NCBI GenBank assembly: GCA_023382935.1
Contig: JAHDXL010000005.1
Location: 365,503 to 429,502 of the forward strand
Reading direction: 5' to 3'
DNA length: 64,000 nucleotides
DNA from: Phycisphaerales bacterium
GTDB taxonomy: Bacteria; Planctomycetota; Phycisphaerae; Phycisphaerales; UBA1924
Part shown: positions 1-64,000 of the stretch, piece after piece
Position numbering within the stretch: the first letter of the stretch is position 1
How the letters are laid out: each line of letters opens with the position of its first letter
The notes under the pieces: generated by a model
Seen by the model: only the letters and a program-made list of their open reading frames with translations
Databases searched by the model: none
Told to the model about the DNA's origin: nothing
Position numbers and translations under genes: made by a program

Positions 1-1
1 C

Positions 2-1411
2 GCGCCGGTGACCATTTCGGCGGTGTCAAGTGCGTTCGACAACGTCGACAGCGTCATCACCAACAGCGTCGTCCCCGTCGACGGGAGCGTCGGATGCGAA
101 GGCCCGGCACCGGTCGTGATCGCCAGTGCCGGGTACTACAGCTATGAGGCCACGGCGACCGACGCCGCGGGGAACACCGCGTACTACACCCGGTTGTTCG
201 AGGTCCGCGATCGGTACAACTATGAAGCAGCGGCCGCGATCGAATCGTTGACGGTCACTTCAGGCGCTCCCACCGACCTGGTCGAAGCCACGTTGCTGCT
301 GACCAGCGACATGTTCGAGGCCGAGGACATCAATCTCGCCACCGTGGCGGTCTGGCTCTCCGACCCCGGGGGAGAATCAATCGGCGGAAGTCCCCTCAGG
401 CTGGCGCCGGGCTACGTGGACAACGGAGCGTACGACCCGGACCTGGTGGACCTGGATGCGGGCATCTGGCGCGTGACGGTGCAGGGCGAGGTGCCGGCAG
501 AGGCGATGGCGCAGTCTGGCCTGCGCTTCTCGGTGACAGGCAGCGGGCGGCATGGCACGCCGGATGCCTTTGACTTCATGGTTGTCCGTCGGCCGCTTGT
601 CGCGCGGCTGGACGCGGACGCTGTGCTGCGAACCGAGGCGCCACCGCTGAGCATGGCCGACGACCCCCCGCCGCCCCCGGCAATACCACCATGCCGGTGG
701 AAGGACGAACTCGTTCTTGATGAGCCTGATGACTACGTTCACATGTGGTTTGGCGTCTGCGGATCGAGCCTGATCACCGTCGAGGCCACGGGACGTAATA
801 TTTGGGGCACCGCCAACGCTTACGACAACATGTGCTGGTTTACGTCGAATCCGGCCGAGACGGGATCGGTTGCAAGCGGCGCGACCTACAGCGTTTTCCT
901 GGAGGGAGCCAACTGTTGCCCCGATTGCTCGATAGCCATCGTTGCGAGGCCAAAGTTTAAGGCGCAGGTGGAAATCAACCCACCCGCTTCGGCCGTGGCC
1001 GGAGGGTTGATCAGCATTGCCACGCCCTGCGGCGATACCCAGGCAGCGGGTGGAGTTGGGCTCGGAGATTTCGAGACTGAAACCGTCGAGGTGACTATTG
1101 GCGACTACACGTTCCCAATCATGATTGACGACGCCGTTCAGGCCTTGTCCCAGCCTTTCCAGGGAAATCTCAGTTGCACTGTGGATGCCTGCCGGGTGGA
1201 TGTTTCCATCGCCACGGGCGCATACCTGTCAGTGAATGCCGGGGCCACGATTCTGAACTTGTATGCGGGTGCCATTGCCAAGATCCGTGACTCGAAACTG
1301 GGCCTGACGGTTACGCCGACCGCGGCCCAGGGCTGCGTTGTCGAGAACGATGGGCAGCCCTTCAGCCCCGAGGCCTGCGAAGCGCCCGGCGCTGGCGGCG
1401 GCGGTTGGTGA
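2..1411 (+). CDS. Large surface-type protein, 3' part only (5' end outside window)
   Basis: The reading frame is open to the left edge; a GTG at 8 is available but is probably internal. Near the N-terminus a strand-rich stretch, YYSYEATATDAAGNTAYYTR, resembles bacterial Ig-like or HYR surface repeats. It is followed by a beta-rich region with scattered cysteines, including a CCPDC cluster, and a glycine-rich end (GGGGW). No catalytic motif is visible. The stop lies three bases before the start of the next gene, so the two are probably cotranscribed. The protein is likely extracytoplasmic, by inference from composition. Function is unknown. Confidence 0.6.
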   Translation, partial: APVTISAVSSAFDNVDSVITNSVVPVDGSVGCEGPAPVVIASAGYYSYEATATDAAGNTAYYTRLFEVRDRYNYEAAAAIESLTVTSGAPTDLVEATLLLTSDMFEAEDINLATVAVWLSDPGGESIGGSPLRLAPGYVDNGAYDPDLVDLDAGIWRVTVQGEVPAEAMAQSGLRFSVTGSGRHGTPDAFDFMVVRRPLVARLDADAVLRTEAPPLSMADDPPPPPAIPPCRWKDELVLDEPDDYVHMWFGVCGSSLITVEATGRNIWGTANAYDNMCWFTSNPAETGSVASGATYSVFLEGANCCPDCSIAIVARPKFKAQVEINPPASAVAGGLISIATPCGDTQAAGGVGLGDFETETVEVTIGDYTFPIMIDDAVQALSQPFQGNLSCTVDACRVDVSIATGAYLSVNAGATILNLYAGAIAKIRDSKLGLTVTPTAAQGCVVENDGQPFSPEACEAPGAGGGGW

Positions 1412-1414
1412 CCC

Positions 1415-2245
1415 ATGCGAACGAAACACATATGGACAATCGCCGCGGCCGCGGCGTTCATCGCATTTTCCTGCGCCGCATGGGTCTGGTCGCCATTCGG
1501 CGTCTTCCGCCGTTCAGTGCCACCTTCTTCCATACAACCGCAGTTCCGGTGGGTCATCAAGGTGAACAACAAGCCCGTCGATGTCGCCGGAAGGCAGATG
1601 ATCAATGTTGTAAAGGGCGACGTTGTGCAGGCATGGGTGGATGTCGATTGGAACGGGCATGGCCCGGGAATCATCGAACTTTCTACCGACACACGCACGT
1701 TCACACCGGGTGAAACGCTGACCGCGGACCGCCTCGGCGCCTTTGGCATCGAGTATTCATCGATCGGCCCGAGTTGGATGGCGCACAAGTCGATCGTTTT
1801 CAAAGTCAACGACTACCCACGCTTCAATGTCGATGCTCGTGTGATCGATCTGGCTGTTCGCAACGACGAGCCGCTCGACATCAGCGCCGTGACCGTGCAA
1901 ATCTGGAGCGACGAACTCGACATGCAGAGCATCCGCCTGAATCATGTCACCTTATGGCTGCAAGACGCGAAACACCGAGCCCTCGGCGACGGAATCGCAC
2001 TTGCTGGTCGAGCGGCCGACGGGCAAGAGACGGGGCACCTGACTTCGGTAGAGGACGCTCAGTCTGACTACGACATCGAATTCGCCAATGGTGCATGGAT
2101 ACTTCGATTCGATCGCCCCGCAGCGGCGCTGCCGCTCCAACAATGGCCGACGGAGATTATGGTCTTTGGGACCGGTTCGCGTGAAGGGGAAACCATCGAG
2201 TTTGTTGCCAGGAGTTCTTTCTTGGCGAGACCACGCGATTCATGA
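1415..2245 (+). CDS. Membrane-anchored hypothetical protein, copy A of a tandem paralogue pair
   Basis: This 276-residue protein has one N-terminal hydrophobic segment at about residues 7-24, a signal anchor or signal peptide, and then a soluble exported domain. It is clearly paralogous to the gene at 3112-3963. Both have a VDVDW-type motif (WVDVDWNGHGPG against LIDVDWHGQPPG), a conserved LDI..V.V centre, and a C-terminal block of the form F.NGAW.LRF followed by W..EI....G...G.TIEF. No known family was recognised and no catalytic residues are evident. It starts at ATG three bases after the upstream stop and lies about 30 bases before the zinc-ribbon gene, which suggests one operon. Confidence 0.7.
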   Translation: MRTKHIWTIAAAAAFIAFSCAAWVWSPFGVFRRSVPPSSIQPQFRWVIKVNNKPVDVAGRQMINVVKGDVVQAWVDVDWNGHGPGIIELSTDTRTFTPGETLTADRLGAFGIEYSSIGPSWMAHKSIVFKVNDYPRFNVDARVIDLAVRNDEPLDISAVTVQIWSDELDMQSIRLNHVTLWLQDAKHRALGDGIALAGRAADGQETGHLTSVEDAQSDYDIEFANGAWILRFDRPAAALPLQQWPTEIMVFGTGSREGETIEFVARSSFLARPRDS

Positions 2246-2275
2246 CAGTCTGATGGACGTGGGGAGGCCAAGTAC

Positions 2276-3115
2276 TTGCCGCCACTGCTGGCTTGGTTCT
2301 TGACATGGCTGGCACTGCTTGCGGCGATCGGCCTTTGGTGGGTCGTACCGCGGTGGTACGATCGCGCCGGAAGTCGCGCGGCCGCCTGCCGGAGTTGCAG
2401 TTATTCGCTGTCCGGGCTGCCCGGCACGGTGTGTCCGGAGTGCGGCGCGTCATTTTCTTCCCAGTTCGAACTCGTCCATGATCGGCCGCCCGCTACTTTG
2501 CGCGTGGCACGCTGGGGTCTGCTTTTCCTGCTCTTGATAACTGGAGTCTCGGCGCTGGCGTTGCACGCGACTCCAGTCCTGCCCGTCTCCACCTCTTGGA
2601 CTTGGCGATTTGATGGACGACCAGAGTCGAGCGCGTATTCGACGATCGCGATCACCGGGCGGGTGACCGAGTGGTCGCTTGGCGCGGCGACGGTGCCTTC
2701 GCGTCTGCCTCAGACGTTCACTGTCTCGCTCACCGCCCACTCGGGCAAGTTGCACAATCTCGACGTTTCAGGAGCGCGTGACGAGACACAGCGCATTCGA
2801 CGCTGGCTGTTGGAAAGTGTGACATACACAACTCCTTCGGACAGCGAACGTGAGGCCCAAGTCGTCGCGCGACTCGTTCACGCAGGCCTTGCTTTGGATC
2901 GGTTGCCTGACCAGTTTGCGGCATCGGTCGATCCAGCGGACTCAAGACCCGTCTTTCGCACCGTCAGCCTGGGCGTGAGCGGGCGCCCGATCTGGTCGGG
3001 TGAACTCTCCTTGATCTGCCTGGCGCTCGCATTCTGCGTCGGAGTCATCTGGCTGACTGCTCGGTTCAACCCGGCCCGAAGGCTGTTGAAGAGAGTGCGC
3101 GGGGCGGCACCATGA
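2276..3115 (+). CDS. Zinc-ribbon membrane protein of unknown function
   Basis: The start is a TTG with a good Shine-Dalgarno sequence (GGGGAGG at 2261-2267). The 279-residue product begins with a membrane segment (about residues 4-24), then has a zinc-ribbon with CxxC and CPEC pairs (CRSCSYSLSGLPGTVCPECG). A second hydrophobic segment lies at about 80-98 and a third near the C-terminus at about 247-265. The layout suggests a cytoplasmic zinc-binding loop and an exported central domain. The gene sits between two paralogues and overlaps the second by four bases (ATGA), which implies translational coupling. I do not recognise the family beyond the ribbon. Confidence 0.7.
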   Translation: MPPLLAWFLTWLALLAAIGLWWVVPRWYDRAGSRAAACRSCSYSLSGLPGTVCPECGASFSSQFELVHDRPPATLRVARWGLLFLLLITGVSALALHATPVLPVSTSWTWRFDGRPESSAYSTIAITGRVTEWSLGAATVPSRLPQTFTVSLTAHSGKLHNLDVSGARDETQRIRRWLLESVTYTTPSDSEREAQVVARLVHAGLALDRLPDQFAASVDPADSRPVFRTVSLGVSGRPIWSGELSLICLALAFCVGVIWLTARFNPARRLLKRVRGAAP

Positions 3116-3963
3116 CCACCAACGTTTCGGAGCGGTTGCACTTCATTCCTGTCTTGGCTCTCGCCGCAGCCGTCATCATGGGCGGGCTGCTCATCATCCG
3201 GACGCTTCAGTGGAAGGGCTCGCACCAGATTCTGCCGCCGCCGCGCATCGACCTGCGCGTTTTGGTCAATGGGCAAGCACCCAGGGTCAACCGGTATGGC
3301 GTCATCTGCGTCACGCCCGGTGACGAAATCACGCCGCTGATCGACGTCGACTGGCATGGACAACCGCCGGGCACTCTGACCATGACGTTCGGAGGCCGGC
3401 ACCTGGCGAACGGTGAAGTCTTTCGCCCGTCGGGCATGGGCATGGGCGTGGGCGTGCTTCGTGCAGAGGCGCAGGCCGGCGTGACGAACGGGATTGCCAT
3501 GCCGGCTTCGGATCGGCTTGAGTTCGAGGTCACCATGCATCCTCGCTTCGACGCCGAGGCCCAAGTGCTGAGCGTGGAAACGGGCGAGACCGGGCCACTC
3601 GACATCCGAGCGATCGTCGTGCGTCTGGCCAGTCAAGAGATCGACATTCAGAACATCTGGCTCACGCACGTGAGTTTGCATGTGCCTGTCGCTGAACTGG
3701 ATGACGACATCCTGCCCGTCGCCCAAAGACCGGTTGGGGACACTCAGACCGAATCCGGCCCGGCCTATGCCGCCCGATTTGCGGACGGCGCATGGACGTT
3801 GCGCTTCGAGCGAGCGGAAGATGCGCCCCCGTTGCACGCATGGCCGAAGGAGATCCTGCTCACGGGGAGCGGCTGGCGAGGCGACCAGACGATCGAGTTC
3901 TTCGCCACTGTGTCGTTGCCCCCAACCGTCGGCGACGCCAGGGACGCGTCTCCGACGGAGTAG
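3112..3963 (+). CDS. Membrane-anchored hypothetical protein, copy B of a tandem paralogue pair
   Basis: This 283-residue protein has an N-terminal membrane segment at about residues 13-28 (LALAAAVIMGGLLIIRTL) and an exported domain homologous to the product of 1415-2245. Shared landmarks are the IDVDWHGQPPG motif, LDIRAIVVRLASQEIDIQNI matching LDISAVTVQIWSDELDMQSI, and the C-terminal ADGAWTLRF and EILLTGSGWRGDQTIEF blocks. Its ATG overlaps the stop of the zinc-ribbon gene, so expression is probably coupled. The duplication has diverged strongly, which suggests an old event with separate roles rather than recent amplification. Function is unknown. Confidence 0.7.
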   Translation: MTTNVSERLHFIPVLALAAAVIMGGLLIIRTLQWKGSHQILPPPRIDLRVLVNGQAPRVNRYGVICVTPGDEITPLIDVDWHGQPPGTLTMTFGGRHLANGEVFRPSGMGMGVGVLRAEAQAGVTNGIAMPASDRLEFEVTMHPRFDAEAQVLSVETGETGPLDIRAIVVRLASQEIDIQNIWLTHVSLHVPVAELDDDILPVAQRPVGDTQTESGPAYAARFADGAWTLRFERAEDAPPLHAWPKEILLTGSGWRGDQTIEFFATVSLPPTVGDARDASPTE

Positions 3964-4140
3964 GTCTCTGGCAGATTGAACTGCCGAGTGCCCCGGTTCA
4001 CTACGCTTGCGCAGCAATCAGGCTTCGCAACCTGCGAAACCTGCGCGGGTGCAATAAGAACGGGTGTTGCGGGCAGGCAAGCGGGTCAGGACACGGGCGG
4101 AGGCGACGGCCGCGCAGGGCTTGCTGCTTTTTTCGGCGCA

Positions 4141-4350
4141 AAATCGATGTCGCGCGCGGGGAAAGCGCTGTTGCGCGCGAGAATTCAGTCGTCGCGCGCA
4201 AGGTTTTGGTCGTCGCGAGCGACAGAAGACATCCCGCCCGCGACCAAATGCACGTCCTCTCTGACCAAACGCATCCATTCTCTGACGGATGACGTGTCTG
4301 TTGTCGCCGATCAGGCCTCTTTTCGGGCCGAAGACGCCTCACCCGTCGGC
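4141..4350 (+). repeat. Ten degenerate 21-bp tandem repeats
   Basis: Cutting the sequence every 21 bases from 4141 aligns ten units. Unit starts are 4141, 4162, 4183, 4204, 4225, 4246, 4267, 4288, 4309 and 4330. Most units open with an A-rich or GA-rich triplet (aaa, gaa, gat) and close with a GCGCGC-, GCGAC- or CTGAC-like end; examples are the units ending tcgcgcgcgggg, ttgcgcgcgaga and tctctgacc. In the + strand frame shared with lpxK each unit encodes seven residues with S/R-R/L-A/T near the end (for example KALLRAR, IQSSRAR, FWSSRAT, KCTSSLT, KRIHSLT). Units differ widely in sequence but the 21-base period does not slip. Confidence 0.75.
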
Positions 4351-4422
4351 CCTTCTTCACGATCTGGCCCCATCCACCACTGCGCCGAAGACGGCGAGTG
4401 GTGGCACCCGACAGGCACCACC

Positions 4423-4441
4423 ATCGGCTCGGAGAGCCGAT
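4423..4441. repeat. Perfect 8-bp inverted repeat in the lpxK leader region
   Basis: ATCGGCTC and GAGCCGAT are separated by the three bases GGA. There is no T-run on either side, so a simple intrinsic terminator is not supported. It could be an RNA hairpin or a protein-binding site about 100 bases before lpxK. Confidence 0.4.
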
Positions 4442-4542
4442 CGACCCATAGGGTGCAATGCCTCCCCCCGATGGCTGATCGAGTCCCTGGTCCCTTCTTC
4501 CCGATGCCGCGTTGCCCCCTCCGCATTCCCTACCCTCCCCCA

Positions 4543-5562
4543 ATGCCTTCCCGTCTCCTCCTTCCCCTCTCCCGCCTCTATCTCGCCGAACTGGCGCGGC
4601 GCAACCGGGCGTTCGACCGTGGCCGCGGCGTGCGGACGCTGCCCATCCCCGTCCTCAGCGTCGGCAACCTCTCCGTCGGCGGCACCGGCAAGACGCCCAC
4701 GGTCCGCACCCTCTGCGCTTGGCTCCGCGACGCCGGCCACACGCCCGCCATCGCCATGCGCGGCTACAAGCCCGGCCCTCAAGGGTCCGACGAGGCACTC
4801 GAATACCGCCGCCTCCTGCCCGACACGCCTGTCATCGTCCGCCCCGACCGCTACGAGGCCATCACCGAGTTCCTCGCCACCTCCGCCCACGGGTCGGCCA
4901 CCTACAGCATCGACTGCGTCGTCCTCGACGACGGCTTTCAGCACCGCCGCCTCTCGCGCGTCTTCGATCTCGTGCTCATCGACGCCTCGCGTTGGCCGTA
5001 TGACGACGCGCCGCTGCCCGCGGGGCGTCTGCGTGAGTTGCCCAGTTCGCTCGTCCGTGCGCAAGCCGTGCTTATCACCCATGCAGAACTGGTCACGCAG
5101 AACCAGATCGCCCAACTCGAATCGCGGCTTGGTCGCGAGCATCCGCACCTGACGATCGCCGTGGGAGAGCACGCTTGGTCGGGCGTGCAGGTTCGGGAAG
5201 GCGGGAGCCCTCCCGTGCGTCACTCTCTCGATTGGCTGCGTGATAAGCGCATCGTCGCGGCCTGCGGGCTGGGCAATCCCGCCGGCTTTTTCGCCGCCGC
5301 CGAGCGTGTGCTGGGGCACCAGCCGGTGGAGACGATTGTCCTGCCCGATCACGCGGCGTTCGGCGCGGCCCAGCGTGCCCGCCTCGCCGCGGCGGTCCGA
5401 CGTCACCAGGCCGAATGTGTGCTGATCAGCCTCAAGGACGACGTGAAAATCGCCAAGCCGGCGGACCTGGGCGTGCCCGTCGCCGCGGCCCTGCTCGACC
5501 TGCGTTTCTGGACGGGCGAAGCCGAACTGCGAAGCCGCGTGCTGAGCGCCGTCGGCTCGTAA
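4543..5562 (+). CDS. lpxK: Tetraacyldisaccharide 4'-kinase
   Basis: LpxK phosphorylates the 4' position of the tetraacyl disaccharide 1-phosphate to give lipid IVA, at the cytoplasmic face of the inner membrane. The 339-residue length is typical. The P-loop is GNLSVGGTGKTP at residues 41-52, and the family motif DDGFQH is at about 129-134. Residues before this ATG are low in complexity and unlike the family, so 4543 is preferred over the ATG at 4503. No Shine-Dalgarno sequence is visible because the start lies in a pyrimidine-rich tract. hldE follows on the same strand, which fits a lipopolysaccharide locus. Confidence 0.93.
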   Translation: MPSRLLLPLSRLYLAELARRNRAFDRGRGVRTLPIPVLSVGNLSVGGTGKTPTVRTLCAWLRDAGHTPAIAMRGYKPGPQGSDEALEYRRLLPDTPVIVRPDRYEAITEFLATSAHGSATYSIDCVVLDDGFQHRRLSRVFDLVLIDASRWPYDDAPLPAGRLRELPSSLVRAQAVLITHAELVTQNQIAQLESRLGREHPHLTIAVGEHAWSGVQVREGGSPPVRHSLDWLRDKRIVAACGLGNPAGFFAAAERVLGHQPVETIVLPDHAAFGAAQRARLAAAVRRHQAECVLISLKDDVKIAKPADLGVPVAAALLDLRFWTGEAELRSRVLSAVGS

Positions 5563-5760
5563 CGTAGCCCAAGCCCGGCCGGGGACATGCCCACGGTCAT
5601 GGTGCCAGTAATCTCGATCTTCCGAGGTTGCTGACTCATCGGTTGGAAGTCGATTTCCAGAACCAGTGACGTCAGAAGACGGACATTGTCGGCCCACACC
5701 TCGTATGACCGTCACGCCCGTCCCGCCACGCGGCGCGAGCCCCTCTACCATTCCGCCTCC

Positions 5761-7242
5761 ATGGACCAACTCCTCACCACGCTGGCCTGCTGGAAGCCCT
5801 TCACCGCCCTGGTCGTCGGCGACTTCATGCTCGACCAGCATGTGTATGGCGACGCCGAGCGTCTGTCGGCCGACGCCCCGGTCCCAGTCCTCCAGGTTCG
5901 CCGACACGAATCGACCCCCGGTGGGGCGGCCAACCTGTGCGCCGACCTGGCGGCGATGAAGGGCCGCGTCATCGCGTGCGGACTGATCGGTTGCGACCCC
6001 GAGGCCGAGGATCTCAAAGCCGCGCTCGCCCGTCACCAAGTCAACACCACAGGCCTCGTCGCCGATGCTTCACGCCCCACCACGCTCAAGCGCAACTTCA
6101 TCGGGCTGGCCCAGGCTCGCCACCCGCAGAAGATGTTCCGCGTCGACTACGAATCGCGCGAGCCGATCGATGGGCACGCCCTGGAAGCCCTGCTTGCCCA
6201 GGTCGCCCGCGTGGTGCGCAACGTCGACATCGTGTGCATCGAGGACTACGGCAAGGGCGTGTGCACCGAGCAGGTCTGCCAGGAGGTCATCCGCTTAGCA
6301 CGCGACGCGGGCAGGCAGGTGCTCGTCGACCCTGCCAACAACGCCGACTATCTGCGGTATCGCGGCGCGACGGCAATCACTCCGAACCGCACCGAGGCGG
6401 AGAAGGCCACCGGGCTCAAGACCCACGATCAGGATCCTGCGCACAACGCGGCGCTGGCGCGCGGGCTTCTGGCTCGCCTTGAACTCGAGGCCGTGGTTCT
6501 GACACTCGACCGTCACGGCTCGCTGCTGCTGGAGCGCAGCAACGACCTGCCGCTGCACGTTCCCACGGTGGCCCGCGAGGTGTACGACGTGACCGGCGCC
6601 GGGGACATGCTGCTGGCCGGGCTCGCGGCCGCCCGCGCCAACGGGCTGGACTGGCCGAATTCAGTGCGACTGGCCAACGCGGCCGCCGGGCTGGAAGTCG
6701 AGGTTTTCGGCGTCAAGCCCATCCCCATCGATCGCATCCACCACGAGATTCTCACTCAGCACAAGCACAACGCCGACAAGCGCCGCACGCTTGAAGAGGT
6801 CATGGTCCAGGTCCGGGCGGTGCGCGAATCAGGCGGCACCGTGGCCTTTACCAACGGGTGCTTCGACGTCATCCACGCCGGACACATCTCACTGCTCGAA
6901 CGCAGCAGCGCCCTGGCTGACCTGTTGGTCATCGGGCTGAACACCGACGCCTCGGTCCGCCGCCTGAAAGGCCCAGAGCGCCCACTGAACAATGAAGACG
7001 ACCGCGCCCGGGTGCTTGGCTCAATCTCGGGTGTCGGGGCCGTCGTCTTGTTCGATGAAGACACACCTTTGGGGCTCATTGAAGCCATCAAGCCCGACAT
7101 CCTCATCAAGGGTGCTGATTATCAAGAACATCAGGTCGTCGGGGCCGATGTGGTCAAAGGATATGGCGGGCGCGTGGAACTCATCCCCCTCATCGAAGGC
7201 AAGAGCACCACGTCGACCATCCGCCGTCTGCGCGGAGTCTAG
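5761..7242 (+). CDS. hldE: Bifunctional heptose 7-phosphate kinase / heptose 1-phosphate adenylyltransferase
   Basis: HldE makes ADP-heptose for lipopolysaccharide inner core. The first part, to about residue 320, is a PfkB/ribokinase-type kinase with the sugar-binding GGAANL motif and the catalytic GAGD motif near residue 280. The second part, from about 355, is a cytidylyltransferase-fold domain with TNGCFDVIHAGH near 364-375 and the C-terminal EGKSTTSTIRRLRG motif. Both halves look intact. The ATG at 5761 is chosen because it begins at the conserved N-terminal helix; a TTG at 5686 would add 25 unrelated residues. No Shine-Dalgarno sequence is obvious. It lies about 200 bases after lpxK. 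Confidence 0.94.
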   Translation: MDQLLTTLACWKPFTALVVGDFMLDQHVYGDAERLSADAPVPVLQVRRHESTPGGAANLCADLAAMKGRVIACGLIGCDPEAEDLKAALARHQVNTTGLVADASRPTTLKRNFIGLAQARHPQKMFRVDYESREPIDGHALEALLAQVARVVRNVDIVCIEDYGKGVCTEQVCQEVIRLARDAGRQVLVDPANNADYLRYRGATAITPNRTEAEKATGLKTHDQDPAHNAALARGLLARLELEAVVLTLDRHGSLLLERSNDLPLHVPTVAREVYDVTGAGDMLLAGLAAARANGLDWPNSVRLANAAAGLEVEVFGVKPIPIDRIHHEILTQHKHNADKRRTLEEVMVQVRAVRESGGTVAFTNGCFDVIHAGHISLLERSSALADLLVIGLNTDASVRRLKGPERPLNNEDDRARVLGSISGVGAVVLFDEDTPLGLIEAIKPDILIKGADYQEHQVVGADVVKGYGGRVELIPLIEGKSTTSTIRRLRGV

Positions 7243-7261
7243 GTTCCCCGGTCCAACAGAT

Positions 7262-7280
7262 CCTCCCCCACCGGGGGAGG
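7262..7280. repeat. REP-like GC-rich palindrome
   Basis: CCTCCCCC and GGGGGAGG form a perfect 8-bp stem around ACC. It sits between the hldE stop and the next start. The motif followed by TGGCTCGCG resembles dispersed intergenic palindromes seen in many GC-rich genomes. There is no T-run. A related perfect palindrome lies at 19837-19852. Confidence 0.5.
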
Positions 7281-7297
7281 TGGCTCGCGTAGCCCTC

Positions 7298-7747
7298 ATG
7301 CTCCACCTGGCCGTCATTCATCCCGCCTACGCCCGCCTGATTCTGCAAGGCCGCAAGACCATCGAGTCGCGCCTCTCGCGCGTGCGCTGCATGCCCTACA
7401 ACAGCATCGCGCCCGGAGAGCGGATCTATTTCCTCGCCCGCCGAGCCGACCTGATCGTCACCGCAGTCGCCGATCGGGTTGAGTCGCTGGCCGACCTGAC
7501 GCCGCAAGACGTGTCACGCCTGCGCCGTGATTTCGGCGCGTTTATCGCCGCCGACGATGCGTACTGGCGTGACAAGCGAGAGGCAGGCTACGCGACGCTC
7601 ATCTGGCTGCGCGATCCTGAGCGTGCGGCCTACGCCCCCGACGACGTCCACGGCCGCGCCGCTTCCTACCGCTCCGCCTGGCTCACTCGCCCCGACGTGC
7701 AGGAGGTGTACCCCGCCTGCCTGAACCCCCTTCGCGCGATCGCGTAG
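7298..7747 (+). CDS. ASCH domain protein
   Basis: This 149-residue protein shows the ASCH pattern: a start with HLAVIHPAYARLILQGRKTIESR, here split as the conserved I.P.YA..I..G.KT.E.R signature, then a small beta-barrel ending in a proline-rich turn. ASCH domains are RNA-binding beta-barrels related to PUA, and some act as nucleases or amidohydrolases on modified nucleosides. No specific role can be assigned. ATG 7298 is preferred; an in-frame GTG at 7280 would begin inside the palindrome at 7262-7280. It may be cotranscribed with hldE, about 55 bases upstream. Confidence 0.8.
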   Translation: MLHLAVIHPAYARLILQGRKTIESRLSRVRCMPYNSIAPGERIYFLARRADLIVTAVADRVESLADLTPQDVSRLRRDFGAFIAADDAYWRDKREAGYATLIWLRDPERAAYAPDDVHGRAASYRSAWLTRPDVQEVYPACLNPLRAIA

Positions 7748-7772
7748 AGCGACACCGCATGCGCAGAAAGCA

Positions 7773-7803
7773 GAGCGGCCGGACGTCTCCGCCCGGACCG
7801 CTC
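7773..7803. terminator. Candidate bidirectional terminator hairpin
   Basis: GAGCGGCCGG pairs with CCGGaCCGCTC, a 10-bp stem with one bulged A and a ten-base loop. It lies between two convergent genes, where a shared terminator is expected. No strong T-run follows on either strand, so support is structural and positional only. Confidence 0.4.
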
Positions 7804-7855
7804 CGCTTGATCGAGCCTTGAGTGCCGCGTCACTCAACGACGCGATGCCAGACCA

Positions 7856-9625
7856 TTACGGACACCCACTTGAGAACGCATTGAGGAACGACTGCACGTC
7901 GAAGAAGTTGAACTGCCCGTCGTTGTTGAAGTCGCCGCCCGGCTGCTGTGAACTGAACAGGTTCAGCCACTGCAGAACATCGAAGAAGTTGAGCACGCCG
8001 TCGCCGTTGATGTCGGCCCGGCACGGAAGCGGCGAGAGCACCGACGTCGGCTTGGACAGCACCATTTCATCCAGGTTGATACCCCGGATCTCGAACGCCT
8101 CGATCAGTTCGAAGGGCGGGGCACCCTCGGCGAGCAAGCGCACGTCGTCGCCCACGACCACCACACCAGCCGCTGATATGAACAGATCGGTCCCGTGCGG
8201 ATAGCACATTTGCAGGCAAGGCGTCTGCCCGCCCAGTTTCCCGAACTTCCAGGGCCAGGAGTGTGATGCCAGCGCCTGCCCGGTCAGGCCACCCTGGCTC
8301 CAGACCAGATTGCCGTGGTCGAAGACCTGCAGCCGATACGTGCCCGCTCCGACGCCGTTGAAGTTGGGCACCAGCGCCAGCCAGTCGGGGAACTGCGGAT
8401 CGGGGTCGAGCAGCACGGTGCCGCCGGGCCCGCCGCCCAACTGGATCGACCGGAACTCTGCACAAGGCGGCACACCCACGGAAGGATCGATCCAGATTTC
8501 GGTGCTCGCGCTTTCGACCCCGCCCCAGGCCAGCCGGATACCGTCCTGCCCGGTCGAGCCGATGTTTTGCAACTGCAAGTCTGGCAATCCGTCGGCATCA
8601 GAATCGACTCCTTGCAGGTGGATCGACTCCGAAGTCGGGAGCGCGCTGCCGAAGACACCGACCGTCGAGTGCCGGGGCGGAGGCAGTTTGGGGAGGCTCG
8701 AAGCGTCTCCAAAGCCGATGCCCACCGGAAACTCCAGCGGCAAAAGGTCGATGCTGCTCAGATTCAGCGCGACGATTTCAATGTCGATGGGGGGGAACAT
8801 TTCGCCCGGACCCACTAGGTGCGGCACCACCACCATGCCGTCTCCGCTCGCGCTCACAGGCCCGGCCATGAATGTGATGTTGCCCTCGAACTCCGCCCCG
8901 TACGAACGCTCGGTGTAGATGAAATCGGGTGTCTCGATCTTGATGGTCTTGCACCAGACATGCAAACTCCCGATTCGGAATCGCGATTCGGGTATCAGGC
9001 GGACCGAGCCGCTGGTCTGATTCGGAAACACCCCGACGACCTGCCCTCCACTGAGCACCCGCACGTCGAACGTGTCTTGCAAAGGCTCGGCGAAATCGGC
9101 CAGCAGCGTCGCTTCGACGTCGCTCGTACCCATGAGCGTCATGGAATCAGTTGTCGATGCGCTGTTGAAGTTGATCGCGACGCCAGACCCCGCCGAACCA
9201 TCCCAGACACTGCCGGGAGACTCTGCCCCCATCGATGTCGATCCGAGCGGGATGGAGACTCCCCACGGGCCGTTGACCGGGTCGCCGGCAACCTGCAGCG
9301 TCTGCCCAGACAAGTTCAGCGCCGCTCCGCCGAGCGACTGGTACTCAAGCCCGCCGACCAGGATCGTCGCGGCCGTCGCCTGTCGAACTCCCAGCGACAT
9401 CACCAGGTGCCGACCTCGGAAGCCCAGCGTTGCCAAGTTCACAAAGTCCGGTTCCTCGCACGGGTCGCTGCGGAGGTAGGTCGGCGCGCTCTGACCGGCC
9501 CCGTTGAAGCCCAACTGGATCAGCCCGCCGCCGAGATCAGCCGGGTGCTCGGTGCGCCTGGCCTTGACGATCGAAGCCGCCCGCTCGATTGCGTCCGGAT
9601 CCTGGCCCCTGCCCACAAGTCGCAA
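7856..9625 (-). CDS. Dockerin-tagged (GC-type) protein, apparently lacking a signal peptide
   Basis: The 589-residue frame ends with two EF-hand-like dockerin repeats, DINGDGVLNFFDVLQWLNLF and DFNNDGQFNFFDVQSFLNAF, followed by SSGCP. This is the tag typical of Phycisphaerae surface proteins. The body is beta-rich and has no enzyme motif that I recognise. The frame begins at a weak TTG (9623-9625) three codons after an in-frame stop. The first residues (GRGQDPDAIERAASIVKARR) are not a signal peptide, which is odd for a surface-tagged protein. Either the 5' part was lost, a frameshift separates it, or the true export route differs. It is convergent with the ASCH gene. Confidence 0.75.
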   Translation of the reverse strand: MRLVGRGQDPDAIERAASIVKARRTEHPADLGGGLIQLGFNGAGQSAPTYLRSDPCEEPDFVNLATLGFRGRHLVMSLGVRQATAATILVGGLEYQSLGGAALNLSGQTLQVAGDPVNGPWGVSIPLGSTSMGAESPGSVWDGSAGSGVAINFNSASTTDSMTLMGTSDVEATLLADFAEPLQDTFDVRVLSGGQVVGVFPNQTSGSVRLIPESRFRIGSLHVWCKTIKIETPDFIYTERSYGAEFEGNITFMAGPVSASGDGMVVVPHLVGPGEMFPPIDIEIVALNLSSIDLLPLEFPVGIGFGDASSLPKLPPPRHSTVGVFGSALPTSESIHLQGVDSDADGLPDLQLQNIGSTGQDGIRLAWGGVESASTEIWIDPSVGVPPCAEFRSIQLGGGPGGTVLLDPDPQFPDWLALVPNFNGVGAGTYRLQVFDHGNLVWSQGGLTGQALASHSWPWKFGKLGGQTPCLQMCYPHGTDLFISAAGVVVVGDDVRLLAEGAPPFELIEAFEIRGINLDEMVLSKPTSVLSPLPCRADINGDGVLNFFDVLQWLNLFSSQQPGGDFNNDGQFNFFDVQSFLNAFSSGCP

Positions 9626-9681
9626 GGACGATCAGAGTTCTGTTGCGAGTGGGGCAGAAGCCCTGGGGAGTCTGCCTTATT

Positions 9682-9712
9682 CCGATAATCACTCGTAGTG
9701 AAAATTATCCGG
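9682..9712. promoter_or_regulatory. Imperfect inverted repeat in the spacer before pntAA
   Basis: GATAATCACT pairs with AGTGaaaATTATC around the loop CGT: ten base pairs with a three-base bulge, AT-rich in an otherwise GC-rich region. It lies between the divergent TTG gene at 9625 and pntAA at 9910. It could be an operator or an RNA hairpin. Confidence 0.35.
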
Positions 9713-9856
9713 TCCGATAGAAAAGTTGTGTCCGTGTGATCCCGCGGCACACCCGCCATGCAGTGGGACTTGAAACGCGGTAGGCTGCGGACTCGGGCAG
9801 TCAGATTGCGGGGTATTTCCCTCCACCGCATTCTTGCAAATCATTTGATGACCCTG

Positions 9857-9886
9857 TTGTCCTCTTTGGTTGGTGAGGACTATCAT
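9857..9886 (+). promoter_or_regulatory. Candidate promoter of the pnt operon
   Basis: TTGTCC at 9857-9862 and TATCAT at 9881-9886 are separated by 18 bases, 23 bases before the pntAA ATG. The spacing fits a sigma-70 type promoter, but both boxes are only partial matches and planctomycete promoters are poorly defined. Confidence 0.3.
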
Positions 9887-9909
9887 GTGGTCCTTTCACG
9901 GAGGCCTGG

Positions 9910-11049
9910 ATGCAGATCTTCGTCCCACGAGAGACCGATCCGTCCGAGACCCGTGCCGCGGCCTCGCCTGACTCCGTTGCCAGACTCTGCAAACTCGGAG
10001 CGAGCGTCACCGTCGAAGCCGATCTCGGGAAACACTGCCACTGGTCCGACGCCGAATACGAAAAAGCCGGGGCCACCGTCACCCGCGACCGCCCTGCTGC
10101 ATTGGCGAGTGCCGACCTGGTGCTCAGCGTCCGCAAGCCGGACGGGCCGACCATCGCGCGACTGAGACGCGGGACTGTCACCGCCAGTTTCCTCGATCCA
10201 TTCACTCAGCGTGACTTGGTCGAGCAACTCGCCGGTGCGGGCATCACCGCGATCAGTCTGGAACTGGTGCCCCGCACGACGCTGGCGCAGAAACTGGACG
10301 CGCTTTCGAGCCAGCACTCGGTGTGCGGGTACTACATGGTGGTGCTGGCGGCCGAGCGGCTGGGCAAACTCATCCCGATGATGTCCACGCCCGCCGGTGT
10401 CATTCAGCCCGCTCGCGTGCTGGTAATCGGGGCCGGCGTCGCCGGTCTTCAGGCCATCGCCACGGCTCGGCGTCTCGGTGCCCGCATCGAGGCTTTCGAT
10501 ACGCGGCCGGTCGTCAAGGAGCAGGTCGAGTCACTGGGGGCCAAGTTCGTTGAGATCGACCTGGGCGAGACCGGGCAGACCGAGGGCGGGTACGCCCGCG
10601 AACTGACCGACGAGCAGAAGAAGCGTCAGCAGGAAGGCTTGAAGCAGGCCATCGGGCGTGCCGACATCGTGATCACCACGGCCAAGCTGTTCGGCCGCTC
10701 AGCCCCGATCGTTGTGACGCGCGACATGATCAGCGTGATGAAGCCCGGCTCGCTCATCATCGACTACGCAGTCGACTCTGGCGGCAACGTGGAGGGCTCG
10801 AAGCCCGACGAGGAAGTGGTGATCGACGGTGTGCGCGTGATCGGCTTCTCGAATTTCCCCGGCAAGGTGGCCGTGGACGCCTCGCGTGTGTATGCCAACA
10901 ACCTGGCCTCGCTGACCGAGATCATGCTCGACAAGGAGAGCAAGGCTCTCAAACTCAACTTCGAGGACGAGATCATCCGCGGATGCGTGGTAACCCACGA
11001 CGGGAAGATCGTCAACGAAACGGTGATCAAGAGTTACGCCCGCGCCTGA
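9910..11049 (+). CDS. pntAA: NAD(P) transhydrogenase subunit alpha, part 1 (NAD(H)-binding domain I)
   Basis: This soluble 379-residue domain I binds NAD(H) and passes hydride to NADP+ on PntB, driven by the proton gradient. It starts like alanine dehydrogenase-family proteins (MQIFVPRETDPSETRAA) and carries the Rossmann motif VIGAGVAGLQA near residue 175. The length matches the three-gene type (PntAA, PntAB, PntB) known from Rhodospirillum rubrum rather than the fused E. coli PntA. The ATG has a GGAGG ribosome-binding site. pntAB follows after 18 bases. Confidence 0.93.
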   Translation: MQIFVPRETDPSETRAAASPDSVARLCKLGASVTVEADLGKHCHWSDAEYEKAGATVTRDRPAALASADLVLSVRKPDGPTIARLRRGTVTASFLDPFTQRDLVEQLAGAGITAISLELVPRTTLAQKLDALSSQHSVCGYYMVVLAAERLGKLIPMMSTPAGVIQPARVLVIGAGVAGLQAIATARRLGARIEAFDTRPVVKEQVESLGAKFVEIDLGETGQTEGGYARELTDEQKKRQQEGLKQAIGRADIVITTAKLFGRSAPIVVTRDMISVMKPGSLIIDYAVDSGGNVEGSKPDEEVVIDGVRVIGFSNFPGKVAVDASRVYANNLASLTEIMLDKESKALKLNFEDEIIRGCVVTHDGKIVNETVIKSYARA

Positions 11050-11067
11050 TTCATTTGGGAGACACGC

Positions 11068-11358
11068 ATGTATCTCACACTCGCACTGGTCTTCCTGCTG
11101 GCGATGTTCCTTGGGCTCGAACTGATCCGCAAGGTTCCGTCGCAGTTGCATACTCCGCTGATGTCTGGCTCCAACGCCATCTCGGGCATCTGCATCATCG
11201 GCGCGATGGCTCTGGCGCCTTTGACCGAAGACAACCTCTTCGCCCTCTTGCTGTCATCCGCGGCCGTCGCGTTCGCCGCGATCAACGTGGTCGGCGGCTA
11301 CGTCGTCACCGACCGGATGCTCGCCATGTTCCAATCCAAGAAAGGTGAGTCGAAGTGA
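11068..11358 (+). CDS. pntAB: NAD(P) transhydrogenase subunit alpha, part 2 (membrane domain)
   Basis: This 96-residue protein consists mainly of three hydrophobic segments (about residues 4-22, 34-54 and 60-82) and forms part of the proton channel, domain II. The motif VPSQLHTPLMSGSNAISGI is characteristic of the family. A GGGAG ribosome-binding site precedes the ATG. Its stop overlaps the GTG start of pntB (GTGA), so the two membrane subunits are probably translated in step. Confidence 0.93.
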   Translation: MYLTLALVFLLAMFLGLELIRKVPSQLHTPLMSGSNAISGICIIGAMALAPLTEDNLFALLLSSAAVAFAAINVVGGYVVTDRMLAMFQSKKGESK

Positions 11359-12806
11359 ACTACGTCGCATCGGTTCTCTTTCTGCTGTCGGCCGTGGGAT
11401 TCATCTTCGGGCTGCGGATGCTGCGCGCTCCGGCGACGGCGCGCAAGGGCAACATGGTCTCCGCGGGCGGCATGCTGGCGGCGATCGTCGGAACCCTGCT
11501 CGTCACCATTGACCAAGGGCACTTCAATACCCTGGCGGCCCTGACGGTGCTCGGCGGCATCGCCGTCGGCACGGCCATTGGCATCCCCGCTGCCAAACTC
11601 GTCAAGATGACCGCCATGCCCGAGATGGTGGCGCTGTTCAACGGGTTCGGCGGCATCGCCAGCCTGCTGATCGGCTGGGGGCAGACCCAGGAAGCGGTGG
11701 CCCACGCCTCCAACCTGGCCGAAGTCGAGGACAAACTCATCGCCCTGACCGGCGGGCAACCCAACGTCGTCACGCTGGCGACTTTCCTGGCGGTCCTCAT
11801 CGGCGGTATCACCTTCACCGGCTCGGTCGTCGCCTGGGGCAAACTCTCCGAGCACCTGACATCCAAGCCCGTTCTCTACCCCGGGCAGAACGTCGTGAAC
11901 GGCCTGGCGGTTCTCGGCTCGATCGCGCTGGGCATCTGGTTCACCATGCAGCCCGACCAGATCTGGCTGCTCTACATCATCATCCCGCTCTCTTTCGTGC
12001 TCGGCGTGGCGGTGGTCATTCCCATCGGCGGCGGCGACATGCCGGTGGTCATATCGCTGCTGAACAGTTACTCTGGTCTGGCCGCCTGCGCCGCCGGCTT
12101 TGCGGTCAACAGCCCCCTGCTCATCATCATCGGCGCCCTCGTCGGCGCGTCGGGCCTCATCCTCACCCGCATCATGTGCGTCGCGATGAACCGCAGTTTG
12201 GGCAACGTGCTCTTCAGCGGATTCGGCGCCGTCTCCACCACGGGCGGCATCACGGCCACCGGCGAGAAGAAGGAAGCACGCATCCTCAGCCCACAGGACG
12301 CTTACTTCGTCCTCGAAGCCGCCCAGAGCGTCATCTTCGTCCCCGGCTACGGCATGGCCGTCGCCCAGGCCCAGCACGCCGTCAAGCAACTGGCCGATCT
12401 GCTCGTCAAGAACGGATGCGACGTCAAACACGTCATTCACCCCGTCGCCGGTCGCATGCCCGGTCACATGAACGTGCTGCTGGCCGAGGCCAACGTCGAG
12501 TACGACCAACTGGCCGTCCCTGAAGATATCAATCCCTCCATGGAATCGGTCGACGTGGCGATTGTCATCGGCGCCAACGACGTGGTGAACCCGGCCGCAC
12601 TCACCGACAAGGCAAGCCCCATCTACGGCATGCCCATCATTGAGGTGCATCGCGCCCGGGCCGTCTTCACGCTCAAGCGCTCTCTTGCGTCCGGCTACGC
12701 CGGCATCGACAACCCGCTGTTCTACCTCTCCAACAACTCGATGGTGCTGGGCGACGCCAAGAAGACCATCGAGGCTCTCATCGCCGAGTTCAAGGCCGAG
12801 GACTAG
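11355..12806 (+). CDS. pntB: NAD(P) transhydrogenase subunit beta
   Basis: PntB (483 residues) provides the remaining proton-channel helices and the NADP(H)-binding domain III. The N-terminal two thirds have about nine hydrophobic helices. The C-terminal domain III begins with the conserved FVPGYGMAVAQAQHAVKQL segment and carries HPVAGRMPGHMNVLLAEA and a GANDVVNPAA motif typical of NADP binding. The start is GTG, overlapping the pntAB stop. The complete pnt set implies membrane-linked NADPH generation. Confidence 0.95.
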   Translation: MNYVASVLFLLSAVGFIFGLRMLRAPATARKGNMVSAGGMLAAIVGTLLVTIDQGHFNTLAALTVLGGIAVGTAIGIPAAKLVKMTAMPEMVALFNGFGGIASLLIGWGQTQEAVAHASNLAEVEDKLIALTGGQPNVVTLATFLAVLIGGITFTGSVVAWGKLSEHLTSKPVLYPGQNVVNGLAVLGSIALGIWFTMQPDQIWLLYIIIPLSFVLGVAVVIPIGGGDMPVVISLLNSYSGLAACAAGFAVNSPLLIIIGALVGASGLILTRIMCVAMNRSLGNVLFSGFGAVSTTGGITATGEKKEARILSPQDAYFVLEAAQSVIFVPGYGMAVAQAQHAVKQLADLLVKNGCDVKHVIHPVAGRMPGHMNVLLAEANVEYDQLAVPEDINPSMESVDVAIVIGANDVVNPAALTDKASPIYGMPIIEVHRARAVFTLKRSLASGYAGIDNPLFYLSNNSMVLGDAKKTIEALIAEFKAED

Positions 12807-12854
12807 GCGCCGCGGGCTACGTGCGTCTTCCTGCTCTTTCCAATTCTCTGTTGT

Positions 12855-12887
12855 CCGGAGCCTGATTCGCCTTCGAGCAGGCTCCGG
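12855..12887 (+). terminator. Rho-independent terminator after pntB
   Basis: CCGGAGCCTG pairs perfectly with CAGGCTCCGG (10 bp) around a 13-base loop and is followed by GTCGTTTTG. It lies about 50 bases after the pntB stop and before a convergent gene. Confidence 0.65.
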
Positions 12888-12933
12888 GTCGTTTTGTACG
12901 TTTGGCGGAGTTCATTCGAAGGGGCCGGGGTGC

Positions 12934-13869
12934 TCACTCGTCCCACGACCATCCGAGCGAACGGTCCAGAACGCTGATTCGTGCTTCGGCGATGAGCGCG
13001 CGTGCGAGGCGATCCATCTCGGCCCGTTCGCGCTGCACCAGCAGTTCGCGTTCGAGGCGCTCGCGTGCGTCGGCGGGCGGCGTGGCGGCAGGTTGATCAG
13101 ATTCGAGGAACAGCAGGGCCGAGCCATCTGGCAGGGGAAGGATGGCGCTCACCGAGCCGGGCTGGAGCGACTTGAGCGCATCGCGCACGACGATCGGGTA
13201 GGCCGGGTCGCTCAGGTGGACGGGCGGCAGCAGGCCTCCCCGAGCGGCCGTGGGGTCGATCGAGCGGCGCTCGGCGAAGCGGGCGAAGTCGGAGGATGAG
13301 GGGTGGTCGCCGAGGGTCCGCCGCACTTCGGCGGCGTCCCGCTCGTTCTGCAGGAGAATCAGGCGAGCGACTTTCTTGGGTCCGTAGGCCAGTTCGACGG
13401 CCAGGTCGGTTTCGGCCTGCGAGACGGTGACCTGTCCGGCGATGAGGGCTCGAAGCGCGGCGTTGCGGGCGAAGAGGGCCTCGCGGCGGGTGGGGCCGAG
13501 GCGGCGTGAACGCCAGACTTCCTCGCGGATGGAGCCGGAATTTTCCGAGGCTTCGGCTAGCCGCGCGGCAAAGAGGTCGTGCTCGCGGCGGATCATCTCC
13601 CTGGTGATGGTGATGCCCCGCTCAGCGAGGCGCCGGGCCAGGGTGCGGTCGAGTGCCTCTTCGCGGAGGGCTTCGCGTCCGGCCAGTTCGTAGAGGGCGG
13701 GGGCGAGATGCTCGGGCCGTACCGGCTGATTGTCGATCAGTGCGATGATCGGACCTTCGCTGGGAAGTTGTTGGGCGGTGGGGGCGGCAGGTCTGGCAGG
13801 CTGGGTGGAGGTGCAGGCGGGCAGCCAGACCCCGAGCAGGGCCAGGGCGGAAAGGAGCGCGGTTCTCAT
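12934..13869 (-). CDS. Parvulin-type peptidyl-prolyl isomerase lipoprotein
   Basis: The ATG at 13869 gives 311 residues beginning with a lipoprotein signal (MRTALLSALALLGVWLPAC), so the mature protein should be lipid-anchored outside the inner membrane. A helical SurA-like N-terminal part precedes a parvulin (PpiC) domain at about residues 190-285, recognisable by VARLILLQNERDAAEV, FARFAERRSIDPTAARGG and SLQPGSVSAILPLPDG. The likely role is folding or quality control of exported proteins. The C-terminal helices are charged. It is divergent from the zinc-ribbon gene at 13954. The longer frame upstream of 13869 has no family resemblance and is not used. Confidence 0.82.
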   Translation of the reverse strand: MRTALLSALALLGVWLPACTSTQPARPAAPTAQQLPSEGPIIALIDNQPVRPEHLAPALYELAGREALREEALDRTLARRLAERGITITREMIRREHDLFAARLAEASENSGSIREEVWRSRRLGPTRREALFARNAALRALIAGQVTVSQAETDLAVELAYGPKKVARLILLQNERDAAEVRRTLGDHPSSSDFARFAERRSIDPTAARGGLLPPVHLSDPAYPIVVRDALKSLQPGSVSAILPLPDGSALLFLESDQPAATPPADARERLERELLVQRERAEMDRLARALIAEARISVLDRSLGWSWDE

Positions 13870-13953
13870 GAATCGAGCAAAGGTCAGGTGAGGGGGGCGG
13901 TCAACCGGCGGCCGGGTCGGTGCGTACTGCCGAGAGTGACTAGGCTGAAAGCG

Positions 13954-15120
13954 ATGAGCGACGGTCCGAGCGTGAGAAGCACCCCGCCGACTCCCATGCC
14001 CCGGGCGGTGTTGTGCCCGTATTGCGGGGCGATTTCCGGCGGCGTGCATCGGTGCACCAACTGCGGGGGTCACCTGGACGCTCTGTCGAGACAAGCGACG
14101 CAGAACGCCATGGGCCCGTGGCAGGTGCGCGACACGCAGCACCCGCACAAGCCGGGCTGTTCATATGAAACTTTGTGCAAACTGTGCGATCAGGGGAAGG
14201 TCACGACGGAGAGCGTGCTCCGGGGCCCGACGACCGGGCAGTTCTGGATGCTGGCCCGGCGTGTGCCAGGGATCGCACACCGATTGGGCGTGTGCCACAG
14301 TTGCCAGGCGCCGGCCAAGCCAGATGAGTACGCCTGCAGGGCGTGCGGGGCGTTGTTCGCGGGCGAGCGTGACCGGCAGCACCTTGGGCTGGGTCCGATT
14401 CGTCCGTTGCCGGGGCAGGAATCGCCGGAGATGGTGGCAGCCCGGTTGTCGGTGAGAATGCCCGAGCCTCCGACGCCGATGCCGGGGGCGGCGAGGAACG
14501 GCGTCAACGCCGCACTCGACTGCACGCGGGCGGCGGGCGGCGCGAGCGCCGGGAGTGAACGTCTGCGGAGCGTCGAAAGGCGCGTTGTCGTCCTGCGATC
14601 GCAACTGGTGGGCTCCCTGTGCGCGAACATCGTGCTGGTGGCGGCAATGGTGGTGGCGGTGACGCTGCTGGCTACGCGACCGGGCGATGCTCCGAGGGCG
14701 GTGGGCCGGTCGGACGTGCGCGACCCGCTTTTCCTGGGCGCCGGCGCGGCGCCGCGTTTAGAGATTGGCGAGTCGCCCAATGAAGGCGAGAGCGATGGTC
14801 TTGATTTCGGAGGGCGTGGTGCCGGTCAGGCCGAAGAAGAGATGCCGCCGGTACCGGGGACGGTGACGCCCATTCCGAGTAGGGAGTTCACGCCCCCCGT
14901 TGTGCCCGATCGGGATCTGGACATCACGCTGATGAACTGGACCGACGCGGAGGCGTGGGTGCGGTCGCAGGTGGACGAGCAGGACGCCGGGTCGATCCGG
15001 CGTGGACTGGCGATGCTCGCTGATTATGAGGCGGCCAATGGACTGCCCGCAGCGGGCGCCGAACTGCGACGGGCGTGGGAGTTTCGGCTGGAGCAGTTGC
15101 GTCTGCAGGCGCTGCCGTGA
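13954..15120 (+). CDS. Double zinc-ribbon membrane protein
   Basis: This 388-residue protein carries two pairs of zinc ribbons. The first is CPYCG with CTNCGG near residues 21-39, and the second is CHSCQ with CRACG near 112-130. Between them lies a GPWQVRD...[14 protein letters not shown] stretch that resembles a small GYF-2-like domain. A single membrane segment ([23 protein letters not shown], split around residues 216-238) separates the cytoplasmic part from a proline-rich and then helical external part. The start ATG was chosen because the upstream extension is in the shadow of the opposite gene. Function is unknown; the pseudopilin gene follows. Confidence 0.75.
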
Positions 15121-15188
15121 GTGTGGGGCGGGAACATGAGACGAACGTGAGGCTTGCGTCCGGTCTTCAAACTGGGCAAACTAGGGGT

Positions 15189-16184
15189 ATGACGAGATCG
15201 GCTGGAAAGAACGCGAGGACGCGAATCGGCTTTACGCTGATCGAGTTGCTGGTGGTCATCGCGATCATCGCCTTGTTGATCGGCATTCTGCTGCCGGCGC
15301 TGGCCAAGGCGCGCCGGACGGCGCGCACGACGCTGTGCCAGAGCAATCTGAAGCAGATCGGGATGGCCACGGGCATCTACGTCGACCGATTTTCCGGCGT
15401 GCTTCCGGGGCTGAATTGGCGTGGCGGGCCGGTGCGTTTGCCCACGGCGGACGTGGACATCCAGACGGCGGCGAACGACCAGGAGGCGGTGCGGTTCCAG
15501 GCGGTGGACATCATGCGTCGCTGGGAGCCCGGGATACTGATCCCGGCGACCAGCGGCGGGGCCAACTGGTTCCCGCACCTGTGGTTCAGCCACCTGGTGA
15601 TGCTGGAGGAACTGGGTTCGCTCGATGCGGAAAGTGCCGTGGTGGTGTGTCCGGATGACCGCGAGCAGATGGAACGCCTGGAAACGCCGCCGGAGAGCAT
15701 GGACCACAACGTGCGCTTCCGTCGCTACGAGAGCACGTACGAGACGATCGCGCAGACGTATTCGGTCGACATGTCCGGTGGGCGGCTGGAACCACTCTCG
15801 CAGCATGGACGGAGCATCTGGGAGTTTCAGCGGGCGTTGATCTACCTGGCGACGCGGCGGGCGAGCGAAGTAGTGTTTCCGAGCGGAAAGGCTCACATGT
15901 TCGACTCGTTCGCGAGGCACTCCGGGGGCGACGAACTGTTCTACGCCGATGAACGGGCTTCGCAGCCGATTCTGTTCTTTGACGGTTCGGTGCAAACGTG
16001 GGCTACGGCGGAGAGCAACCCGGGCTTTCGCCCGCGAGAGCCCGGTTCACCCGAGCCGACGGTGATGAGCCTCGTGACGCCGGGCGTGGGGACGACCCAG
16101 TATGTCGGGAACTACCGCTGGACGCGCGGCGGGCTGCGCGGGATCGACTTCGGGGGCGGGGAAATCTCGACGGGTCAGGACTGA
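15189..16184 (+). CDS. Prepilin-type pseudopilin protein of the planctomycete H-X-DG type
   Basis: The 331-residue protein has the type IV prepilin leader: a charged start, then [20 protein letters not shown], with cleavage expected after Gly and methylation of Phe. The rest is an exported domain. Near the C-terminus HSGG and FFDGSVQTW recall the His...Asp-Gly motif of abundant planctomycete pseudopilin-like proteins, here with a longer spacer. Such proteins are numerous in planctomycetes and their exact function is not established. No secretion or pilus machinery genes are nearby. The ATG is the first start before the leader. Confidence 0.85.
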
Positions 16185-16252
16185 GTGTTCAGGCCGGCCG
16201 ACGGGCGGCGATCTAGACTTCTCAGGATCGCACCGCTACCGGAGGTCTCACC

Positions 16253-17233
16253 TTGAACATACTCATTGCGGACAAGATGGAATCGGAGTGCATCCAGGGG
16301 TTGCAGAACCTGGGATGCTCGGTCCAGACGAACCCGGATCTGACGCCCGAGATGCTCGGCGACGCGCTGCGCAAGACGGAGGCCGAGATCCTCGTGGTCC
16401 GGTCGAAGAAGGTAACTGCCGGGGTTTTCTCGGGCGGGACGACGCTGCGTGGCATCATCCGGGCGGGAGCGGGGGTGGACAACATCGATGTGCCCGCGGC
16501 GACCAAGGCGGGCATCGCGGTGTCGAACTGCCCGGGCATGAACTCGAGCGCCGTGGCCGAACTGGCGATGGGCCTGCTCATCGCGTGCGATCGGCGCATA
16601 CCGCAGCAGACGGCCGAGTTGAAGGCCGGGCACTGGAACAAGAAGGAGTATTCGAAGGCTCGCGGCCTGCAGGGAGCGACGATGTTGGTGATTGGTCGTG
16701 GGGCGATCGGTCGGCAGGTGGTGCGTCGCGCCAAGGCCTTTGGGATGAAGTTGCTGATCGAGGAGCCGAGCCTGACGCCGCAGTGGGCCGAGGAGATCGG
16801 GTTGGAACTGATCGGGCAGTCGAAGGAGGATCTGCACGCGGCGCTGGAGCGCAGCGACGCGGTGACGATCCACGTGCCGCTGATAGACTCGACGCGGGGC
16901 ATGTGCAACGCGGAGTTCTTCAGTCACATGAAGCGGGGCGCGATCTTCATCAATACCTCGCGTGGGGCGATCGTGGACGAGGCGGCACTGCTGGATGCCG
17001 TCAAGTCGAAGGATCTGCGCGTCGGGCTGGATGTGTACTGCAACCAGCCGGAGAGCAAGGATTGTCAGTGGAAGCCGGAACTGGCCAACCATCCCAACGT
17101 CATCACGACGCATCACATCGGGGCTTCGACGGATCAGGCGCAGATCGCCGTGGCCGAGGAAGTGGTGCGTATCGTCAAGGTTTACCGGGAGACCGGTCGG
17201 TTTGAGAATCAGGTGAACAAGGCGGCCTGCTAA
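16253..17233 (+). CDS. serA: D-3-phosphoglycerate dehydrogenase, short form
   Basis: This enzyme oxidises 3-phosphoglycerate to 3-phosphohydroxypyruvate, the first step of serine synthesis. The TTG start has GGAGG at 16241-16245. At 326 residues it lacks a C-terminal ACT regulatory domain. The NAD-binding motif VIGRGAIG is at 147-154. Of the family catalytic triad, Arg237 (NTSRG) and His288 (THHIG) are present. The expected Glu is Gln265 (VYCNQP where the family usually has an EP motif), encoded by CAG at 17045-17047. serC follows after 24 bases, which strongly supports the pathway assignment despite the substitution. Confidence 0.88.
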   Translation: MNILIADKMESECIQGLQNLGCSVQTNPDLTPEMLGDALRKTEAEILVVRSKKVTAGVFSGGTTLRGIIRAGAGVDNIDVPAATKAGIAVSNCPGMNSSAVAELAMGLLIACDRRIPQQTAELKAGHWNKKEYSKARGLQGATMLVIGRGAIGRQVVRRAKAFGMKLLIEEPSLTPQWAEEIGLELIGQSKEDLHAALERSDAVTIHVPLIDSTRGMCNAEFFSHMKRGAIFINTSRGAIVDEAALLDAVKSKDLRVGLDVYCNQPESKDCQWKPELANHPNVITTHHIGASTDQAQIAVAEEVVRIVKVYRETGRFENQVNKAAC

Positions 17234-17257
17234 GGCGCGGGTGAAGGAGATCGAACA

Positions 17258-18361
17258 ATGCGGAAGACGTACAACTTCTCGGCCGGTCCGGGCGTTCTAC
17301 CCGAGCCGGTGCTCAAGCAGGCCCAGCAGGACATCTGGGACATCTACGGCAGCGGGATGGGCATTTTGGAGTTGAGCCACCGCGGCAAGGAGTTTGACAG
17401 GATCACGGCCGAGACCGAAGCGGCGTGTCGGCAGGTGGCCAGCATCCCCGACGACTACGCGGTGTTCTGGATGCAGGGCGGCGCGACGAGCCAGTGCTAT
17501 TTTGTGCCGGCCAATTTCCTCCCGGCCGATCGCACGGCCGACTACTTCCAGACCGGCAAGTGGGCCAACGACTCGATCAAGGAAGTTCCGCACTACGGCA
17601 CGTGCCACATCTGCGGGTCGAGCAAGGACACCAACTACGATCACATCCCGACGGGCGCCGAGGTGAAGTACTCGGAGAACCCGGTGTACGTGCACTTCAC
17701 GGCCAACAACACGATCATGGGGACCGAGTTCCACGCCGAGCCGACGCCCCCGAAGGGTACATTCCTGGTGTGCGATGCGTCGAGCAACATCTTCAGCAAG
17801 CCGATCGACGTGACCAAGTACGGACTGATCTACGGCGGCGCACAGAAGAATCTGGGCCCGTCGGGCATCGTGCTGGTGATCGCTCGAAAGGATCTGATCG
17901 CCAAGCCGGTGCGTGACCTGCCGACGATGATGCAGTACTGCAAGCATGCCGAGGAGCACGGACGTTTCAACACGCCGCCAACGTTCGGCGTGTACCTGAT
18001 GGGGCAGGTGTTCAAGTGGATCCTAGCCGAGGGCGGGCTGAAGGCGATGGCTGCCCGCAACGCGGAGAAGGCCAAGATCCTGTACGACTTCCTCGATAGC
18101 CAGGACTTCTACATCCCGCACGCCAAGAAGGACAGCCGGAGCAACATGAACATCACGTTCAAGTGCCCGACGCCGGAACTGGACAAGTTGTTTGTCGAGA
18201 AGGCGACCGCGAAGGGGATGCGTGAGTTGAAGGGGCACCGGATGGTGGGCGGCATGCGTGCGAGCATGTACAACGCCTTCCCGAAGGAAGGGGCCCTGGC
18301 CCTGGTGGCGTTCATGAAGGAGTTCGCGCACGAGCACGCCAAGACCGCCGCGGCGCGCTGA
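17258..18361 (+). CDS. serC: Phosphoserine aminotransferase
   Basis: SerC converts 3-phosphohydroxypyruvate to phosphoserine with glutamate as amino donor; it is PLP-dependent and cytoplasmic. The 367-residue protein opens with the family signature YNFSAGPGVLPE, has ELSHRGKEF near residue 39, and carries the PLP lysine in YGGAQKNLGPSG near residue 195. All main regions are intact and the length is normal. An AAGGAG ribosome-binding site precedes the ATG. It forms a two-gene unit with serA; no serB is in the window. Confidence 0.95.
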   Translation: MRKTYNFSAGPGVLPEPVLKQAQQDIWDIYGSGMGILELSHRGKEFDRITAETEAACRQVASIPDDYAVFWMQGGATSQCYFVPANFLPADRTADYFQTGKWANDSIKEVPHYGTCHICGSSKDTNYDHIPTGAEVKYSENPVYVHFTANNTIMGTEFHAEPTPPKGTFLVCDASSNIFSKPIDVTKYGLIYGGAQKNLGPSGIVLVIARKDLIAKPVRDLPTMMQYCKHAEEHGRFNTPPTFGVYLMGQVFKWILAEGGLKAMAARNAEKAKILYDFLDSQDFYIPHAKKDSRSNMNITFKCPTPELDKLFVEKATAKGMRELKGHRMVGGMRASMYNAFPKEGALALVAFMKEFAHEHAKTAAAR

Positions 18362-18377
18362 ACCAACGGGAGTCCAC

Positions 18378-19724
18378 ATGCTCAAGCACCTGATCGCCTC
18401 GGCGGTGGTGGGGTTGGTGGCGGTGTGCGCGCACGGACAGACGGCAACTGACGCCGGTTCTGCGCCCGACCGGTTTGTTGCGCTCTTCAACGGCACCGAC
18501 CTGTCGGGCTGGTGGGGGGCCGAGACCGAGAACCCGCGAGGGTGGATGGCCCTCGAACCGGAGAAACTCGCTGAGAAGAAGCGATCCAGCCTGGCCAACA
18601 TCCGCGCGCATTGGAGCATTGACGGAGACGAACTGGTCAACGACGGCGGCGGGCTTTACCTGACGACGGAGAAGAACTACGGCGACTTTGAACTCCTGCT
18701 CGAATACAGGACGGTCGCCGGCGCCGACAGTGGGATCTACCTGCGCGGGCTGCCACAGGTGCAGATCTGGGACACCACCGAGGCCGGCGGAAAGTGGAGC
18801 ATCGGGGCCGACAAGGGCAGCGGCGGGCTGTGGAACAACTCGCCGGGGGCCGCGGGCAAAGATCCGCTGGTCAAGGCCGACAAGCCGTTTGGCGAGTGGA
18901 ATCAGGTGCGCGTGGTGATGGTGGGCGAGCGTGTCAGCGTGTGGCTGAATGGGCAGTTGGTGGTCGATCACGCGCGGCTGGAGAACTACTTCGACCGCGG
19001 ACTGCCCGTGCCGCGCGTGGGCCCGATCCAGTTGCAGACCCACGGCGGGGAAATCCGCTGGAGAAACGTGAAGATCCGCGAGATCGGACCCGAGGAGGCC
19101 AATGCGATCCTGCGGCGAGGCGGCGTCGACGGGCCCGGCGCGGTGCGCCCGGGTTTCGAGCGGGTATTCAACGGGCGCGATTTCGGCGGCTGGTCAGGCC
19201 CGGTGGACAACTACGAAGTGGTCGACGGCGCGCTGCGTTGCAAGGAGCACCGGGGCGGGACGATCTACACCAACGCGGTGTATGACGACTTCGTTGTGCA
19301 GTTCGAGTTTCTGCTTCCGCCGGGCGGCAACAACGGGCTGGCCATTCGGTATCCGGGCGAGGGCGACACGGCTTACGTGGGCATGTGCGAGTTGCAGGTG
19401 CTCGACAGCGAAGACGCTCGTTACGCCAACCTTGATCCGCGGCAGTATCACGGTTCGGCGTATGGACAGGCGGCCGCCCACCGCGGGTATCTTCGCCCGC
19501 CGGGCGTGTGGAACTTCCAGGAAGTCACGGTCAACGGATCGCGCATTACCGTCGAACTGAACGGCACCGTGATCCTCGACAAGGACTTGGGCGAGGTCAC
19601 CGAGTTCATGTACGAGGCGAGCAAGTTTGCGGGACGCCATCGCACCGAAGGTCACTTCGGTTTCGCGGGGCATAGCGATCCGGTGGCCTTCCGCGAGGTG
19701 TGGATACGTCGCATCGAAGAGTGA
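18378..19724 (+). CDS. Exported protein with two DUF1080 (3-keto-disaccharide hydrolase-type) domains
   Basis: A signal peptide (MLKHLIASAVVGLVAVCAHG) leads 448 residues with two concanavalin-like DUF1080 domains. The first (about residues 32-232) begins FVALFNGTDLSGW and contains DSGIYLRGLPQVQIWD. The second (about 255-447) begins FERVFNGRDFGGW and contains NNGLAIRYPGEGD. Some DUF1080 proteins hydrolyse 3-keto-glycosides, others are only inferred carbohydrate-active. It is probably periplasmic. It starts 16 bases after serC but its function is unrelated, so cotranscription is uncertain. Confidence 0.85.
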   Translation: MLKHLIASAVVGLVAVCAHGQTATDAGSAPDRFVALFNGTDLSGWWGAETENPRGWMALEPEKLAEKKRSSLANIRAHWSIDGDELVNDGGGLYLTTEKNYGDFELLLEYRTVAGADSGIYLRGLPQVQIWDTTEAGGKWSIGADKGSGGLWNNSPGAAGKDPLVKADKPFGEWNQVRVVMVGERVSVWLNGQLVVDHARLENYFDRGLPVPRVGPIQLQTHGGEIRWRNVKIREIGPEEANAILRRGGVDGPGAVRPGFERVFNGRDFGGWSGPVDNYEVVDGALRCKEHRGGTIYTNAVYDDFVVQFEFLLPPGGNNGLAIRYPGEGDTAYVGMCELQVLDSEDARYANLDPRQYHGSAYGQAAAHRGYLRPPGVWNFQEVTVNGSRITVELNGTVILDKDLGEVTEFMYEASKFAGRHRTEGHFGFAGHSDPVAFREVWIRRIEE

Positions 19725-19836
19725 ACCGGTGGGCGGGCAACTCGCCCGGGCTGGCGCGCATCACCAAGCGGATCGACACGGGCGTGACGCCCGAACCGCC
19801 GAAAGTCGTTTCGCAGACGGAAAAATCGACTGCCGG

Positions 19837-19852
19837 CCTCCCGCGCGGGAGG
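19837..19852. repeat. Perfect 16-base GC palindrome between convergent genes
   Basis: CCTCCCGCGCGGGAGG is fully self-complementary, and flanking GCCG and CGGC can extend the stem. It lies in the spacer between a + gene ending at 19724 and a - gene ending at 19884. It could act as a bidirectional terminator or belong to the same REP-like class as 7262-7280. Confidence 0.4.
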
Positions 19853-19883
19853 ATGTCGGCCTCGCCCGTGACGTGGAGCGGAG

Positions 19884-20687
19884 TTACTCCGGCAGCCGGA
19901 TCGTGCCTTCGAGGTAAGTCACAGCGTGCCCGCTGACGCGGACACGGTCGCCTTCGAGTTTGCACCACAAGCGCCCGCCGCGGCGGGAAACCTGGTGGGC
20001 GGTGAGATCCTTGCGACCGAATTTCTCGGCCCAATAGGGCACCAGCGAGCACTGGGCCGAACCAGTCACGGGGTCTTCGTCCACGCCGAGATTCGGAGCG
20101 AAGAAGCGGACGACATAGTCGTGCCCGGCGCCAGGGGCGGTGATGATGACGCCGCCGTCGGTGACGGTACGGAGCATGGCGAAGTCGGGGTCAACTTCGT
20201 GCACGCTCTTCTTGCTCTCGAAGACGCAGAGGAGATTGTGTCCGGAGCGATAGGCCTCGATGGGTTCGCGGCCCAGGCCACGGATCAGCGCATTGGTGAT
20301 GTCGGTCGGCTCACGTCCGTAAGCGGGCAGGTCGAGTGAGATGCGGTCGGCGTCGTGGGTGACGGTGATGACACCCGACCGCCGCGTCGAGAAGCGGATC
20401 GTGTCGCCCCTGAAACCCAGGTGGTTCCAGAGCACATGGGCGGCCGAGAGCGTCGCATGTCCGCACAGATCAACCTCGACCGTGGGGGTGAACCAGCGAA
20501 GTTCAAAGTCGCTGCCATTGGAAGCCGGGCGGAAGAAGGCCGTTTCGGAGACGTTGTTCTCGCCGGCGATGGACTGGGTGACAGCCTCGTCGAGCCAAGG
20601 CCCATCAAGCGGGACGACGGCCGCTGGATTGCCGCGGAACAGGGCCGAGGTGAACGCATCGACGTGGAAGAGTTTGAGCGTCTTCAT
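19884..20687 (-). CDS. PhzF family isomerase/epimerase-like protein
   Basis: The 267-residue protein has the PhzF fold signature: an N-terminal HVDAFTSALFRGNPAAVV motif, the catalytic Glu at residue 43 within AGENNVSETAF, and the second-half motif DEDPVTGSAQC. PhzF proteins catalyse isomerisation by proton shift; the namesake acts in phenazine synthesis. Most members in genomes without phenazine genes, as here, have unknown substrates. It is a single gene, 31 bases downstream of aspS on the same strand. Confidence 0.88.
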   Translation of the reverse strand: MKTLKLFHVDAFTSALFRGNPAAVVPLDGPWLDEAVTQSIAGENNVSETAFFRPASNGSDFELRWFTPTVEVDLCGHATLSAAHVLWNHLGFRGDTIRFSTRRSGVITVTHDADRISLDLPAYGREPTDITNALIRGLGREPIEAYRSGHNLLCVFESKKSVHEVDPDFAMLRTVTDGGVIITAPGAGHDYVVRFFAPNLGVDEDPVTGSAQCSLVPYWAEKFGRKDLTAHQVSRRGGRLWCKLEGDRVRVSGHAVTYLEGTIRLPE

Positions 20688-20718
20688 GGGGGCAGTGTAC
20701 CGAAAAGGGACGAGTCGA

Positions 20719-22539
20719 TCAGCGATCGCCGGTCCAGGTGCTGGCGACGTGGAGTTCCTTCAACTGCTCGTCATCGACGAGGTTGGGCGCCTGCGACATG
20801 AGGTCGGCCCCGGTCTGGGTCTTGGGGAAGGCGATGACGTCGCGGATGTTGTCAGTGCGGCACAGGTGCATGACCAGCCGGTCAAGCCCGAAGGCGATGC
20901 CGCCGTGCGGAGGTGCGCCATAGGACAAGGCTTCAAGCAGGAAACTGAACTTCTGTTTGGCCTGCTCGGGTGAGAGCCCCAAAAGGCTGAACACCTGGCT
21001 CTGCACGTCCTGTCGGTGGATACGGATCGAGCCTCCGCCGACCTCGGAACCATTGCACACCATGTCGTATCCGGCCGACAGCAGCGACTCGATGCGGTCG
21101 ACGTTGGCGGGCGAGTGGTCCTTGGGGTCCAGGGCCATCAGTTGTTCGACGTATTCGGGCGTGGGGGCGGTAAAGGGGTGGTGCAGGGCGTAGAAGCGTT
21201 CGGTCTTGGCGTCGAACTCGAACATCGGGAAGTCAATGACCCACAGGAAGTTCCACTTGCCCTCGGGGATCATGTTCAAATCGCGCGCGACCTTCTGCCG
21301 CAGTTCGCCCATGGCCTTGGTGCAGGGCGTGTACGGATCGGCTGCGAAGAGCAGCGTGTCGCCCGGCCTGGCGTCCATGCGGGCGACCAGTTCGCCAGCG
21401 ATCGACTCGACAAACTTGGCGATGCCCGACTCCATCCCGCCGGTCGCCGACACCTTCGTGACCGCGATGCCCCCGGCCCCATACTGACGAACCCACTCGG
21501 AGTACCCGTCGGTTATCTTGCGCGATAACTTGTCGGCGCCGCCCGGAACACGGATGCACTTGACCACGCCCCTGGGCTTCTCGAGCGCTTCGGTAAAGAC
21601 CTTGAAGTCGCTCTTGCGGGCCACGCTGGAGACATCGACAATCTCAAGCCCGTAGCGGGTGTCCGGGCGGTCGATGCCGTAGCGTTCCATCGCCTCTCGA
21701 TAGGTCATGCGGGGGAAAGGCGGCAGATCGACACCCTCGACCACCTTCCACAAGCGACGAGCGAACCCTTCCATCGTGTCGAGCACCATGTCGCGATCCA
21801 CGAAGGACATCTCCAGGTCGATCTGGGTGAACTCGGCCTGGCGGTCGGCTCGAGGGTCTTCGTCGCGGAAACACCGAACGATCTGGAGGTACCGGTCGCA
21901 CCCCGAGACCATCAGGATCTGCTTGAACAACTGCGGACTCTGCGGAAGCGCATACCACATGCCCGGCTGCAGTCGGCTGGGAACCAGGAAATCTCGGGCG
22001 CCCTCCGGCGTCGAGCGGCAGAGCATGGGCGTCTCGATCTCGAGGAAGCCCATCTCGTCGAAGTAGTCGCGCGTGACCTTGGCGATGCGGTGGCGTTTGG
22101 CCAGGATCTCCTGCATCCTCGGACGCCGAAGGTCCATGTAGCGGTGCCGCAGGCGGATTTCCTCGCCGGGCATCTGTCCCTTGTCGTCCCAGGGGAGGAA
22201 CGGCGGCTTGGCGGTCTTGGAGAGGATCTGACACTCCGAAACCACGATCTCGATCTTTCCCGTCGCCAACTTGGGATTGGGAGCGCCGTCACGAAGGCGC
22301 ACCACCCCGCGGGCGGCTACCACGTCCTCGTTGCGGATCTTGTCGGCCAGTTCGAGCAGTGCCCTGGACGCGTCCCTGGTGTCGAAGACCAGTTGGGTGA
22401 GCCCGTAGCGGTCACGCAGGTCAACGAAGATCAGCCCCTCGCCGTGATCGCGATAGGCGTTGACCCATCCGTTGAGCGTGACCGTCTGGCCAACGTGTTG
22501 CTCGCGCAACTCGCCACAGTTATGCGTCCTCTTGAGCAT
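20719..22539 (-). CDS. aspS: Aspartyl-tRNA synthetase
   Basis: The enzyme charges tRNA-Asp (possibly also tRNA-Asn if non-discriminating). The 606-residue product has the N-terminal OB-fold anticodon domain (VTLNGWVNAYRDHG) and class II motif 2 RCFRDEDPRADRQAEFTQID. It also has a bacterial GAD insertion domain and motif 3 GIAFGLDRLVM near the C-terminus. Length is normal for bacterial AspRS. ATG 22539 (MLKRTHNCGEL) is chosen because the family starts here; the 23 upstream residues are unrelated. An exported SRPBCC protein gene lies 49 bases upstream. Confidence 0.96.
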   Translation of the reverse strand: MLKRTHNCGELREQHVGQTVTLNGWVNAYRDHGEGLIFVDLRDRYGLTQLVFDTRDASRALLELADKIRNEDVVAARGVVRLRDGAPNPKLATGKIEIVVSECQILSKTAKPPFLPWDDKGQMPGEEIRLRHRYMDLRRPRMQEILAKRHRIAKVTRDYFDEMGFLEIETPMLCRSTPEGARDFLVPSRLQPGMWYALPQSPQLFKQILMVSGCDRYLQIVRCFRDEDPRADRQAEFTQIDLEMSFVDRDMVLDTMEGFARRLWKVVEGVDLPPFPRMTYREAMERYGIDRPDTRYGLEIVDVSSVARKSDFKVFTEALEKPRGVVKCIRVPGGADKLSRKITDGYSEWVRQYGAGGIAVTKVSATGGMESGIAKFVESIAGELVARMDARPGDTLLFAADPYTPCTKAMGELRQKVARDLNMIPEGKWNFLWVIDFPMFEFDAKTERFYALHHPFTAPTPEYVEQLMALDPKDHSPANVDRIESLLSAGYDMVCNGSEVGGGSIRIHRQDVQSQVFSLLGLSPEQAKQKFSFLLEALSYGAPPHGGIAFGLDRLVMHLCRTDNIRDVIAFPKTQTGADLMSQAPNLVDDEQLKELHVASTWTGDR

Positions 22540-22588
22540 GGTTCCTCTCGCAAGCCGTTTCGGGGCCGGAGAGTATAGCGAGCAACGG

Positions 22589-24055
22589 TCAATCGCCGGT
22601 GGATTCAAGGTCTCGCACGAACTCGGCGTCGACCAGTGGCCGCTCGGAGTCCAGTTCCCGGACCAGCATGCGGTAGTGGTTGTCGTCGATCAGCGTGATG
22701 CGCAAGTCCAGCCTCTGCTCGCCCCGTTCGGTCGCGATGCGCCAGTCCCAGATCAAGGTGTCGCCTTGCAGCACCACGCGGCCTCGGGCGACGCCCGAGT
22801 CTTCGTCGAGCGACACAAACCGTACCTCGGTGCTCCCCGGTTCCAGCCAGGTCAAGGCGACGCTGTGGGGCGTCGCTCCGGAAGGGAACACGAAATCGGA
22901 AGTGCTCACGATCGAGCGCCCATTCGGGCCTCTTTGAAAACTGGTCCGAACCTCTGTCAGCCCGTGCTCGGGAAGTGTGACCTTGGAAGTCCATTGGCCG
23001 ACGAGCACCCCCAGCCGATCGAGCACCGCTTGACCAACCCGTGTTTCAGCATCAGGCCGGAACGCTTGATTGTCCCGCACTTCGACATCGGAACCACTTC
23101 CCAAAGCCTTGGCCAGAGCCTTCATCTGCTGGGTGGCTTGGGTTTCGAAAAACCTCGCGGCGGCGCTCCATTCGCGCCCGGTCTTCCACCCGAGGGATGT
23201 GCGTGTGACGCGTGTGCCGCCCGATTCCAAGGCCTCCAGACGGGTGACCGTCCAGGTCTGCTCCACGACGCCGAGCGTGGGTTCCAGCGCCGGCGGCAGG
23301 TCCAGCCGGGTAGCGAGCATGCGGTTGGGGTCGAACGCCAGGATACGCTCGACAATCCCCTCAGCCCCTGGTGCGGCCGAGTGGGTGATCGAGCCATTGA
23401 ATACCAGTTCGACGCTCGGCACGGCGCCCAGCCACGAGGCGAGCCCCTGGGGAGTGGTGAGGGCCTGCCAGACGGCCTCGGGTGGGGCAGTGGTCTCGAA
23501 TTGGCGTGAGAATGACTCGATCGGCTCGATCTGCACCTCAGACTCGCCGCCGTGCGCCTGGAAGTGGCGTCGGAGCATGTCGAGCACGCGACGATTGGCG
23601 TGTGCAAAGAAGGCCCGGGCCCGGTCCCATTCCTCACCTTCACGCCACCCCAGCGCCGAGTGCAGTACCAGCGTGTGGTGCTCGTCCAGCGGCTGAAAGG
23701 TGACGACGGCCCAGGTGTCGCCGGCAGCGGCGACGTTGGGGAACTCGTCAGCCGGGGCCGTCGTCGTGTAGGCGAGCATGTACGGCGGGTCGAACGCGAG
23801 GATGTTTAGTTCAATGGTGCCCGGCTCTCCGACCTTGCCGTCGGCGTTGGTGGCGTAACGCCCGCCGGGGCGGAGATCAACATCTGCCGACCCGGCCAGC
23901 CACGACTCCAGCCCGGCGGTGGTCGCCCAAGCATGCCAGGCCTGCTGGAGATTGGCGTCGATGACCGTCTGCGTGCGCAGCGGGTCGGGTCGAGCGGGCT
24001 GCTCAGCGAACAGGGGTGCGGCGCAGAGGGCGAGAGTGCACATGAGTTGCAGCAT
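22589..24055 (-). CDS. Exported protein with two SRPBCC/AHSA1-like domains
   Basis: The 488-residue product begins with a signal peptide (MLQLMCTLALCAAPLFAEQ). Two START/AHSA1-like domains follow: about residues 25-165, with QQAWHAWATTAGLESWLA, and about 180-335, with EAVWQALTTPQGLASWLG. A C-terminal beta-rich domain (about 345-485) includes LGVLVGQWTSK and resembles nuclear-transport-factor or DUF1579-like folds. SRPBCC proteins bind hydrophobic ligands and are usually cytoplasmic, so the export signal is unusual. It is probably cotranscribed with aspS. The ligand is unknown. Confidence 0.8.
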   Translation of the reverse strand: MLQLMCTLALCAAPLFAEQPARPDPLRTQTVIDANLQQAWHAWATTAGLESWLAGSADVDLRPGGRYATNADGKVGEPGTIELNILAFDPPYMLAYTTTAPADEFPNVAAAGDTWAVVTFQPLDEHHTLVLHSALGWREGEEWDRARAFFAHANRRVLDMLRRHFQAHGGESEVQIEPIESFSRQFETTAPPEAVWQALTTPQGLASWLGAVPSVELVFNGSITHSAAPGAEGIVERILAFDPNRMLATRLDLPPALEPTLGVVEQTWTVTRLEALESGGTRVTRTSLGWKTGREWSAAARFFETQATQQMKALAKALGSGSDVEVRDNQAFRPDAETRVGQAVLDRLGVLVGQWTSKVTLPEHGLTEVRTSFQRGPNGRSIVSTSDFVFPSGATPHSVALTWLEPGSTEVRFVSLDEDSGVARGRVVLQGDTLIWDWRIATERGEQRLDLRITLIDDNHYRMLVRELDSERPLVDAEFVRDLESTGD

Positions 24056-24267
24056 GGATCAACCCCGCGCGCTGAGCGAACTGGCCAACGGATGAGGCCC
24101 CCTGGTAATGCGTCGAATCAGGCCCGCGGCGACCCTTGTGCGTGCGTTGCGAACCGCGACGATCAGACTGTAGTCGCGGCCGGTGCGGGGGATGTGGTTT
24201 TCAGTCACGGCCACGTCGCCTCCGTTGGACGAAGCCAAGCCCGCCCGTCGGAACCTGCGCGATGATG

Positions 24268-25365
24268 CTACATGAGCGGGTTTTTCACCCCGTGCCGGTA
24301 CTCGTCGCTGGGACTCAGGCGGGGCATCGGCAGGGCGTACACGTCACTGGCCAGTTCGGTCTCCACGTCGGGAACGCTGGATTGCTCGGCGAACTCCGTG
24401 GCCGCCTTGACCTGCTCTCGGACTTCATCCTCCATCGCCTGCCACTTCTCTTCGCTCAGGCACCCGCGTTCGTCCATGAGGTACGCGGCCATGGCGGCGA
24501 TGGGATCCTTGGCCTTCCACTGATCGACCTCTTCCTTGCTGCGATACTTCTGCGGGTCGGACATCGAGTGTCCGTGATAGCGGTAGGTCTTGAGGTCGAC
24601 GAAGCCGGGCTTTTGCTCTTCCCGGCACTCGTCCACCAGCGGCTTGAAGGCGTCGTAGACGTCGCGCACATGGAAGCCGTCGATGAACACCGACTTGATG
24701 CCGTAGGTTTCGCCGCGGCGGTGGAGGTTTTCGTGGTTGGCGGTGTGTCGGTGAATGGCCGTGCCCATCGAATACCCGTTGTTCTCAATGATGTAGATGA
24801 CCGGCAGGGAGTAGAGCGAAGCGAGGTTGAGGGCCTCGTGGAAGGCGCCCTGATCGACGGCGCCGTCGCCGAGATAGCACAGGCAGACCCTCTTGGGCCC
24901 GATGCCAAGGACTTCCCACTCATAGCGGGCGGCGAAGGCGAGGCCCGCGCCCAGCGGCGTCTGAGCGCCGACGATGCCGTGCCCGCCGTACAGATTATTG
25001 GGGCGGTCGAACATGTGCATCGACCCGCCCTTGCCCTTGGCGCAGCCGGTGATCTTGCCGAACATCTCGGCCATGCAGGCCTCGGGCGTCATGCCGCGAG
25101 CCAGGGCGTGCCCGTGGTCGCGGTAGGCGGTGACGACGGGGTCGCAAGGTTCGAGGCAGGCGATCGTTCCGACGGCACAGGCCTCCTGCCCGGTGTAGAC
25201 GTGGCAGAACCCTCCGATCTTGGTCTGCTGATACGCTTGCATCGTCCGGTTCTCGAACTCGCGGATGAGCAGCATGTCGCGCAGCCAGCCGACGAGAACC
25301 TCGTCGGGCAGAGAGTCGGATGGGCGTTGCATGGTCATACTGGAATCGGTCGCGGCCTGGGACAT
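24268..25365 (-). CDS. pdhA: Pyruvate dehydrogenase E1 component, alpha subunit
   Basis: E1 alpha, with E1 beta and thiamine diphosphate, decarboxylates pyruvate. The 365-residue protein has the ThDP motif GDGAVDQGAFHEALN ending in IENNGYSMGT, and the phosphorylation-loop region with YRYHGHSMSDP. ATG 25365 (MSQAATDSS) is the first sensible start; the longer frame overlaps the S41 protease gene. No E1 beta, E2 or E3 gene is in the window, which is unusual because these normally sit together. It could belong to a different 2-oxo acid dehydrogenase, but similarity in the motif regions favours pyruvate. Confidence 0.9.
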   Translation of the reverse strand: MSQAATDSSMTMQRPSDSLPDEVLVGWLRDMLLIREFENRTMQAYQQTKIGGFCHVYTGQEACAVGTIACLEPCDPVVTAYRDHGHALARGMTPEACMAEMFGKITGCAKGKGGSMHMFDRPNNLYGGHGIVGAQTPLGAGLAFAARYEWEVLGIGPKRVCLCYLGDGAVDQGAFHEALNLASLYSLPVIYIIENNGYSMGTAIHRHTANHENLHRRGETYGIKSVFIDGFHVRDVYDAFKPLVDECREEQKPGFVDLKTYRYHGHSMSDPQKYRSKEEVDQWKAKDPIAAMAAYLMDERGCLSEEKWQAMEDEVREQVKAATEFAEQSSVPDVETELASDVYALPMPRLSPSDEYRHGVKNPLM

Positions 25366-25528
25366 GCGCGTGAGATCCTGGTCAGGGGCTTGGGTCGAGC
25401 CGGGCGCGTCAAAAGATCCCGCGCCACGGGCGGGATCGTAGGACGGGCTGGGAAGGGCGGCCATCCGGAGCGGGCAGGTACAGACCCGGCCGCCGTGGGC
25501 TCGGCAAGCCGACCGATCCCCCGGGGCG

Positions 25529-27766
25529 TCAACCGCCGGCGTTCTGGGACATCCTCGACACGATGGCCGGGGCCTGCTGGCTCTGGAGCAGGATGACGGC
25601 CGCCCCGAGTTGGAGGTCCATGCCATCGCGGAGCAGACGGTTGGGGTCGGGACGATCGGCGTTGACGATGATCTTGCCGTCCTGGTCCATCGGCAGGATG
25701 TCGGCATCTCGCCGCAGCAGAAGGGCCTGCATTTCCTGGTCAGGGAGCATGTCGATCGTCAGGTCGGGAGAGATGCCCCACTCCGTGGCGCCGGGGCGGC
25801 GGTGGATCATGTGGTTGGTCCGCAGTTTGTAATATTGCGTGGTCAACTTCATGAGCGTCTTTTCGTCGCCCGGGATCGGGAACACGTTTTGGACGCTTCC
25901 CTTGCCGAAACTGCGCCGCCCGACGAGCAGGGCGCGGATCTTGCCCTCTTCAGCATGGGCCTGGATGGCGCCGGAGACGATCTCGCTGGCCGATGCCGAG
26001 CCCTCGTTGATGAGCACCACCACAGGTATGTCGCTCAGGTTGACCGAGTCAGGGACGCGGCGGGCCGACTGCTGGTCGCGGGTGCGTCCGGCGCCGTCCT
26101 CGGTGCGCACGATCAGCCCGTTGTTGACAAAGCGGCTGGCGATTTCGACCGCCTGATCGAGCAGGCCGCCGGGGTTGAAGCGCAGGTCGAGTATGAGGCC
26201 ATTGAGGCCCTGAGCGCGCATGGCGCGGATGGCACGGTCAAACTCGGAGGTGGTCTTCTCGCTGAAGCCGGTCAGGCGGATGTATCCCACGCCGGCCTCG
26301 GGATCGACGAACCAGTTCCAGTCGTCGTCGCCGACGCCGGTCTTCTCCCAGCCCTTGACGCTGGGCAGTTCGATAACCTGGCGCACCAGTTGGAAGTCGA
26401 TGGAGACGGGCTGGCCGTTCTCGTCACGCCGTTCGACGGTCAGGGTGACCGGGGTGCCCTTGGGACCGGTAATGACGTCGACAGCCTGGTCGAGGGTGAA
26501 ACCGACGGTGGACTGTCCGTCGACCTTCTTGATCAGGTCGTCGGGTCGGACTCCGGCGCGCTGGGCGGGCGAGCCTTCCATAGGCGTGACGACCATGATG
26601 TTCTGGGCCTCGTCGAGTTGGATGGAGATTCCGACGCCGACGAACTCGCCTCGAGTGGCTCGCTCGAAGCGTGCCAGTTCATCGGGCCAGATGATCTGGG
26701 AATAGGGGTCGAGCGCACCCATCGCGCCGTTCCCGAACTCGTGGGCCAGGGCGCTGGCCGGGATGTTGACCGTCATCGTGTTGGCGCGGATGAGGCTCTC
26801 GGCGACGTTATAGATGTCGTGACGGGTCACTGGCTGAGTGCGGTCAAGCAGTTTGGCACGAATCGCGCCGATCTCGTTGATGAACTCGCTCCGGGTCTTC
26901 TCGTCGGCCAGACCGGTGAATACGCCGGCCAGTTCCGGAGTCCGGACGAGCGTTTCAACCGCGTCGAGCCCGCTGACCAGAACGTTGGAAAGCGGGATGC
27001 CGTCGACGTGGTTATAGGTGCGGGTGATCGCTTGGAGCACCGTCTGCATGCGCACGTCGGAGATCTTGGTCTCCCACGAGTCGCCGACCGGGTTGTAGGG
27101 GGGAAAGGGCTCCTGACCGGCCGCGACGCGACGCTGGTTGCGCATCTCGGCGAACGTGCGCGGCGAGTAGGTGCTGATCTGCGCCAGGCGCATGTCCAGA
27201 TCGCGACGCTGCTCCTTGTAGCGTTCCTCGTTTTCAAATAGCAGGTCAAGCCGGGCGTACAACTCGCTGGCGATCAGCCATTCGCCTCGGTCGGCCGACT
27301 CGCGGGCGACGCGCTCGGCGGTTCGGACCAGTTGTACCACGCGCGGTTCGGCGAGAAACGCATCTCGCGAGAGCATGAGCATCTCGAGTTCGTTGCCAAC
27401 ACGCAGCGCTTCGGAAAGCGCGATAGGGTCGTCGCCCTTGGCGAGGAACTCGTCGAGTTCGGCACTGGCCTTCTCGATCGCTTCGACACGCTTCTGTTCA
27501 CGTTGGGCAAGGTGCAACTTGAACTCGTCGATCGACTTCTGGAGATACTCGGCCGCCCGTGGGTCGGCCTGAGCGATCGACTCGAGTTTGGCCAGCAGAT
27601 CCTGCTCCGAGCCACCGTCGGCCGCGTGCCAAACCTGCCCGGACCATGACTCGACGGTTGCAGCGGCCTCGGCCTGCGGCTGCGCCACGCTCGGCCCCGC
27701 GAAAAACGACGGGGCAAGCCCCACCAGTACCCACAAGGCCCTCCACTGCACACGATTCGTTGCCAT
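25529..27766 (-). CDS. Carboxyl-terminal (S41) processing protease with PDZ domain
   Basis: The 745-residue protein has a signal peptide (WRALWVLVGLAPSFFAGPSVAQ), a long helical N-terminal region (residues about 40-260), a PDZ domain around 415-500 (MEGSPAQRAGVRPDDLIKKV), and the S41 catalytic domain. The catalytic Ser is in GSASASEI near residue 605, with Lys in GRRSFGKGSVQ about 25 residues later. It probably cleaves exported proteins near their C-termini. The helical N-terminal extension is much longer than in CtpA and may bind partners. ATG 27766 is chosen because it directly precedes the signal peptide. Confidence 0.88.
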   Translation of the reverse strand: MATNRVQWRALWVLVGLAPSFFAGPSVAQPQAEAAATVESWSGQVWHAADGGSEQDLLAKLESIAQADPRAAEYLQKSIDEFKLHLAQREQKRVEAIEKASAELDEFLAKGDDPIALSEALRVGNELEMLMLSRDAFLAEPRVVQLVRTAERVARESADRGEWLIASELYARLDLLFENEERYKEQRRDLDMRLAQISTYSPRTFAEMRNQRRVAAGQEPFPPYNPVGDSWETKISDVRMQTVLQAITRTYNHVDGIPLSNVLVSGLDAVETLVRTPELAGVFTGLADEKTRSEFINEIGAIRAKLLDRTQPVTRHDIYNVAESLIRANTMTVNIPASALAHEFGNGAMGALDPYSQIIWPDELARFERATRGEFVGVGISIQLDEAQNIMVVTPMEGSPAQRAGVRPDDLIKKVDGQSTVGFTLDQAVDVITGPKGTPVTLTVERRDENGQPVSIDFQLVRQVIELPSVKGWEKTGVGDDDWNWFVDPEAGVGYIRLTGFSEKTTSEFDRAIRAMRAQGLNGLILDLRFNPGGLLDQAVEIASRFVNNGLIVRTEDGAGRTRDQQSARRVPDSVNLSDIPVVVLINEGSASASEIVSGAIQAHAEEGKIRALLVGRRSFGKGSVQNVFPIPGDEKTLMKLTTQYYKLRTNHMIHRRPGATEWGISPDLTIDMLPDQEMQALLLRRDADILPMDQDGKIIVNADRPDPNRLLRDGMDLQLGAAVILLQSQQAPAIVSRMSQNAGG

Positions 27767-27994
27767 GCTCACTCCAGGCTTGGTTGAAATGCTCGCAGAC
27801 GGTGTCCACGGGCGTTCGAATGTGGTGCGAACAACTCTCCTACGCACGTCGCGCCCCGTTTGATCGACCCCCCGTCTTGGGGGCTGAACAACAGGGTTGC
27901 AGGTGGTTGGAATCCGCATGATATCGGATGGTTGCCGGTGCGCAAACCGTCAAAGTCCAGACGGAACAGATCCACAACCCACAAGAGGCGGCAG

Positions 27995-29251
27995 TTATTC
28001 GCGGACCTGGACGGGACGGGTACGGGAAAGGCGCCGCGCGCCGATCAGGCCGATGATGACGATCAGGGCGGCGATGGGGCCTGCGATGGCGACCACCGCT
28101 AGATCGAGGTGATCGCTTTCCCGTCCCGCCGCCGCCACGGCCAGCAGGCCGCAGGCGGGTCCGCCGGCGTAGCCGAAGCCGATGACGGTTTCATGTCGTC
28201 CGCCATCGTCGACATTGGAACCTCCAATCTCCATGCCGTAGTAGAGCGACGCGACGTAGACCAACCCTGCCGAGCAGCCGAAGATGGCCAGTCCGGCGAA
28301 GAAGGCTGGCAGGGCGATCGGTCCGCAGCGTGGGGAGAGAACGGCCAGGGCGAACCCGACGATCAGCCCGACGCCGCCAAGGAGGAGCGGAAGCCATCGG
28401 CCATGCCACCCGTGCCAAAACTCAAAAAGGGCGAAGGTGCAGAGCCGAGCGACGAGCCACGCGGAGAAGGCAGGGGCTTTCCAGGTCATGCTGACGCCGA
28501 GGACGCCCAGAACCGCCGGGATGGTGGGCCCGAGGTTGGAGATGAGGAGGTACGAAGCGGGCAAGAGGACGCGGGAAACGCGAAGGAGGGAGGGATAACG
28601 TGGATCAAACACATGGGGTTCGTCGTCAAGGTGGCGCGGAGGGTGCCGGGGCAGCGGCAGGAGCAGGAGCCCGGCCAGCACATGGGCAGCCCCGACCCAG
28701 AGGAGCACCGTCATCGGACTTTTCTCGGCGTAGGGCGCGATAAGCCACATCGAGACGATCACGGCCGAGGCCCAGACGATGTTGAACCAGCCGATCGCGG
28801 AGCGAAGGTTGGAGCCTCGGCGTCCGCCGGAGATGTAGGCCTCGACGATGGGCCAGAGGCATCCGGTTAGCAGGCCAAAGACGGTGACGAGCGTCCAGAG
28901 CGTCCAGGCGGGGGGCACAGCGGTGCGCGAGCCGACGACCAGGACCGGAAGCGGAGCAGTGAATCCGACCGCGAGGAGCAGGAAGACGCCAACGGTGCGG
29001 GTGGAGACGAGTTTGGTGAGCGAGGTGCGCAGGGCCGAGCCGATGCCGGCGGCGCCGACGATGTAGGCGATGCCCATGACCAGGGCGAGCGTGTAGTTGT
29101 GGGGGCGATCGTAGTTGAGTGCGGACTCGGTGAGGAAGTAGATGCCGCTGGTGACGGCGCCGGAGCCGATGCTGGCCAGGGAAGTCAGCAGCAGGCCGAG
29201 GACAAGCGGCCGGTCGACGCGGAGGGAGGCTTGTGCGGAGGTTGCCATCAT
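27995..29251 (-). CDS. Major facilitator superfamily transporter
   Basis: The 418-residue product has about 12 hydrophobic segments, with a first at about residues 17-40 (LGLLLTSLASIGSGAVTSGI) and a loop of basic and proline residues (LPRHPPRHLDDEPHVFDPRY) between the two halves. This is the standard MFS plan. No substrate-specific motif is recognised, so the substrate is unknown. Two adjacent ATGs (29251 and 29248) could be the start. No strong ribosome-binding site is seen. The tRNA-Arg gene lies just upstream on the opposite strand. Confidence 0.8.
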   Translation of the reverse strand: MMATSAQASLRVDRPLVLGLLLTSLASIGSGAVTSGIYFLTESALNYDRPHNYTLALVMGIAYIVGAAGIGSALRTSLTKLVSTRTVGVFLLLAVGFTAPLPVLVVGSRTAVPPAWTLWTLVTVFGLLTGCLWPIVEAYISGGRRGSNLRSAIGWFNIVWASAVIVSMWLIAPYAEKSPMTVLLWVGAAHVLAGLLLLPLPRHPPRHLDDEPHVFDPRYPSLLRVSRVLLPASYLLISNLGPTIPAVLGVLGVSMTWKAPAFSAWLVARLCTFALFEFWHGWHGRWLPLLLGGVGLIVGFALAVLSPRCGPIALPAFFAGLAIFGCSAGLVYVASLYYGMEIGGSNVDDGGRHETVIGFGYAGGPACGLLAVAAAGRESDHLDLAVVAIAGPIAALIVIIGLIGARRLSRTRPVQVRE

Positions 29252-29279
29252 GGAGCGGTGATCGTAGAGTGAGCCCGTT

Positions 29280-29353
29280 GCGCCCGTAGCTCAATTGGAT
29301 AGAGCGTTGGCCTCCGAAGCCAAAGGTTCCGCGTTCGACTCGCGGCGGGCGTA
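29280..29353 (+). tRNA. tRNA-Arg (anticodon CCG)
   Basis: A full cloverleaf folds. The acceptor stem is GCGCCCG with CGGGCGT, and the D-stem is GCTC with GAGC. The anticodon stem is TTGGC with GCCAA around CTCCGAA, so the anticodon is CCG, reading CGG. The T-arm is CCGCG-TTCGACT-CGCGG and the discriminator base is A at 29353. The CCA end is not encoded (TTG follows). No attachment-site duplication or integrase is seen nearby. Confidence 0.95.
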
Positions 29354-29543
29354 TTGAAGGCGGCAAGGAACACGGGCGGGGCCCCTTGAGGCCATGTCCG
29401 TGTGGCGGGGGCCTGCTGAACACCCGGCCAGAACGAACCGATCAGTTGGAAAGCGCGTAGGAGAGCGGAGGGTTCGCCGACGGGGCGGAGACGGTGACTA
29501 CCCTATATGCGGTGCCGTTCTCTCGTTTCCAGGGAGGAAAAGC

Positions 29544-30425
29544 ATGGCTGGCTTGAACGTGTTGGCGAGTGTGCTGGTTGGATTGGGGGCGCAGGCGCAG
29601 CCGGACAAGCCCGTCGTTGATCGGCCGCAGGCGGAGAAGCCAGTGGTGACCCAACCGGAGGCGGAGCCTGAGCAGCCTCTGGACACGAGCAACCTGCCCG
29701 AGGCCGAGGCAATCTTCAAGCGCTATGTGGAGGCGTTGGGCGACCCCGAGGCGATGAAGAAGATCCACAGCATGAAGATCGACGGGCGCTACGTCGGTCG
29801 CCCGTTCGAGTTTGCGGCCAGGCTGACCATCTGGCGTGAGTATCCCAACAAGTTCCACTTGAAGATCGCAGAGCCCGCAGGGGAGACGATTGAAGTCGGC
29901 TTCGACGGGAGCAAGGGATGGGAGCGGCAGCCGGGGGTGGGCCTGCGGATGATCGAGGGTCTGCGGCTGATCGAACTGAGAGACTCAAGCGACTTCTGGG
30001 GAGAAGCGAACTGGGAAACGCGGTACATCGAGTGGAAGGTGCTGGGGCGGACGACAGTCGACGGGCAAAAGGCCCTGGGCGTGTACGTCAAGGCGCTGTC
30101 CAACCGAGAGAAGGCCCTGTTATTCTCTGAGGAAACCGGGCTGTACCTGGGGTCGCGGACGTTTACCGTGCATCCTGGAACGGGCCAGCCGTCGGAGTTT
30201 GAGACCGTTCTCAAGCCCTACAAGGAGTTTGACGGTGTCAAGATCCCGATGGGGATGTTGCAGCGATTCAAAGGTGACGAGAAGGCCACGGAGTTTGACT
30301 ACGTGAAATTGGTGCTGAACCCGGAAGAGAAGCACGATTTCTCTCCGCCGGCCGAGTTGCTCGAGAAGATCAAGAACGAGAAGAACAAGCCGACCGAAGC
30401 GCCGCAGCCGGGTGCCGGCGGGTGA
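29544..30425 (+). CDS. Exported protein resembling outer-membrane lipoprotein-sorting family
   Basis: The start ATG has a strong AGGGAGGAAA ribosome-binding site. A short hydrophobic signal (MAGLNVLASVLVGLGAQAQ) is followed by a Pro/Glu/Lys-rich linker of about 40 residues and then a beta-rich domain from about residue 58. Motifs AIFKRYVEALGD, GFDGSKGWERQPG and FDGVKIPMGM are like those in the LolA/LolB-like proteins common in planctomycetes. Length is 293 residues. The role is likely binding of a lipidic or hydrophobic ligand in the periplasm; this is inference from the fold. Confidence 0.72.
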   Translation: MAGLNVLASVLVGLGAQAQPDKPVVDRPQAEKPVVTQPEAEPEQPLDTSNLPEAEAIFKRYVEALGDPEAMKKIHSMKIDGRYVGRPFEFAARLTIWREYPNKFHLKIAEPAGETIEVGFDGSKGWERQPGVGLRMIEGLRLIELRDSSDFWGEANWETRYIEWKVLGRTTVDGQKALGVYVKALSNREKALLFSEETGLYLGSRTFTVHPGTGQPSEFETVLKPYKEFDGVKIPMGMLQRFKGDEKATEFDYVKLVLNPEEKHDFSPPAELLEKIKNEKNKPTEAPQPGAGG

Positions 30426-31145
30426 TCACCTCGCTTCGCAGCAGCGTCCGAATTTCTGGCAGATGGGGTGATCTTGGCATTGACGGACTCGCGCGGTGCA
30501 GACGCGGCGGCCGTGCCAGATGATCTGATGGCTCAAGTCGCACCAGTGTTGGCGCGGCATGAGCACCATGAGTCTTCGCTCGGTGGCGTCGACGCTGGCG
30601 CCCTGGGGGACAAGATCGAAGCGCTGCGCCAGGCGTTGTATGTGCGTGTCGACGACGAAGCCAACGTTGATGCCGAAGGCGTTGCCGAGGACGACGTTGG
30701 CGGTCTTGCGTGCCACCCCGCGCAGAGTGAGCAGTTCGTCCATGGTCTGCGGCACCTGGCCATCGAAGCGATCGCGGATTTCGGTCATGGCGGCGTGGAT
30801 GGACTTGGCCTTGTTGCGGTAGAGACCGATGCTGCGGATGTAAGGCTCGATGCGCTCGGGCGTGGCGGCGGCATAGTCGGCAGGTGTGGGAAAGGCCCTG
30901 AACAGAGCGGGGGTGGCCTTGTTGACGCCGGCGTCGGTCGCTTGGGCCGACAGAATCGTGGCAACGAGAAGTTCCACGGGCGAGTTGAAGTGCAATTCAC
31001 AGTGGGCGCCGGGGTAGTGCTCGGCGAGAAGTGCGGCCAGGGATCGGGCGCGGCGTTTCTCGGCCGGGCTGACCTTCGGAAGCGGGAATGGGATGTCACG
31101 CAGGCCGGGCGGATTGGCGGGCGTTCGGACGGGTTCACCGGGCAT
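30426..31145 (-). CDS. nth: Endonuclease III (DNA glycosylase/AP lyase)
   Basis: Nth removes oxidised pyrimidines and cuts at the abasic site. The 239-residue protein has the helix-hairpin-helix LRGVARKTANVV with catalytic Lys147 and the catalytic Asp166 in VVDTHIQR. The C-terminal iron-sulphur loop has cysteines at 216, 223, 229, 235 and 236. The usual pattern is C-x6-C-x2-C-x5-C, but here it reads C-x6-C-x5-C-x5-CC, so the second gap is longer. ATG 31145 starts two bases after the stop of the upstream membrane-protein gene, indicating an operon. Confidence 0.92.
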   Translation of the reverse strand: MPGEPVRTPANPPGLRDIPFPLPKVSPAEKRRARSLAALLAEHYPGAHCELHFNSPVELLVATILSAQATDAGVNKATPALFRAFPTPADYAAATPERIEPYIRSIGLYRNKAKSIHAAMTEIRDRFDGQVPQTMDELLTLRGVARKTANVVLGNAFGINVGFVVDTHIQRLAQRFDLVPQGASVDATERRLMVLMPRQHWCDLSHQIIWHGRRVCTARVRQCQDHPICQKFGRCCEAR

Positions 31146-31147
31146 CA

Positions 31148-31720
31148 CTAGGCCTTTTCTACCTTTGAGCCACCGCCACTCAGGGTCCACGTCGAGGCGA
31201 TGAGTGTTGCGAAGACGGAGAGCGAGATGAAGCCGTGCGTGCGTGTGGAGGCGGGGTGATCGGTCATGAACTCCGCGTGGCGCATTGCGGCCCGTTCGGA
31301 GTGTCCCGCGCGGGCGGCCTGCCAGTAGGCGCGGGCGTTGGTGTCCATGCGCGGGGAGAGGACGAAGTACTGGTAACTGAATACAACCATGGCGCAGGCG
31401 AGCAGCGCGGCGCGGATCAGCGTTGAGGCCCGCGTCACGGTGTGCCCGAGCACGGCGGCGGCGATGAACGCGATGATCGCCAGCGAGCAGGAGGCGAACT
31501 GGATGATGTCGGCGACTGCGAAAATGCGGGCCTGGATGAAACCGGCGCCCAGGTCGGCCTGGGCGCCGGTGTAGGCCTGGAAGAATCCAAACGTGGGGTC
31601 GAGTTCCCGCATGGTCGTGAAGATGATGCCGGCGACCAGGGCGCCGGTGACCAGCGCCGCCAGCCAGATGGCCAGCGCCGCGATGTGGACGGTTTCGCAG
31701 ATTCGGACGAACGGGCGCAT
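31148..31720 (-). CDS. DUF4149-like integral membrane protein
   Basis: The 190-residue product has four hydrophobic segments: about residues 12-36, 68-92, 98-118 and 160-180. It also has a conserved-looking MRPFVRICETVHIAALAIWL start and a SPRMDTNARA loop before the last helix. This pattern resembles DUF4149 and related small inner-membrane proteins of unknown function. ATG 31720 is chosen as the start of the first helix; the longer frame upstream runs through the opposite gene. It is translationally close to nth. Confidence 0.7.
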   Translation of the reverse strand: MRPFVRICETVHIAALAIWLAALVTGALVAGIIFTTMRELDPTFGFFQAYTGAQADLGAGFIQARIFAVADIIQFASCSLAIIAFIAAAVLGHTVTRASTLIRAALLACAMVVFSYQYFVLSPRMDTNARAYWQAARAGHSERAAMRHAEFMTDHPASTRTHGFISLSVFATLIASTWTLSGGGSKVEKA

Positions 31721-31768
31721 CGGTTTGTCCTCGGGGGCTTTCCGGACTGACCCGGACAGCCTAGAACG

Positions 31769-32524
31769 ATGCCGATGTTCGAACCACTGGAATTGAGTCT
31801 CTCGCTGAGTGACGTGCGGCTGGCTGGCCCGGCACGCTCGATGCCGGCGTGGGTGCGTGAGCAGGGATTTCGGTGGGTGCACCTGAACGCGGCCGCGAGA
31901 GGATTCCGCCCGCGCGAGTTGGACGGCGCGGCTCGACGGGATCTTGCGGCGACTCTTTCGAGGGCCGAAGTGAGGGTGAGCGGGGTCGATCTGTGGATTC
32001 CCCCTCAGCACTTTGCCGAGGCTGTACATGTGGATCGAGCCGTCGACGCGGTGGTGGCGGTGGCTGAGTTGCTCGGGGATCTGGCGCGGCTTCGGGTGAC
32101 CAGAGCCTCGCCGGTGGTGAGCCTGATGCTGCCGGACAAGCCGGCCGAAGGGGTGGCTGCGGCGCTGGCGGCTGCGGGGGAGGCGAGGGGCGTGCTGATC
32201 GTGGATCATTCACCAGCGGCGGGGGCGGATGCGTGGTGGGGGGCCGACCCGGCGACGCTTCTGATGCACGGGGATAATCCGGGCGCGAGCGTGTCGCGGA
32301 GGGGATCGCATGTGCTGTCGGCGCGTTTGAGCGATGCCAACGCGATGGGTCGGTGCGCGGTGGGCTCGGGTCGACTGGACGTGCTGGAGTATGCGATGGC
32401 GCTGACAACGGCCGGGGTGCGAGGTCCGGTGGTGCTCGATGTGCGAGGGCTGCCCGATGCGCTGGGGGGGATTGAGCGTGGGCGGCAGGCGTGGGGCGAG
32501 TCGACGCGGCTTCCCGACGAGTGA
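31769..32524 (+). CDS. Putative TIM-barrel protein, sugar phosphate isomerase/epimerase-like
   Basis: The 251-residue protein shows alternating strand and helix segments, including WVREQGFRWVHLNA, VRVSGVDLWIP, GVLIVDHSPAA and GPVVLDVRG. This arrangement resembles the xylose isomerase-like TIM-barrel (AP endonuclease 2) family. Metal-ligand residues are not certain; candidate His and Asp residues are in VDHS and LMHGDN. It is a single gene, divergent from the membrane-protein gene and ending before a bidirectional terminator. Substrate unknown. Confidence 0.6.
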   Translation: MPMFEPLELSLSLSDVRLAGPARSMPAWVREQGFRWVHLNAAARGFRPRELDGAARRDLAATLSRAEVRVSGVDLWIPPQHFAEAVHVDRAVDAVVAVAELLGDLARLRVTRASPVVSLMLPDKPAEGVAAALAAAGEARGVLIVDHSPAAGADAWWGADPATLLMHGDNPGASVSRRGSHVLSARLSDANAMGRCAVGSGRLDVLEYAMALTTAGVRGPVVLDVRGLPDALGGIERGRQAWGESTRLPDE

Positions 32525-32561
32525 GCAGAGGCGGAGCGATGGGGCCGGCGAAGAAAAGAGA

Positions 32562-32588
32562 AGAGGCCCCGGACCGTCCGGGGCCTCT
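32562..32588. terminator. Bidirectional terminator hairpin
   Basis: AGAGGCCCCGGA pairs perfectly with TCCGGGGCCTCT (12 bp) around CCG. It lies between convergent genes ending at 32524 and 32627. An A-rich run precedes it on the + strand (aagaaaagagaa), which gives U-rich RNA for the minus-strand transcript. Confidence 0.7.
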
Positions 32589-32626
32589 CGAGAAACACAG
32601 ACCTTGAGGCGTACGAGTCGATGGAA

Positions 32627-33367
32627 TCAGCGACGACGACGGGTGGCGACCAGCCCGCCGAGACCGAGCAGGGCAAAGGCGCCCGGAGCGGGAATCACGT
32701 CGACGCGGTAACCGAGGTCAGCGGGGGTGGCTCCGCCGCTGAAGACGTAGAAGCCGGCCGGAGGCGACGAGGGGTCATCCTTGTAGAAGGAGACGGGGCT
32801 GGAGCCGATGGTGACGGGGCTGAGGGAGGCGACGCCCATGCGGATGGAGCCGCCGGTGTGGGCCACGCGGGCCTGGGTAGCGAGGATGTTGGCGGTGTCG
32901 AGGTTGATGCCGAATCCCGACAGGCCGGTGAAGGTCACGACGCTGTAATAGCCGGGCGACAGCGCGCTGATCCCGAAGTTGATCTGGCCGATGAATCCGC
33001 CGATAAAGGAGGAGTCGCTGATGCGGTAGAAGCGCACGTCGACGTCGTAGGTGTTGATGACGCCGGTGTTTCCGCTGGCGCTGTTGAAGACCGTGAGGCT
33101 GAAGGCGTCGAGGACGCCGGTGCCGGTCATGTTGAGTGTGTCGCCCCAGCGGGTGTTGAGGTTCAGGGATGACGTGGCAGCGTTCGCAGCACTGCTCGTG
33201 TTGCTGTAGATGGTGATGGGCGTGCCGCGCTGTTGGCTGTGGGTGTTGCCATGCACGTCGGTGAAGATATGCCCGGCGAACTGGAGATTATCCTCCATGA
33301 TGACGTCGGCGGAAGCGACGCCGGCGATGGCCACGAGGGCCAGAGCGCCCAGAATTGTCTTGCTCAT
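32627..33367 (-). CDS. PEP-CTERM-like sorted exported protein
   Basis: The 246-residue protein has a signal peptide (MSKTILGALALVAIAGVASA) and ends with a PEP-CTERM-type tail. The tail is an IPAPG motif, a hydrophobic helix (AFALLGLGGLVA) and a final TRRRR cluster. Such tails are recognised by exosortase and removed when the protein is attached at the cell surface. The body is Ser/Thr/Gly-rich and beta-rich, with no enzyme motif seen. A GGAG ribosome-binding site is placed well before ATG 33367. No exosortase gene is in the window. Confidence 0.82.
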   Translation of the reverse strand: MSKTILGALALVAIAGVASADVIMEDNLQFAGHIFTDVHGNTHSQQRGTPITIYSNTSSAANAATSSLNLNTRWGDTLNMTGTGVLDAFSLTVFNSASGNTGVINTYDVDVRFYRISDSSFIGGFIGQINFGISALSPGYYSVVTFTGLSGFGINLDTANILATQARVAHTGGSIRMGVASLSPVTIGSSPVSFYKDDPSSPPAGFYVFSGGATPADLGYRVDVIPAPGAFALLGLGGLVATRRRR

Positions 33368-33756
33368 CTCTCGAACTCCTGTGGAAACTCAACGCAATTG
33401 CAGCGGCGGCGGCCCCGGGAACACTCCGAGCGCGCAACTCACGTCGATGCTTTCGTGTTGTACCTGTCTCTCCGAAACGACTCAGAACGAGCGCTCGCGA
33501 AGTCCTGTCTCTCTGTTGACGTCCCGAGCGCGGAAACACGCTGAAAGGACACTCATCTCCTCTGGGCGGATAGTGTGCCCGAACTGCGATGCCGTGTCAA
33601 CAGGTGGGGAGCGATTTGCCCTACGAAGCACCATCCGCCTGTGCATAACTCGAATCATGCGCCCAATAACTGACCCCCATTCGGCCCCAGCCGGATTTCG
33701 TTCGCACTTGGAGTGAATCTAGATTCTGAACCGCCGACGGGTCGAATCGGGGTCAC
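33368..33756. other. 389-bp spacer between yraN and the PEP-CTERM-like gene
   Basis: No open frame here looks like a gene. It contains a short palindrome CGAGCGCTCG (33488-33497) and a candidate minus-strand promoter (33570-33600). It probably carries the leader and promoter of the PEP-CTERM-like gene and the 3' end of the yraN transcript. Confidence 0.5.
33570..33600 (-). promoter_or_regulatory. Candidate promoter for the PEP-CTERM-like gene
   Basis: On the minus strand a perfect TTGACA (33600-33595) is followed after 19 bases by CACTAT (33575-33570), about 200 bases before the ATG at 33367. The -35 box is strong and the -10 box is weak, so support is modest. Confidence 0.3.
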
Positions 33757-34191
33757 TCAGCCCCGCGGCCTGGCCGACACGGCGTTGACGTGGTGCCGGA
33801 TCTCGGGCTGGTCGCCTTGCTGGGGGAAGTCGACGGCGATGACGTCGATCCGGAAGGGACGCCCGCTCCACCCGTTGGAACGGCGGAGCGAACGGGCGAT
33901 GCGCATGAGTCGTTCGCGTTTCTCGGCGTCAACGGCACGCTCGGGCTCGTGGGGGCCTCGCTCGGTGGTCGGACGGCGCCGGGTCTTGACCTCGACCAGG
34001 ATGATGCCGTTGGTGCGGGGGTCTTCGCAGATCAGGTCAGCCTCGCCAGCGGTGCTCTTGAGATTATGCCCGAGCACGCGGTATCCCTTGCCGGCCAAGT
34101 AGCGGGCGGCCACCTGTTCGCCCTTGCGTCCCAGGTCGGGAGACGGACGAAGCCGCGAGAGCAAGTGCTGGAGCAGGTCGGCCGGGCTCAT
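33757..34191 (-). CDS. YraN family (UPF0102) nuclease-like protein
   Basis: The 144-residue protein has the family pattern: GRKGEQVAARYLAGKGYRVL, then GEADLICEDP and ILVEVKTRRR. This is the restriction-endonuclease-like core (E...D...ExK). YraN proteins are conserved in bacteria and their physiological substrate is not firmly known. Its start overlaps the stop of the upstream lipoprotein gene by four bases, so the two are translated as a unit. Confidence 0.9.
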   Translation of the reverse strand: MSPADLLQHLLSRLRPSPDLGRKGEQVAARYLAGKGYRVLGHNLKSTAGEADLICEDPRTNGIILVEVKTRRRPTTERGPHEPERAVDAEKRERLMRIARSLRRSNGWSGRPFRIDVIAVDFPQQGDQPEIRHHVNAVSARPRG

Positions 34192-35465
34192 GGCGTCTGT
34201 GATGCCGACGGGCGAGGGGCGTAACGGGCCTGGGCGATCTCAAACAGTCGATCGCGCATCTGCGGAAGAGAGGTGAAACTGGCGCGTCGCTCGAGTCGAT
34301 CGAGGAATCGCTTGAGTTCTTCGTTGCGTCGCTCGCGGAGCAACTCATCTTTGATGGCCAGTTGCGCGTGGTAGATGCTGATGGACTCGGTGGTGATGTC
34401 TTCAAGTTTGAGCCACGCGGTCTGTGAGCCGATCTCGAAAGGCCCGGTCCAGTCTCCCGGCTTGAGCGCGTGGGCTTTTTCGTTGAGGATTGCGCTGCCG
34501 TAGAACCTCGTCTGCTCGTAGGCGCCTTCGAGGGGAAACTGGTCGAGCCCCCCTTGTTCCGGCTTGTAGTTGGTGGCCGAGGCGAGAGCGACTTCCTCGA
34601 ACGGCGTGCCCGAGGCCAGGGCGTCGTTGACGGCCTCCACGTCGGCGGTGCTTGCGGTGGGGATGCGGATGAGCCGCAGAGTGGCGGAGGGCGGCGGGTT
34701 GTAGAGATTCCAGTCGCGTTGATAGCGCTGGCGGATGTCGCGCCAGGAGATGTTGACGCGCGAGTTGATTTCGCGAATGAGCGTGTTGCGAATGAGGGCT
34801 TCCTTCTCGCGCTGGCGGAGGAACTCGTCTTCGGAGATGCCTTCCTTTTCGCTCAGGCGGCGGCCAGCCAGGGCGCGGCTGCCCCCGGCCTGGCTGATGC
34901 GTTCCTTGTTCAGCGCGTCGAGGAAGGCGCGGAAGCCCTGCTTCTGGTCGGGAGTCAGGCGGGAAAGCGCCTCGGCCCGGAGCAGTTCGTCGGTGATGAT
35001 TTCCTCGAGTCGACGTTCGATCTGGTCCCTGGCAAACGGCTCCCAGCGATTGGGGGGCATCTGCGCAGCCTCTGCCCGCAAACGATCGGCGAGGGGCTCC
35101 AGGAATGAACTGGCGTAGATCGGCTTGCCATTGACATCGCCGATCTTGGACTCGACCAGCACCGGGGCTTCCACCGGGGCAGCATTGCTGGGCTGGGGCG
35201 GAGGCGGGCCGGGCTTGACGCTCACGATGGGGGGCGGCTGTTCGCCGGGAATGGGGGGCGGGTTGTCCACCGCCCACGACTCGGTGGGTCGTTGTTCAGC
35301 CGGAACGTCGGGCACGAAGTCTTCGGGCTGAATGACCCGCACGGACCGAGAGCCTGAGAGAATCGGCACGCGGGCACAGGCCGGGAGCAGGGCCAGGCCG
35401 GCGCTGAGGGCAAGCGTCCCGGTGAGTTGCAGTCGAGCGTCGATCCGGCGGGCTTGGTTTTTCAT
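34188..35465 (-). CDS. SurA/parvulin-like chaperone lipoprotein
   Basis: With ATG 35465 (MKNQARRID) the product has 425 residues; an ATG at 35474 adds three. A lipoprotein-type signal ends in LALLPACARV. A proline-rich linker (about residues 55-95) follows, then a helical SurA-N-like domain that includes VNGKPIYASSFLEPLADRL. A degenerate parvulin-like domain near 255-360 (RLIRIPTASTADVEAVNDAL, LKPGDWTGPFEIG) completes it. It probably assists folding of exported proteins. Catalytic parvulin residues are not clear, so it may be a chaperone without isomerase activity. It is coupled to yraN. Confidence 0.7.
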   Translation of the reverse strand: MKNQARRIDARLQLTGTLALSAGLALLPACARVPILSGSRSVRVIQPEDFVPDVPAEQRPTESWAVDNPPPIPGEQPPPIVSVKPGPPPPQPSNAAPVEAPVLVESKIGDVNGKPIYASSFLEPLADRLRAEAAQMPPNRWEPFARDQIERRLEEIITDELLRAEALSRLTPDQKQGFRAFLDALNKERISQAGGSRALAGRRLSEKEGISEDEFLRQREKEALIRNTLIREINSRVNISWRDIRQRYQRDWNLYNPPPSATLRLIRIPTASTADVEAVNDALASGTPFEEVALASATNYKPEQGGLDQFPLEGAYEQTRFYGSAILNEKAHALKPGDWTGPFEIGSQTAWLKLEDITTESISIYHAQLAIKDELLRERRNEELKRFLDRLERRASFTSLPQMRDRLFEIAQARYAPRPSASQTP

Positions 35466-35546
35466 GGGCTGCACGGGGGCGCTGGGGTTTGGGTTGCGCT
35501 ACCATTGGGCGTTTCGGGGCCAAGAGACGAAGGGGGCCGTCGGACG

Positions 35547-36023
35547 ATGAGCGATGACCAGACTCCGAAGATTATCGTGGATGACGACTGGAAGTCGCAA
35601 GCGCGGGCGGAGAAGGAGCGGCTGAAGGCTTCGGAGCCTCCGAGGGCCCCGGCTCGACAGGAACCGGAGGAGGGGGGTGGGGTTCCCGAGAAGATCGGGT
35701 TTGAGCACCTGCTGGAGGTGCTGGCCACGCAGGCCCTGATGTATCTCGGGGCGTATCCCGATCCGCAGACCGGGAGGGCGGTTCTAGCCCCGGACCTGGC
35801 AAAATTGCACATCGATCTGCTGGGCGTGGTCGAAGAAAAGACTCGTGGAAATCTCACGCCTGACGAAAAGCGGAAGATCGATGGCATCCTGCATGAACTG
35901 CGTATGCAGTTTGTGGAAATCTCCAAGGCCATTGCCAAGGCGATAGAAGAGGGGAAGATTTCTCCGGCCGATCTTCAGGGCGGCGGTCCGATCGGCGGGG
36001 CGTCACCAGGCCCGGGTCTCTAG
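35547..36023 (+). CDS. DUF1844 family protein
   Basis: The 158-residue product has a charged, proline-rich N-terminus (residues 1-45) and then a compact helical domain (FEHLLEVLATQALMYLGAYP and LAKLHIDLLGVVEEKTRGNL). This matches DUF1844, whose function is unknown. It ends with a glycine/proline-rich tail. A GAAGGGGG sequence upstream can serve as ribosome-binding site. It is divergent from the SurA-like gene and lies just upstream of sdhC, 27 bases apart, so it may share the sdh transcript. Confidence 0.82.
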   Translation: MSDDQTPKIIVDDDWKSQARAEKERLKASEPPRAPARQEPEEGGGVPEKIGFEHLLEVLATQALMYLGAYPDPQTGRAVLAPDLAKLHIDLLGVVEEKTRGNLTPDEKRKIDGILHELRMQFVEISKAIAKAIEEGKISPADLQGGGPIGGASPGPGL

Positions 36024-36050
36024 ACCCGGCACATTCGAGAGGACAAGCCT

Positions 36051-36953
36051 GTGGACAACGGGCAAGGCTTCGTGCAGCGGAACTACTTCCTGCTTCGGCG
36101 TCTGCACTCACTGACGGGCGTCGTTCCTATCGGCGCGTTCATGCTCATCCACCTGACGACGAACTCGTCGATCCTGTGGGGGGCCATCAACGGGCGGGCG
36201 CACGCGGCAACGCCGATCGGGCGCGGCGTCGAGACCTTCCAGGACGAAGTCTCGTTCATCAACGGGATGCCGCTGCTGCTGCTGATCGAGGCGCTGGTGC
36301 TGTGGCTTCCGATTGCGTTTCACGGGATTTTGGGCGTGGTGTTCGCTCTCGGAGCGTCGAACAACGTCGCCAGGTACGGGTATCAGGGCAACAAGCGGTA
36401 CATGCTGCAGAGGCTCACCGGGTACCTCGGCTTTGCGTTCATTCTCTACCACGTCGCCACGCTCCGGTGGGGGTGGGAGTGGCTGACCCCGGCGAACACG
36501 GCCTGGAGCCACTACTTTGCGACCTCGACCCTGGCGGCGGCCCTGAAGGGCGATGGCGGGCAATGGACGGTGCCTGGCATCATCGTGTCGCTGGGGTATT
36601 TCATCGGCGTCAGCGCGCTGGTGTTCCACTTTGCCAACGGGCTACTGACCGCGTCGATCACCTGGGGCATCGCGGTGTCGCAACGGGCGAGGCAGCGGTG
36701 GGGGTATTTGTGCACGGGCATTGGGGCGGTGGTCATGCTGCTGGGCTGGTCGGCTCTGGCCGGGTTCGTGTTCCTCGTGGACCATGACGAGGCGCACCAG
36801 ATCGAGCGTCGAATGGTCGAGTTGAAGTACGGGCCGGAGTTTCTGAAAGAGATCGAGCGGGAGCACCTCCATCGCCCGGGGATGGAAGCGGCGGCGATCC
36901 GGCGAGCGGCCGAGGTGCCGTATCCGGGACCGGCGCCCGTGATTCGTGAGTAG
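36051..36953 (+). CDS. sdhC: Succinate dehydrogenase cytochrome b subunit
   Basis: SdhC anchors the complex and carries quinone and haem sites. The 300-residue GTG-start protein has about five membrane helices and four well-placed histidines: LHSLTG near residue 20, FHGILG near 98, LYHVAT near 133 and FHFANG near 198. This fits a type B, di-haem succinate:quinone oxidoreductase. It is longer than the roughly 200-residue Bacillus SdhC, mainly because of a 50-residue cytoplasmic tail. The stop overlaps the open frame of sdhA. Confidence 0.9.
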   Translation: MDNGQGFVQRNYFLLRRLHSLTGVVPIGAFMLIHLTTNSSILWGAINGRAHAATPIGRGVETFQDEVSFINGMPLLLLIEALVLWLPIAFHGILGVVFALGASNNVARYGYQGNKRYMLQRLTGYLGFAFILYHVATLRWGWEWLTPANTAWSHYFATSTLAAALKGDGGQWTVPGIIVSLGYFIGVSALVFHFANGLLTASITWGIAVSQRARQRWGYLCTGIGAVVMLLGWSALAGFVFLVDHDEAHQIERRMVELKYGPEFLKEIEREHLHRPGMEAAAIRRAAEVPYPGPAPVIRE

Positions 36954-37029
36954 GACGGCACACGGGCCGGACGCGCGTGCCATCGAGGCCGTCGTCCATT
37001 CCTCCAGTTCTTCGGCAGGAGCGAACAAG

Positions 37030-39012
37030 GTGTCTACAAGTCAGCGGGTGATCATCGTCGGCGGGGGACTGGCGGGGCTGGCGGCGGCGGTGCGGATCGC
37101 CGAGGCGGGCGTGCCAGTGGACCTGTTCAGCATGGTGCCGGTGAAGCGAAGCCACTCGGTGTGCGCTCAGGGCGGGATCAACGCGTGCAACGAAGTGGCG
37201 CGCCAGCAGGGCTATTCGGAGTACCAACACTTCGACGAGACGATCTACGGCGGCGACTTCCTGGCCGACCAGGGGCCGGTGCTCGAGATGTGCAACTGGG
37301 CGCCCAAGATCATCCAATTGCTGGATCGCATGGGGGTGCCGTTCAACCGCACGGCCGAGGGGCGGCATGACCTGCGCCTCTTCGGTGGGAGCCTGTTTAA
37401 GCGGACGCATTTTTCGGGCGCCACCACGGGGCAGCAGTTGCTGTATGCCCTGGATGAGCAGACGCGGCGCTATGAGAGCGAAGGGAAGATCAGCAAGTAC
37501 GAGTTCTGGGAGTTCCTCGCCCCGGTGACGGTGGGAGAGGGTGAGGAGCGCCGTTGCGTCGGCATCGTCGCCCAGGACATGCGGACGATGCAGATCCGGT
37601 CGTTCCGAGGCGACGCGGTGGTGATGGCCACCGGTGGGTGCGGGCTGATCTTCGGCAAGAGCACCAACAGCGTGATCTGCACGGGCGGTGCGGCCAGCCG
37701 GTGCTACCAGGCGGGCGCGTGGTACGCCAACGGCGAGATGATCCAGGTGCACCCGACGGCCATTCCCGGTGCCGACAAGTGCCGCCTGATGAGTGAATCG
37801 GCTCGCGGTGAGGGCGGGCGCGTCTGGGTTCCGCGGCAGAAGGGTGACAAGCGTCCGCCGCGACAGATTCCCGATTCGGAGCGCTGGTACTTCCTCGAGG
37901 AGAAGTATCCGGCCTACGGCAACCTCGTGCCCCGCGACATCGCGACGCGCGAGATCTTCGACGTGTGCGTGAATGAGGGAATGGGCATCGACGGCGGGAA
38001 CATGGTGTACCTGGACCTGACGCACAAGGATCCGGCGTACCTCACGGAGAAACTCGGTGGGATCATGGAGATCTACGAGAAGTTCGTGGGGGTCGATCCT
38101 CGCCATGAGCCGATGAAGATTTTCCCGGCCGTGCACTACACGATGGGCGGGATGTGGACGACGTTCACGCCGGGCTCGTATCAGCCGTCGCAGCCGGCCG
38201 GAGCGCACAAGTCGGGCGACAGGCCGCCGGTCGGCACCGAGGTCGGCGTGGGCATGGCGTATGGCGCGCCGAACAACATGATGACCAACATCCGCGGGCT
38301 GTATGCCTTCGGCGAGGTCAACTTCGCCTATCACGGCGCCACGCGCCTGGGGGCCAATGCGCTGCTGAGTTGCATCTTCGACGGGCTGTACAACGGGGTG
38401 TCGGTGGTGAACTACATCCAGCAGGAAGCGCCGTCGCAGCACCCGGCGGAGAAGTTGAAGGCCGATGCGTACGAGGCTGCTGCGGCGGCGGAGAAGGCCA
38501 AAGTTGATCGCCTGCTGGCGACGGTGGGCAAGGGCAGCGCGGACCGCGCGTTCAACCCGTATGTCATCGCGCAGGAAATGGGCGACGAGATGACGGCCGC
38601 CTCGACGGTCGTGAAGACCGGGCCGCGGCTGCAGCAGTGCCTGAGCAAACTGGCAGAACTGAAGGAGCGATACACGAGGGTGCGTCTGGGCGACGCGGCG
38701 GGCTGGACGAACCAGACGCTCAGTTTCACCCGCGCCGTGGGCGACATGCTGATTCTGGCCGAAGTGATCGCCAGGTGCGGGCTGTTGCGCGAGGAAAGCC
38801 GCGGGTCGCACAAGCGGCTGGACTTCCCGGATCGCGACGACACGCGATTTCTCAAGACCAGCGTGGCGGAGTTCGTGCCCGGCACGGGCCAGCCGCGGAT
38901 CTTCTGGCGTGACGTGCAGACGAACCTGGTGAAACTGCGTGCCCGAACGTATGGCAAGGTGGAGGCGGGCGAAGGCAGGAAGCAGCCTGAGGCGGTGGCT
39001 TCGGCGAGTTGA
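37030..39012 (+). CDS. sdhA: Succinate dehydrogenase flavoprotein subunit
   Basis: SdhA oxidises succinate to fumarate. The 660-residue protein opens with the FAD-binding motif IIVGGGLAGLAAAVRIAEAG, then HSVCAQGGINA, where the His binds FAD covalently in the family. It contains QVHPTAIPG and the catalytic region with HYTMGGMWT. The GTG at 37030 has AGGAG eight bases before it and starts right at the Rossmann strand, so it is preferred over the earlier frame opening at 36946. Sequence details match the type B group together with SdhB. Confidence 0.95.
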   Translation: MSTSQRVIIVGGGLAGLAAAVRIAEAGVPVDLFSMVPVKRSHSVCAQGGINACNEVARQQGYSEYQHFDETIYGGDFLADQGPVLEMCNWAPKIIQLLDRMGVPFNRTAEGRHDLRLFGGSLFKRTHFSGATTGQQLLYALDEQTRRYESEGKISKYEFWEFLAPVTVGEGEERRCVGIVAQDMRTMQIRSFRGDAVVMATGGCGLIFGKSTNSVICTGGAASRCYQAGAWYANGEMIQVHPTAIPGADKCRLMSESARGEGGRVWVPRQKGDKRPPRQIPDSERWYFLEEKYPAYGNLVPRDIATREIFDVCVNEGMGIDGGNMVYLDLTHKDPAYLTEKLGGIMEIYEKFVGVDPRHEPMKIFPAVHYTMGGMWTTFTPGSYQPSQPAGAHKSGDRPPVGTEVGVGMAYGAPNNMMTNIRGLYAFGEVNFAYHGATRLGANALLSCIFDGLYNGVSVVNYIQQEAPSQHPAEKLKADAYEAAAAAEKAKVDRLLATVGKGSADRAFNPYVIAQEMGDEMTAASTVVKTGPRLQQCLSKLAELKERYTRVRLGDAAGWTNQTLSFTRAVGDMLILAEVIARCGLLREESRGSHKRLDFPDRDDTRFLKTSVAEFVPGTGQPRIFWRDVQTNLVKLRARTYGKVEAGEGRKQPEAVASAS

Positions 39013-39033
39013 GTGAAAGCAGAGGACCGTTCG

Positions 39034-39843
39034 ATGAGCAACACGGCCAGGGGCGGGGTCAGGGCGAGAAACGTGATCTTCCGCATCAAGCGGTGCGAAG
39101 GCCCGGGCAAGCCTTCGCGATGGGAAGCGTTCAAGGTTCCGGTGGAGCCGAACGCCAACGTGATTTCGTGCCTGAACTGGATCGCGGCCAATCCGGTGAC
39201 GATCGACGGCAGGCAGACAACGCCGGTGGTGTGGGATTCCAACTGCCTGGAAGAGGTCTGCGGCGCCTGCACGATGGTGATTAATGGGCGGGTGCGGCAG
39301 AGTTGCTCGTGCCTGATCGACGAATACGCGCCCAACGAGGGCGACACTATCACGCTCGAACCGATGAGCAAGTTTCCCGTGGTGCGCGACCTGTGGGTCG
39401 ATCGCCAGCGACTGTTCTGGGGACTCAGGAAGGTCAAGGCTTGGGTGCCGATTGACGGGACGTACAGCCTGGGCGAAGGTCCGCGCGAAACGCCTGACCA
39501 CCAGCACGACCGCTACGTCATGTCGACGTGCATGAGTTGTGGCTGCTGTCTCGACGCCTGTCCGCAGTATCACAAGGAGGAGGACGAGGGCAAGTGGGAC
39601 CGCTCGTTCGTTGGTGCGGCCGTGGTCAACCAGGCTCGCCTGTTCAATGAACACGGCACGGGCAGGGTGCTCAAGCCCGAGCGGCTCGATGCCCTGATGG
39701 GCCCGGGCGGGCTGGACGCCTGCGGCAAGGCGGAGAACTGCGTCAAGGTGTGCCCGAAGAACATCCCTCTGGTCGAGTCCATCGCGGCCGTGAACCGTGC
39801 GATCACGATTCATGGGTTCAAGCGGATCTTCTCTGGAAAGTGA
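39034..39843 (+). CDS. sdhB: Succinate dehydrogenase iron-sulphur subunit
   Basis: SdhB carries electrons from FAD to quinone. The 269-residue protein has three cluster motifs. The [2Fe-2S] set is in NCLEEVCGACTMVINGR with a further Cys. The [4Fe-4S] motif is CMSCGCCLDACP near residues 166-177. The [3Fe-4S] motif is CGKAENCVKVCP near 231-242. An AGAGGA ribosome-binding site supports ATG 39034; a GTG at 39013 is possible. The stop (TGA) overlaps the nadC ATG as TGATG. Confidence 0.94.
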   Translation: MSNTARGGVRARNVIFRIKRCEGPGKPSRWEAFKVPVEPNANVISCLNWIAANPVTIDGRQTTPVVWDSNCLEEVCGACTMVINGRVRQSCSCLIDEYAPNEGDTITLEPMSKFPVVRDLWVDRQRLFWGLRKVKAWVPIDGTYSLGEGPRETPDHQHDRYVMSTCMSCGCCLDACPQYHKEEDEGKWDRSFVGAAVVNQARLFNEHGTGRVLKPERLDALMGPGGLDACGKAENCVKVCPKNIPLVESIAAVNRAITIHGFKRIFSGK

Positions 39844-40766
39844 TGCAGCGGTCGCCAATGCAGCCCGGTGAGATGTATGAGCAGATCCGGGCGACCGGGC
39901 TGGTTTGTCGGCTGCTGGCACTGGCGCGCGATGAAGACCTCGGTCCGTCGCAGCGCGACCTGACCAGCCATCTATTCTGCGATGAGCGTGAAACGGCGCG
40001 GTGCGCGGTGGTGGCGAGGCAGGACTGCATACTGAGCGGGCTGGCCGTCGGGGCCGACGTGCTTGAGGTGTTCGGGTACGCGGGGGCGGTGCGGTGGGAG
40101 GTGCTGGCCCGCGACGGGGACCGCGTGAAGCAGGGCCAGAAGGTGGGCCTGCTCGAAGGCCCTCGCCGGGCGGTGCTGGCGGTGGAGCGCACGCTGTTGA
40201 ATCTCGTCGGGCGGCTGTCGGGCGTGGCCACGCAGACGCGCCGGTTCGTCGAGGCGATGGGGCCGGGGGCCGGGAGCGTCCTGTGCGACACACGCAAGAC
40301 CACGCCCGGTCTGCGCGTGCTGGAGAAGTACGCGGTGGTGTGCGGCGGCGGTGTGTCGCACCGCATGGGGCTGCATGACGCGGTTCTGGTCAAGGACAAT
40401 CACCTGGCCGGCGTGACGCTCGAGGCCCTGACGCGGCGCGTCGAGGAGATGGCCCGGCGTGCGCGGACCGAGCCGGGGTGTGCCTTCGTCGAGGTCGAGG
40501 TGGACAGCCTGGAGCAGTTGGAGCGGCTGTGCGCCGTCGAGGCCGGACTGGTGCAGATCGCGTTGCTGGACAACTTCCGGGTGGCGGATCTGCGTGCGGG
40601 CGTGGCAATGCGTGACGAGCGTTGCCCGGGCCTGTTGCTGGAGGCTTCGGGCGGGGTGAGTCTGCAGAGCATTCGCGCCATCGCGCAGACGGGCGTCGAT
40701 CGCATCAGCGTCGGTGCGCTGACGCACGCGGCGGTCAGCGCCGACTTCGGGCTGGATGCGCTGTGA
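39843..40766 (+). CDS. nadC: Nicotinate-nucleotide pyrophosphorylase (carboxylating)
   Basis: NadC converts quinolinate and PRPP to nicotinate mononucleotide in de novo NAD synthesis. The 307-residue protein has the family motifs CDTRKTTPGLRVLEKYAV, HRMGLHDAVLVKDNH and a C-terminal EASGGVSLQSIRAIAQTGVD phosphate-binding segment. The ATG overlaps the sdhB stop, so translation is probably coupled to the sdh genes. No nadA or nadB is in the window. The stop overlaps the birA ATG in the same TGATG way. Confidence 0.93.
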   Translation: MQRSPMQPGEMYEQIRATGLVCRLLALARDEDLGPSQRDLTSHLFCDERETARCAVVARQDCILSGLAVGADVLEVFGYAGAVRWEVLARDGDRVKQGQKVGLLEGPRRAVLAVERTLLNLVGRLSGVATQTRRFVEAMGPGAGSVLCDTRKTTPGLRVLEKYAVVCGGGVSHRMGLHDAVLVKDNHLAGVTLEALTRRVEEMARRARTEPGCAFVEVEVDSLEQLERLCAVEAGLVQIALLDNFRVADLRAGVAMRDERCPGLLLEASGGVSLQSIRAIAQTGVDRISVGALTHAAVSADFGLDAL

Positions 40767-41605
40767 TGGGGCAGGGTGATCCGATCGAAGTTGGTTCACC
40801 AGTGCCGGGACCCGGCGCGGAGCGGACTCTGGCACGGGGCGAGGATCTGCAAACTTGGGCCGATCGGCTGGAAGCAGTGATCGCCCGGGTGCCGGGTCCG
40901 ATGGATCGCGTGCGTGTGCTGACCCGGACAGGCTCAACGCAGGATGCGGCATGGGAGGCCTGCGGGGGGCGTGCCGGGCTGCTGGTGACGACGGGGCGGC
41001 AGGCCAGCGGTCGCGGACGACTGGGGCGGGTGTGGCGCGATGAACAGGGCCAAGGTGTTGCGGCAACATTTGTGGTCGAGGCGAGCGTGGAAACGTGGCG
41101 CATGTCGATCCTGGCGGGCGTGGCCGCCTCGGGGGCATGCGATCGTTTCCTCGGGCAGCCGACGCGCACACGCTGGCCGAATGACGTGCTCGAACCGGGT
41201 GAAGGCGGGCGCAAGTTGGGCGGAGTGCTGATCGAGGTGCGAGGCGGGCTGGCTCTGGTTGGTGTAGGCGTGAACGTGGCGCAGCAGGAGCGCGAGTGGC
41301 CGGAGGAGTTGCAGGGCAGGGCCGTCAGCCTGTCACAACTGGGATCGGCGTGCTCTCGCATTGACATGCTGGAGGAGTTGCTCGCGCAGTTGCATCGCTG
41401 GTGGTCGCGTTCGAGCGAGGAACTGGTGGACGAATGGCGTCAGCGTGAGTGGCTCATCGGGCGGCGCTGCACGATCGCGCATGACGGGCAGCGGCACACC
41501 GGGCTGGTTCGATCGATCGACCCGATTGGCAATCTGGTGCTGGATACGGAGGAGGGAGAACTGCATGTGTCCAGCGCGAGTGCCAGCGTGGTGCAGAATC
41601 TCTGA
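40766..41605 (+). CDS. birA: Biotin-[acetyl-CoA carboxylase] ligase
   Basis: BirA activates biotin with ATP and attaches it to a carrier protein lysine. The 279-residue product has the motifs TRTGSTQDAAWEA, TTGRQASGRGRLGRVW (the biotin/AMP loop) and TRWPNDVLEPGEGGRKLGG. It has no N-terminal helix-turn-helix, so it is a monofunctional ligase rather than a repressor. The last 50 residues form the usual SH3-like end (GLVRSIDPIGNLVLDTEEGE). ATG 40766 overlaps the nadC stop. Confidence 0.92.
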   Translation: MGQGDPIEVGSPVPGPGAERTLARGEDLQTWADRLEAVIARVPGPMDRVRVLTRTGSTQDAAWEACGGRAGLLVTTGRQASGRGRLGRVWRDEQGQGVAATFVVEASVETWRMSILAGVAASGACDRFLGQPTRTRWPNDVLEPGEGGRKLGGVLIEVRGGLALVGVGVNVAQQEREWPEELQGRAVSLSQLGSACSRIDMLEELLAQLHRWWSRSSEELVDEWRQREWLIGRRCTIAHDGQRHTGLVRSIDPIGNLVLDTEEGELHVSSASASVVQNL

Positions 41606-41652
41606 GCACGGCCGCGCCGGTGGGGCTTCGGCCCAGCCTGCCGCGTGAAGGA

Positions 41653-42525
41653 TTAGCGCAGTCGTTCACGCGGGGCAGCGGCCCACTGCATTTTTCCAAG
41701 CAGCCTGGCCCAGTAACTCATCTCGGGATCGACTACAAGGTCGACGTGTTGCGCTGCGGCGCGGAAACGGATGCGGTCGCCCTTGCTGACCCGATGATCG
41801 ACCTGCCCGTCGGCCACCAGCGTGGTACCCCAGCCGTCGCCGTCGTTCACGCGATTCATGAACAGGTCCACCTGGCACGAACTGGGAACCACGATCGGCC
41901 GGAACGAAAGCGAGTGGGCGGCAATGGGAGTGATGACCATTGCGTCGACGCCGGGCGCTACGATGGGGCCTCCGGCGCTGATGTTGTACGCGGTCGATCC
42001 CATGGGCGTGGAGACGATCAACCCGTCGCCGGTGAAGGCCGGGCCGGGGTGCCCGTCGATCGAGAGGGTGCATGAGATCATGCGGAAGGGCGGGCCCGCG
42101 GTGACGACGAACTCGTTGAGTGCCAGGGCCGAGAAGTGCGGTGGGTCGCCCGCCCTGGACACCACGTCGGCCTCGAGCACGGGCAGCGACTGGAGTTCCA
42201 GTTCGCCCTCCCCGAAGACCTCGGCGGCATGCTCGCGCAGGCGTTCGAGTTCGAACGCGGCCATGAAACCGACTCGCCCGATGTTGACGCCGAGGATGGG
42301 CTTATGAAGTTGCAGACAGGAGCGGGAGGCCGCGAGCAGCGAGCCGTCACCACCAAGCACGACGACCAGGTCGATGTCGTCGCTGGGCGGCACCGGCTCC
42401 GGCGACATGCAGTCGATCACATCGTGCAGCCGCCCGTGCTCCTCGATGAGCGCGGTGACCGTGTCCACGGCGTATCCAGCGTCGGACTGCTCCCGGTTGA
42501 CGATCACCAGCACGCTTCGTGGCAT
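41653..42525 (-). CDS. nadK: NAD kinase
   Basis: NadK phosphorylates NAD to NADP. The 290-residue protein has the GGDGS motif in VVVLGGDGSLLAASR near residue 60, the conserved NEFVV near 139, and the active-site TGDGLIVSTPMGSTAYNISA region near 165, ending in AGGP. ATG 42525 (MPRSVLV) is preferred to the TTG six bases before it. The gene is convergent with birA. Together with transhydrogenase it supplies NADPH for biosynthesis. Confidence 0.94.
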   Translation of the reverse strand: MPRSVLVIVNREQSDAGYAVDTVTALIEEHGRLHDVIDCMSPEPVPPSDDIDLVVVLGGDGSLLAASRSCLQLHKPILGVNIGRVGFMAAFELERLREHAAEVFGEGELELQSLPVLEADVVSRAGDPPHFSALALNEFVVTAGPPFRMISCTLSIDGHPGPAFTGDGLIVSTPMGSTAYNISAGGPIVAPGVDAMVITPIAAHSLSFRPIVVPSSCQVDLFMNRVNDGDGWGTTLVADGQVDHRVSKGDRIRFRAAAQHVDLVVDPEMSYWARLLGKMQWAAAPRERLR

Positions 42526-42533
42526 GCCCAATC

Positions 42534-44534
42534 TTACACGAGCGGTCGCTCCCGCACGCAGGTTTCGACCTGCGGCGAGGCGAACACCGTCGCAGGACTG
42601 GCCTCTGAAACGGCCTGACGGATGGATCGGGCGATGCCCGCGGCGTCAATGCCGACTTCGGCCAGTTGCTTCGAGCGCCCGTCCTGGAGGATCCAGTGAT
42701 CAGGAATGCCCAGTCGCGTCAGGCGAGTGGCGTCGAGGCGGAGTTCGCTGGCCCGCTCGAGGACGGCGGTGCCGAAGCCGCCGATGACCGCGTGATCTTC
42801 CACCGTGAGCACCGGGCGGCCGCTGAGCAGGGCGGCGGAGATCAGGGCGTCGTCGAGCGGCTTGGCGAAGCGGGCATCGTAGACCGCGACGCGGTACTCA
42901 CCCGTGATCATGTCCGAAGCCTGAAGGGCCGCGATGGCAGGTGTGCCGAAGGCGATGACAATTGCGTCGGGCCGGGCGCCGCGAGTGACATCAAGTTCGG
43001 GCGTCAGGCAGCGCGACCTGCCCAATTCGAAGGCCGGGCACGGCTGGGCGAGCAGACGCTCGCTCACGCTGTCACGCGGATAGCGGACAACTGAGAAGCC
43101 CTCGTCGCAGGTGAGCATGAAGTCCAGAGCGCCCTTGAGGCTCGGCTCGTCGATCGCAGCCATGATCGCGCCGCCGGGCAGTGTACGAAGGAGTGCCACG
43201 TCGCAGAAGCCGTGGTGCACGGCTCCATCGCCGCCGACCAGACCAGCGCGGTCCAGGCAGATGCGCACCGGCAGGCCCTGGAGGGCGACTTCTTGAAAGG
43301 CCTGGTCGAAGGCACGCTGGAGGAAGGTGGAGTAGACGGCGAAGAAGGGCTTGTGTCCGCACTTGGCCAGCCCGGCCATCATGTCCATCGCGTGCGACTC
43401 GCAGATGCCCACATCCCACGTGCGGTCAGGGAACTTCGCAAGTGGAAGCGAGACGCCGGTGCCGTCGGGCATGGCGGCCGTGCACGCGACCACGCGCGGA
43501 TCGCGTTCCATCAGTTCAACCAGGGCTTCGCCGAAGGCCGTGGTGAACGAGCGACCGGACGAGGGCATCTCGACGCGGCAGGCATTGGCCTCGGCCCGGG
43601 TCACGGAGAACGGGCGAGGCGAGTGGAAGCGCGTCGCGTCGCTCTCGGCCACGTCGAGCCCGCGGCCCTTGATGGTCTTGACGTGCAGCAGCACCGGGCG
43701 ATTGATGTCGCGGACTTCGGTTAGGAACTCGATCAGCGTCGGCAGGTCGTGCCCGTCGATCGGGCCGGCGGTGACCAGCCCGAACTTCTCGAACCAAGAA
43801 TCTTCGGAGATGAGCGCCTTGGTGGCCTCGCCGGCGCGGTGGTAGGCCTCCTCCAGCATCGATCCACCCGGGATGCGCCGAAGGAACTGGTGAGCCCCCT
43901 TCTTGAAGTCCGAATAGGTGTGGCTGACGCGCACGCGGTCGAAGTAGCCCGCGACGGCGCCCTGTGGTTTGGAGATCGACATCCCGTTGTCATTCAGCAC
44001 GACGAGGAACTGGCGTTTGAGCGTGCCGGCGTTGTTGAGCCCCTCCATCGCGACGCCGTTCACGATCGACGCATCACCGATGAGTGTGACGATTGCGCGC
44101 CCGTTGGGGTTGGCCTTGGCGTCGTAGGCCTCGCCGTTGAGCAGATCGCCGCGCGCCATGCCAACGGCAGTGGAAATGCCTGTCCCGGCGTGCCCGACTC
44201 GGAAGAGGTCAAATGGGGACTCGAGTGGCTCGGGGAAGCCGGACATCCCTTCACGGGTGCGGAGTCGGCCGAGCAGGGGGAAACGCCCGGTAAGCAGTTT
44301 GTGGGGGTAGCACTGGTGCCCGACGTCGAAGAGCAGGCGATCGTGCCCGAAATCAAAGACCCGGTGCAGAGCAATGGTCAGTTCGACCACCCCCAGATTG
44401 GGCGCCAGATGCCCGCCCGTCTTCTGGACCTGGGCGATGATCGCCTGGCGGATCTCGCTCGCGAGGGCCTCCAGTTCGGCAACAGACATTGACCTGAGGT
44501 CTTTGGGAGACGAAAGGGCTGCCAGTCGCGACAT
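42534..44534 (-). CDS. dxs: 1-deoxy-D-xylulose-5-phosphate synthase
   Basis: Dxs condenses pyruvate and glyceraldehyde 3-phosphate in the first step of the methylerythritol phosphate pathway. The 666-residue protein has the ThDP-binding core GGHLAPNLGVVELTIALH, DVGHQCYPHKLLTG, and GDASIVNGVAMEGLNNAG. A transketolase-like C-terminal domain contains CLDRAGLVGGDGAVHHG. ATG 44534 (MSRLAALSS) is used. The short spacing to nadK (9 bases) and the prenyl synthase upstream suggest an operon. Confidence 0.95.
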   Translation of the reverse strand: MSRLAALSSPKDLRSMSVAELEALASEIRQAIIAQVQKTGGHLAPNLGVVELTIALHRVFDFGHDRLLFDVGHQCYPHKLLTGRFPLLGRLRTREGMSGFPEPLESPFDLFRVGHAGTGISTAVGMARGDLLNGEAYDAKANPNGRAIVTLIGDASIVNGVAMEGLNNAGTLKRQFLVVLNDNGMSISKPQGAVAGYFDRVRVSHTYSDFKKGAHQFLRRIPGGSMLEEAYHRAGEATKALISEDSWFEKFGLVTAGPIDGHDLPTLIEFLTEVRDINRPVLLHVKTIKGRGLDVAESDATRFHSPRPFSVTRAEANACRVEMPSSGRSFTTAFGEALVELMERDPRVVACTAAMPDGTGVSLPLAKFPDRTWDVGICESHAMDMMAGLAKCGHKPFFAVYSTFLQRAFDQAFQEVALQGLPVRICLDRAGLVGGDGAVHHGFCDVALLRTLPGGAIMAAIDEPSLKGALDFMLTCDEGFSVVRYPRDSVSERLLAQPCPAFELGRSRCLTPELDVTRGARPDAIVIAFGTPAIAALQASDMITGEYRVAVYDARFAKPLDDALISAALLSGRPVLTVEDHAVIGGFGTAVLERASELRLDATRLTRLGIPDHWILQDGRSKQLAEVGIDAAGIARSIRQAVSEASPATVFASPQVETCVRERPLV

Positions 44535-44619
44535 GCGTGCACCTTGTGAGAAGCCCCGGGGGCTGCTTTCAAAGAATCCTGAAAGCATTGTACCAACTCA
44601 GATGACCGAGCAGTCGGGC

Positions 44620-45645
44620 TTATCGGGTCCGACGGGCCAGATATCGCACAAGTTCACCCAGTGGACGAGCACGATCTCCCAGCGGAGCGATGGCCTCCGA
44701 TGCTGATTGACAGAGCCGTTCGATTTCCCTTTCCGACCCGGCCACGCCGAGCACTGCGGGAAACGTGAGTTTGCCCGCGGCGACATCCTTACCTGTGCGC
44801 TTACCGACGTGTTCGCTTGATTCACGCACGTCCATCAAGTCGTCGACAATCTGGAACATCAGCCCCGCGTCGTCGGCGTAACGCGTGACGGATGCGAGGA
44901 CATCAGCCGAAGCCCCGGCCGCGATGACACCCATGCGGGCGGCGGCGCGGAGCAAGGCGCCAGTCTTGTTTCGGTGGATGAGGTCGAGGCGCTGGCGGTC
45001 GGACAATTCGTCCGAGAATCCACCGAGGGTGTCGTAGACCTGCCCGCAGATCATGCCGCGGGTGCCGGTGGTCAGTTCGACGAACAGGCGGCGTGCGGTC
45101 TGAGCGTCGAAGGCTGGCTCAGTGGCGATCAGGTCGAATGCCAGGGCGAGCATGGCGTCGCCGGCGAGGATCGCCATTGCTTCTCCCGCGTGGATGTGCA
45201 ACGTCGGGTGTCCGCGGCGGAGATCGTCGTCATCCATTGCAGGAAGATCATCATGGACGAGGCTGAAGGCGTGGACAAGTTCGACGGCCGCGGCGGGGGC
45301 AAGGGTGCGCCGTCCGTCGTCGCCTGCGGCCACACCGGCGTACCAGCAGAGCACCGGGCGCAGGCGTTTGCCGCCTCCGAGCAAGGCGTAGACGATTGCA
45401 TCATGGAGGGCGCGGGGATGGTCGAGCCGGTCCAGATAGCGGCGCAGCGTGTCGTTCACGAGGCGCCGCGGTTCATCGAGCAGGGCAAGAATCGGGGTTT
45501 CATCGTCCACGATGGGAGGCGTCCGAGGGCTGAGAATCGGCCTGATTATACGGAAGGGGCATCGGAAAGGACGAGGCGTTCTGCTCAGGGCGGAAACGTC
45601 AGGCCCGCGAATCTGGACGTCAATCTCGGGCTGAGGGACGGTCAT
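44620..45645 (-). CDS. Polyprenyl diphosphate synthase (FPP/GGPP type)
   Basis: This trans-prenyltransferase condenses isopentenyl diphosphate with allylic diphosphates, the step after the Dxs pathway. It has both aspartate-rich motifs: LVHDDLPAMDDDDLRRG (first) and FQIVDDLMD (second), plus GGGKRLRP and the GKDVAAGKLTFP segment. Short-chain synthase features fit farnesyl or geranylgeranyl diphosphate, but chain length cannot be set from sequence alone. The 341-residue frame starts at 45645; a start at an in-frame GTG near codon 46 is possible because the first 45 residues are not conserved. Confidence 0.9.
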   Translation of the reverse strand: MTVPQPEIDVQIRGPDVSALSRTPRPFRCPFRIIRPILSPRTPPIVDDETPILALLDEPRRLVNDTLRRYLDRLDHPRALHDAIVYALLGGGKRLRPVLCWYAGVAAGDDGRRTLAPAAAVELVHAFSLVHDDLPAMDDDDLRRGHPTLHIHAGEAMAILAGDAMLALAFDLIATEPAFDAQTARRLFVELTTGTRGMICGQVYDTLGGFSDELSDRQRLDLIHRNKTGALLRAAARMGVIAAGASADVLASVTRYADDAGLMFQIVDDLMDVRESSEHVGKRTGKDVAAGKLTFPAVLGVAGSEREIERLCQSASEAIAPLGDRARPLGELVRYLARRTR

Positions 45646-45691
45646 GGAAACCAGAAAGTGTGCAGCGCGGCGGCGCTACCATCGTCCCGGC

Positions 45692-46339
45692 ATGGACTGG
45701 TTGTCACGATTGGCGGACTTGTTCACGACGACGGGCTGGTCGGCCTGGCCTCTGCTGGCGCTTTCGGTGCTCTCGGTCACGCTGGCGCTGGAGCGCACGG
45801 CGTTCTGGCTGTGGACCAACAGCCGATCAGGACGGCGCCGGTTCTCGAGGGTGCTGGAGATGCTTCGCAGCCTGGGCCCGGAAGGGGCTGCGCCCAAACT
45901 GACTGAAGAGACCGGCCTGTATGCCCGGTTTGCGCGGGACCTGTGCGCGATGGTTGGACGCTCGGCCTCCGATGAGCGTTTTCTGGCGGCCGTTTCGCAC
46001 GAACTGGTCGAACGTTATCGACCGGCGGTGGAGCGGTTCTCGCAGACGCTTTCGACGATCATCACGGCGGCGCCGATGCTGGGAATCCTCGGCACGGTGA
46101 CGGGAATCATCCGGAGTTTCCAGTTGCTTGGCGGCACGACCTCGGTGACCGATCCGACGGCGGTGGCGGGGGGCGTGGCCGAGGCCTTGTTCTCGACGGC
46201 CTTCGGACTGGTGGTGGCGCTGGTGACGTTGTTCCCCTACGTGTGGATCCGCAGCGAGTCGGACCGGTGCCTGGGGCGGTTGGAAGCGCTATGCGCTGCG
46301 GCGCACGCGGGCGCGGATCGGTCTGGCAGGCAGGGCTGA
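45692..46339 (+). CDS. MotA/TolQ/ExbB proton channel family protein
   Basis: The 215-residue product has three hydrophobic segments: about residues 15-33, 105-130 and 155-175. It has the family core AAPMLGILGTVTGIIRSFQ with the later segment VAGGVAEALFSTAFGLVVAL. Such proteins use proton flow to energise TonB, Tol or flagellar motors. A partner ExbD/TolR gene is not adjacent, so the partner must be elsewhere. The start ATG 45692 directly precedes the first helix. The gene is convergent with ptsN. Confidence 0.85.
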   Translation: MDWLSRLADLFTTTGWSAWPLLALSVLSVTLALERTAFWLWTNSRSGRRRFSRVLEMLRSLGPEGAAPKLTEETGLYARFARDLCAMVGRSASDERFLAAVSHELVERYRPAVERFSQTLSTIITAAPMLGILGTVTGIIRSFQLLGGTTSVTDPTAVAGGVAEALFSTAFGLVVALVTLFPYVWIRSESDRCLGRLEALCAAAHAGADRSGRQG

Positions 46340-46345
46340 GGGGGC

Positions 46346-46807
46346 TCAGGCGCGCCCGTCGCGGGCGTTGAGCAGGTTGTAGACCTCGTCGGCCGTTTCG
46401 GCGGCGTAGATCCTCTCGCGGAGTTCTTCGACGGCCATCAGTTTGCTGATGCGGGCCAGCGCCTGGATGTGGTCGCTGGTGCGGTCAGGCGGGCTTGCGA
46501 GGAGGACGACAAGGCGGACCGGCTGGGAGTCGAGTGCCTCGAAGTCGAGCGGGCCCGCGGGTTTGCCAATGGCCATTGCCAGGTCTTTGAGCCCGGAGCA
46601 TTTTCCGTGGGGGATGGCCAGCCCGTGCCCGATGCCGGTGGTGCGGGTCTGCTCGCGCGACCAGACGGCCTCCTTGAGGGCCGGCGCGTCGGTTACCTTG
46701 CCCTGGGCGGCGAGCAGGTCGACCAACTCGTCAATGACCGCCTTCTTCTCGTTGGCGTGCAGGGGCACGCGGATGCAGTCGGGGCTGAGGATGTCGAGCA
46801 GGTTCAT
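46346..46807 (-). CDS. ptsN: PTS EIIA (PtsN-type) phosphocarrier domain protein
   Basis: The 153-residue single-domain protein has the EIIA-Ntr/fructose fold. The phosphorylation His is in GLAIPHGKCSGL at about residue 68, and VRLVVLLASPP near 100 is typical. PtsN proteins usually work in regulatory phosphotransfer instead of sugar uptake. No EI, HPr or sugar permease gene is in the window. ATG 46807 (MNLLDILSP) is chosen; upstream residues are not conserved. It lies about 65 bases downstream of rsmB. Confidence 0.88.
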   Translation of the reverse strand: MNLLDILSPDCIRVPLHANEKKAVIDELVDLLAAQGKVTDAPALKEAVWSREQTRTTGIGHGLAIPHGKCSGLKDLAMAIGKPAGPLDFEALDSQPVRLVVLLASPPDRTSDHIQALARISKLMAVEELRERIYAAETADEVYNLLNARDGRA

Positions 46808-46873
46808 GCGGTGGCCATTCTCGATTGCGTGAAGCGATTGTTGGCCGCCCAATGCCCGGGGTCGACCCCCGGG

Positions 46874-48238
46874 TCAGCGTCGGGTCAGCAAGGCGAAGAA
46901 GGAGCCGTCGTAATACTGGGCCGGCTCGCCACCTGGGATGCCCTTCGGCCACACGAGGTTGGAGTGAGCAATCTGCAATCCGTGCCATTGTGCCACCCAG
47001 GCCAGCGGGGCGGCGTTTTCTTCGGGTTCGAGGCTGCATGTGGAGTAAAGAATCACCCCCCGTGGCGAGAGCATGGGCAGGGCGTCGGCAAGCAGTTGGC
47101 GCTGTATGTCGCCGAGGCGCCGGGTCTGGTCGCGCGAGAAGCGGTACTTGGCTTCCGGTCGCCGGGCCAATACGCCGGTGTTGGAACAGGGCACATCAAG
47201 CAGCACCATGTCTGCCTGACCGGCGATGGCGGGCAGAACCTCACGCACCGGCATCACCTGCACGCGGTCGTGGCCGCGGAACAGTCTGGCCAGATCGCTG
47301 GCCCGGGCTCGATCGGTGTCGCAGGCGACGATGCGGGCAGTTGGAAAGGTGTACGCCAACTGGCGCGTCTTGGTGCCGCGCCCCGCGCACAGGTCGACGA
47401 CCAGACTCGGCGTCACGAGATGGGCGACGCTGCGGATGGTGGAACTCGAGGCCGCATCCTGGGCCCACACGTCGGTACGGTCGGCAAGGAGATGAGAAAG
47501 TTGGGCGGGGGAGCCCGTGAAAACGGCGCTCCCGGGCGACTCGTGCAGGCGTATATGCTCCACCGGAAGGGCGGCGAACGTGGTGTTGAGGATGGTGGGC
47601 GGCAGGCACATCGACTGGCTGGCGGCCTGTCGGGCGTCGCGAACGCCCCGCGCATCGACCCAGCGGCGCAGCAGGCCGACCGGGAGCGATGACTGGACGG
47701 CCAGGCGCTCGATGGGATCTTCGGGCAAGAACGGCTCGGCCAGATCCACCGCCCGCCCGTCGGCAAGCAGGATCTGATCGCGTCGGTCTTCGAAGTGACG
47801 CTCGCGTCCGACGATGGAGTCGTGGAGGCGGCGCAGCACGGCGTTGACCAGCCCGCCGGCCTTGGCACGCACATGACGCTTGGCCCACTCGACTGATTCG
47901 CTGACGGCCGCGTGCGGGGGCACCTTGTCGAGCAGCAGGAGTTGGGCTGCCCCGGCGAGGAGAACAGCCTTGAGTTTGGGCTCCAACTCGTCGAACGGCA
48001 TGGTCAGGCGGAGGCTGAGCACCGCCCGCAGCGTGAGCCAGCGCCGGATGACCGAGTCATGAATGGCCCGGGCCAGGGCAGCGTCGCGTGGGTCAAGCCC
48101 GTCGGTGGGCAAGGGGTGAGGGAGCAGGTTTGGGAATCGGCGGGCGTGCTCGGTCAATGATCGCAGCGTGACCTGCCGTGCCCCGGCACTTGCCCCGGGC
48201 GGGTCGAACTCTGAAGATTGGCCGGCCTGTCTGGTCAC
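46874..48238 (-). CDS. rsmB: 16S rRNA (cytosine-5) methyltransferase RsmB
   Basis: RsmB methylates C967 of 16S rRNA using SAM. The 454-residue protein has an N-terminal NusB-like helical domain (about residues 20-160) and a C-terminal Rossmann methyltransferase with VVDLCAGRGTKTRQLA, DVPCSNTGVL (motif IV) and YSTCSLEPEEN (motif VI), which carry the two catalytic cysteines. The GTG start at 48238 shortly before the divergent kinase start leaves only 15 bases between the two genes. Identity as RsmB is from domain order; specific methylation site is inferred. Confidence 0.88.
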   Translation of the reverse strand: MTRQAGQSSEFDPPGASAGARQVTLRSLTEHARRFPNLLPHPLPTDGLDPRDAALARAIHDSVIRRWLTLRAVLSLRLTMPFDELEPKLKAVLLAGAAQLLLLDKVPPHAAVSESVEWAKRHVRAKAGGLVNAVLRRLHDSIVGRERHFEDRRDQILLADGRAVDLAEPFLPEDPIERLAVQSSLPVGLLRRWVDARGVRDARQAASQSMCLPPTILNTTFAALPVEHIRLHESPGSAVFTGSPAQLSHLLADRTDVWAQDAASSSTIRSVAHLVTPSLVVDLCAGRGTKTRQLAYTFPTARIVACDTDRARASDLARLFRGHDRVQVMPVREVLPAIAGQADMVLLDVPCSNTGVLARRPEAKYRFSRDQTRRLGDIQRQLLADALPMLSPRGVILYSTCSLEPEENAAPLAWVAQWHGLQIAHSNLVWPKGIPGGEPAQYYDGSFFALLTRR

Positions 48239-48253
48239 GGGGCAAGTCTAGCG

Positions 48254-49813
48254 ATGCACGCGGAGCCACAATCCTCGCTTGAACATTCGCCGGAGGTGAC
48301 TCGTCGCGGCGTGCTGGCGCGGATGCGCATTCGCAAGAAAATGATCTTTCTGCACACGGTTTTCTCGCTGCTGATGACGGGAATCCTGCTCATCACGCTG
48401 CGGCCGGCGCTGCTGCGGGTGGTGGCGAAGGGCGAGCAGCAGGAGGCTCGCAACCTGCTCGATCTCACGTTGGCGCTGGGAGGCGGCGGGAACACGAGCC
48501 GGGAAATCACGATCGGGGGCGCCGAGGTGCTGATCCGGCGCAGCGTCGATCCTCGCTCGGTGCCCGACGCCTGGGTCGAGGCGGCGCGGGCGGCGGGGGG
48601 CTGGGCCGTGGCAATCGAATCACGCGAACTTCCCGGCGTGGCGGTGGCGTGGACACCTTCAGAGCACGGGGGCGAGTTCTGGGTGGCCGAGACGTCGCTG
48701 TTTGGCGCGAGACGTGCGGTGCTGTGGGTGTACGGATTCACGATTGCGGCGTTGCTGGTGGTGTACACGCTGGTGGTCGGGGCTTTGGAGTTGTTCGTCC
48801 TTCCGCGGCACGTGTATGGGCCGATTGCCCGGATCCTGCTGGCCGACCGGGCGTTGCGTGAGGGGCAGTCGGAAGGGGAACTGGTGCCCGAGTCGATCAT
48901 GCCGGCCGACGAACTGGGCGAAATCATGCGTTCGCGGAACGAGACGATCCGGACGATTCGGCGGCACGAGGCGGCGCTGGCCGAGGCGCTCGATCAGTTG
49001 GAGATGGTCGCGACGGATCTGAGGCGGAAGAACCACCTGCTGGAAACGGCGAAGCGCAATCTGGCCGACGCGGACCGGCTCGTGAGTGTGGGCATGATGG
49101 CGGCCGGGGTGGCTCACGAACTCAACACGCCGCTGGCGGTGGCCAAGGGACTGACCGAGAAACTGGCCCGGGATGGCGAAGGGGGTCTCAGTCCGGTCGA
49201 GGTGGCGTTGCTGCGGCGGGTGATCGGGCGCCTGGAGCGATTGAGCGAGGGCCTGCTCGATTTTGCGCGGGCGAGATCGCCGCAGTACTCGGTGGCCAAA
49301 CTGAGGGACATCGCGGAGGAGGCGCTGACGCTGATTCGGCTAGATCGCGGTGCTGAGGGCGTGAGCGTGCAGAATCTCGTACCCGAGAGTTTGCAGGTTG
49401 AAGCCGACGCAGATCGGCTGGTGCAGGTGCTGGTCAACCTGGTTCGCAACGCGGTGGATGCCATGGGCGCGGCGCGGCGGCAGGGAGTGGTGGCGATCGA
49501 GGCGTCGGGAATCGAGCGCGATGGGACTGAGTGGATCGTGCTGACGGTGACGGATGACGGCCCGGGCATCGACCCCAGCGTGCTTCCGCGCCTTTTCGAG
49601 CCATTTGTCTCCAGCCGGCTGGACGACCGCGGCACGGGACTGGGACTGGCGGTGTCAGAGGGCATTGTCCGCGAGCACGGAGGAATGATTCTGGCGTCGA
49701 ATCGAACTGGTCGCAGCGGGGCGGTGTTTGAGGTTATGCTGCCCAGAAGGGCTCTGGCGTCGCGACCAGCACCGTTGTCGGCCCCGGAGGATGGCGAGCA
49801 TGTCGGACAGTGA
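48254..49813 (+). CDS. Sensor histidine kinase
   Basis: The 519-residue protein has membrane segments at about residues 30-50 and 155-180, with an external domain of about 100 residues between them, rich in Gly and Ala. A HAMP-like linker and coiled coil lead to HisKA with GVAHELNTPLAV (phosphorylated His near 287). The HATPase part has LVNLVRNAVDAM, TDDGPGID and GTGLGLAV. The downstream regulator overlaps by 14 bases. ATG 48254 is one option; ATG 48323 (MRIRKKM) is another. The signal is unknown. Confidence 0.9.
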   Translation: MHAEPQSSLEHSPEVTRRGVLARMRIRKKMIFLHTVFSLLMTGILLITLRPALLRVVAKGEQQEARNLLDLTLALGGGGNTSREITIGGAEVLIRRSVDPRSVPDAWVEAARAAGGWAVAIESRELPGVAVAWTPSEHGGEFWVAETSLFGARRAVLWVYGFTIAALLVVYTLVVGALELFVLPRHVYGPIARILLADRALREGQSEGELVPESIMPADELGEIMRSRNETIRTIRRHEAALAEALDQLEMVATDLRRKNHLLETAKRNLADADRLVSVGMMAAGVAHELNTPLAVAKGLTEKLARDGEGGLSPVEVALLRRVIGRLERLSEGLLDFARARSPQYSVAKLRDIAEEALTLIRLDRGAEGVSVQNLVPESLQVEADADRLVQVLVNLVRNAVDAMGAARRQGVVAIEASGIERDGTEWIVLTVTDDGPGIDPSVLPRLFEPFVSSRLDDRGTGLGLAVSEGIVREHGGMILASNRTGRSGAVFEVMLPRRALASRPAPLSAPEDGEHVGQ

Positions 49814-50420
49814 ACGCCAGACCCCGCTGGCCATCGTCGCGTTGGACGACGATGCGGACTTCCGCCAGTTCATCAGCGTGACGCTGGCCGCGGAGGGGCA
49901 CGATGTGCGCACCGTCGCGACGCCGGACGAGTTTTTCGCCGCGTGCGAGCGCGGACTGCCTGATGTGGTGTTGCTGGACATCAAGATGGGGCGTGCGAGC
50001 GGGGAAGAGGTGCTGGCCGAGATCCGGCGTCGGTGGAGCCGCCTGTGCGTGATCGTGGTGACCGGGTACCCGAGCATGGAGACCATGCGGCAGACGTTCA
50101 AGCAGGACGTGTTTGACTATCTGGCCAAGCCGTTCTCGCTGGCGGACCTGCGGCACGTGCTGGCGCAGGCGGCCGAATCGTTCGGGCTCGGGCAGCGGCC
50201 GCAGGATCGGCTGCGGCATGAACTCGGACGTCAGATCCGATTGGCGCGGACGGAGCGCAGTTGGACGCTGAAGGAACTGAGCGAGTCGTCGGGCGTGAGC
50301 GTGAGCCAGTTGTCTTCGATCGAACGCGGCACGCACCTGCCCAGCCTCGAATCACTGCTGGCGATCGCCGGGGCATTGGGCCGGCAGCCGTCGAGGTGGA
50401 TGGAGGCAGCCGGGTTCTAG
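49800..50420 (+). CDS. Response regulator with XRE-type helix-turn-helix output
   Basis: The 206-residue protein has a receiver domain (about residues 10-125) with the acidic pair in LDDDAD, the phosphorylation Asp60 in VVLLDIKMG, and Lys in YLAKPFS. The output region (about 141-200) is a Cro/CI-type HTH: ELGRQIRLARTERSWTLKEL, then SVSQLSSIERGTHLPSLESL. Most response regulators use winged-helix, LuxR or Fis outputs, so this combination is less common. ATG 49800 has GGAGG at 49786-49790. The gene overlaps the kinase gene by 14 bases, so the pair is cotranslated. Confidence 0.9.
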   Translation: MSDSERQTPLAIVALDDDADFRQFISVTLAAEGHDVRTVATPDEFFAACERGLPDVVLLDIKMGRASGEEVLAEIRRRWSRLCVIVVTGYPSMETMRQTFKQDVFDYLAKPFSLADLRHVLAQAAESFGLGQRPQDRLRHELGRQIRLARTERSWTLKELSESSGVSVSQLSSIERGTHLPSLESLLAIAGALGRQPSRWMEAAGF

Positions 50421-50467
50421 GCCGGTCGGCGCGGGATCGGGAAGGGGCGTGCGGTGCGCAACGCCAG

Positions 50468-50497
50468 GCAGGCGTGGCCTGTTGGAACCGCGCCTGC
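50468..50497. terminator. Candidate terminator hairpin between convergent genes
   Basis: GCAGGCGTGG pairs with CCGCGCCTGC (10 bp with one G-U pair) around a ten-base loop. It lies between the response regulator stop and the metalloprotease stop. There is no T-run. Confidence 0.4.
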
Positions 50498-50551
50498 ACT
50501 GGAGTTCCAAGTGGCGATCCCGTCGATCGCGTCGATCAAGGCGGTCAGAAT

Positions 50552-53083
50552 TCAGGGACAGCCGGCAGAGAACTGATTCAGGAAGGCGGAAACGTCGAAG
50601 AAGTCGAAGTTGCCGTCATGGGTGAAGTCGGCCTGGGGTTGACCACTCGCAAAGGCGGAGAGGAAGGCAGAGACGTCGAAGAAGTTGAGCACGCCGTCGG
50701 AGTTGAAGTCGGCGGGGCAGTCGATGGCATCGGCGATGGTGAAGCGGGCGAAGGCGTAGAGCCCGCTGGGGAAGGGCTCGGTGCGGGTGAGGTTGCCGAC
50801 GGTGTAGGTGAGCATGCCGCCCGGGGAGCAGTTCCCGTTCCGGGCTGCGTCGTTTCGGACGTGGAAGTTATTCGAGAAGGCCATGCCTTTGCCGCCGAAG
50901 CAGATGTAGTAGTCGCCGGCGGACAGGCGGCGAACGATCCGACTCTGCACCCCGCAGGCATCGTCGTTTTGTGAGAGCAACATGCCCTGCATGTCGTAGA
51001 GCGCAATCTCGGTGTCGAAGTCGCTGCCGCAGGTGGAGTAGGTGATGCTCACCCGGGGTTCGCCGATGACGCCAAGGTACTGGGCCTGATCGGGACCGAT
51101 GTTCTGGCAGGTGTCGGGGATTCCGTCGGCGTTGCAGTCGAGTTCGCAGGCGTCGGGGACGCCGTTGCCGTCGCAGTCGGGATCGAGCGGGTCGTGAATG
51201 CCGTTCCCGTCACAGTCCTGGAAGTTCAGCGCTCGCAGGTGCAGAGTGGGAACGAGTTCCCATCCGCCAAGGTTGCGAGCCTCGCGCATCATGTAGAGTT
51301 CGGCCTGGCTCTGGTCGCAGAGCATGAGCAGTTCGACGCGGTGCCAACCCTGGCGCAACTGCACGAAGTTCTGGGGGGAAACCCAGGAGCCGGCGTCCCA
51401 GTAGTTTGGAATGGCTGGGCGGTTCAGTGCTCCGATCAACGAGCCGTCGACCCACAACTGCATGGGCGAGGTGTTTCGAACCCGCAGCGCATACTCATCG
51501 TGAGCGGGCGCGAACATCCAAGCGGACAGGCGAATCACGCGCGTCTGAGTGTTCGGGAACGTGGCCGTGGTGCTCATGTCAGGGACCAGCCCGCTCTCGG
51601 TCAGCGTGACGTCCGGGCTGTCGGGATTGAAGTTGTTCAGGTTCGTCAGCCCTGGCGTGAGGTAGACAGAGCGGTGCACTCCCAGGTAGGCGAACGGCGT
51701 GCCCTGGCCGGGGAGGAAGGACTCGCACTCATCGGGGCGTGAGTCGCCGTCAACGTCCTGGGAGGAGCCGATCAGGATGTCGGCCAGGTCGGGCACGAGA
51801 TTTGCGTTGCAGTCGCCCGAGGTTTCAGGAATCACCACGCTCCAGCCCATGTCGTCGAGAGGCTGGTAGTCAGCGCGTGTCCAGAAGTTCGGGCAGCGCG
51901 TGCGCCCGACTGCCGATACCGGGTCCATGATTCCGAGTTTGGAGTTGAAGTCGGACCGATACTCCAGGTGAGAAGGCTGATGGGAGTCGCCCGATTCCAG
52001 GGCCGTCACGTAACCATTCGGCCAACTGGAGTAGAAGTGCTGTTCATTGATGTAGCCGGCGCCGATGCGGGTGTTGCCGGCAAACGTGGCCGCGCTGAAC
52101 GGCAGGTTCACGAACCGGAACCGAGCGATGTCGAGCCCCTCCGGAGCGCCCCATCCCTGCCCGCCCTGGTCGATGGTGCTGGTGAAGCCGAGAGAGTGCG
52201 TGAACTCGTGCACTGCCACGTCGGCCAGCGACTGCCGATTGCTCGGCAGAGAGTTACAACTGAAGAAGTGCCAACTGGTCCTGGTGTTGAAACTGAGCGT
52301 GGTGGCGGTGGCCGGACCGAGCACGTTCTCGCCGAAAATGGCGCGCAACTGCGCATCGGTGACGCGGACCTGGGTCTGGTCGACGACGCCTCCGCTGGAG
52401 TTGATCATCGGGAGAGAGGCAGTGGGGAGCCCCATCGCCAAGGCGCTATCCTCGCGCACCTGGGAGGCACGCAGGCCTTCGACATAGACCGACCAGGGCA
52501 GCGTGAAGCGGGTGCTCGAGGCGGTACCGATCGCATTGTCGTTGCTTGGGTTGGAGTCGGTCGAGAAGTCGTACGCATCGAGCAGGATGCGCGTGGTGAC
52601 GCGGTTGTCGAGCGAGTCGGCGATGTACTGGGCGGCCGAACGAATTGTGGGCAGGTAGAAGGCGATCAGCGTCGGATTGGTCTGGTCGTACACTAACTCG
52701 AAGCGTGGGGCGATGCCGACAAACTCGCTGGACGAGCGCGTGCCGGTCTCGGTCTCGAAGTCGCGCCGGGCGTGGGCGTAGAGGTCTTCGACCGAAGCCG
52801 TGGCCCCTTCCGGCCCGCAAATTCCCTTGTACACGCGCTCGCGGGCCATGATGCCGAGGGCCCGTGCCTCCTGGGGCAGGTCGAGTGGCACGACCAGTTC
52901 GGGGTGCTCTGGCGAGCCCTCCACGCGGGCCAGCGCGAGCAAGGTCGCAATCTGGTCGGGTGTGCGGGCTGACTCGATCTCACTCGGCTCGGTTGGGTGG
53001 GTGATCGGAGTGGGGGCGGGCGTTGGACCTTGCACAGAGACCAGGTTGCCTGCGACGGTGGCGATGAGGAGGGTGATATTCAT
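50552..53083 (-). CDS. Dockerin-tagged exported HExxH metalloprotease-like protein
   Basis: The 843-residue protein has a short hydrophobic leader (MNITLLIATVAGNLVSVQG). A zinc-protease core carries HEFTHSLGF near residue 291. A following region has calcium-binding-type repeats (DVDGDSRPDECE, DCDGNGVPDACELDCNADG). The C-terminus has two dockerin-like repeats, DFNSDGVLNFFDVSAFLSAF and DFTHDGNFDFFDVSAFLNQF, ending in SAGCP. The HExxH motif suggests a zinc-dependent peptidase active outside the cell; the third zinc ligand is not certain. The tail matches that of the gene at 7856-9625. Substrate unknown. Confidence 0.85.
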   Translation of the reverse strand: MNITLLIATVAGNLVSVQGPTPAPTPITHPTEPSEIESARTPDQIATLLALARVEGSPEHPELVVPLDLPQEARALGIMARERVYKGICGPEGATASVEDLYAHARRDFETETGTRSSSEFVGIAPRFELVYDQTNPTLIAFYLPTIRSAAQYIADSLDNRVTTRILLDAYDFSTDSNPSNDNAIGTASSTRFTLPWSVYVEGLRASQVREDSALAMGLPTASLPMINSSGGVVDQTQVRVTDAQLRAIFGENVLGPATATTLSFNTRTSWHFFSCNSLPSNRQSLADVAVHEFTHSLGFTSTIDQGGQGWGAPEGLDIARFRFVNLPFSAATFAGNTRIGAGYINEQHFYSSWPNGYVTALESGDSHQPSHLEYRSDFNSKLGIMDPVSAVGRTRCPNFWTRADYQPLDDMGWSVVIPETSGDCNANLVPDLADILIGSSQDVDGDSRPDECESFLPGQGTPFAYLGVHRSVYLTPGLTNLNNFNPDSPDVTLTESGLVPDMSTTATFPNTQTRVIRLSAWMFAPAHDEYALRVRNTSPMQLWVDGSLIGALNRPAIPNYWDAGSWVSPQNFVQLRQGWHRVELLMLCDQSQAELYMMREARNLGGWELVPTLHLRALNFQDCDGNGIHDPLDPDCDGNGVPDACELDCNADGIPDTCQNIGPDQAQYLGVIGEPRVSITYSTCGSDFDTEIALYDMQGMLLSQNDDACGVQSRIVRRLSAGDYYICFGGKGMAFSNNFHVRNDAARNGNCSPGGMLTYTVGNLTRTEPFPSGLYAFARFTIADAIDCPADFNSDGVLNFFDVSAFLSAFASGQPQADFTHDGNFDFFDVSAFLNQFSAGCP

Positions 53084-53203
53084 GACGTGCTCCCGGTGTT
53101 CGCCGGCCGGCCGCCAGTTGGGCGGGTGACCGGTCGAAATCCGTGCGACGTCACATGGGCGGGAGCGCAATGCTGATGGGAAAAAACGGCGACCCCGGCG
53201 GTT

Positions 53204-56200
53204 TCAGGGATCGAGGATGGACCGGAAACGCCGGGCCGCCTCGTCATGCCCGGCCGATGGGTCGACCTCATGGAGTTGGGAATAGGCCCGGACAAGCAGG
53301 CGGGCGGCCTGAAGCGACAGGTCTCCGGGCTGTCCATCCTCGCTGCACCCGAGGGCAAATGCTTCGGTCAGGGGCCCAAGGGCGTCGGCGGCCTGTCCAT
53401 TCTCCAGTCTTGCGCGACCCAGAGCGATAAGCACGCCGGCCAGGTCAATAGGGCGCCCGGCCCAGGCTTGGCGTGCTCCCGGCTCTTCAACCTCGATCAC
53501 CCGCAGAGCGTCCTCGGCGCGTCCCGAGTCCAGCAGCGACCGAGCCAGGTTCACTCCCGCCCGCAGGCGATCCGGATCGGTCGGGAGCAGGTCGCGTGCG
53601 CGCGCCGCGTACACCGTTTCGTACAACTCGCATGCGTTCTCTGGCTCGCCCATCCGATCGCGCAGCGCGGCCAGGTTCATCATCGTTCGAAGCGTGTCGG
53701 GGTGATCTCTGCCTTGAAGGCGAAGTTTGAGTTCGTAGGTTGACTCAAGGAGGGGCCGAGCCTCGCCGAGCCGGCCCAACTCCACCAGCACGCCGCCGAG
53801 GTTGTTCATGGCCCGGAGCGCGTGGGCATGTTCTGAGCCGAGCACACGCTGACACAGGGGGAGGAGGTTGCCCAGAAGTTCGGCGGCCTCTTCGTACCGT
53901 TTTGTGCTGGCCAGCAGCGCCGAGAGGTTGATGTTGGCGGCCAGGGTGCTGGGATGCTCGGGCCCGAGCAGATTGGCCTGGAGCGAGGCCACGTCACGGG
54001 CCACCACCAGCCCATCCTCCGTCCTTCCCTGCCGCAGCAGCAAGTACGACAGATTACCCATCATCGTCTGCAGAGAGGGGTGCCGCTCGCCGAAGATGCG
54101 CCGCGCCAGGTCGATGGCTTCGCGCACGGCCGGTTCGGCCTCGGCAAAGCGCCCGAGCATCACCAAGTTCACGCCATGCGAGTTGAGCATCAGAATGAAC
54201 CTCGGATTGTGGTTCCCGTACTTCTCCCGCATGAGTTGCATCGCCGGGACCAGCAGTTCATCGGCCTCGGCTACGCGCCCCTTGTCGGTCAGGTTGGCCG
54301 AGATCGAGTGCACCAGCGCCAGCGTGTTTTCGTCGTCATTGCCGAAAGTCCGGCGGTGCTCGGCGAGCAGGTCCCTGGCGTCCGAGAGTGCCTGTTCACT
54401 GGTCTCGTCCGCTTTCATGCGCAGAACCGCCAGACTCCGCCGCGCTTCCAGAGTGGAGCGATGGTTGGCTCCGAGGTGGTCCGTGAGCAACGCGACGTTC
54501 TGCTCGAGCAACCGGGCGGCGGAAGGCAGGTCGCCCGATTCATCGAGTGTCTCGGCCAGCACTGCGCGGGCCTCGATGGTCAGAGGATCTCCCTCGCCCG
54601 AAAGGGCCAGTCGCGTGTCGTATGCCGAGCGGGCGAACGGGAGCGCGACCGATGGCATGCCGATCCGCGTGTACGCCCGCGCCAGAGTGGCTTCCAATTC
54701 GGAACGCACCGAATCATCGGCGACTTGACTGTCCCTGACGCGAGCGGCCGTTGCGTCCAGCACGCTCCGCAAGAGCGTGGTGTCTCGCCCGAGCGCCACG
54801 TCGGGCGAAATCGAGGTGAGCATCTCGGTCAGCAACTGCTTGATTTCGTTGGCGCGGGACAGTTCGGCCACGGCGGCCTTTTCCGCTCTCGTCGACCGCA
54901 CCGCAAACGCCACGGTGCCCGCGATGCCGAACGCCAACACCAGGGCAAACGCCGCGCCGATGCCCAGCCCGACGCGATGACGGCGCACGAACTTTCGAGC
55001 CCGGTACGCAGCGCTGGGGGGCGAGGCCTCGATCGGCTCGTGGCGCAGGAAGCGCAGCACGTCGGCCGACAGGGCGCCCGGCGTGTCGTACCGGCGTGCC
55101 CGGTCCTTCTCCAGCGCCTTCATCACGATCCAGTCCAGTTCGCCTCGCACCGTGGCGCCCAGCCGAGTCGGTTCCGTCCGTCTCAGCGCTGCCACGCTCG
55201 ATGCTTTTCCCAGCGTGCTCAGGCGTGCGCTCGGGCGAGGCGGCGTCTGCTCGCGGATGATGCGCTGCAGTTCGCCGTAGCCGGCCGACAGCAGAACAGT
55301 CGTGTCGAACGGCGTTTCGCCCGTCAGCAACTCGTACAGCAGCACGCCGAGCGAATACACATCGCATCGGGTGTCCACATCATCCGGGCGATCACTTGCC
55401 TGCTCGGGGCTCATGTACGCCGGCGTGCCGATCCACTGCCGCGCTTCGGTTAGAACTGTCTTCTCGGTCTCTCGTGCCTGCGTCGCCTTGGCGATGCCGA
55501 AGTCGATCACCTTCGGCACGGGCTGTCCGTCCTGCTCGGCCACCAGCACGTTGCTCGGCTTGATGTCGCGGTGGATAATCCCCTTCTGGTGCGCGTGTTG
55601 CACGGCCGCACACACCCGCCGGAAAAGGTCCAGGCGTTCGGGCACCGTCAATCGTCGTCTGTCGCAGAACGTGGTGATCGGCTCGCCGCGGACCAACTCC
55701 ATGACGAAGTACGGGCGTCCGCTCCGGGTTGCGCCCGCGTCGTACACCCGTGCGATGCCGGGATGATCCATGCGCGCCAGGGCCTGGCGTTCGGCCTCGA
55801 AGCGAGCGATTACCCGCCGCGTGTCCATGCCCAATTTGATGATCTTGAGCGCCACCTCTCGCCGGATTGGCTGGTGCTGCTCGGCCATGTAGACCGTCCC
55901 GAAGCCGCCCTGCCCGAGTCGCCTGACCAGGGTGTACCGATCGATCACGGCGCCAGGCTGCTCCTCGGGGCTTCCGCCTGCATCGTCGGGCGGCGGATCG
56001 GTGCTCGTGAGTCCGCCCGTCGGGTGATCCAGGAAGCCCGCCTCGCCAGCGCCGCTCAGCGCATCGAGCAGGCTTGCGACGCGTGAACGCAGATCGGCGT
56101 CGCCCGCGCAGGCCTGATGCAGAAACGCTTCGCGATCCTCTTCGGCCAGGTCCAGCGCCGCCTCAAAGATCTCCACTTCGCGATCCGACGCTCTGTTCAT
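53204..56200 (-). CDS. Transmembrane Ser/Thr protein kinase with C-terminal TPR region
   Basis: The 998-residue protein has a kinase domain with GQGGFGTVY (96-101 loop), catalytic Lys119 in VALKII, HRDIKPSNVLV and DFGIAKA, all intact, so it should be active. A membrane segment lies near 410-432. The outside half (about 440-990) is made of helical TPR-like repeats such as RSAYDTRLALSGEGDPLTIE and LEARRSLAVLRMKADE, a known Planctomycetes pattern. The ATG overlaps the stop of the ECF sigma factor gene by four bases (ATGA). The pair matches the group of ECF sigma factors controlled by adjacent Ser/Thr kinases. Confidence 0.93.
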   Translation of the reverse strand: MNRASDREVEIFEAALDLAEEDREAFLHQACAGDADLRSRVASLLDALSGAGEAGFLDHPTGGLTSTDPPPDDAGGSPEEQPGAVIDRYTLVRRLGQGGFGTVYMAEQHQPIRREVALKIIKLGMDTRRVIARFEAERQALARMDHPGIARVYDAGATRSGRPYFVMELVRGEPITTFCDRRRLTVPERLDLFRRVCAAVQHAHQKGIIHRDIKPSNVLVAEQDGQPVPKVIDFGIAKATQARETEKTVLTEARQWIGTPAYMSPEQASDRPDDVDTRCDVYSLGVLLYELLTGETPFDTTVLLSAGYGELQRIIREQTPPRPSARLSTLGKASSVAALRRTEPTRLGATVRGELDWIVMKALEKDRARRYDTPGALSADVLRFLRHEPIEASPPSAAYRARKFVRRHRVGLGIGAAFALVLAFGIAGTVAFAVRSTRAEKAAVAELSRANEIKQLLTEMLTSISPDVALGRDTTLLRSVLDATAARVRDSQVADDSVRSELEATLARAYTRIGMPSVALPFARSAYDTRLALSGEGDPLTIEARAVLAETLDESGDLPSAARLLEQNVALLTDHLGANHRSTLEARRSLAVLRMKADETSEQALSDARDLLAEHRRTFGNDDENTLALVHSISANLTDKGRVAEADELLVPAMQLMREKYGNHNPRFILMLNSHGVNLVMLGRFAEAEPAVREAIDLARRIFGERHPSLQTMMGNLSYLLLRQGRTEDGLVVARDVASLQANLLGPEHPSTLAANINLSALLASTKRYEEAAELLGNLLPLCQRVLGSEHAHALRAMNNLGGVLVELGRLGEARPLLESTYELKLRLQGRDHPDTLRTMMNLAALRDRMGEPENACELYETVYAARARDLLPTDPDRLRAGVNLARSLLDSGRAEDALRVIEVEEPGARQAWAGRPIDLAGVLIALGRARLENGQAADALGPLTEAFALGCSEDGQPGDLSLQAARLLVRAYSQLHEVDPSAGHDEAARRFRSILDP

Positions 56201-56829
56201 GCTCCTTCGTTCGCCTCCTCGCCCCTGGCCAACTGTCTGAACAGCCACGCCCGGGCATATGTCCAGTCCAGGTTCACCGTCCGGGCCGAAACTCCCAGCG
56301 CCTCGGCCGTCTCCTCCACGCTCAGGCCGCCGAAGAAGCGCAGGTGAACCACATGGGCCACCCGAGGCCTTTCCTCTTCCAGGCGACGCAAGGCCTCGTC
56401 GATCGCAATGACTTCGTCGGAACGGTCATCACGGGCCAGGTCCGCCACGGCTGAGAATTCGAGGTCACGTCGCTTGAGACCCGGTCCGCCGCGTTTGAGT
56501 CGTGCCCGCCCCCGCGCGTGCTCGATGAGGATGCGCCGCATCGCCTCTGCGGCTGCGAAGAAGAACTGCTTGCGATTCACCCACGCAACCTCTCCCGGGC
56601 CCAAGAGGCGTGCATAGGCCTCGTGGACGAGGGCGGTCGCCTGGAGCGTGTGGTCGCGCCGCTCCCCGGCCATTCGGGCCGCGGCGATCTGCCGCAACTG
56701 CTCATACACCAGCGGCAGGATCTGGCCCGACGCGGCGGCGTCGCCCTCGGCGGCCCGCTGAAAGAGGACCGTCAACTCCGCTGCTGCCCGGGAGGTTGCC
56801 CCCGAGTGGCTCTGATCCGGGTCGGACAT
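56197..56829 (-). CDS. ECF RNA polymerase sigma factor, kinase-associated type
   Basis: The 210-residue protein has sigma region 2 (YEQLRQIAAARMAGERRDHT and ATALVHEAYARLL, which fits the H-E-A-Y-x-R-L pattern of planctomycete ECF factors) and region 4 (RVAHVVHLRFFGGLSVEETA and ALGVSARTVNLDWTYARAWL). This ECF type occurs next to Ser/Thr kinases and is believed to be regulated by phosphorylation in the absence of an anti-sigma factor. No anti-sigma gene is adjacent. ATG 56829 (MSDPDQS) is used; the upstream extension is unlike the family. Confidence 0.92.
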   Translation of the reverse strand: MSDPDQSHSGATSRAAAELTVLFQRAAEGDAAASGQILPLVYEQLRQIAAARMAGERRDHTLQATALVHEAYARLLGPGEVAWVNRKQFFFAAAEAMRRILIEHARGRARLKRGGPGLKRRDLEFSAVADLARDDRSDEVIAIDEALRRLEEERPRVAHVVHLRFFGGLSVEETAEALGVSARTVNLDWTYARAWLFRQLARGEEANEGA

Positions 56830-56965
56830 GGTGATGAGTGTAATCGCCCATCGCTGCAGAAGGCAGCGACGGGCAGTGCCGGATTCCACTTGGCCAAGGG
56901 TTCCCGGGGCGAACCGGTGTGCGATCTTGCCTCACTCCGATCGCTCTTCGACCTGTCTTGCTTGC

Positions 56966-57163
56966 TCAGTCACATCCGCGGCTGGATGCGTTCAGGTGCG
57001 CCAGTTCGTCGACGAGGTTGGCATCGCCGTTCATGTCGGCGGTGCAGGTTTCCTCTTGGTAGATCAGCAGGTCGGTGAGGAACAGATCCGGCGGCGAAAC
57101 GTCCATTCCAGACACGATGCCCAGACGCTCGGTCGTGAGGCTGGTCTCGGCAAGTCGTCGCAA
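56966..57163 (-). pseudogene. Remnant of a dockerin-tagged protein gene
   Basis: A stop-limited frame just after the stop of 57181-57987 encodes a stretch with TCTADMNGDANLVDELAHL and the end SSRGCD. This resembles the C-ADxNGDG...D..xFL...GC dockerin tail seen in two other genes here. The only start is a TTG, and no signal peptide or body exists. It is best read as a decayed 3' end left by a rearrangement. A short real protein is less likely. Confidence 0.4.
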
Positions 57164-57180
57164 CGGCGCCTGGGCTCGTA

Positions 57181-57987
57181 CTAGTCCTCATTCTCCAGCG
57201 TTGCCAGTGCCTGTTCGGTTGCGGCGGCGACTCGGGAGGCCGGGAGCATGGTGCGTGTGAAGATCATGCGTGAGTAGGGATTGGTGCTCGTCATCGCGTT
57301 CATTTCTTCTTCGTCGGGCAGTTGGAGCACGCCGAAGCCGAGCACGTTGCCGGCGACGTCGAAGACCGGCAGCCCGATGGTCACTTCCCCGCTGGCGATG
57401 AAGAGTTCGCGCGGCTTGGTGACCTTGGCGGCCACGCGGGCCGAAGAGACGTAGGGAGCGCGGTCGTAGAACTTGTCAAGTCTCCAGACCTGGAGGATTT
57501 CCTGTCCAAGCAGCGGCTTGGCGTCGTTCCTGAAAGAAACGTGCTTGAAAGTGAGAGGCTTGTCCGACTCGGTGACGAGGATGCGCAGCCACACCAGATC
57601 GAGTTCGCGGTCGCGCACGATGACTTGTGCGTCCAGTGCTTGCGTTTCGCCTGGGAGGATGATCTTGATCTCGCGCGGGCGGGCGGCCACGCCGAGGTAC
57701 TCAGGCCCGAACATCATGGCCGAAGAAACCAGCACGACACCGCTGGGGTCAATGGTCAGCCCGTCGATTTCCTCTTCTTCGGTGTCATCCTGGCCTTCAT
57801 ATGCCATGACGAACTTGACGGTGACCATGGCCGGGGCGACCTTCTCGACCAGCGACGCGTAGCCGTGATCGTCGGCCGACATGTCAACCGCAGGAGAGAG
57901 TGGGGCGGGATTGCCTTCGGGTGCGTGTCCGAGGCCGGGGGCGAGGGCAAACGCGCCGCACACGGCGCTCAGGGCGAGAATGGACAT
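57181..57987 (-). CDS. Exported HtrA/trypsin-fold protein lacking catalytic residues
   Basis: The 268-residue protein has a signal peptide (MSILALSAVCGAFALAPGLG) and segments that follow the HtrA fold: EKVAPAMVTVKFVM, then IDPSGVVLVSSAMMFG, RDRELDLVWLRI and PVFDVAGNVLGFGV. Where HtrA has TNAHV and GNSGGP the present protein has VSSAMM and VTIGLPVF, so both the His and the Ser are missing. It is unlikely to be a protease and may bind substrate or modulate the HtrA encoded just upstream, 52 bases away. AAGGAG precedes ATG 57987. A deletion or unusual remnant is possible. Confidence 0.75.
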   Translation of the reverse strand: MSILALSAVCGAFALAPGLGHAPEGNPAPLSPAVDMSADDHGYASLVEKVAPAMVTVKFVMAYEGQDDTEEEEIDGLTIDPSGVVLVSSAMMFGPEYLGVAARPREIKIILPGETQALDAQVIVRDRELDLVWLRILVTESDKPLTFKHVSFRNDAKPLLGQEILQVWRLDKFYDRAPYVSSARVAAKVTKPRELFIASGEVTIGLPVFDVAGNVLGFGVLQLPDEEEMNAMTSTNPYSRMIFTRTMLPASRVAAATEQALATLENED

Positions 57988-58039
57988 GCAGTCTCCTTGT
58001 GGTGGTCGCGCCACGGCGCGTCCAAAGTGTGTGTGAATC

Positions 58040-60145
58040 TCACTCAGTCGGTTCGCCTGACGCGGGGTTGGCTTCGAGGACCGGGGTCCACTCGGGCTCG
58101 ACGAAGCGGAACGAGGTTCGCGGCCCGCGCAGCACGCGGATGACCACGCGCTCAGGGCGGGCCTCGGCGACGGACTTCATCGCCGCGTTGTAGTCGGTCA
58201 GGTTGTGGACCTCGTGCTCGTCGATCTGTTGCACCAAGTCGCCCGCGAGGATTCCGGCCGACGCCGCCCAGCCGCCACGCTCGACGTCATCCACGATGAC
58301 GCCCCTCACCTCGTCGGTCCAGCGATTGTCGATGCGGTCGAAGAAGGTGATTGCACGGACGGTCAGCCCAAAATCGCGGTTCTTCTCTCGTTTGGCTTCT
58401 TCCGGGCGTGTGCGCGATCGCTCAAGTTTGACCGCCACATCCACCGTCTGGCCGTCGCGGACCACGCTGAGGATCGCGTTGGAGCCCACGTCGAGCCGGC
58501 GGATTTCGCGTCCGAACATGCCCGCCTGCTCGATGGCGGATGGTTGGACCGCGACTCCGTTGATCTGCGTGATGATTTCGCCGACGCGCAGGTCGGCCTC
58601 GGCGGCTGTTGTGCCTGGATAGATGCGTGTGATGCGGAAGCCCAGGTGATCGGGGCTGGGCAAGTGTCGGGCCAGATCGGGCACCACCGGCTGCGTGTCA
58701 ATGCCCAACCATGCACGCGGCAGGTCGCGCGGGGGATCGGCTGAGTCGGGCATGCTGGTGCGCAGGGCTGTGATAAGTTGGCTGTCGCCGCGCGAGAACT
58801 CGACGAGCACGTAGGCGGGACGGTTGGGATCGGAATCGAGTTGCGAGTAGATGTCGACGAGGTCGCGGATGCTCTGCACCACTTTCCCGTCGATCGCGCG
58901 GATGACGTCGCCCGACTGGAGCGGCGGCTCGGCCAACTGCGCCGGCATTCCGCTCCGCGTGCTCTCGACCATCGCGCCATCGGTCGAGGGCAGCATGCGC
59001 CAGGCGGCCTCGTAGGGGGTGATCTGGTTGACGGTCAGGCCCCACTTGCGCAGCGAGACCTTCTCTCCCTCATCCAGTTCAAGCCGCCTCGTCATGATGC
59101 TCGTCGATCCGGGCACACCCTTGCGTTCGTATTCGACGTGCAGTGTCTGTCCGACCGGGTAAGAGGCGATCAACGCGAGCAAATCGGGCACTTCTTCCGG
59201 AAAGCGCACCGTCTGCGGCTTTCCGTCGATGGTGATCAACACGTCACCCGCCCGCAGTCCGGCTTCAAAGGCCGGGCCGTCCGCATCCACCGAGTCGATG
59301 AACACTCCGCGGTCAAGCCCGGTTCGCTCCAGGTGCTTCAAGCCGACGCCGATCCAGCTCCGGTTGACCTGCCCGTGCATGCGCAGTTGCTCAACCACGT
59401 CGCGGGCGATGTTGCTGGGCGTTGCAAATCCGTTGCCTGATCCGCCGCGCGTGTTGATGCCGATGATCTGCCCGTCCATGCTGACCAGCGGCCCGCCGGA
59501 GTTCCCGGGGTTGATCAGCGCGTCGTGCTGGATCCATGACGTGAAGATGCCCGTGCGCTGCGAGCCCCAACCCAGTTGCAGGTCTTCCACGTCATTGGAA
59601 GGCCCGCCGGTGAACACGCGGTCGGGGTTGGCCACGATGCCCAGCGTCACGGTGCGGTCGAGCGCGAAGGGCGAGCCCATCGCCAGCACCAAGTCGCCGG
59701 TGCGCAGGTGGCTGCTGTCGCCGAACGACGCGTGTGGAAGCCCGTTTGCGTACCCGCGGACGGAGGAAGCATCGAGTTGCAGCAGCGCCAGGTCGGTCCA
59801 CGGATCCTCGCCGATCAGCGTCGCGACCACGCGCTGCTTGTCGGCCAATGTGCAGAAGAAGCGGCGGCCCTTGTCGGTGACGTGAGCGTTGGTGAGCACC
59901 AGTCCCGATGGGTCGATGATCGTCCCGGAGCCCGTTGAGGTGATCTTGCTCTCCTGCCCCGCCCAGTGCTCGACGGCCTGCACCTCGATGTGCACCAATG
60001 CGGGAAAGACAGCGTCGCGAGCACCGGCGATCATGTCTCGCAATCCGGCCCGGACCTGATCGGATGGCACGGCGGGCTGCATGCCGACGGCCTGGCCACG
60101 AATGCCTGAAACAGACAAGAGCAACGCGACAACCAGATTCGGCAT
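58040..60145 (-). CDS. HtrA-type serine protease with multiple PDZ domains
   Basis: The 701-residue protein has a signal peptide (MPNLVVALLLSVSGIRGQAVG) and a trypsin domain with a full triad: His88 in TNAHV, Asp118 in WTDLALLQL and Ser216 in NPGNSGGPL. C-terminal PDZ-like regions are near residues 280-370 (FIDSVDADGPAFEAGLRAGD), 395-480 (LQSGDVIRAIDGKVV), 500-595 (YPGTTAAEADLRVGE) and 615-690 (AASAGILAGDLVQQID). E. coli DegP has two PDZ domains, so this is long. It probably degrades or refolds damaged envelope proteins. The inactive homologue follows, so the two may work together. Confidence 0.9.
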   Translation of the reverse strand: MPNLVVALLLSVSGIRGQAVGMQPAVPSDQVRAGLRDMIAGARDAVFPALVHIEVQAVEHWAGQESKITSTGSGTIIDPSGLVLTNAHVTDKGRRFFCTLADKQRVVATLIGEDPWTDLALLQLDASSVRGYANGLPHASFGDSSHLRTGDLVLAMGSPFALDRTVTLGIVANPDRVFTGGPSNDVEDLQLGWGSQRTGIFTSWIQHDALINPGNSGGPLVSMDGQIIGINTRGGSGNGFATPSNIARDVVEQLRMHGQVNRSWIGVGLKHLERTGLDRGVFIDSVDADGPAFEAGLRAGDVLITIDGKPQTVRFPEEVPDLLALIASYPVGQTLHVEYERKGVPGSTSIMTRRLELDEGEKVSLRKWGLTVNQITPYEAAWRMLPSTDGAMVESTRSGMPAQLAEPPLQSGDVIRAIDGKVVQSIRDLVDIYSQLDSDPNRPAYVLVEFSRGDSQLITALRTSMPDSADPPRDLPRAWLGIDTQPVVPDLARHLPSPDHLGFRITRIYPGTTAAEADLRVGEIITQINGVAVQPSAIEQAGMFGREIRRLDVGSNAILSVVRDGQTVDVAVKLERSRTRPEEAKREKNRDFGLTVRAITFFDRIDNRWTDEVRGVIVDDVERGGWAASAGILAGDLVQQIDEHEVHNLTDYNAAMKSVAEARPERVVIRVLRGPRTSFRFVEPEWTPVLEANPASGEPTE

Positions 60146-60222
60146 GACTTTCCGGTTCAAGCAATCCTCCGATCGGGTGGGCGGCAGCGCTGGTGACGGG
60201 CTTGGCACCGTATCCTATCAGT

Positions 60223-61785
60223 ATGCGGAGTACCACTTCAGTCGTCGCCGGGCTCTTGATGGCGCTGTGCATACCCATTGCGAGGGGCCAAGCCCGTGTG
60301 CAGGCGGAGGCGAGCGTGCATTCGCCGCCCGCGTTGAGGCACGTCGAAGCCCTTGGATGGATGGGCCAGGGTCAACTCATCGCTTCGGTGGGCACGGGGC
60401 CCTGGAGCCCGACGAGCGCCCTGTACGCGATCGACCCGGGCAGCACCGGAACACTGGACCCGATGTTGGCGATGGTGCATCTGCCTGACGCGGTGACGCT
60501 TCCGACGCGCGTGATCGGCTTGTCGCAAGGCCCCTGGGCCGGGCAGATGCTCGTCGCCGACCAGCCGACGGGTGCGTTCTATCGCGTGCAGGCTGAGTCG
60601 ATCAATGGCGTCTGGCAGGGATGTGTCTTCCCGACGTCGATCACGGGCGGCGGCTCTTTGGCGGACGTCGCGGCAGGCGCGGGCGGTGGCATCCTGATCG
60701 TCTCGCGTCCCGGTGGAGACAGCGCCGCCCGGGTGCGAGCGCTCGATCTTCCGCCCTCATTTGCGGGCGCGATCGAGCGTATGGAGGCCATTCCCGGCGG
60801 TTTCCGGCTGACCTTCCATGAGCCCATGTCCCGTCGCTCGATGGAGAGCAGGGAGGCGTTCGCCGTCGAGCAGTGGTATGTCGTGCCCACGCCCGCCGGG
60901 GGTGTGGCCAGGTGCGAAGCGCAGCCGCTCCAAGTGGCCGAGGCCCGAGCCACCAGTGACAGGACGGTCGAACTCATGCTTGCGGGCCTGGCCCCCGGGC
61001 GCATTGTACACATACGCGCCAACGTACAGATTGATCGCGCGGGCTCGCCCGCTCCGGCCGCCTGCGAGGTCTGGTACACGCTCCGCGAAATGCCGACTTC
61101 GCCCGAGCATCCCGCGCCCGACCTGCGTGTGCTCGTGTTCAGCAAGACGGCCGGCTTCCGGCACTCGTCGATACCCGACGGTATCCAGTCCATCCGGGCG
61201 CTCGGTCGGCAGTATGGCTTCGATGTGCATACAACCGAAGACGCCGCGTACTTCAATGACGCGTTGCTTCCCTGCTATGCCGCGGTGATCTTCCTGAGCA
61301 CCACCGGCGACGTGCTCGACGCCGATCAGCAGGCCGCGTTCGAGCGCTACATCCGTGCGGGCGGCGGGTACGTCGGCGTCCACGCCGCCAGCGACACGGA
61401 GTACGAATGGCCGTGGTACGGCAAACTGGTGGGGGCCTACTTCCTCGGGCATCCCGCCATCCAGGATGCGACGATTCGCGTGCTGGATCGCGAGCACATC
61501 GCCACCAACATGCTCCCTGCCGACTGGCCCCGGCGCGACGAGTGGTACAACTTCCGCTCCAAACCCGGACACGTCCATGTGCTGGCCAACCTTGACGAAA
61601 CGACCTACTCCGGCGGAACCATGAACAACGACCACCCGATCGCGTGGTGTCACGAGTTTGACGGCGGGCGGGCCTTCTACACCGCGGGAGGACACACCGA
61701 GGAGTCCTTCGCTGAAGATCTGTTCCTGCGACATCTGGCCGGCGGCATTTATTGGGCTTCCGGGCGGACGCACCTGCCGGAATAG
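60223..61785 (+). CDS. ThuA domain exported protein
   Basis: The 520-residue protein has a signal peptide (MRSTTSVVAGLLMALCIPIARG), a beta-rich N-terminal part that looks like a beta-propeller-like domain (residues about 40-300), and a C-terminal ThuA-like domain (about 305-515) with VLVFSKTAGFRHSSIPDGI, GGGYVGVHAASDTEYEWPWY and GRAFYTAGGHTEESF. ThuA-like domains are a class I glutamine amidotransferase-like fold found in planctomycete sugar-related proteins; the exact reaction is not firmly known. It is divergent from the HtrA gene, with 77 bases between the starts. Confidence 0.87.
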   Translation: MRSTTSVVAGLLMALCIPIARGQARVQAEASVHSPPALRHVEALGWMGQGQLIASVGTGPWSPTSALYAIDPGSTGTLDPMLAMVHLPDAVTLPTRVIGLSQGPWAGQMLVADQPTGAFYRVQAESINGVWQGCVFPTSITGGGSLADVAAGAGGGILIVSRPGGDSAARVRALDLPPSFAGAIERMEAIPGGFRLTFHEPMSRRSMESREAFAVEQWYVVPTPAGGVARCEAQPLQVAEARATSDRTVELMLAGLAPGRIVHIRANVQIDRAGSPAPAACEVWYTLREMPTSPEHPAPDLRVLVFSKTAGFRHSSIPDGIQSIRALGRQYGFDVHTTEDAAYFNDALLPCYAAVIFLSTTGDVLDADQQAAFERYIRAGGGYVGVHAASDTEYEWPWYGKLVGAYFLGHPAIQDATIRVLDREHIATNMLPADWPRRDEWYNFRSKPGHVHVLANLDETTYSGGTMNNDHPIAWCHEFDGGRAFYTAGGHTEESFAEDLFLRHLAGGIYWASGRTHLPE

Positions 61786-61879
61786 GGTGCTCCGTTGGCG
61801 TTTCGAGTTTTCTGCAATCGGTGATTTTCCCGCCGCTGGCTCCACTAGGTGACGTTGAAGAGGTGAAAGGAGCCTCTTC

Positions 61880-63091
61880 ATGCGTCCAAACCGACTCGTT
61901 CTCGCTGCGGCCGCCGGGTTGGCGACCTGTCTGGTCCCTGCCCCAATCGCATTGGCGCAGAATCAACAGCCCGTTCCTGCCCTCAACCAGACCCCCGCCA
62001 GCGAGCCGGAACTGGTCAACATTGACTTTGCCGGGGGCACGCTGGGAGAGTTTGTCAAGGCCATGCGCCAGGCCGCGGCCCCCGCCCAAGTCAACGTCAT
62101 CCTGCGCGGCGGAGCCGAGGCTATTGGGGTGCCGGCCGTCAGCCTTCGCAACGTCACGATCTCGTCGGCGCTGGATGCGATCTGCCCGAGTGATCAGGCG
62201 AGTATCAACTCGGTTCAGAAGTCGGGTGCGCCGATTCATGTGATCGAAGGCCGACGCCGACTTCCCCCTTCGCCCGATGTCGGCGGCGAATTTGTTCGAC
62301 CATATCAGGGTGTCTACACCGACGCCGCGGCCTCGGTCCCTTCGATCCTCCGCATCTACTCGGTCCGGGACATCCTCTCCGGCGACATTCAACTCTCAGC
62401 CATCATGGACGCGGCGAAGACCGCGCTTGGCGTGCAACGTGAGCAGCCCCAGCCCGAACTGCTGTTCCACGAAGACAGCGGGGTACTGATCGTCCGCGGC
62501 ACTGACGCCCAGCATGGCATTGTCAGTGAACTGCTCAAGACGCTCGAGCGCGACGCCGAGCGGGCCCGTGTCACGGCCGAGCATGAAGCCAGCGTGTCGT
62601 TTGCGACCCAGGAGCGATTGCGGGCCATGCAGGCCGAGATCGAGCAGAATCAACTGGAAGTCGAACGCAAGCGTGCTCAACTTGCCCATCTCCAGGAGGC
62701 CTCGCAGCAAGGACTGGCCAGCAATGATGAACTCCTTCAGGCGACCTTCGAACTCAGGCAGACGGAGTCGCGCTCCCGGCACTTGCAGGCCGAACTTGAG
62801 GCGATGCGCAAGCAGTCCGAGGCATCGACGAACTGGCGCACGGGAGTGGACTCCTCCGACGCCGCGCCGCCCGTCGAGGGATCGAGCCGATTCACGGCCA
62901 GGCACCCCAAGCAGGTGCGGGAACTGGTGGAGGCTCTCGTGGCCGTCACCAGCGTCAATCCACAGTCACGAATTCTCGGGTTCGAAATGCAGGATGGCCG
63001 CATCGTGGTGCGGTATGCTGGAAGCAAGAAAGGAGTTGAGCATCTCGCACACGTCTGCAAACTCATTGAGTTGCTCGATCAGGGCGATTGA
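61880..63091 (+). CDS. Exported STN-domain/coiled-coil protein
   Basis: AAAGGAG precedes ATG 61880. The 403-residue protein has a signal peptide (VLAAAAGLATCLVPAPIALA). An STN-like domain near residues 50-110 (NIDFAGGTLGEFVKAM and VSLRNVTISSALDAI) is like the N-terminal domain of secretins and FecA-type receptors. A second module near 150-225 follows, then a long coiled coil (about 230-315, KTLERDAERARVTAEH to LQAELEAMRKQSEA). A short folded C-terminal domain ends it. The next gene, 16 bases away, is an ECF sigma factor, so a signalling role is likely. Partner and signal are unknown. Confidence 0.75.
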   Translation: MRPNRLVLAAAAGLATCLVPAPIALAQNQQPVPALNQTPASEPELVNIDFAGGTLGEFVKAMRQAAAPAQVNVILRGGAEAIGVPAVSLRNVTISSALDAICPSDQASINSVQKSGAPIHVIEGRRRLPPSPDVGGEFVRPYQGVYTDAAASVPSILRIYSVRDILSGDIQLSAIMDAAKTALGVQREQPQPELLFHEDSGVLIVRGTDAQHGIVSELLKTLERDAERARVTAEHEASVSFATQERLRAMQAEIEQNQLEVERKRAQLAHLQEASQQGLASNDELLQATFELRQTESRSRHLQAELEAMRKQSEASTNWRTGVDSSDAAPPVEGSSRFTARHPKQVRELVEALVAVTSVNPQSRILGFEMQDGRIVVRYAGSKKGVEHLAHVCKLIELLDQGD

Positions 63092-63107
63092 CCACCTCGC
63101 CCAGACT

Positions 63108-63707
63108 GTGCCGTTTGAGCACTCCACTTCGGTCCACCCTGCCGACGAGGCCGCGCGTCTTCTGACGCGTGGCGTTGCGCAAGGACATCCACGGGCCGTC
63201 GCCGACTTCTATGAGCAGTGGTTTGATTTCGCCCTGCGTCTTGCGCATCGAGCCTCGCGGCGTGACGAGTCGTTTGCGCTCGACATTGTGCAGGACGTGA
63301 TGATCAAGGCGGCCCGATCCATGCCCGAACTTGAATCGCGCGCCGCGATCGAGCGCTGGCTGACGCGAGTGGTGTGCAACGCCGTCGTGGATCGGCTGCG
63401 ATCAGAGCGCCGGCGTCGGCGCCGGGAGGCGCAGGTCGAACAGTCTGCGCCGATCGCTTCCGATGCGGGCGCCAGCGAGTGGGTGCGTGAGCAGTTGAGG
63501 CTTCTGCACGATGACGATGCGTTGCTTGTGCGCTTGCGCTACGCCGGTGCGATGAAACTGCGAGGGGTGGGGCAGGCGATGGACCTGTCGGCCGACGCCG
63601 TCCGGGGCCGACTGCGCGGGACTCTGTCCGCCCTGCGGCGACGCGCCGAGGAAGGAGATTCCGATGCTCACGGACATGGACAAGACACCCGACCGCGAAC
63701 GCCGTGA
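63108..63707 (+). CDS. ECF RNA polymerase sigma factor
   Basis: The 199-residue GTG-start protein has region 2 (GHPRAVADFYEQWFDFALRL, FALDIVQDVMIKAARSM) with a basic helix RLRSERRRRRRE, and region 4 (DDDALLVRLRYAGAMKLRGV and DLSADAVRGRLRGTLSAL). It lies 16 bases after the STN protein gene and overlaps the next gene by 44 bases. No strong ribosome-binding site was seen for GTG 63108, so the start is moderately certain. A longer N-terminal frame overlaps the upstream gene and lacks sigma-like sequence. Confidence 0.82.
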   Translation: MPFEHSTSVHPADEAARLLTRGVAQGHPRAVADFYEQWFDFALRLAHRASRRDESFALDIVQDVMIKAARSMPELESRAAIERWLTRVVCNAVVDRLRSERRRRRREAQVEQSAPIASDAGASEWVREQLRLLHDDDALLVRLRYAGAMKLRGVGQAMDLSADAVRGRLRGTLSALRRRAEEGDSDAHGHGQDTRPRTP

Positions 63708-64000
63708 GGAGATCCTGGGCGCAATGCTCCGGGCCGCTGCGGCGCGACGTCGCCAGCGGGCGCTCTGCCGGGGTGCGATGTGGTGCGTTCCGCTGGCCGT
63801 CGCGGGAGGGGTGCTCATTCTTACCAGCCCAGGACGCGGCATGCCGCAGCGAAGCCCTTCGGCGCAGGGAGGCGAGGCGCCGCCCCTGCCCCAGCCGGGC
63901 CCGTCGACGGCCTTCGCCGCGGGCGGAAGTTCCAGCGTCATGGACCTGGCTCACGCCATTGTCGATCGCCGCATTTCAGACGACGAACTGGCCAGTCTGC
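63664..64000 (+). CDS. Single-pass membrane protein, possible sigma regulator (cut by window end)
   Basis: The ATG at 63664 has AAGGAG eight bases upstream and a frame open to the window edge (112 codons). It starts with a charged helix (MDKTPDRERREEILGAMLRA), then basic residues and one membrane segment (AMWCVPLAVAGGVLILTSPG) near residues 39-58, followed by a Pro/Gly-rich linker. A cytoplasmic head and membrane anchor overlapping an ECF sigma gene by 44 bases is the usual plan of an anti-sigma factor. No zinc-binding HxxxCxxC motif is visible, so this is an inference. Confidence 0.65.
   Translation, partial: MLTDMDKTPDRERREEILGAMLRAAAARRRQRALCRGAMWCVPLAVAGGVLILTSPGRGMPQRSPSAQGGEAPPLPQPGPSTAFAAGGSSSVMDLAHAIVDRRISDDELASL

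Follow-up and report, generated by a model that had tools for sequence, protein, structure and literature searches.

Mycobacterial and other VNTR or MIRU loci are intergenic tandem arrays whose copy number varies between relatives, with well-conserved units and one dominant family. Rickettsia palindromic elements are single palindromic copies of one family that occur both between genes and in frame inside them, and heptad repeats encoding coiled coils produce a 21-bp period in an open frame inside conserved proteins. Bacterial minisatellites are usually described by their unit sequence. In a survey of prokaryotic satellites (Subirana and Messeguer 2019, PMC6749651), the arrays are short and head-to-tail, about 40% have units unique to one array, and their distribution is patchy between species; most long units that are multiples of three are related to coding repeats, and transposed noncoding families, with units over 30 nt, are given only for Leptospira and Methanocella.

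The array analysed here lies upstream of lpxK in a 64,000-nucleotide stretch of a Phycisphaerales genome (the window). It belongs to a class that resembles those satellites in its short head-to-tail arrays, often array-specific unit sequences and patchy occurrence between species, but that differs from them in being noncoding with one fixed 21-bp period and varying units, a combination not seen in the abstract and Results of that survey; nor did the titles and opening lines of abstracts among the papers listed by open-access searches yield a description of a noncoding 21-bp class in Phycisphaerales. The arrays are intergenic and copy-variable, like VNTR and MIRU loci, but what they share is the period and not the unit. 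As with Rickettsia palindromic elements, they occur between genes and, in one case, in frame in an essential gene (valS of genome G012), although here the units are tandem and palindromy is at background. With coiled-coil heptads the lpxK array has in common a 21-bp period and an open frame, but it lies upstream of the LpxK domain and no counterpart was recognized at the lpxK genes of relatives.

An earlier note had proposed ten in-register 21-bp units with strong drift at this position, and the statistics bear this out (Table 1). Identity within the array is 0.55 at lag 21, 0.494 at lag 42 and 0.395 at lag 63, against a mean of 0.247 (sd 0.049) at other lags from 5 to 69, and the best lag between 7 and 63 in 1000 dinucleotide-preserving shuffles is at most 0.407. 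When lags L and 2L are combined for L from 13 to 44, L = 21 at this array is the top periodicity of the window (z 6.56; next 4.76). Leave-one-out profile scores of the ten units range from 4.2 to 13.6, seven of them above the window's 99.9th percentile (6.5). The array ends abruptly, its in-register neighbours scoring -3.0 (4120) and -13.1 (4351), and the limits given for it are correct. A scan for out-of-register units in the flanks gave a weak, doubtful displaced unit at 4058.

Table 1. Features at the lpxK locus (window coordinates) and further 21-bp arrays in the same genome
Feature	Position	Strand	Description
Open reading frame upstream of array	3112..3963	+	283 aa, no Pfam match
Array	4141..4350	.	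ten diverged 21-bp tandem units, contiguous, each exactly 21 bp, no indel
Unit starts	4141, 4162, 4183, 4204, 4225, 4246, 4267, 4288, 4309, 4330
Sub-block, units 1-4	4141..4224	.	11-16 of 21 identical among themselves (unit identity matrix)
Sub-block, units 6-7	4246..4287	.	14 of 21 identical (unit identity matrix)
Sub-block, units 8-10	4288..4350	.	10-13 of 21 identical (unit identity matrix)
lpxK	4543..5562	+	Pfam PF02606, E 1.2e-59; ATG at 4543, where LpxK homology begins
Array L041			before ABC-F gene
Array L062			between HEAT-repeat gene and type III glutamine synthetase
Array L077			before hisS-like gene; nine units
Array L084			between ABC-3 transporter gene and hsdR
Array L085			between trkH and cas12g gene
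Array L095			after oxidoreductase gene; two parts flanking a run of N

Mean identity falls from 11.6 of 21 positions between neighbouring units to 10.4, 8.3 and 7.5 at steps two, three and four. This decay with distance, together with the sub-blocks, is the mark of old local duplications and not of ten equal binding sites; it agrees with the view that the array is an old expansion and no recent microsatellite, as does the finding that in two other arrays of the genome neighbouring units still agree at 85-86% of positions. The strong divergence of the units explains why Tandem Repeats Finder (TRF; score threshold 30) reports just 2.4 copies, at 4173-4222. The array consists of head-to-tail tandem units within the 10-100 bp of minisatellites, but its units lack their homogeneity (adjacent units 55% identical, all pairs 42%), whereas other arrays of the class reach 0.86. 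BLAST of the array against its own genome returned the array itself and 17 matches with E values of 0.2-8.7. A CRISPR array at 4141-4350 was rejected, as the units are contiguous and there are no unique spacers. Elsewhere in the window, positions 50649-50859 carry its second strongest lag-21 signal (0.503), and TRF finds 2.8 copies of a 39-bp repeat at 51107-51217.

The open reading frame that contains lpxK extends from 3976 to 5562 (+) and so, as the earlier note stated, remains free of stops through the array; one frame on the minus strand is open too. The S/R, R/L and A/T endings that it assigned to the heptapeptides fit the units in the lpxK frame only loosely. Codon use over the array is not coding-like (mask 0.0), and, judged by homology and codon use, the array is intergenic. 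The protein predicted from the reading frame that precedes it matched nothing in five relatives with an E value below 0.24. It shares the motif VDVDW.G with the predicted protein of 1415-2245 (276 aa), which has no Pfam match, and the two may be diverged paralogues.

The lpxK gene itself is present in 59 of the 61 genomes searched, and we recognized no array at the 29 lpxK loci examined from other genomes. The nearest relative, a sister species in the window's genus (G002), has an LpxK 78% identical to that of the window; its contig breaks off about 214 bp before lpxK, so the part equivalent to the array, if any, is missing from the comparison. Among 29 lpxK loci from other genomes (30 loci were cut), none has an excess of at least 0.15 at period 21 once codon periodicity is subtracted, and two (L015, L036) have an excess of 0.152-0.153 at period 42. 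Raw 21-bp signals at six lpxK loci of relatives were set aside as coding-looking, on the basis of lists of open reading frames for L014 and L025 and by eye for L024, L036, L019 and L030. In 1.19 Mb of DNA from other organisms, covering 79 LpxK loci, none of the 14 strong TRF rows has period 21 and one has period 22; a period scan of 80 loci gave one 21-bp hit of at least 0.20 (L132), which looks like a coiled-coil gene. The LpxK nearest to that of the window (76%) is on a public record titled ‘Cyanobacteria bacterium CYA N2_1’ (RHKP01000005.1; L120), a title that looks wrong.

The 21-bp period recurs at other places in the window's own genome (G000), of which we scanned 81 stretches (1.664 Mb of 3.72 Mb; L numbers denote the DNA stretches examined) for periods of 14-47. 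To remove codon periodicity, each lag was corrected for the signal at lags that differ from it by 3 and 6 bases. The dominant period is 21 (with 42), and eight places, on seven arrays, have an excess of at least 0.20; these are the window array and the six further arrays of Table 1, and 400 kb of contig C3 contain no such array. All seven lie outside Pfam-supported genes. Coding-like codon use is 0.0 in five of them, 0.35 in L095 and 1.0 in L085, where five of the six frames are open and the array may be translated. Young and old arrays occur side by side in this one genome, with identities between adjacent units of 0.86 (L085), 0.85 (L095), 0.55 (window) and 0.52 (L041), and L062 and L095 contain 42-bp higher-order (dimer) units. 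That the period characterizes a class of arrays in this family goes beyond anything claimed in the earlier note.

By TRF, too, no other noncoding period between 10 and 50 bp comes close in frequency. Nine of the 14 noncoding rows in the sample with at least three copies and a unit of at least 10 bp have units of 21, 42 or 43 bp (several rows can fall on one array, and L085 is left out by the coding mask); the other five have units of 15 bp (two), 16 bp, 30 bp and 65 bp (the last at a CRISPR array), and 19 further noncoding rows have units of 7-9 bp. No additional noncoding array of 20-22 bp with at least three copies was found in the sample. Two-copy rows were found at L085 7229 and L211 12846, and new two-copy 21-bp duplications away from arrays are rare, with one in G000 (L211) and two in G002. 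Left out of the array count as coding-looking were L253 14716, L132 5776, L057 14719 and L230 19233, and also rows at L084 10481, inside the called gene hsdR, and L200 9666. Two of the intergenic regions that hold 21-bp arrays also hold arrays of other periods, one of 16 bp (L062 9714-9821) and one of 15 bp (L084 11348-11424).

No unit core common to all arrays emerged from 66 pairwise comparisons of unit profiles, in which six pairs reached p<=0.02 where 1.3 were expected by chance. Similar pairs include the window array and L077, which are alike around TCG..CGCGAC (zero to one of 1000 column shuffles as good, among 66 pairs tested), and L085 and L253 (p 0.005). The likeness of the window array and L077 could reflect common descent or be a coincidence among the many pairs.

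The class extends to the sister species and to two further genera. In G002 (0.72 Mb) one array was found by the period scan (L102) and another by orthology (L264); 20 stretches from seven genomes of the family (0.38 Mb) contain arrays in G012 (L254, L253) and G026 (L241/L242), and small samples of G017, G008, G004, G024 and G001 yielded none. Relatives carry the class at other loci, while none was recognized at the 29 lpxK loci. The G012 array L254 is intergenic, whereas L253 is inside valS, in frame, with heptads such as VEAPARS; ValRS matches from five other genomes end at query residues 306-312, and the array begins at about residue 308.

Orthologous loci of G000 and G002 reveal a patchy presence and turnover. 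An array lies 3' of the ABC-3 transporter gene (protein 86% identical) in both species (L084 and L264), and its unit profiles resemble each other more than column shuffles do (p 0.002-0.004) but nevertheless clearly differ. At the hisS-like locus (92% identical), nine units in G000 stand against two in G002, and these two can be aligned, flank included, with the final two of G000 without loss of register. The two loci thus show the variation between close relatives, in copy number or in sequence, that marks minisatellites. The ABC-F locus (87% identical) of G002 contains a short spacer with no array; G000, in turn, lacks one directly behind the gene at the L102 locus. A further short noncoding array of G002, 3.5 copies of about 22 bp, lies at L102 13394-13470.

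The drift in these arrays has rarely disturbed their register. Nine arrays require at least 236 substitutions, counted as states minus one per column, or 450 if units are compared with the consensus (valS and L085 included; L095, L264 and L241 excluded). Aligned noncoding DNA of G000 and G002 has 353 gap openings in 3842 mismatches (0.092), compared with 0.015 in coding DNA, and at the noncoding ratio about 22 or more indels would be expected. Without valS and L085, at least 198 substitutions correspond to about 18 indels. The scan for out-of-register flanks revealed a single clear shift, a 9-bp deletion in L102, and two doubtful ones (L062 10167 and window 4058), a count compatible with the at least 3.6 indels expected at the coding ratio. 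For the window array alone, 3.2 indels are expected at the noncoding ratio and none is seen (probability 0.04), or one if 4058 is counted. The comparison is biased, as indel-rich arrays are harder to detect and weak arrays can escape, although TRF tolerates indels. With that bias, the shortage of indels is the best evidence that spacing matters, and it upholds in part the suggestion of selection on spacing made in the earlier note.

We conclude that the lpxK array is real, is probably not translated, and is one of a lineage-specific class that keeps a 21-base step while its sequences differ. With moderate confidence we read it as a decayed intergenic minisatellite, belonging to a class particular to one Phycisphaerales family that expands in 21-bp steps and then decays with its spacing held. 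Each array would begin from local sequence, grow by 21 bp (sometimes 42) per step through slippage or unequal exchange, and later lose identity through substitution as its register stayed fixed. That slippage or unequal exchange is the motor is our inference; DNA geometry or a bound protein may favour 21 bp, and the array before lpxK presumably has no effect on that gene. The common period, the young and old arrays in one genome, the dimer units, the persistence with turnover at two orthologous loci and the shortage of indels were all observed for the class. Because the period is common to arrays whose units mostly differ, and because indels are few, something that fixes the step is called for.

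Several observations sit uneasily with a minisatellite origin. Pure neutral decay should have left many more indels than the one clear and two doubtful shifts, and the rarity of two-copy duplications means that a bias towards 21 bp at birth is not visible. The ABC-F locus of G002, the L102 gene in G000 and the 29 lpxK loci have no array, and the likeness of the window array to L077 means that certain arrays may have a unit in common, whether inherited or for some other cause. Given coding-like codon use over the whole of L085 and about a third of L095, some members of the class may be coding. Bacterial minisatellites being known by their units, a class known by its period would, if confirmed genome-wide, offer a natural setting in which to study what determines the step size in tandem amplification and whether register can be enforced by a DNA-binding protein that lacks sequence specificity.

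DNA makes one helical turn every 10.5 bp, and 21 bp is two turns. Two turns are the obvious candidate for the fixed step, although AT phasing, dyads, RNA folding and codon signals were all negative. A protein or oligomer that docks on successive units along one face of the DNA, tolerating drift while selection keeps the 21-bp register, would account for a period common to arrays with different units, for register kept where neighbours are only 52-57% identical, for the few indels and for the array that two species retain beside the ABC-3 transporter gene. We nonetheless regard such docking as a tentative and rather unlikely account, as it is opposed by the lack of a core in all arrays, by their patchy presence, by AT content, which by column has no component with p <0.05 at 21 or 10.5 bp in nine of nine arrays, and by unit dyads, whose frequency does not exceed that of random noncoding 21-mers (Fisher p 0.21 over 11 arrays; L254 alone p 0.01). 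Phased A-tracts or helically phased curved DNA were ruled out as there is no AT periodicity at 21 or 10.5 bp. Unit palindromes had appeared in L041, L077, L102 and L254 (p<0.01) under the weaker null of column shuffles and were not significant against random noncoding 21-mers, and a REP- or BIME-like palindromic repeat was rejected as dyad symmetry does not exceed background. A sequence-tolerant element selected for spacing, in which a protein of the family or DNA geometry holds a two-turn register over about ten units while the sequence is free to turn over, seems to us doubtful.

A translated heptapeptide repeat, for example one that extends LpxK at its N terminus or forms a small protein, is in our view very improbable. 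From 3976 onwards and across the array the lpxK frame contains no stop, the arrays before the ABC-F gene and the type III glutamine synthetase are in frames that stay open into the gene, and the frame of L095 remains open, across its run of N, as far as a thiolase domain some 1 kb further along; G012 valS holds one array of the class in frame, L085 has coding-like codon use, and indels are few, the single clear one being of 9 bp. At 65% G+C, however, long open frames are common; three of the seven G000 arrays (L077, L084 and L085) share no reading frame with the next gene, the window array is not coding-like in its codon use, and in G002, within the comparable 214 bp or so, a stop interrupts the lpxK frame 32 codons before its start. 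Substitutions between the units show no preference for a codon position: mismatches in the window array number 30, 31 and 24, and none of ten arrays has a bias, a test of little power and not diagnostic, as the surely coding valS array is equally flat. The earlier note's alternative of selection on a peptide is unsupported.

The position of the array upstream of lpxK, where a leader could be, is the sole point in favour of an RNA element (a hairpin array or leader) acting on that gene, which we consider highly improbable: 4120-4350 folds with unremarkable energy (z -1.05; 33 of 200 shuffles did as well), a search of 3900-4600 found no sigma-70-like or terminator-like site, and the only two Rfam matches, both at 4007-4054, are outside the array and below the gathering score. 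Coiled-coil-like coding sequence does produce weak 21-bp periodicity (L253 14590-14960 and L132 5650-5960, which from their sequence we take to be the arm of seryl-tRNA synthetase), but a chance or codon-periodicity artefact of a GC-rich genome is next to impossible, as none of the 1000 dinucleotide shuffles reaches the lag identity of the lpxK array, thereby refuting a chance origin, the borders are sharp and other arrays have nearly identical units.

The stretch L085, on contig C2 of G000, encodes a type V-G CRISPR–Cas system, with a Cas12g of 824 amino acids at 8443-10917 (+; PADLOC E 4.3e-297) and, after it at 11130-12050, 14 repeats of 36 nt, spaced at 65-66 nt. This Cas12g had no match in four relatives in a search run without a positive control. 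A second stretch of the G012 valS (L253 18909-20000, P0001 residues ~40-80, QSGKV...HSAT...) matches 22 further rows of G012, some overlapping, in open and in broken frames, and is a dispersed short repeat that likewise lies in frame in an essential gene.
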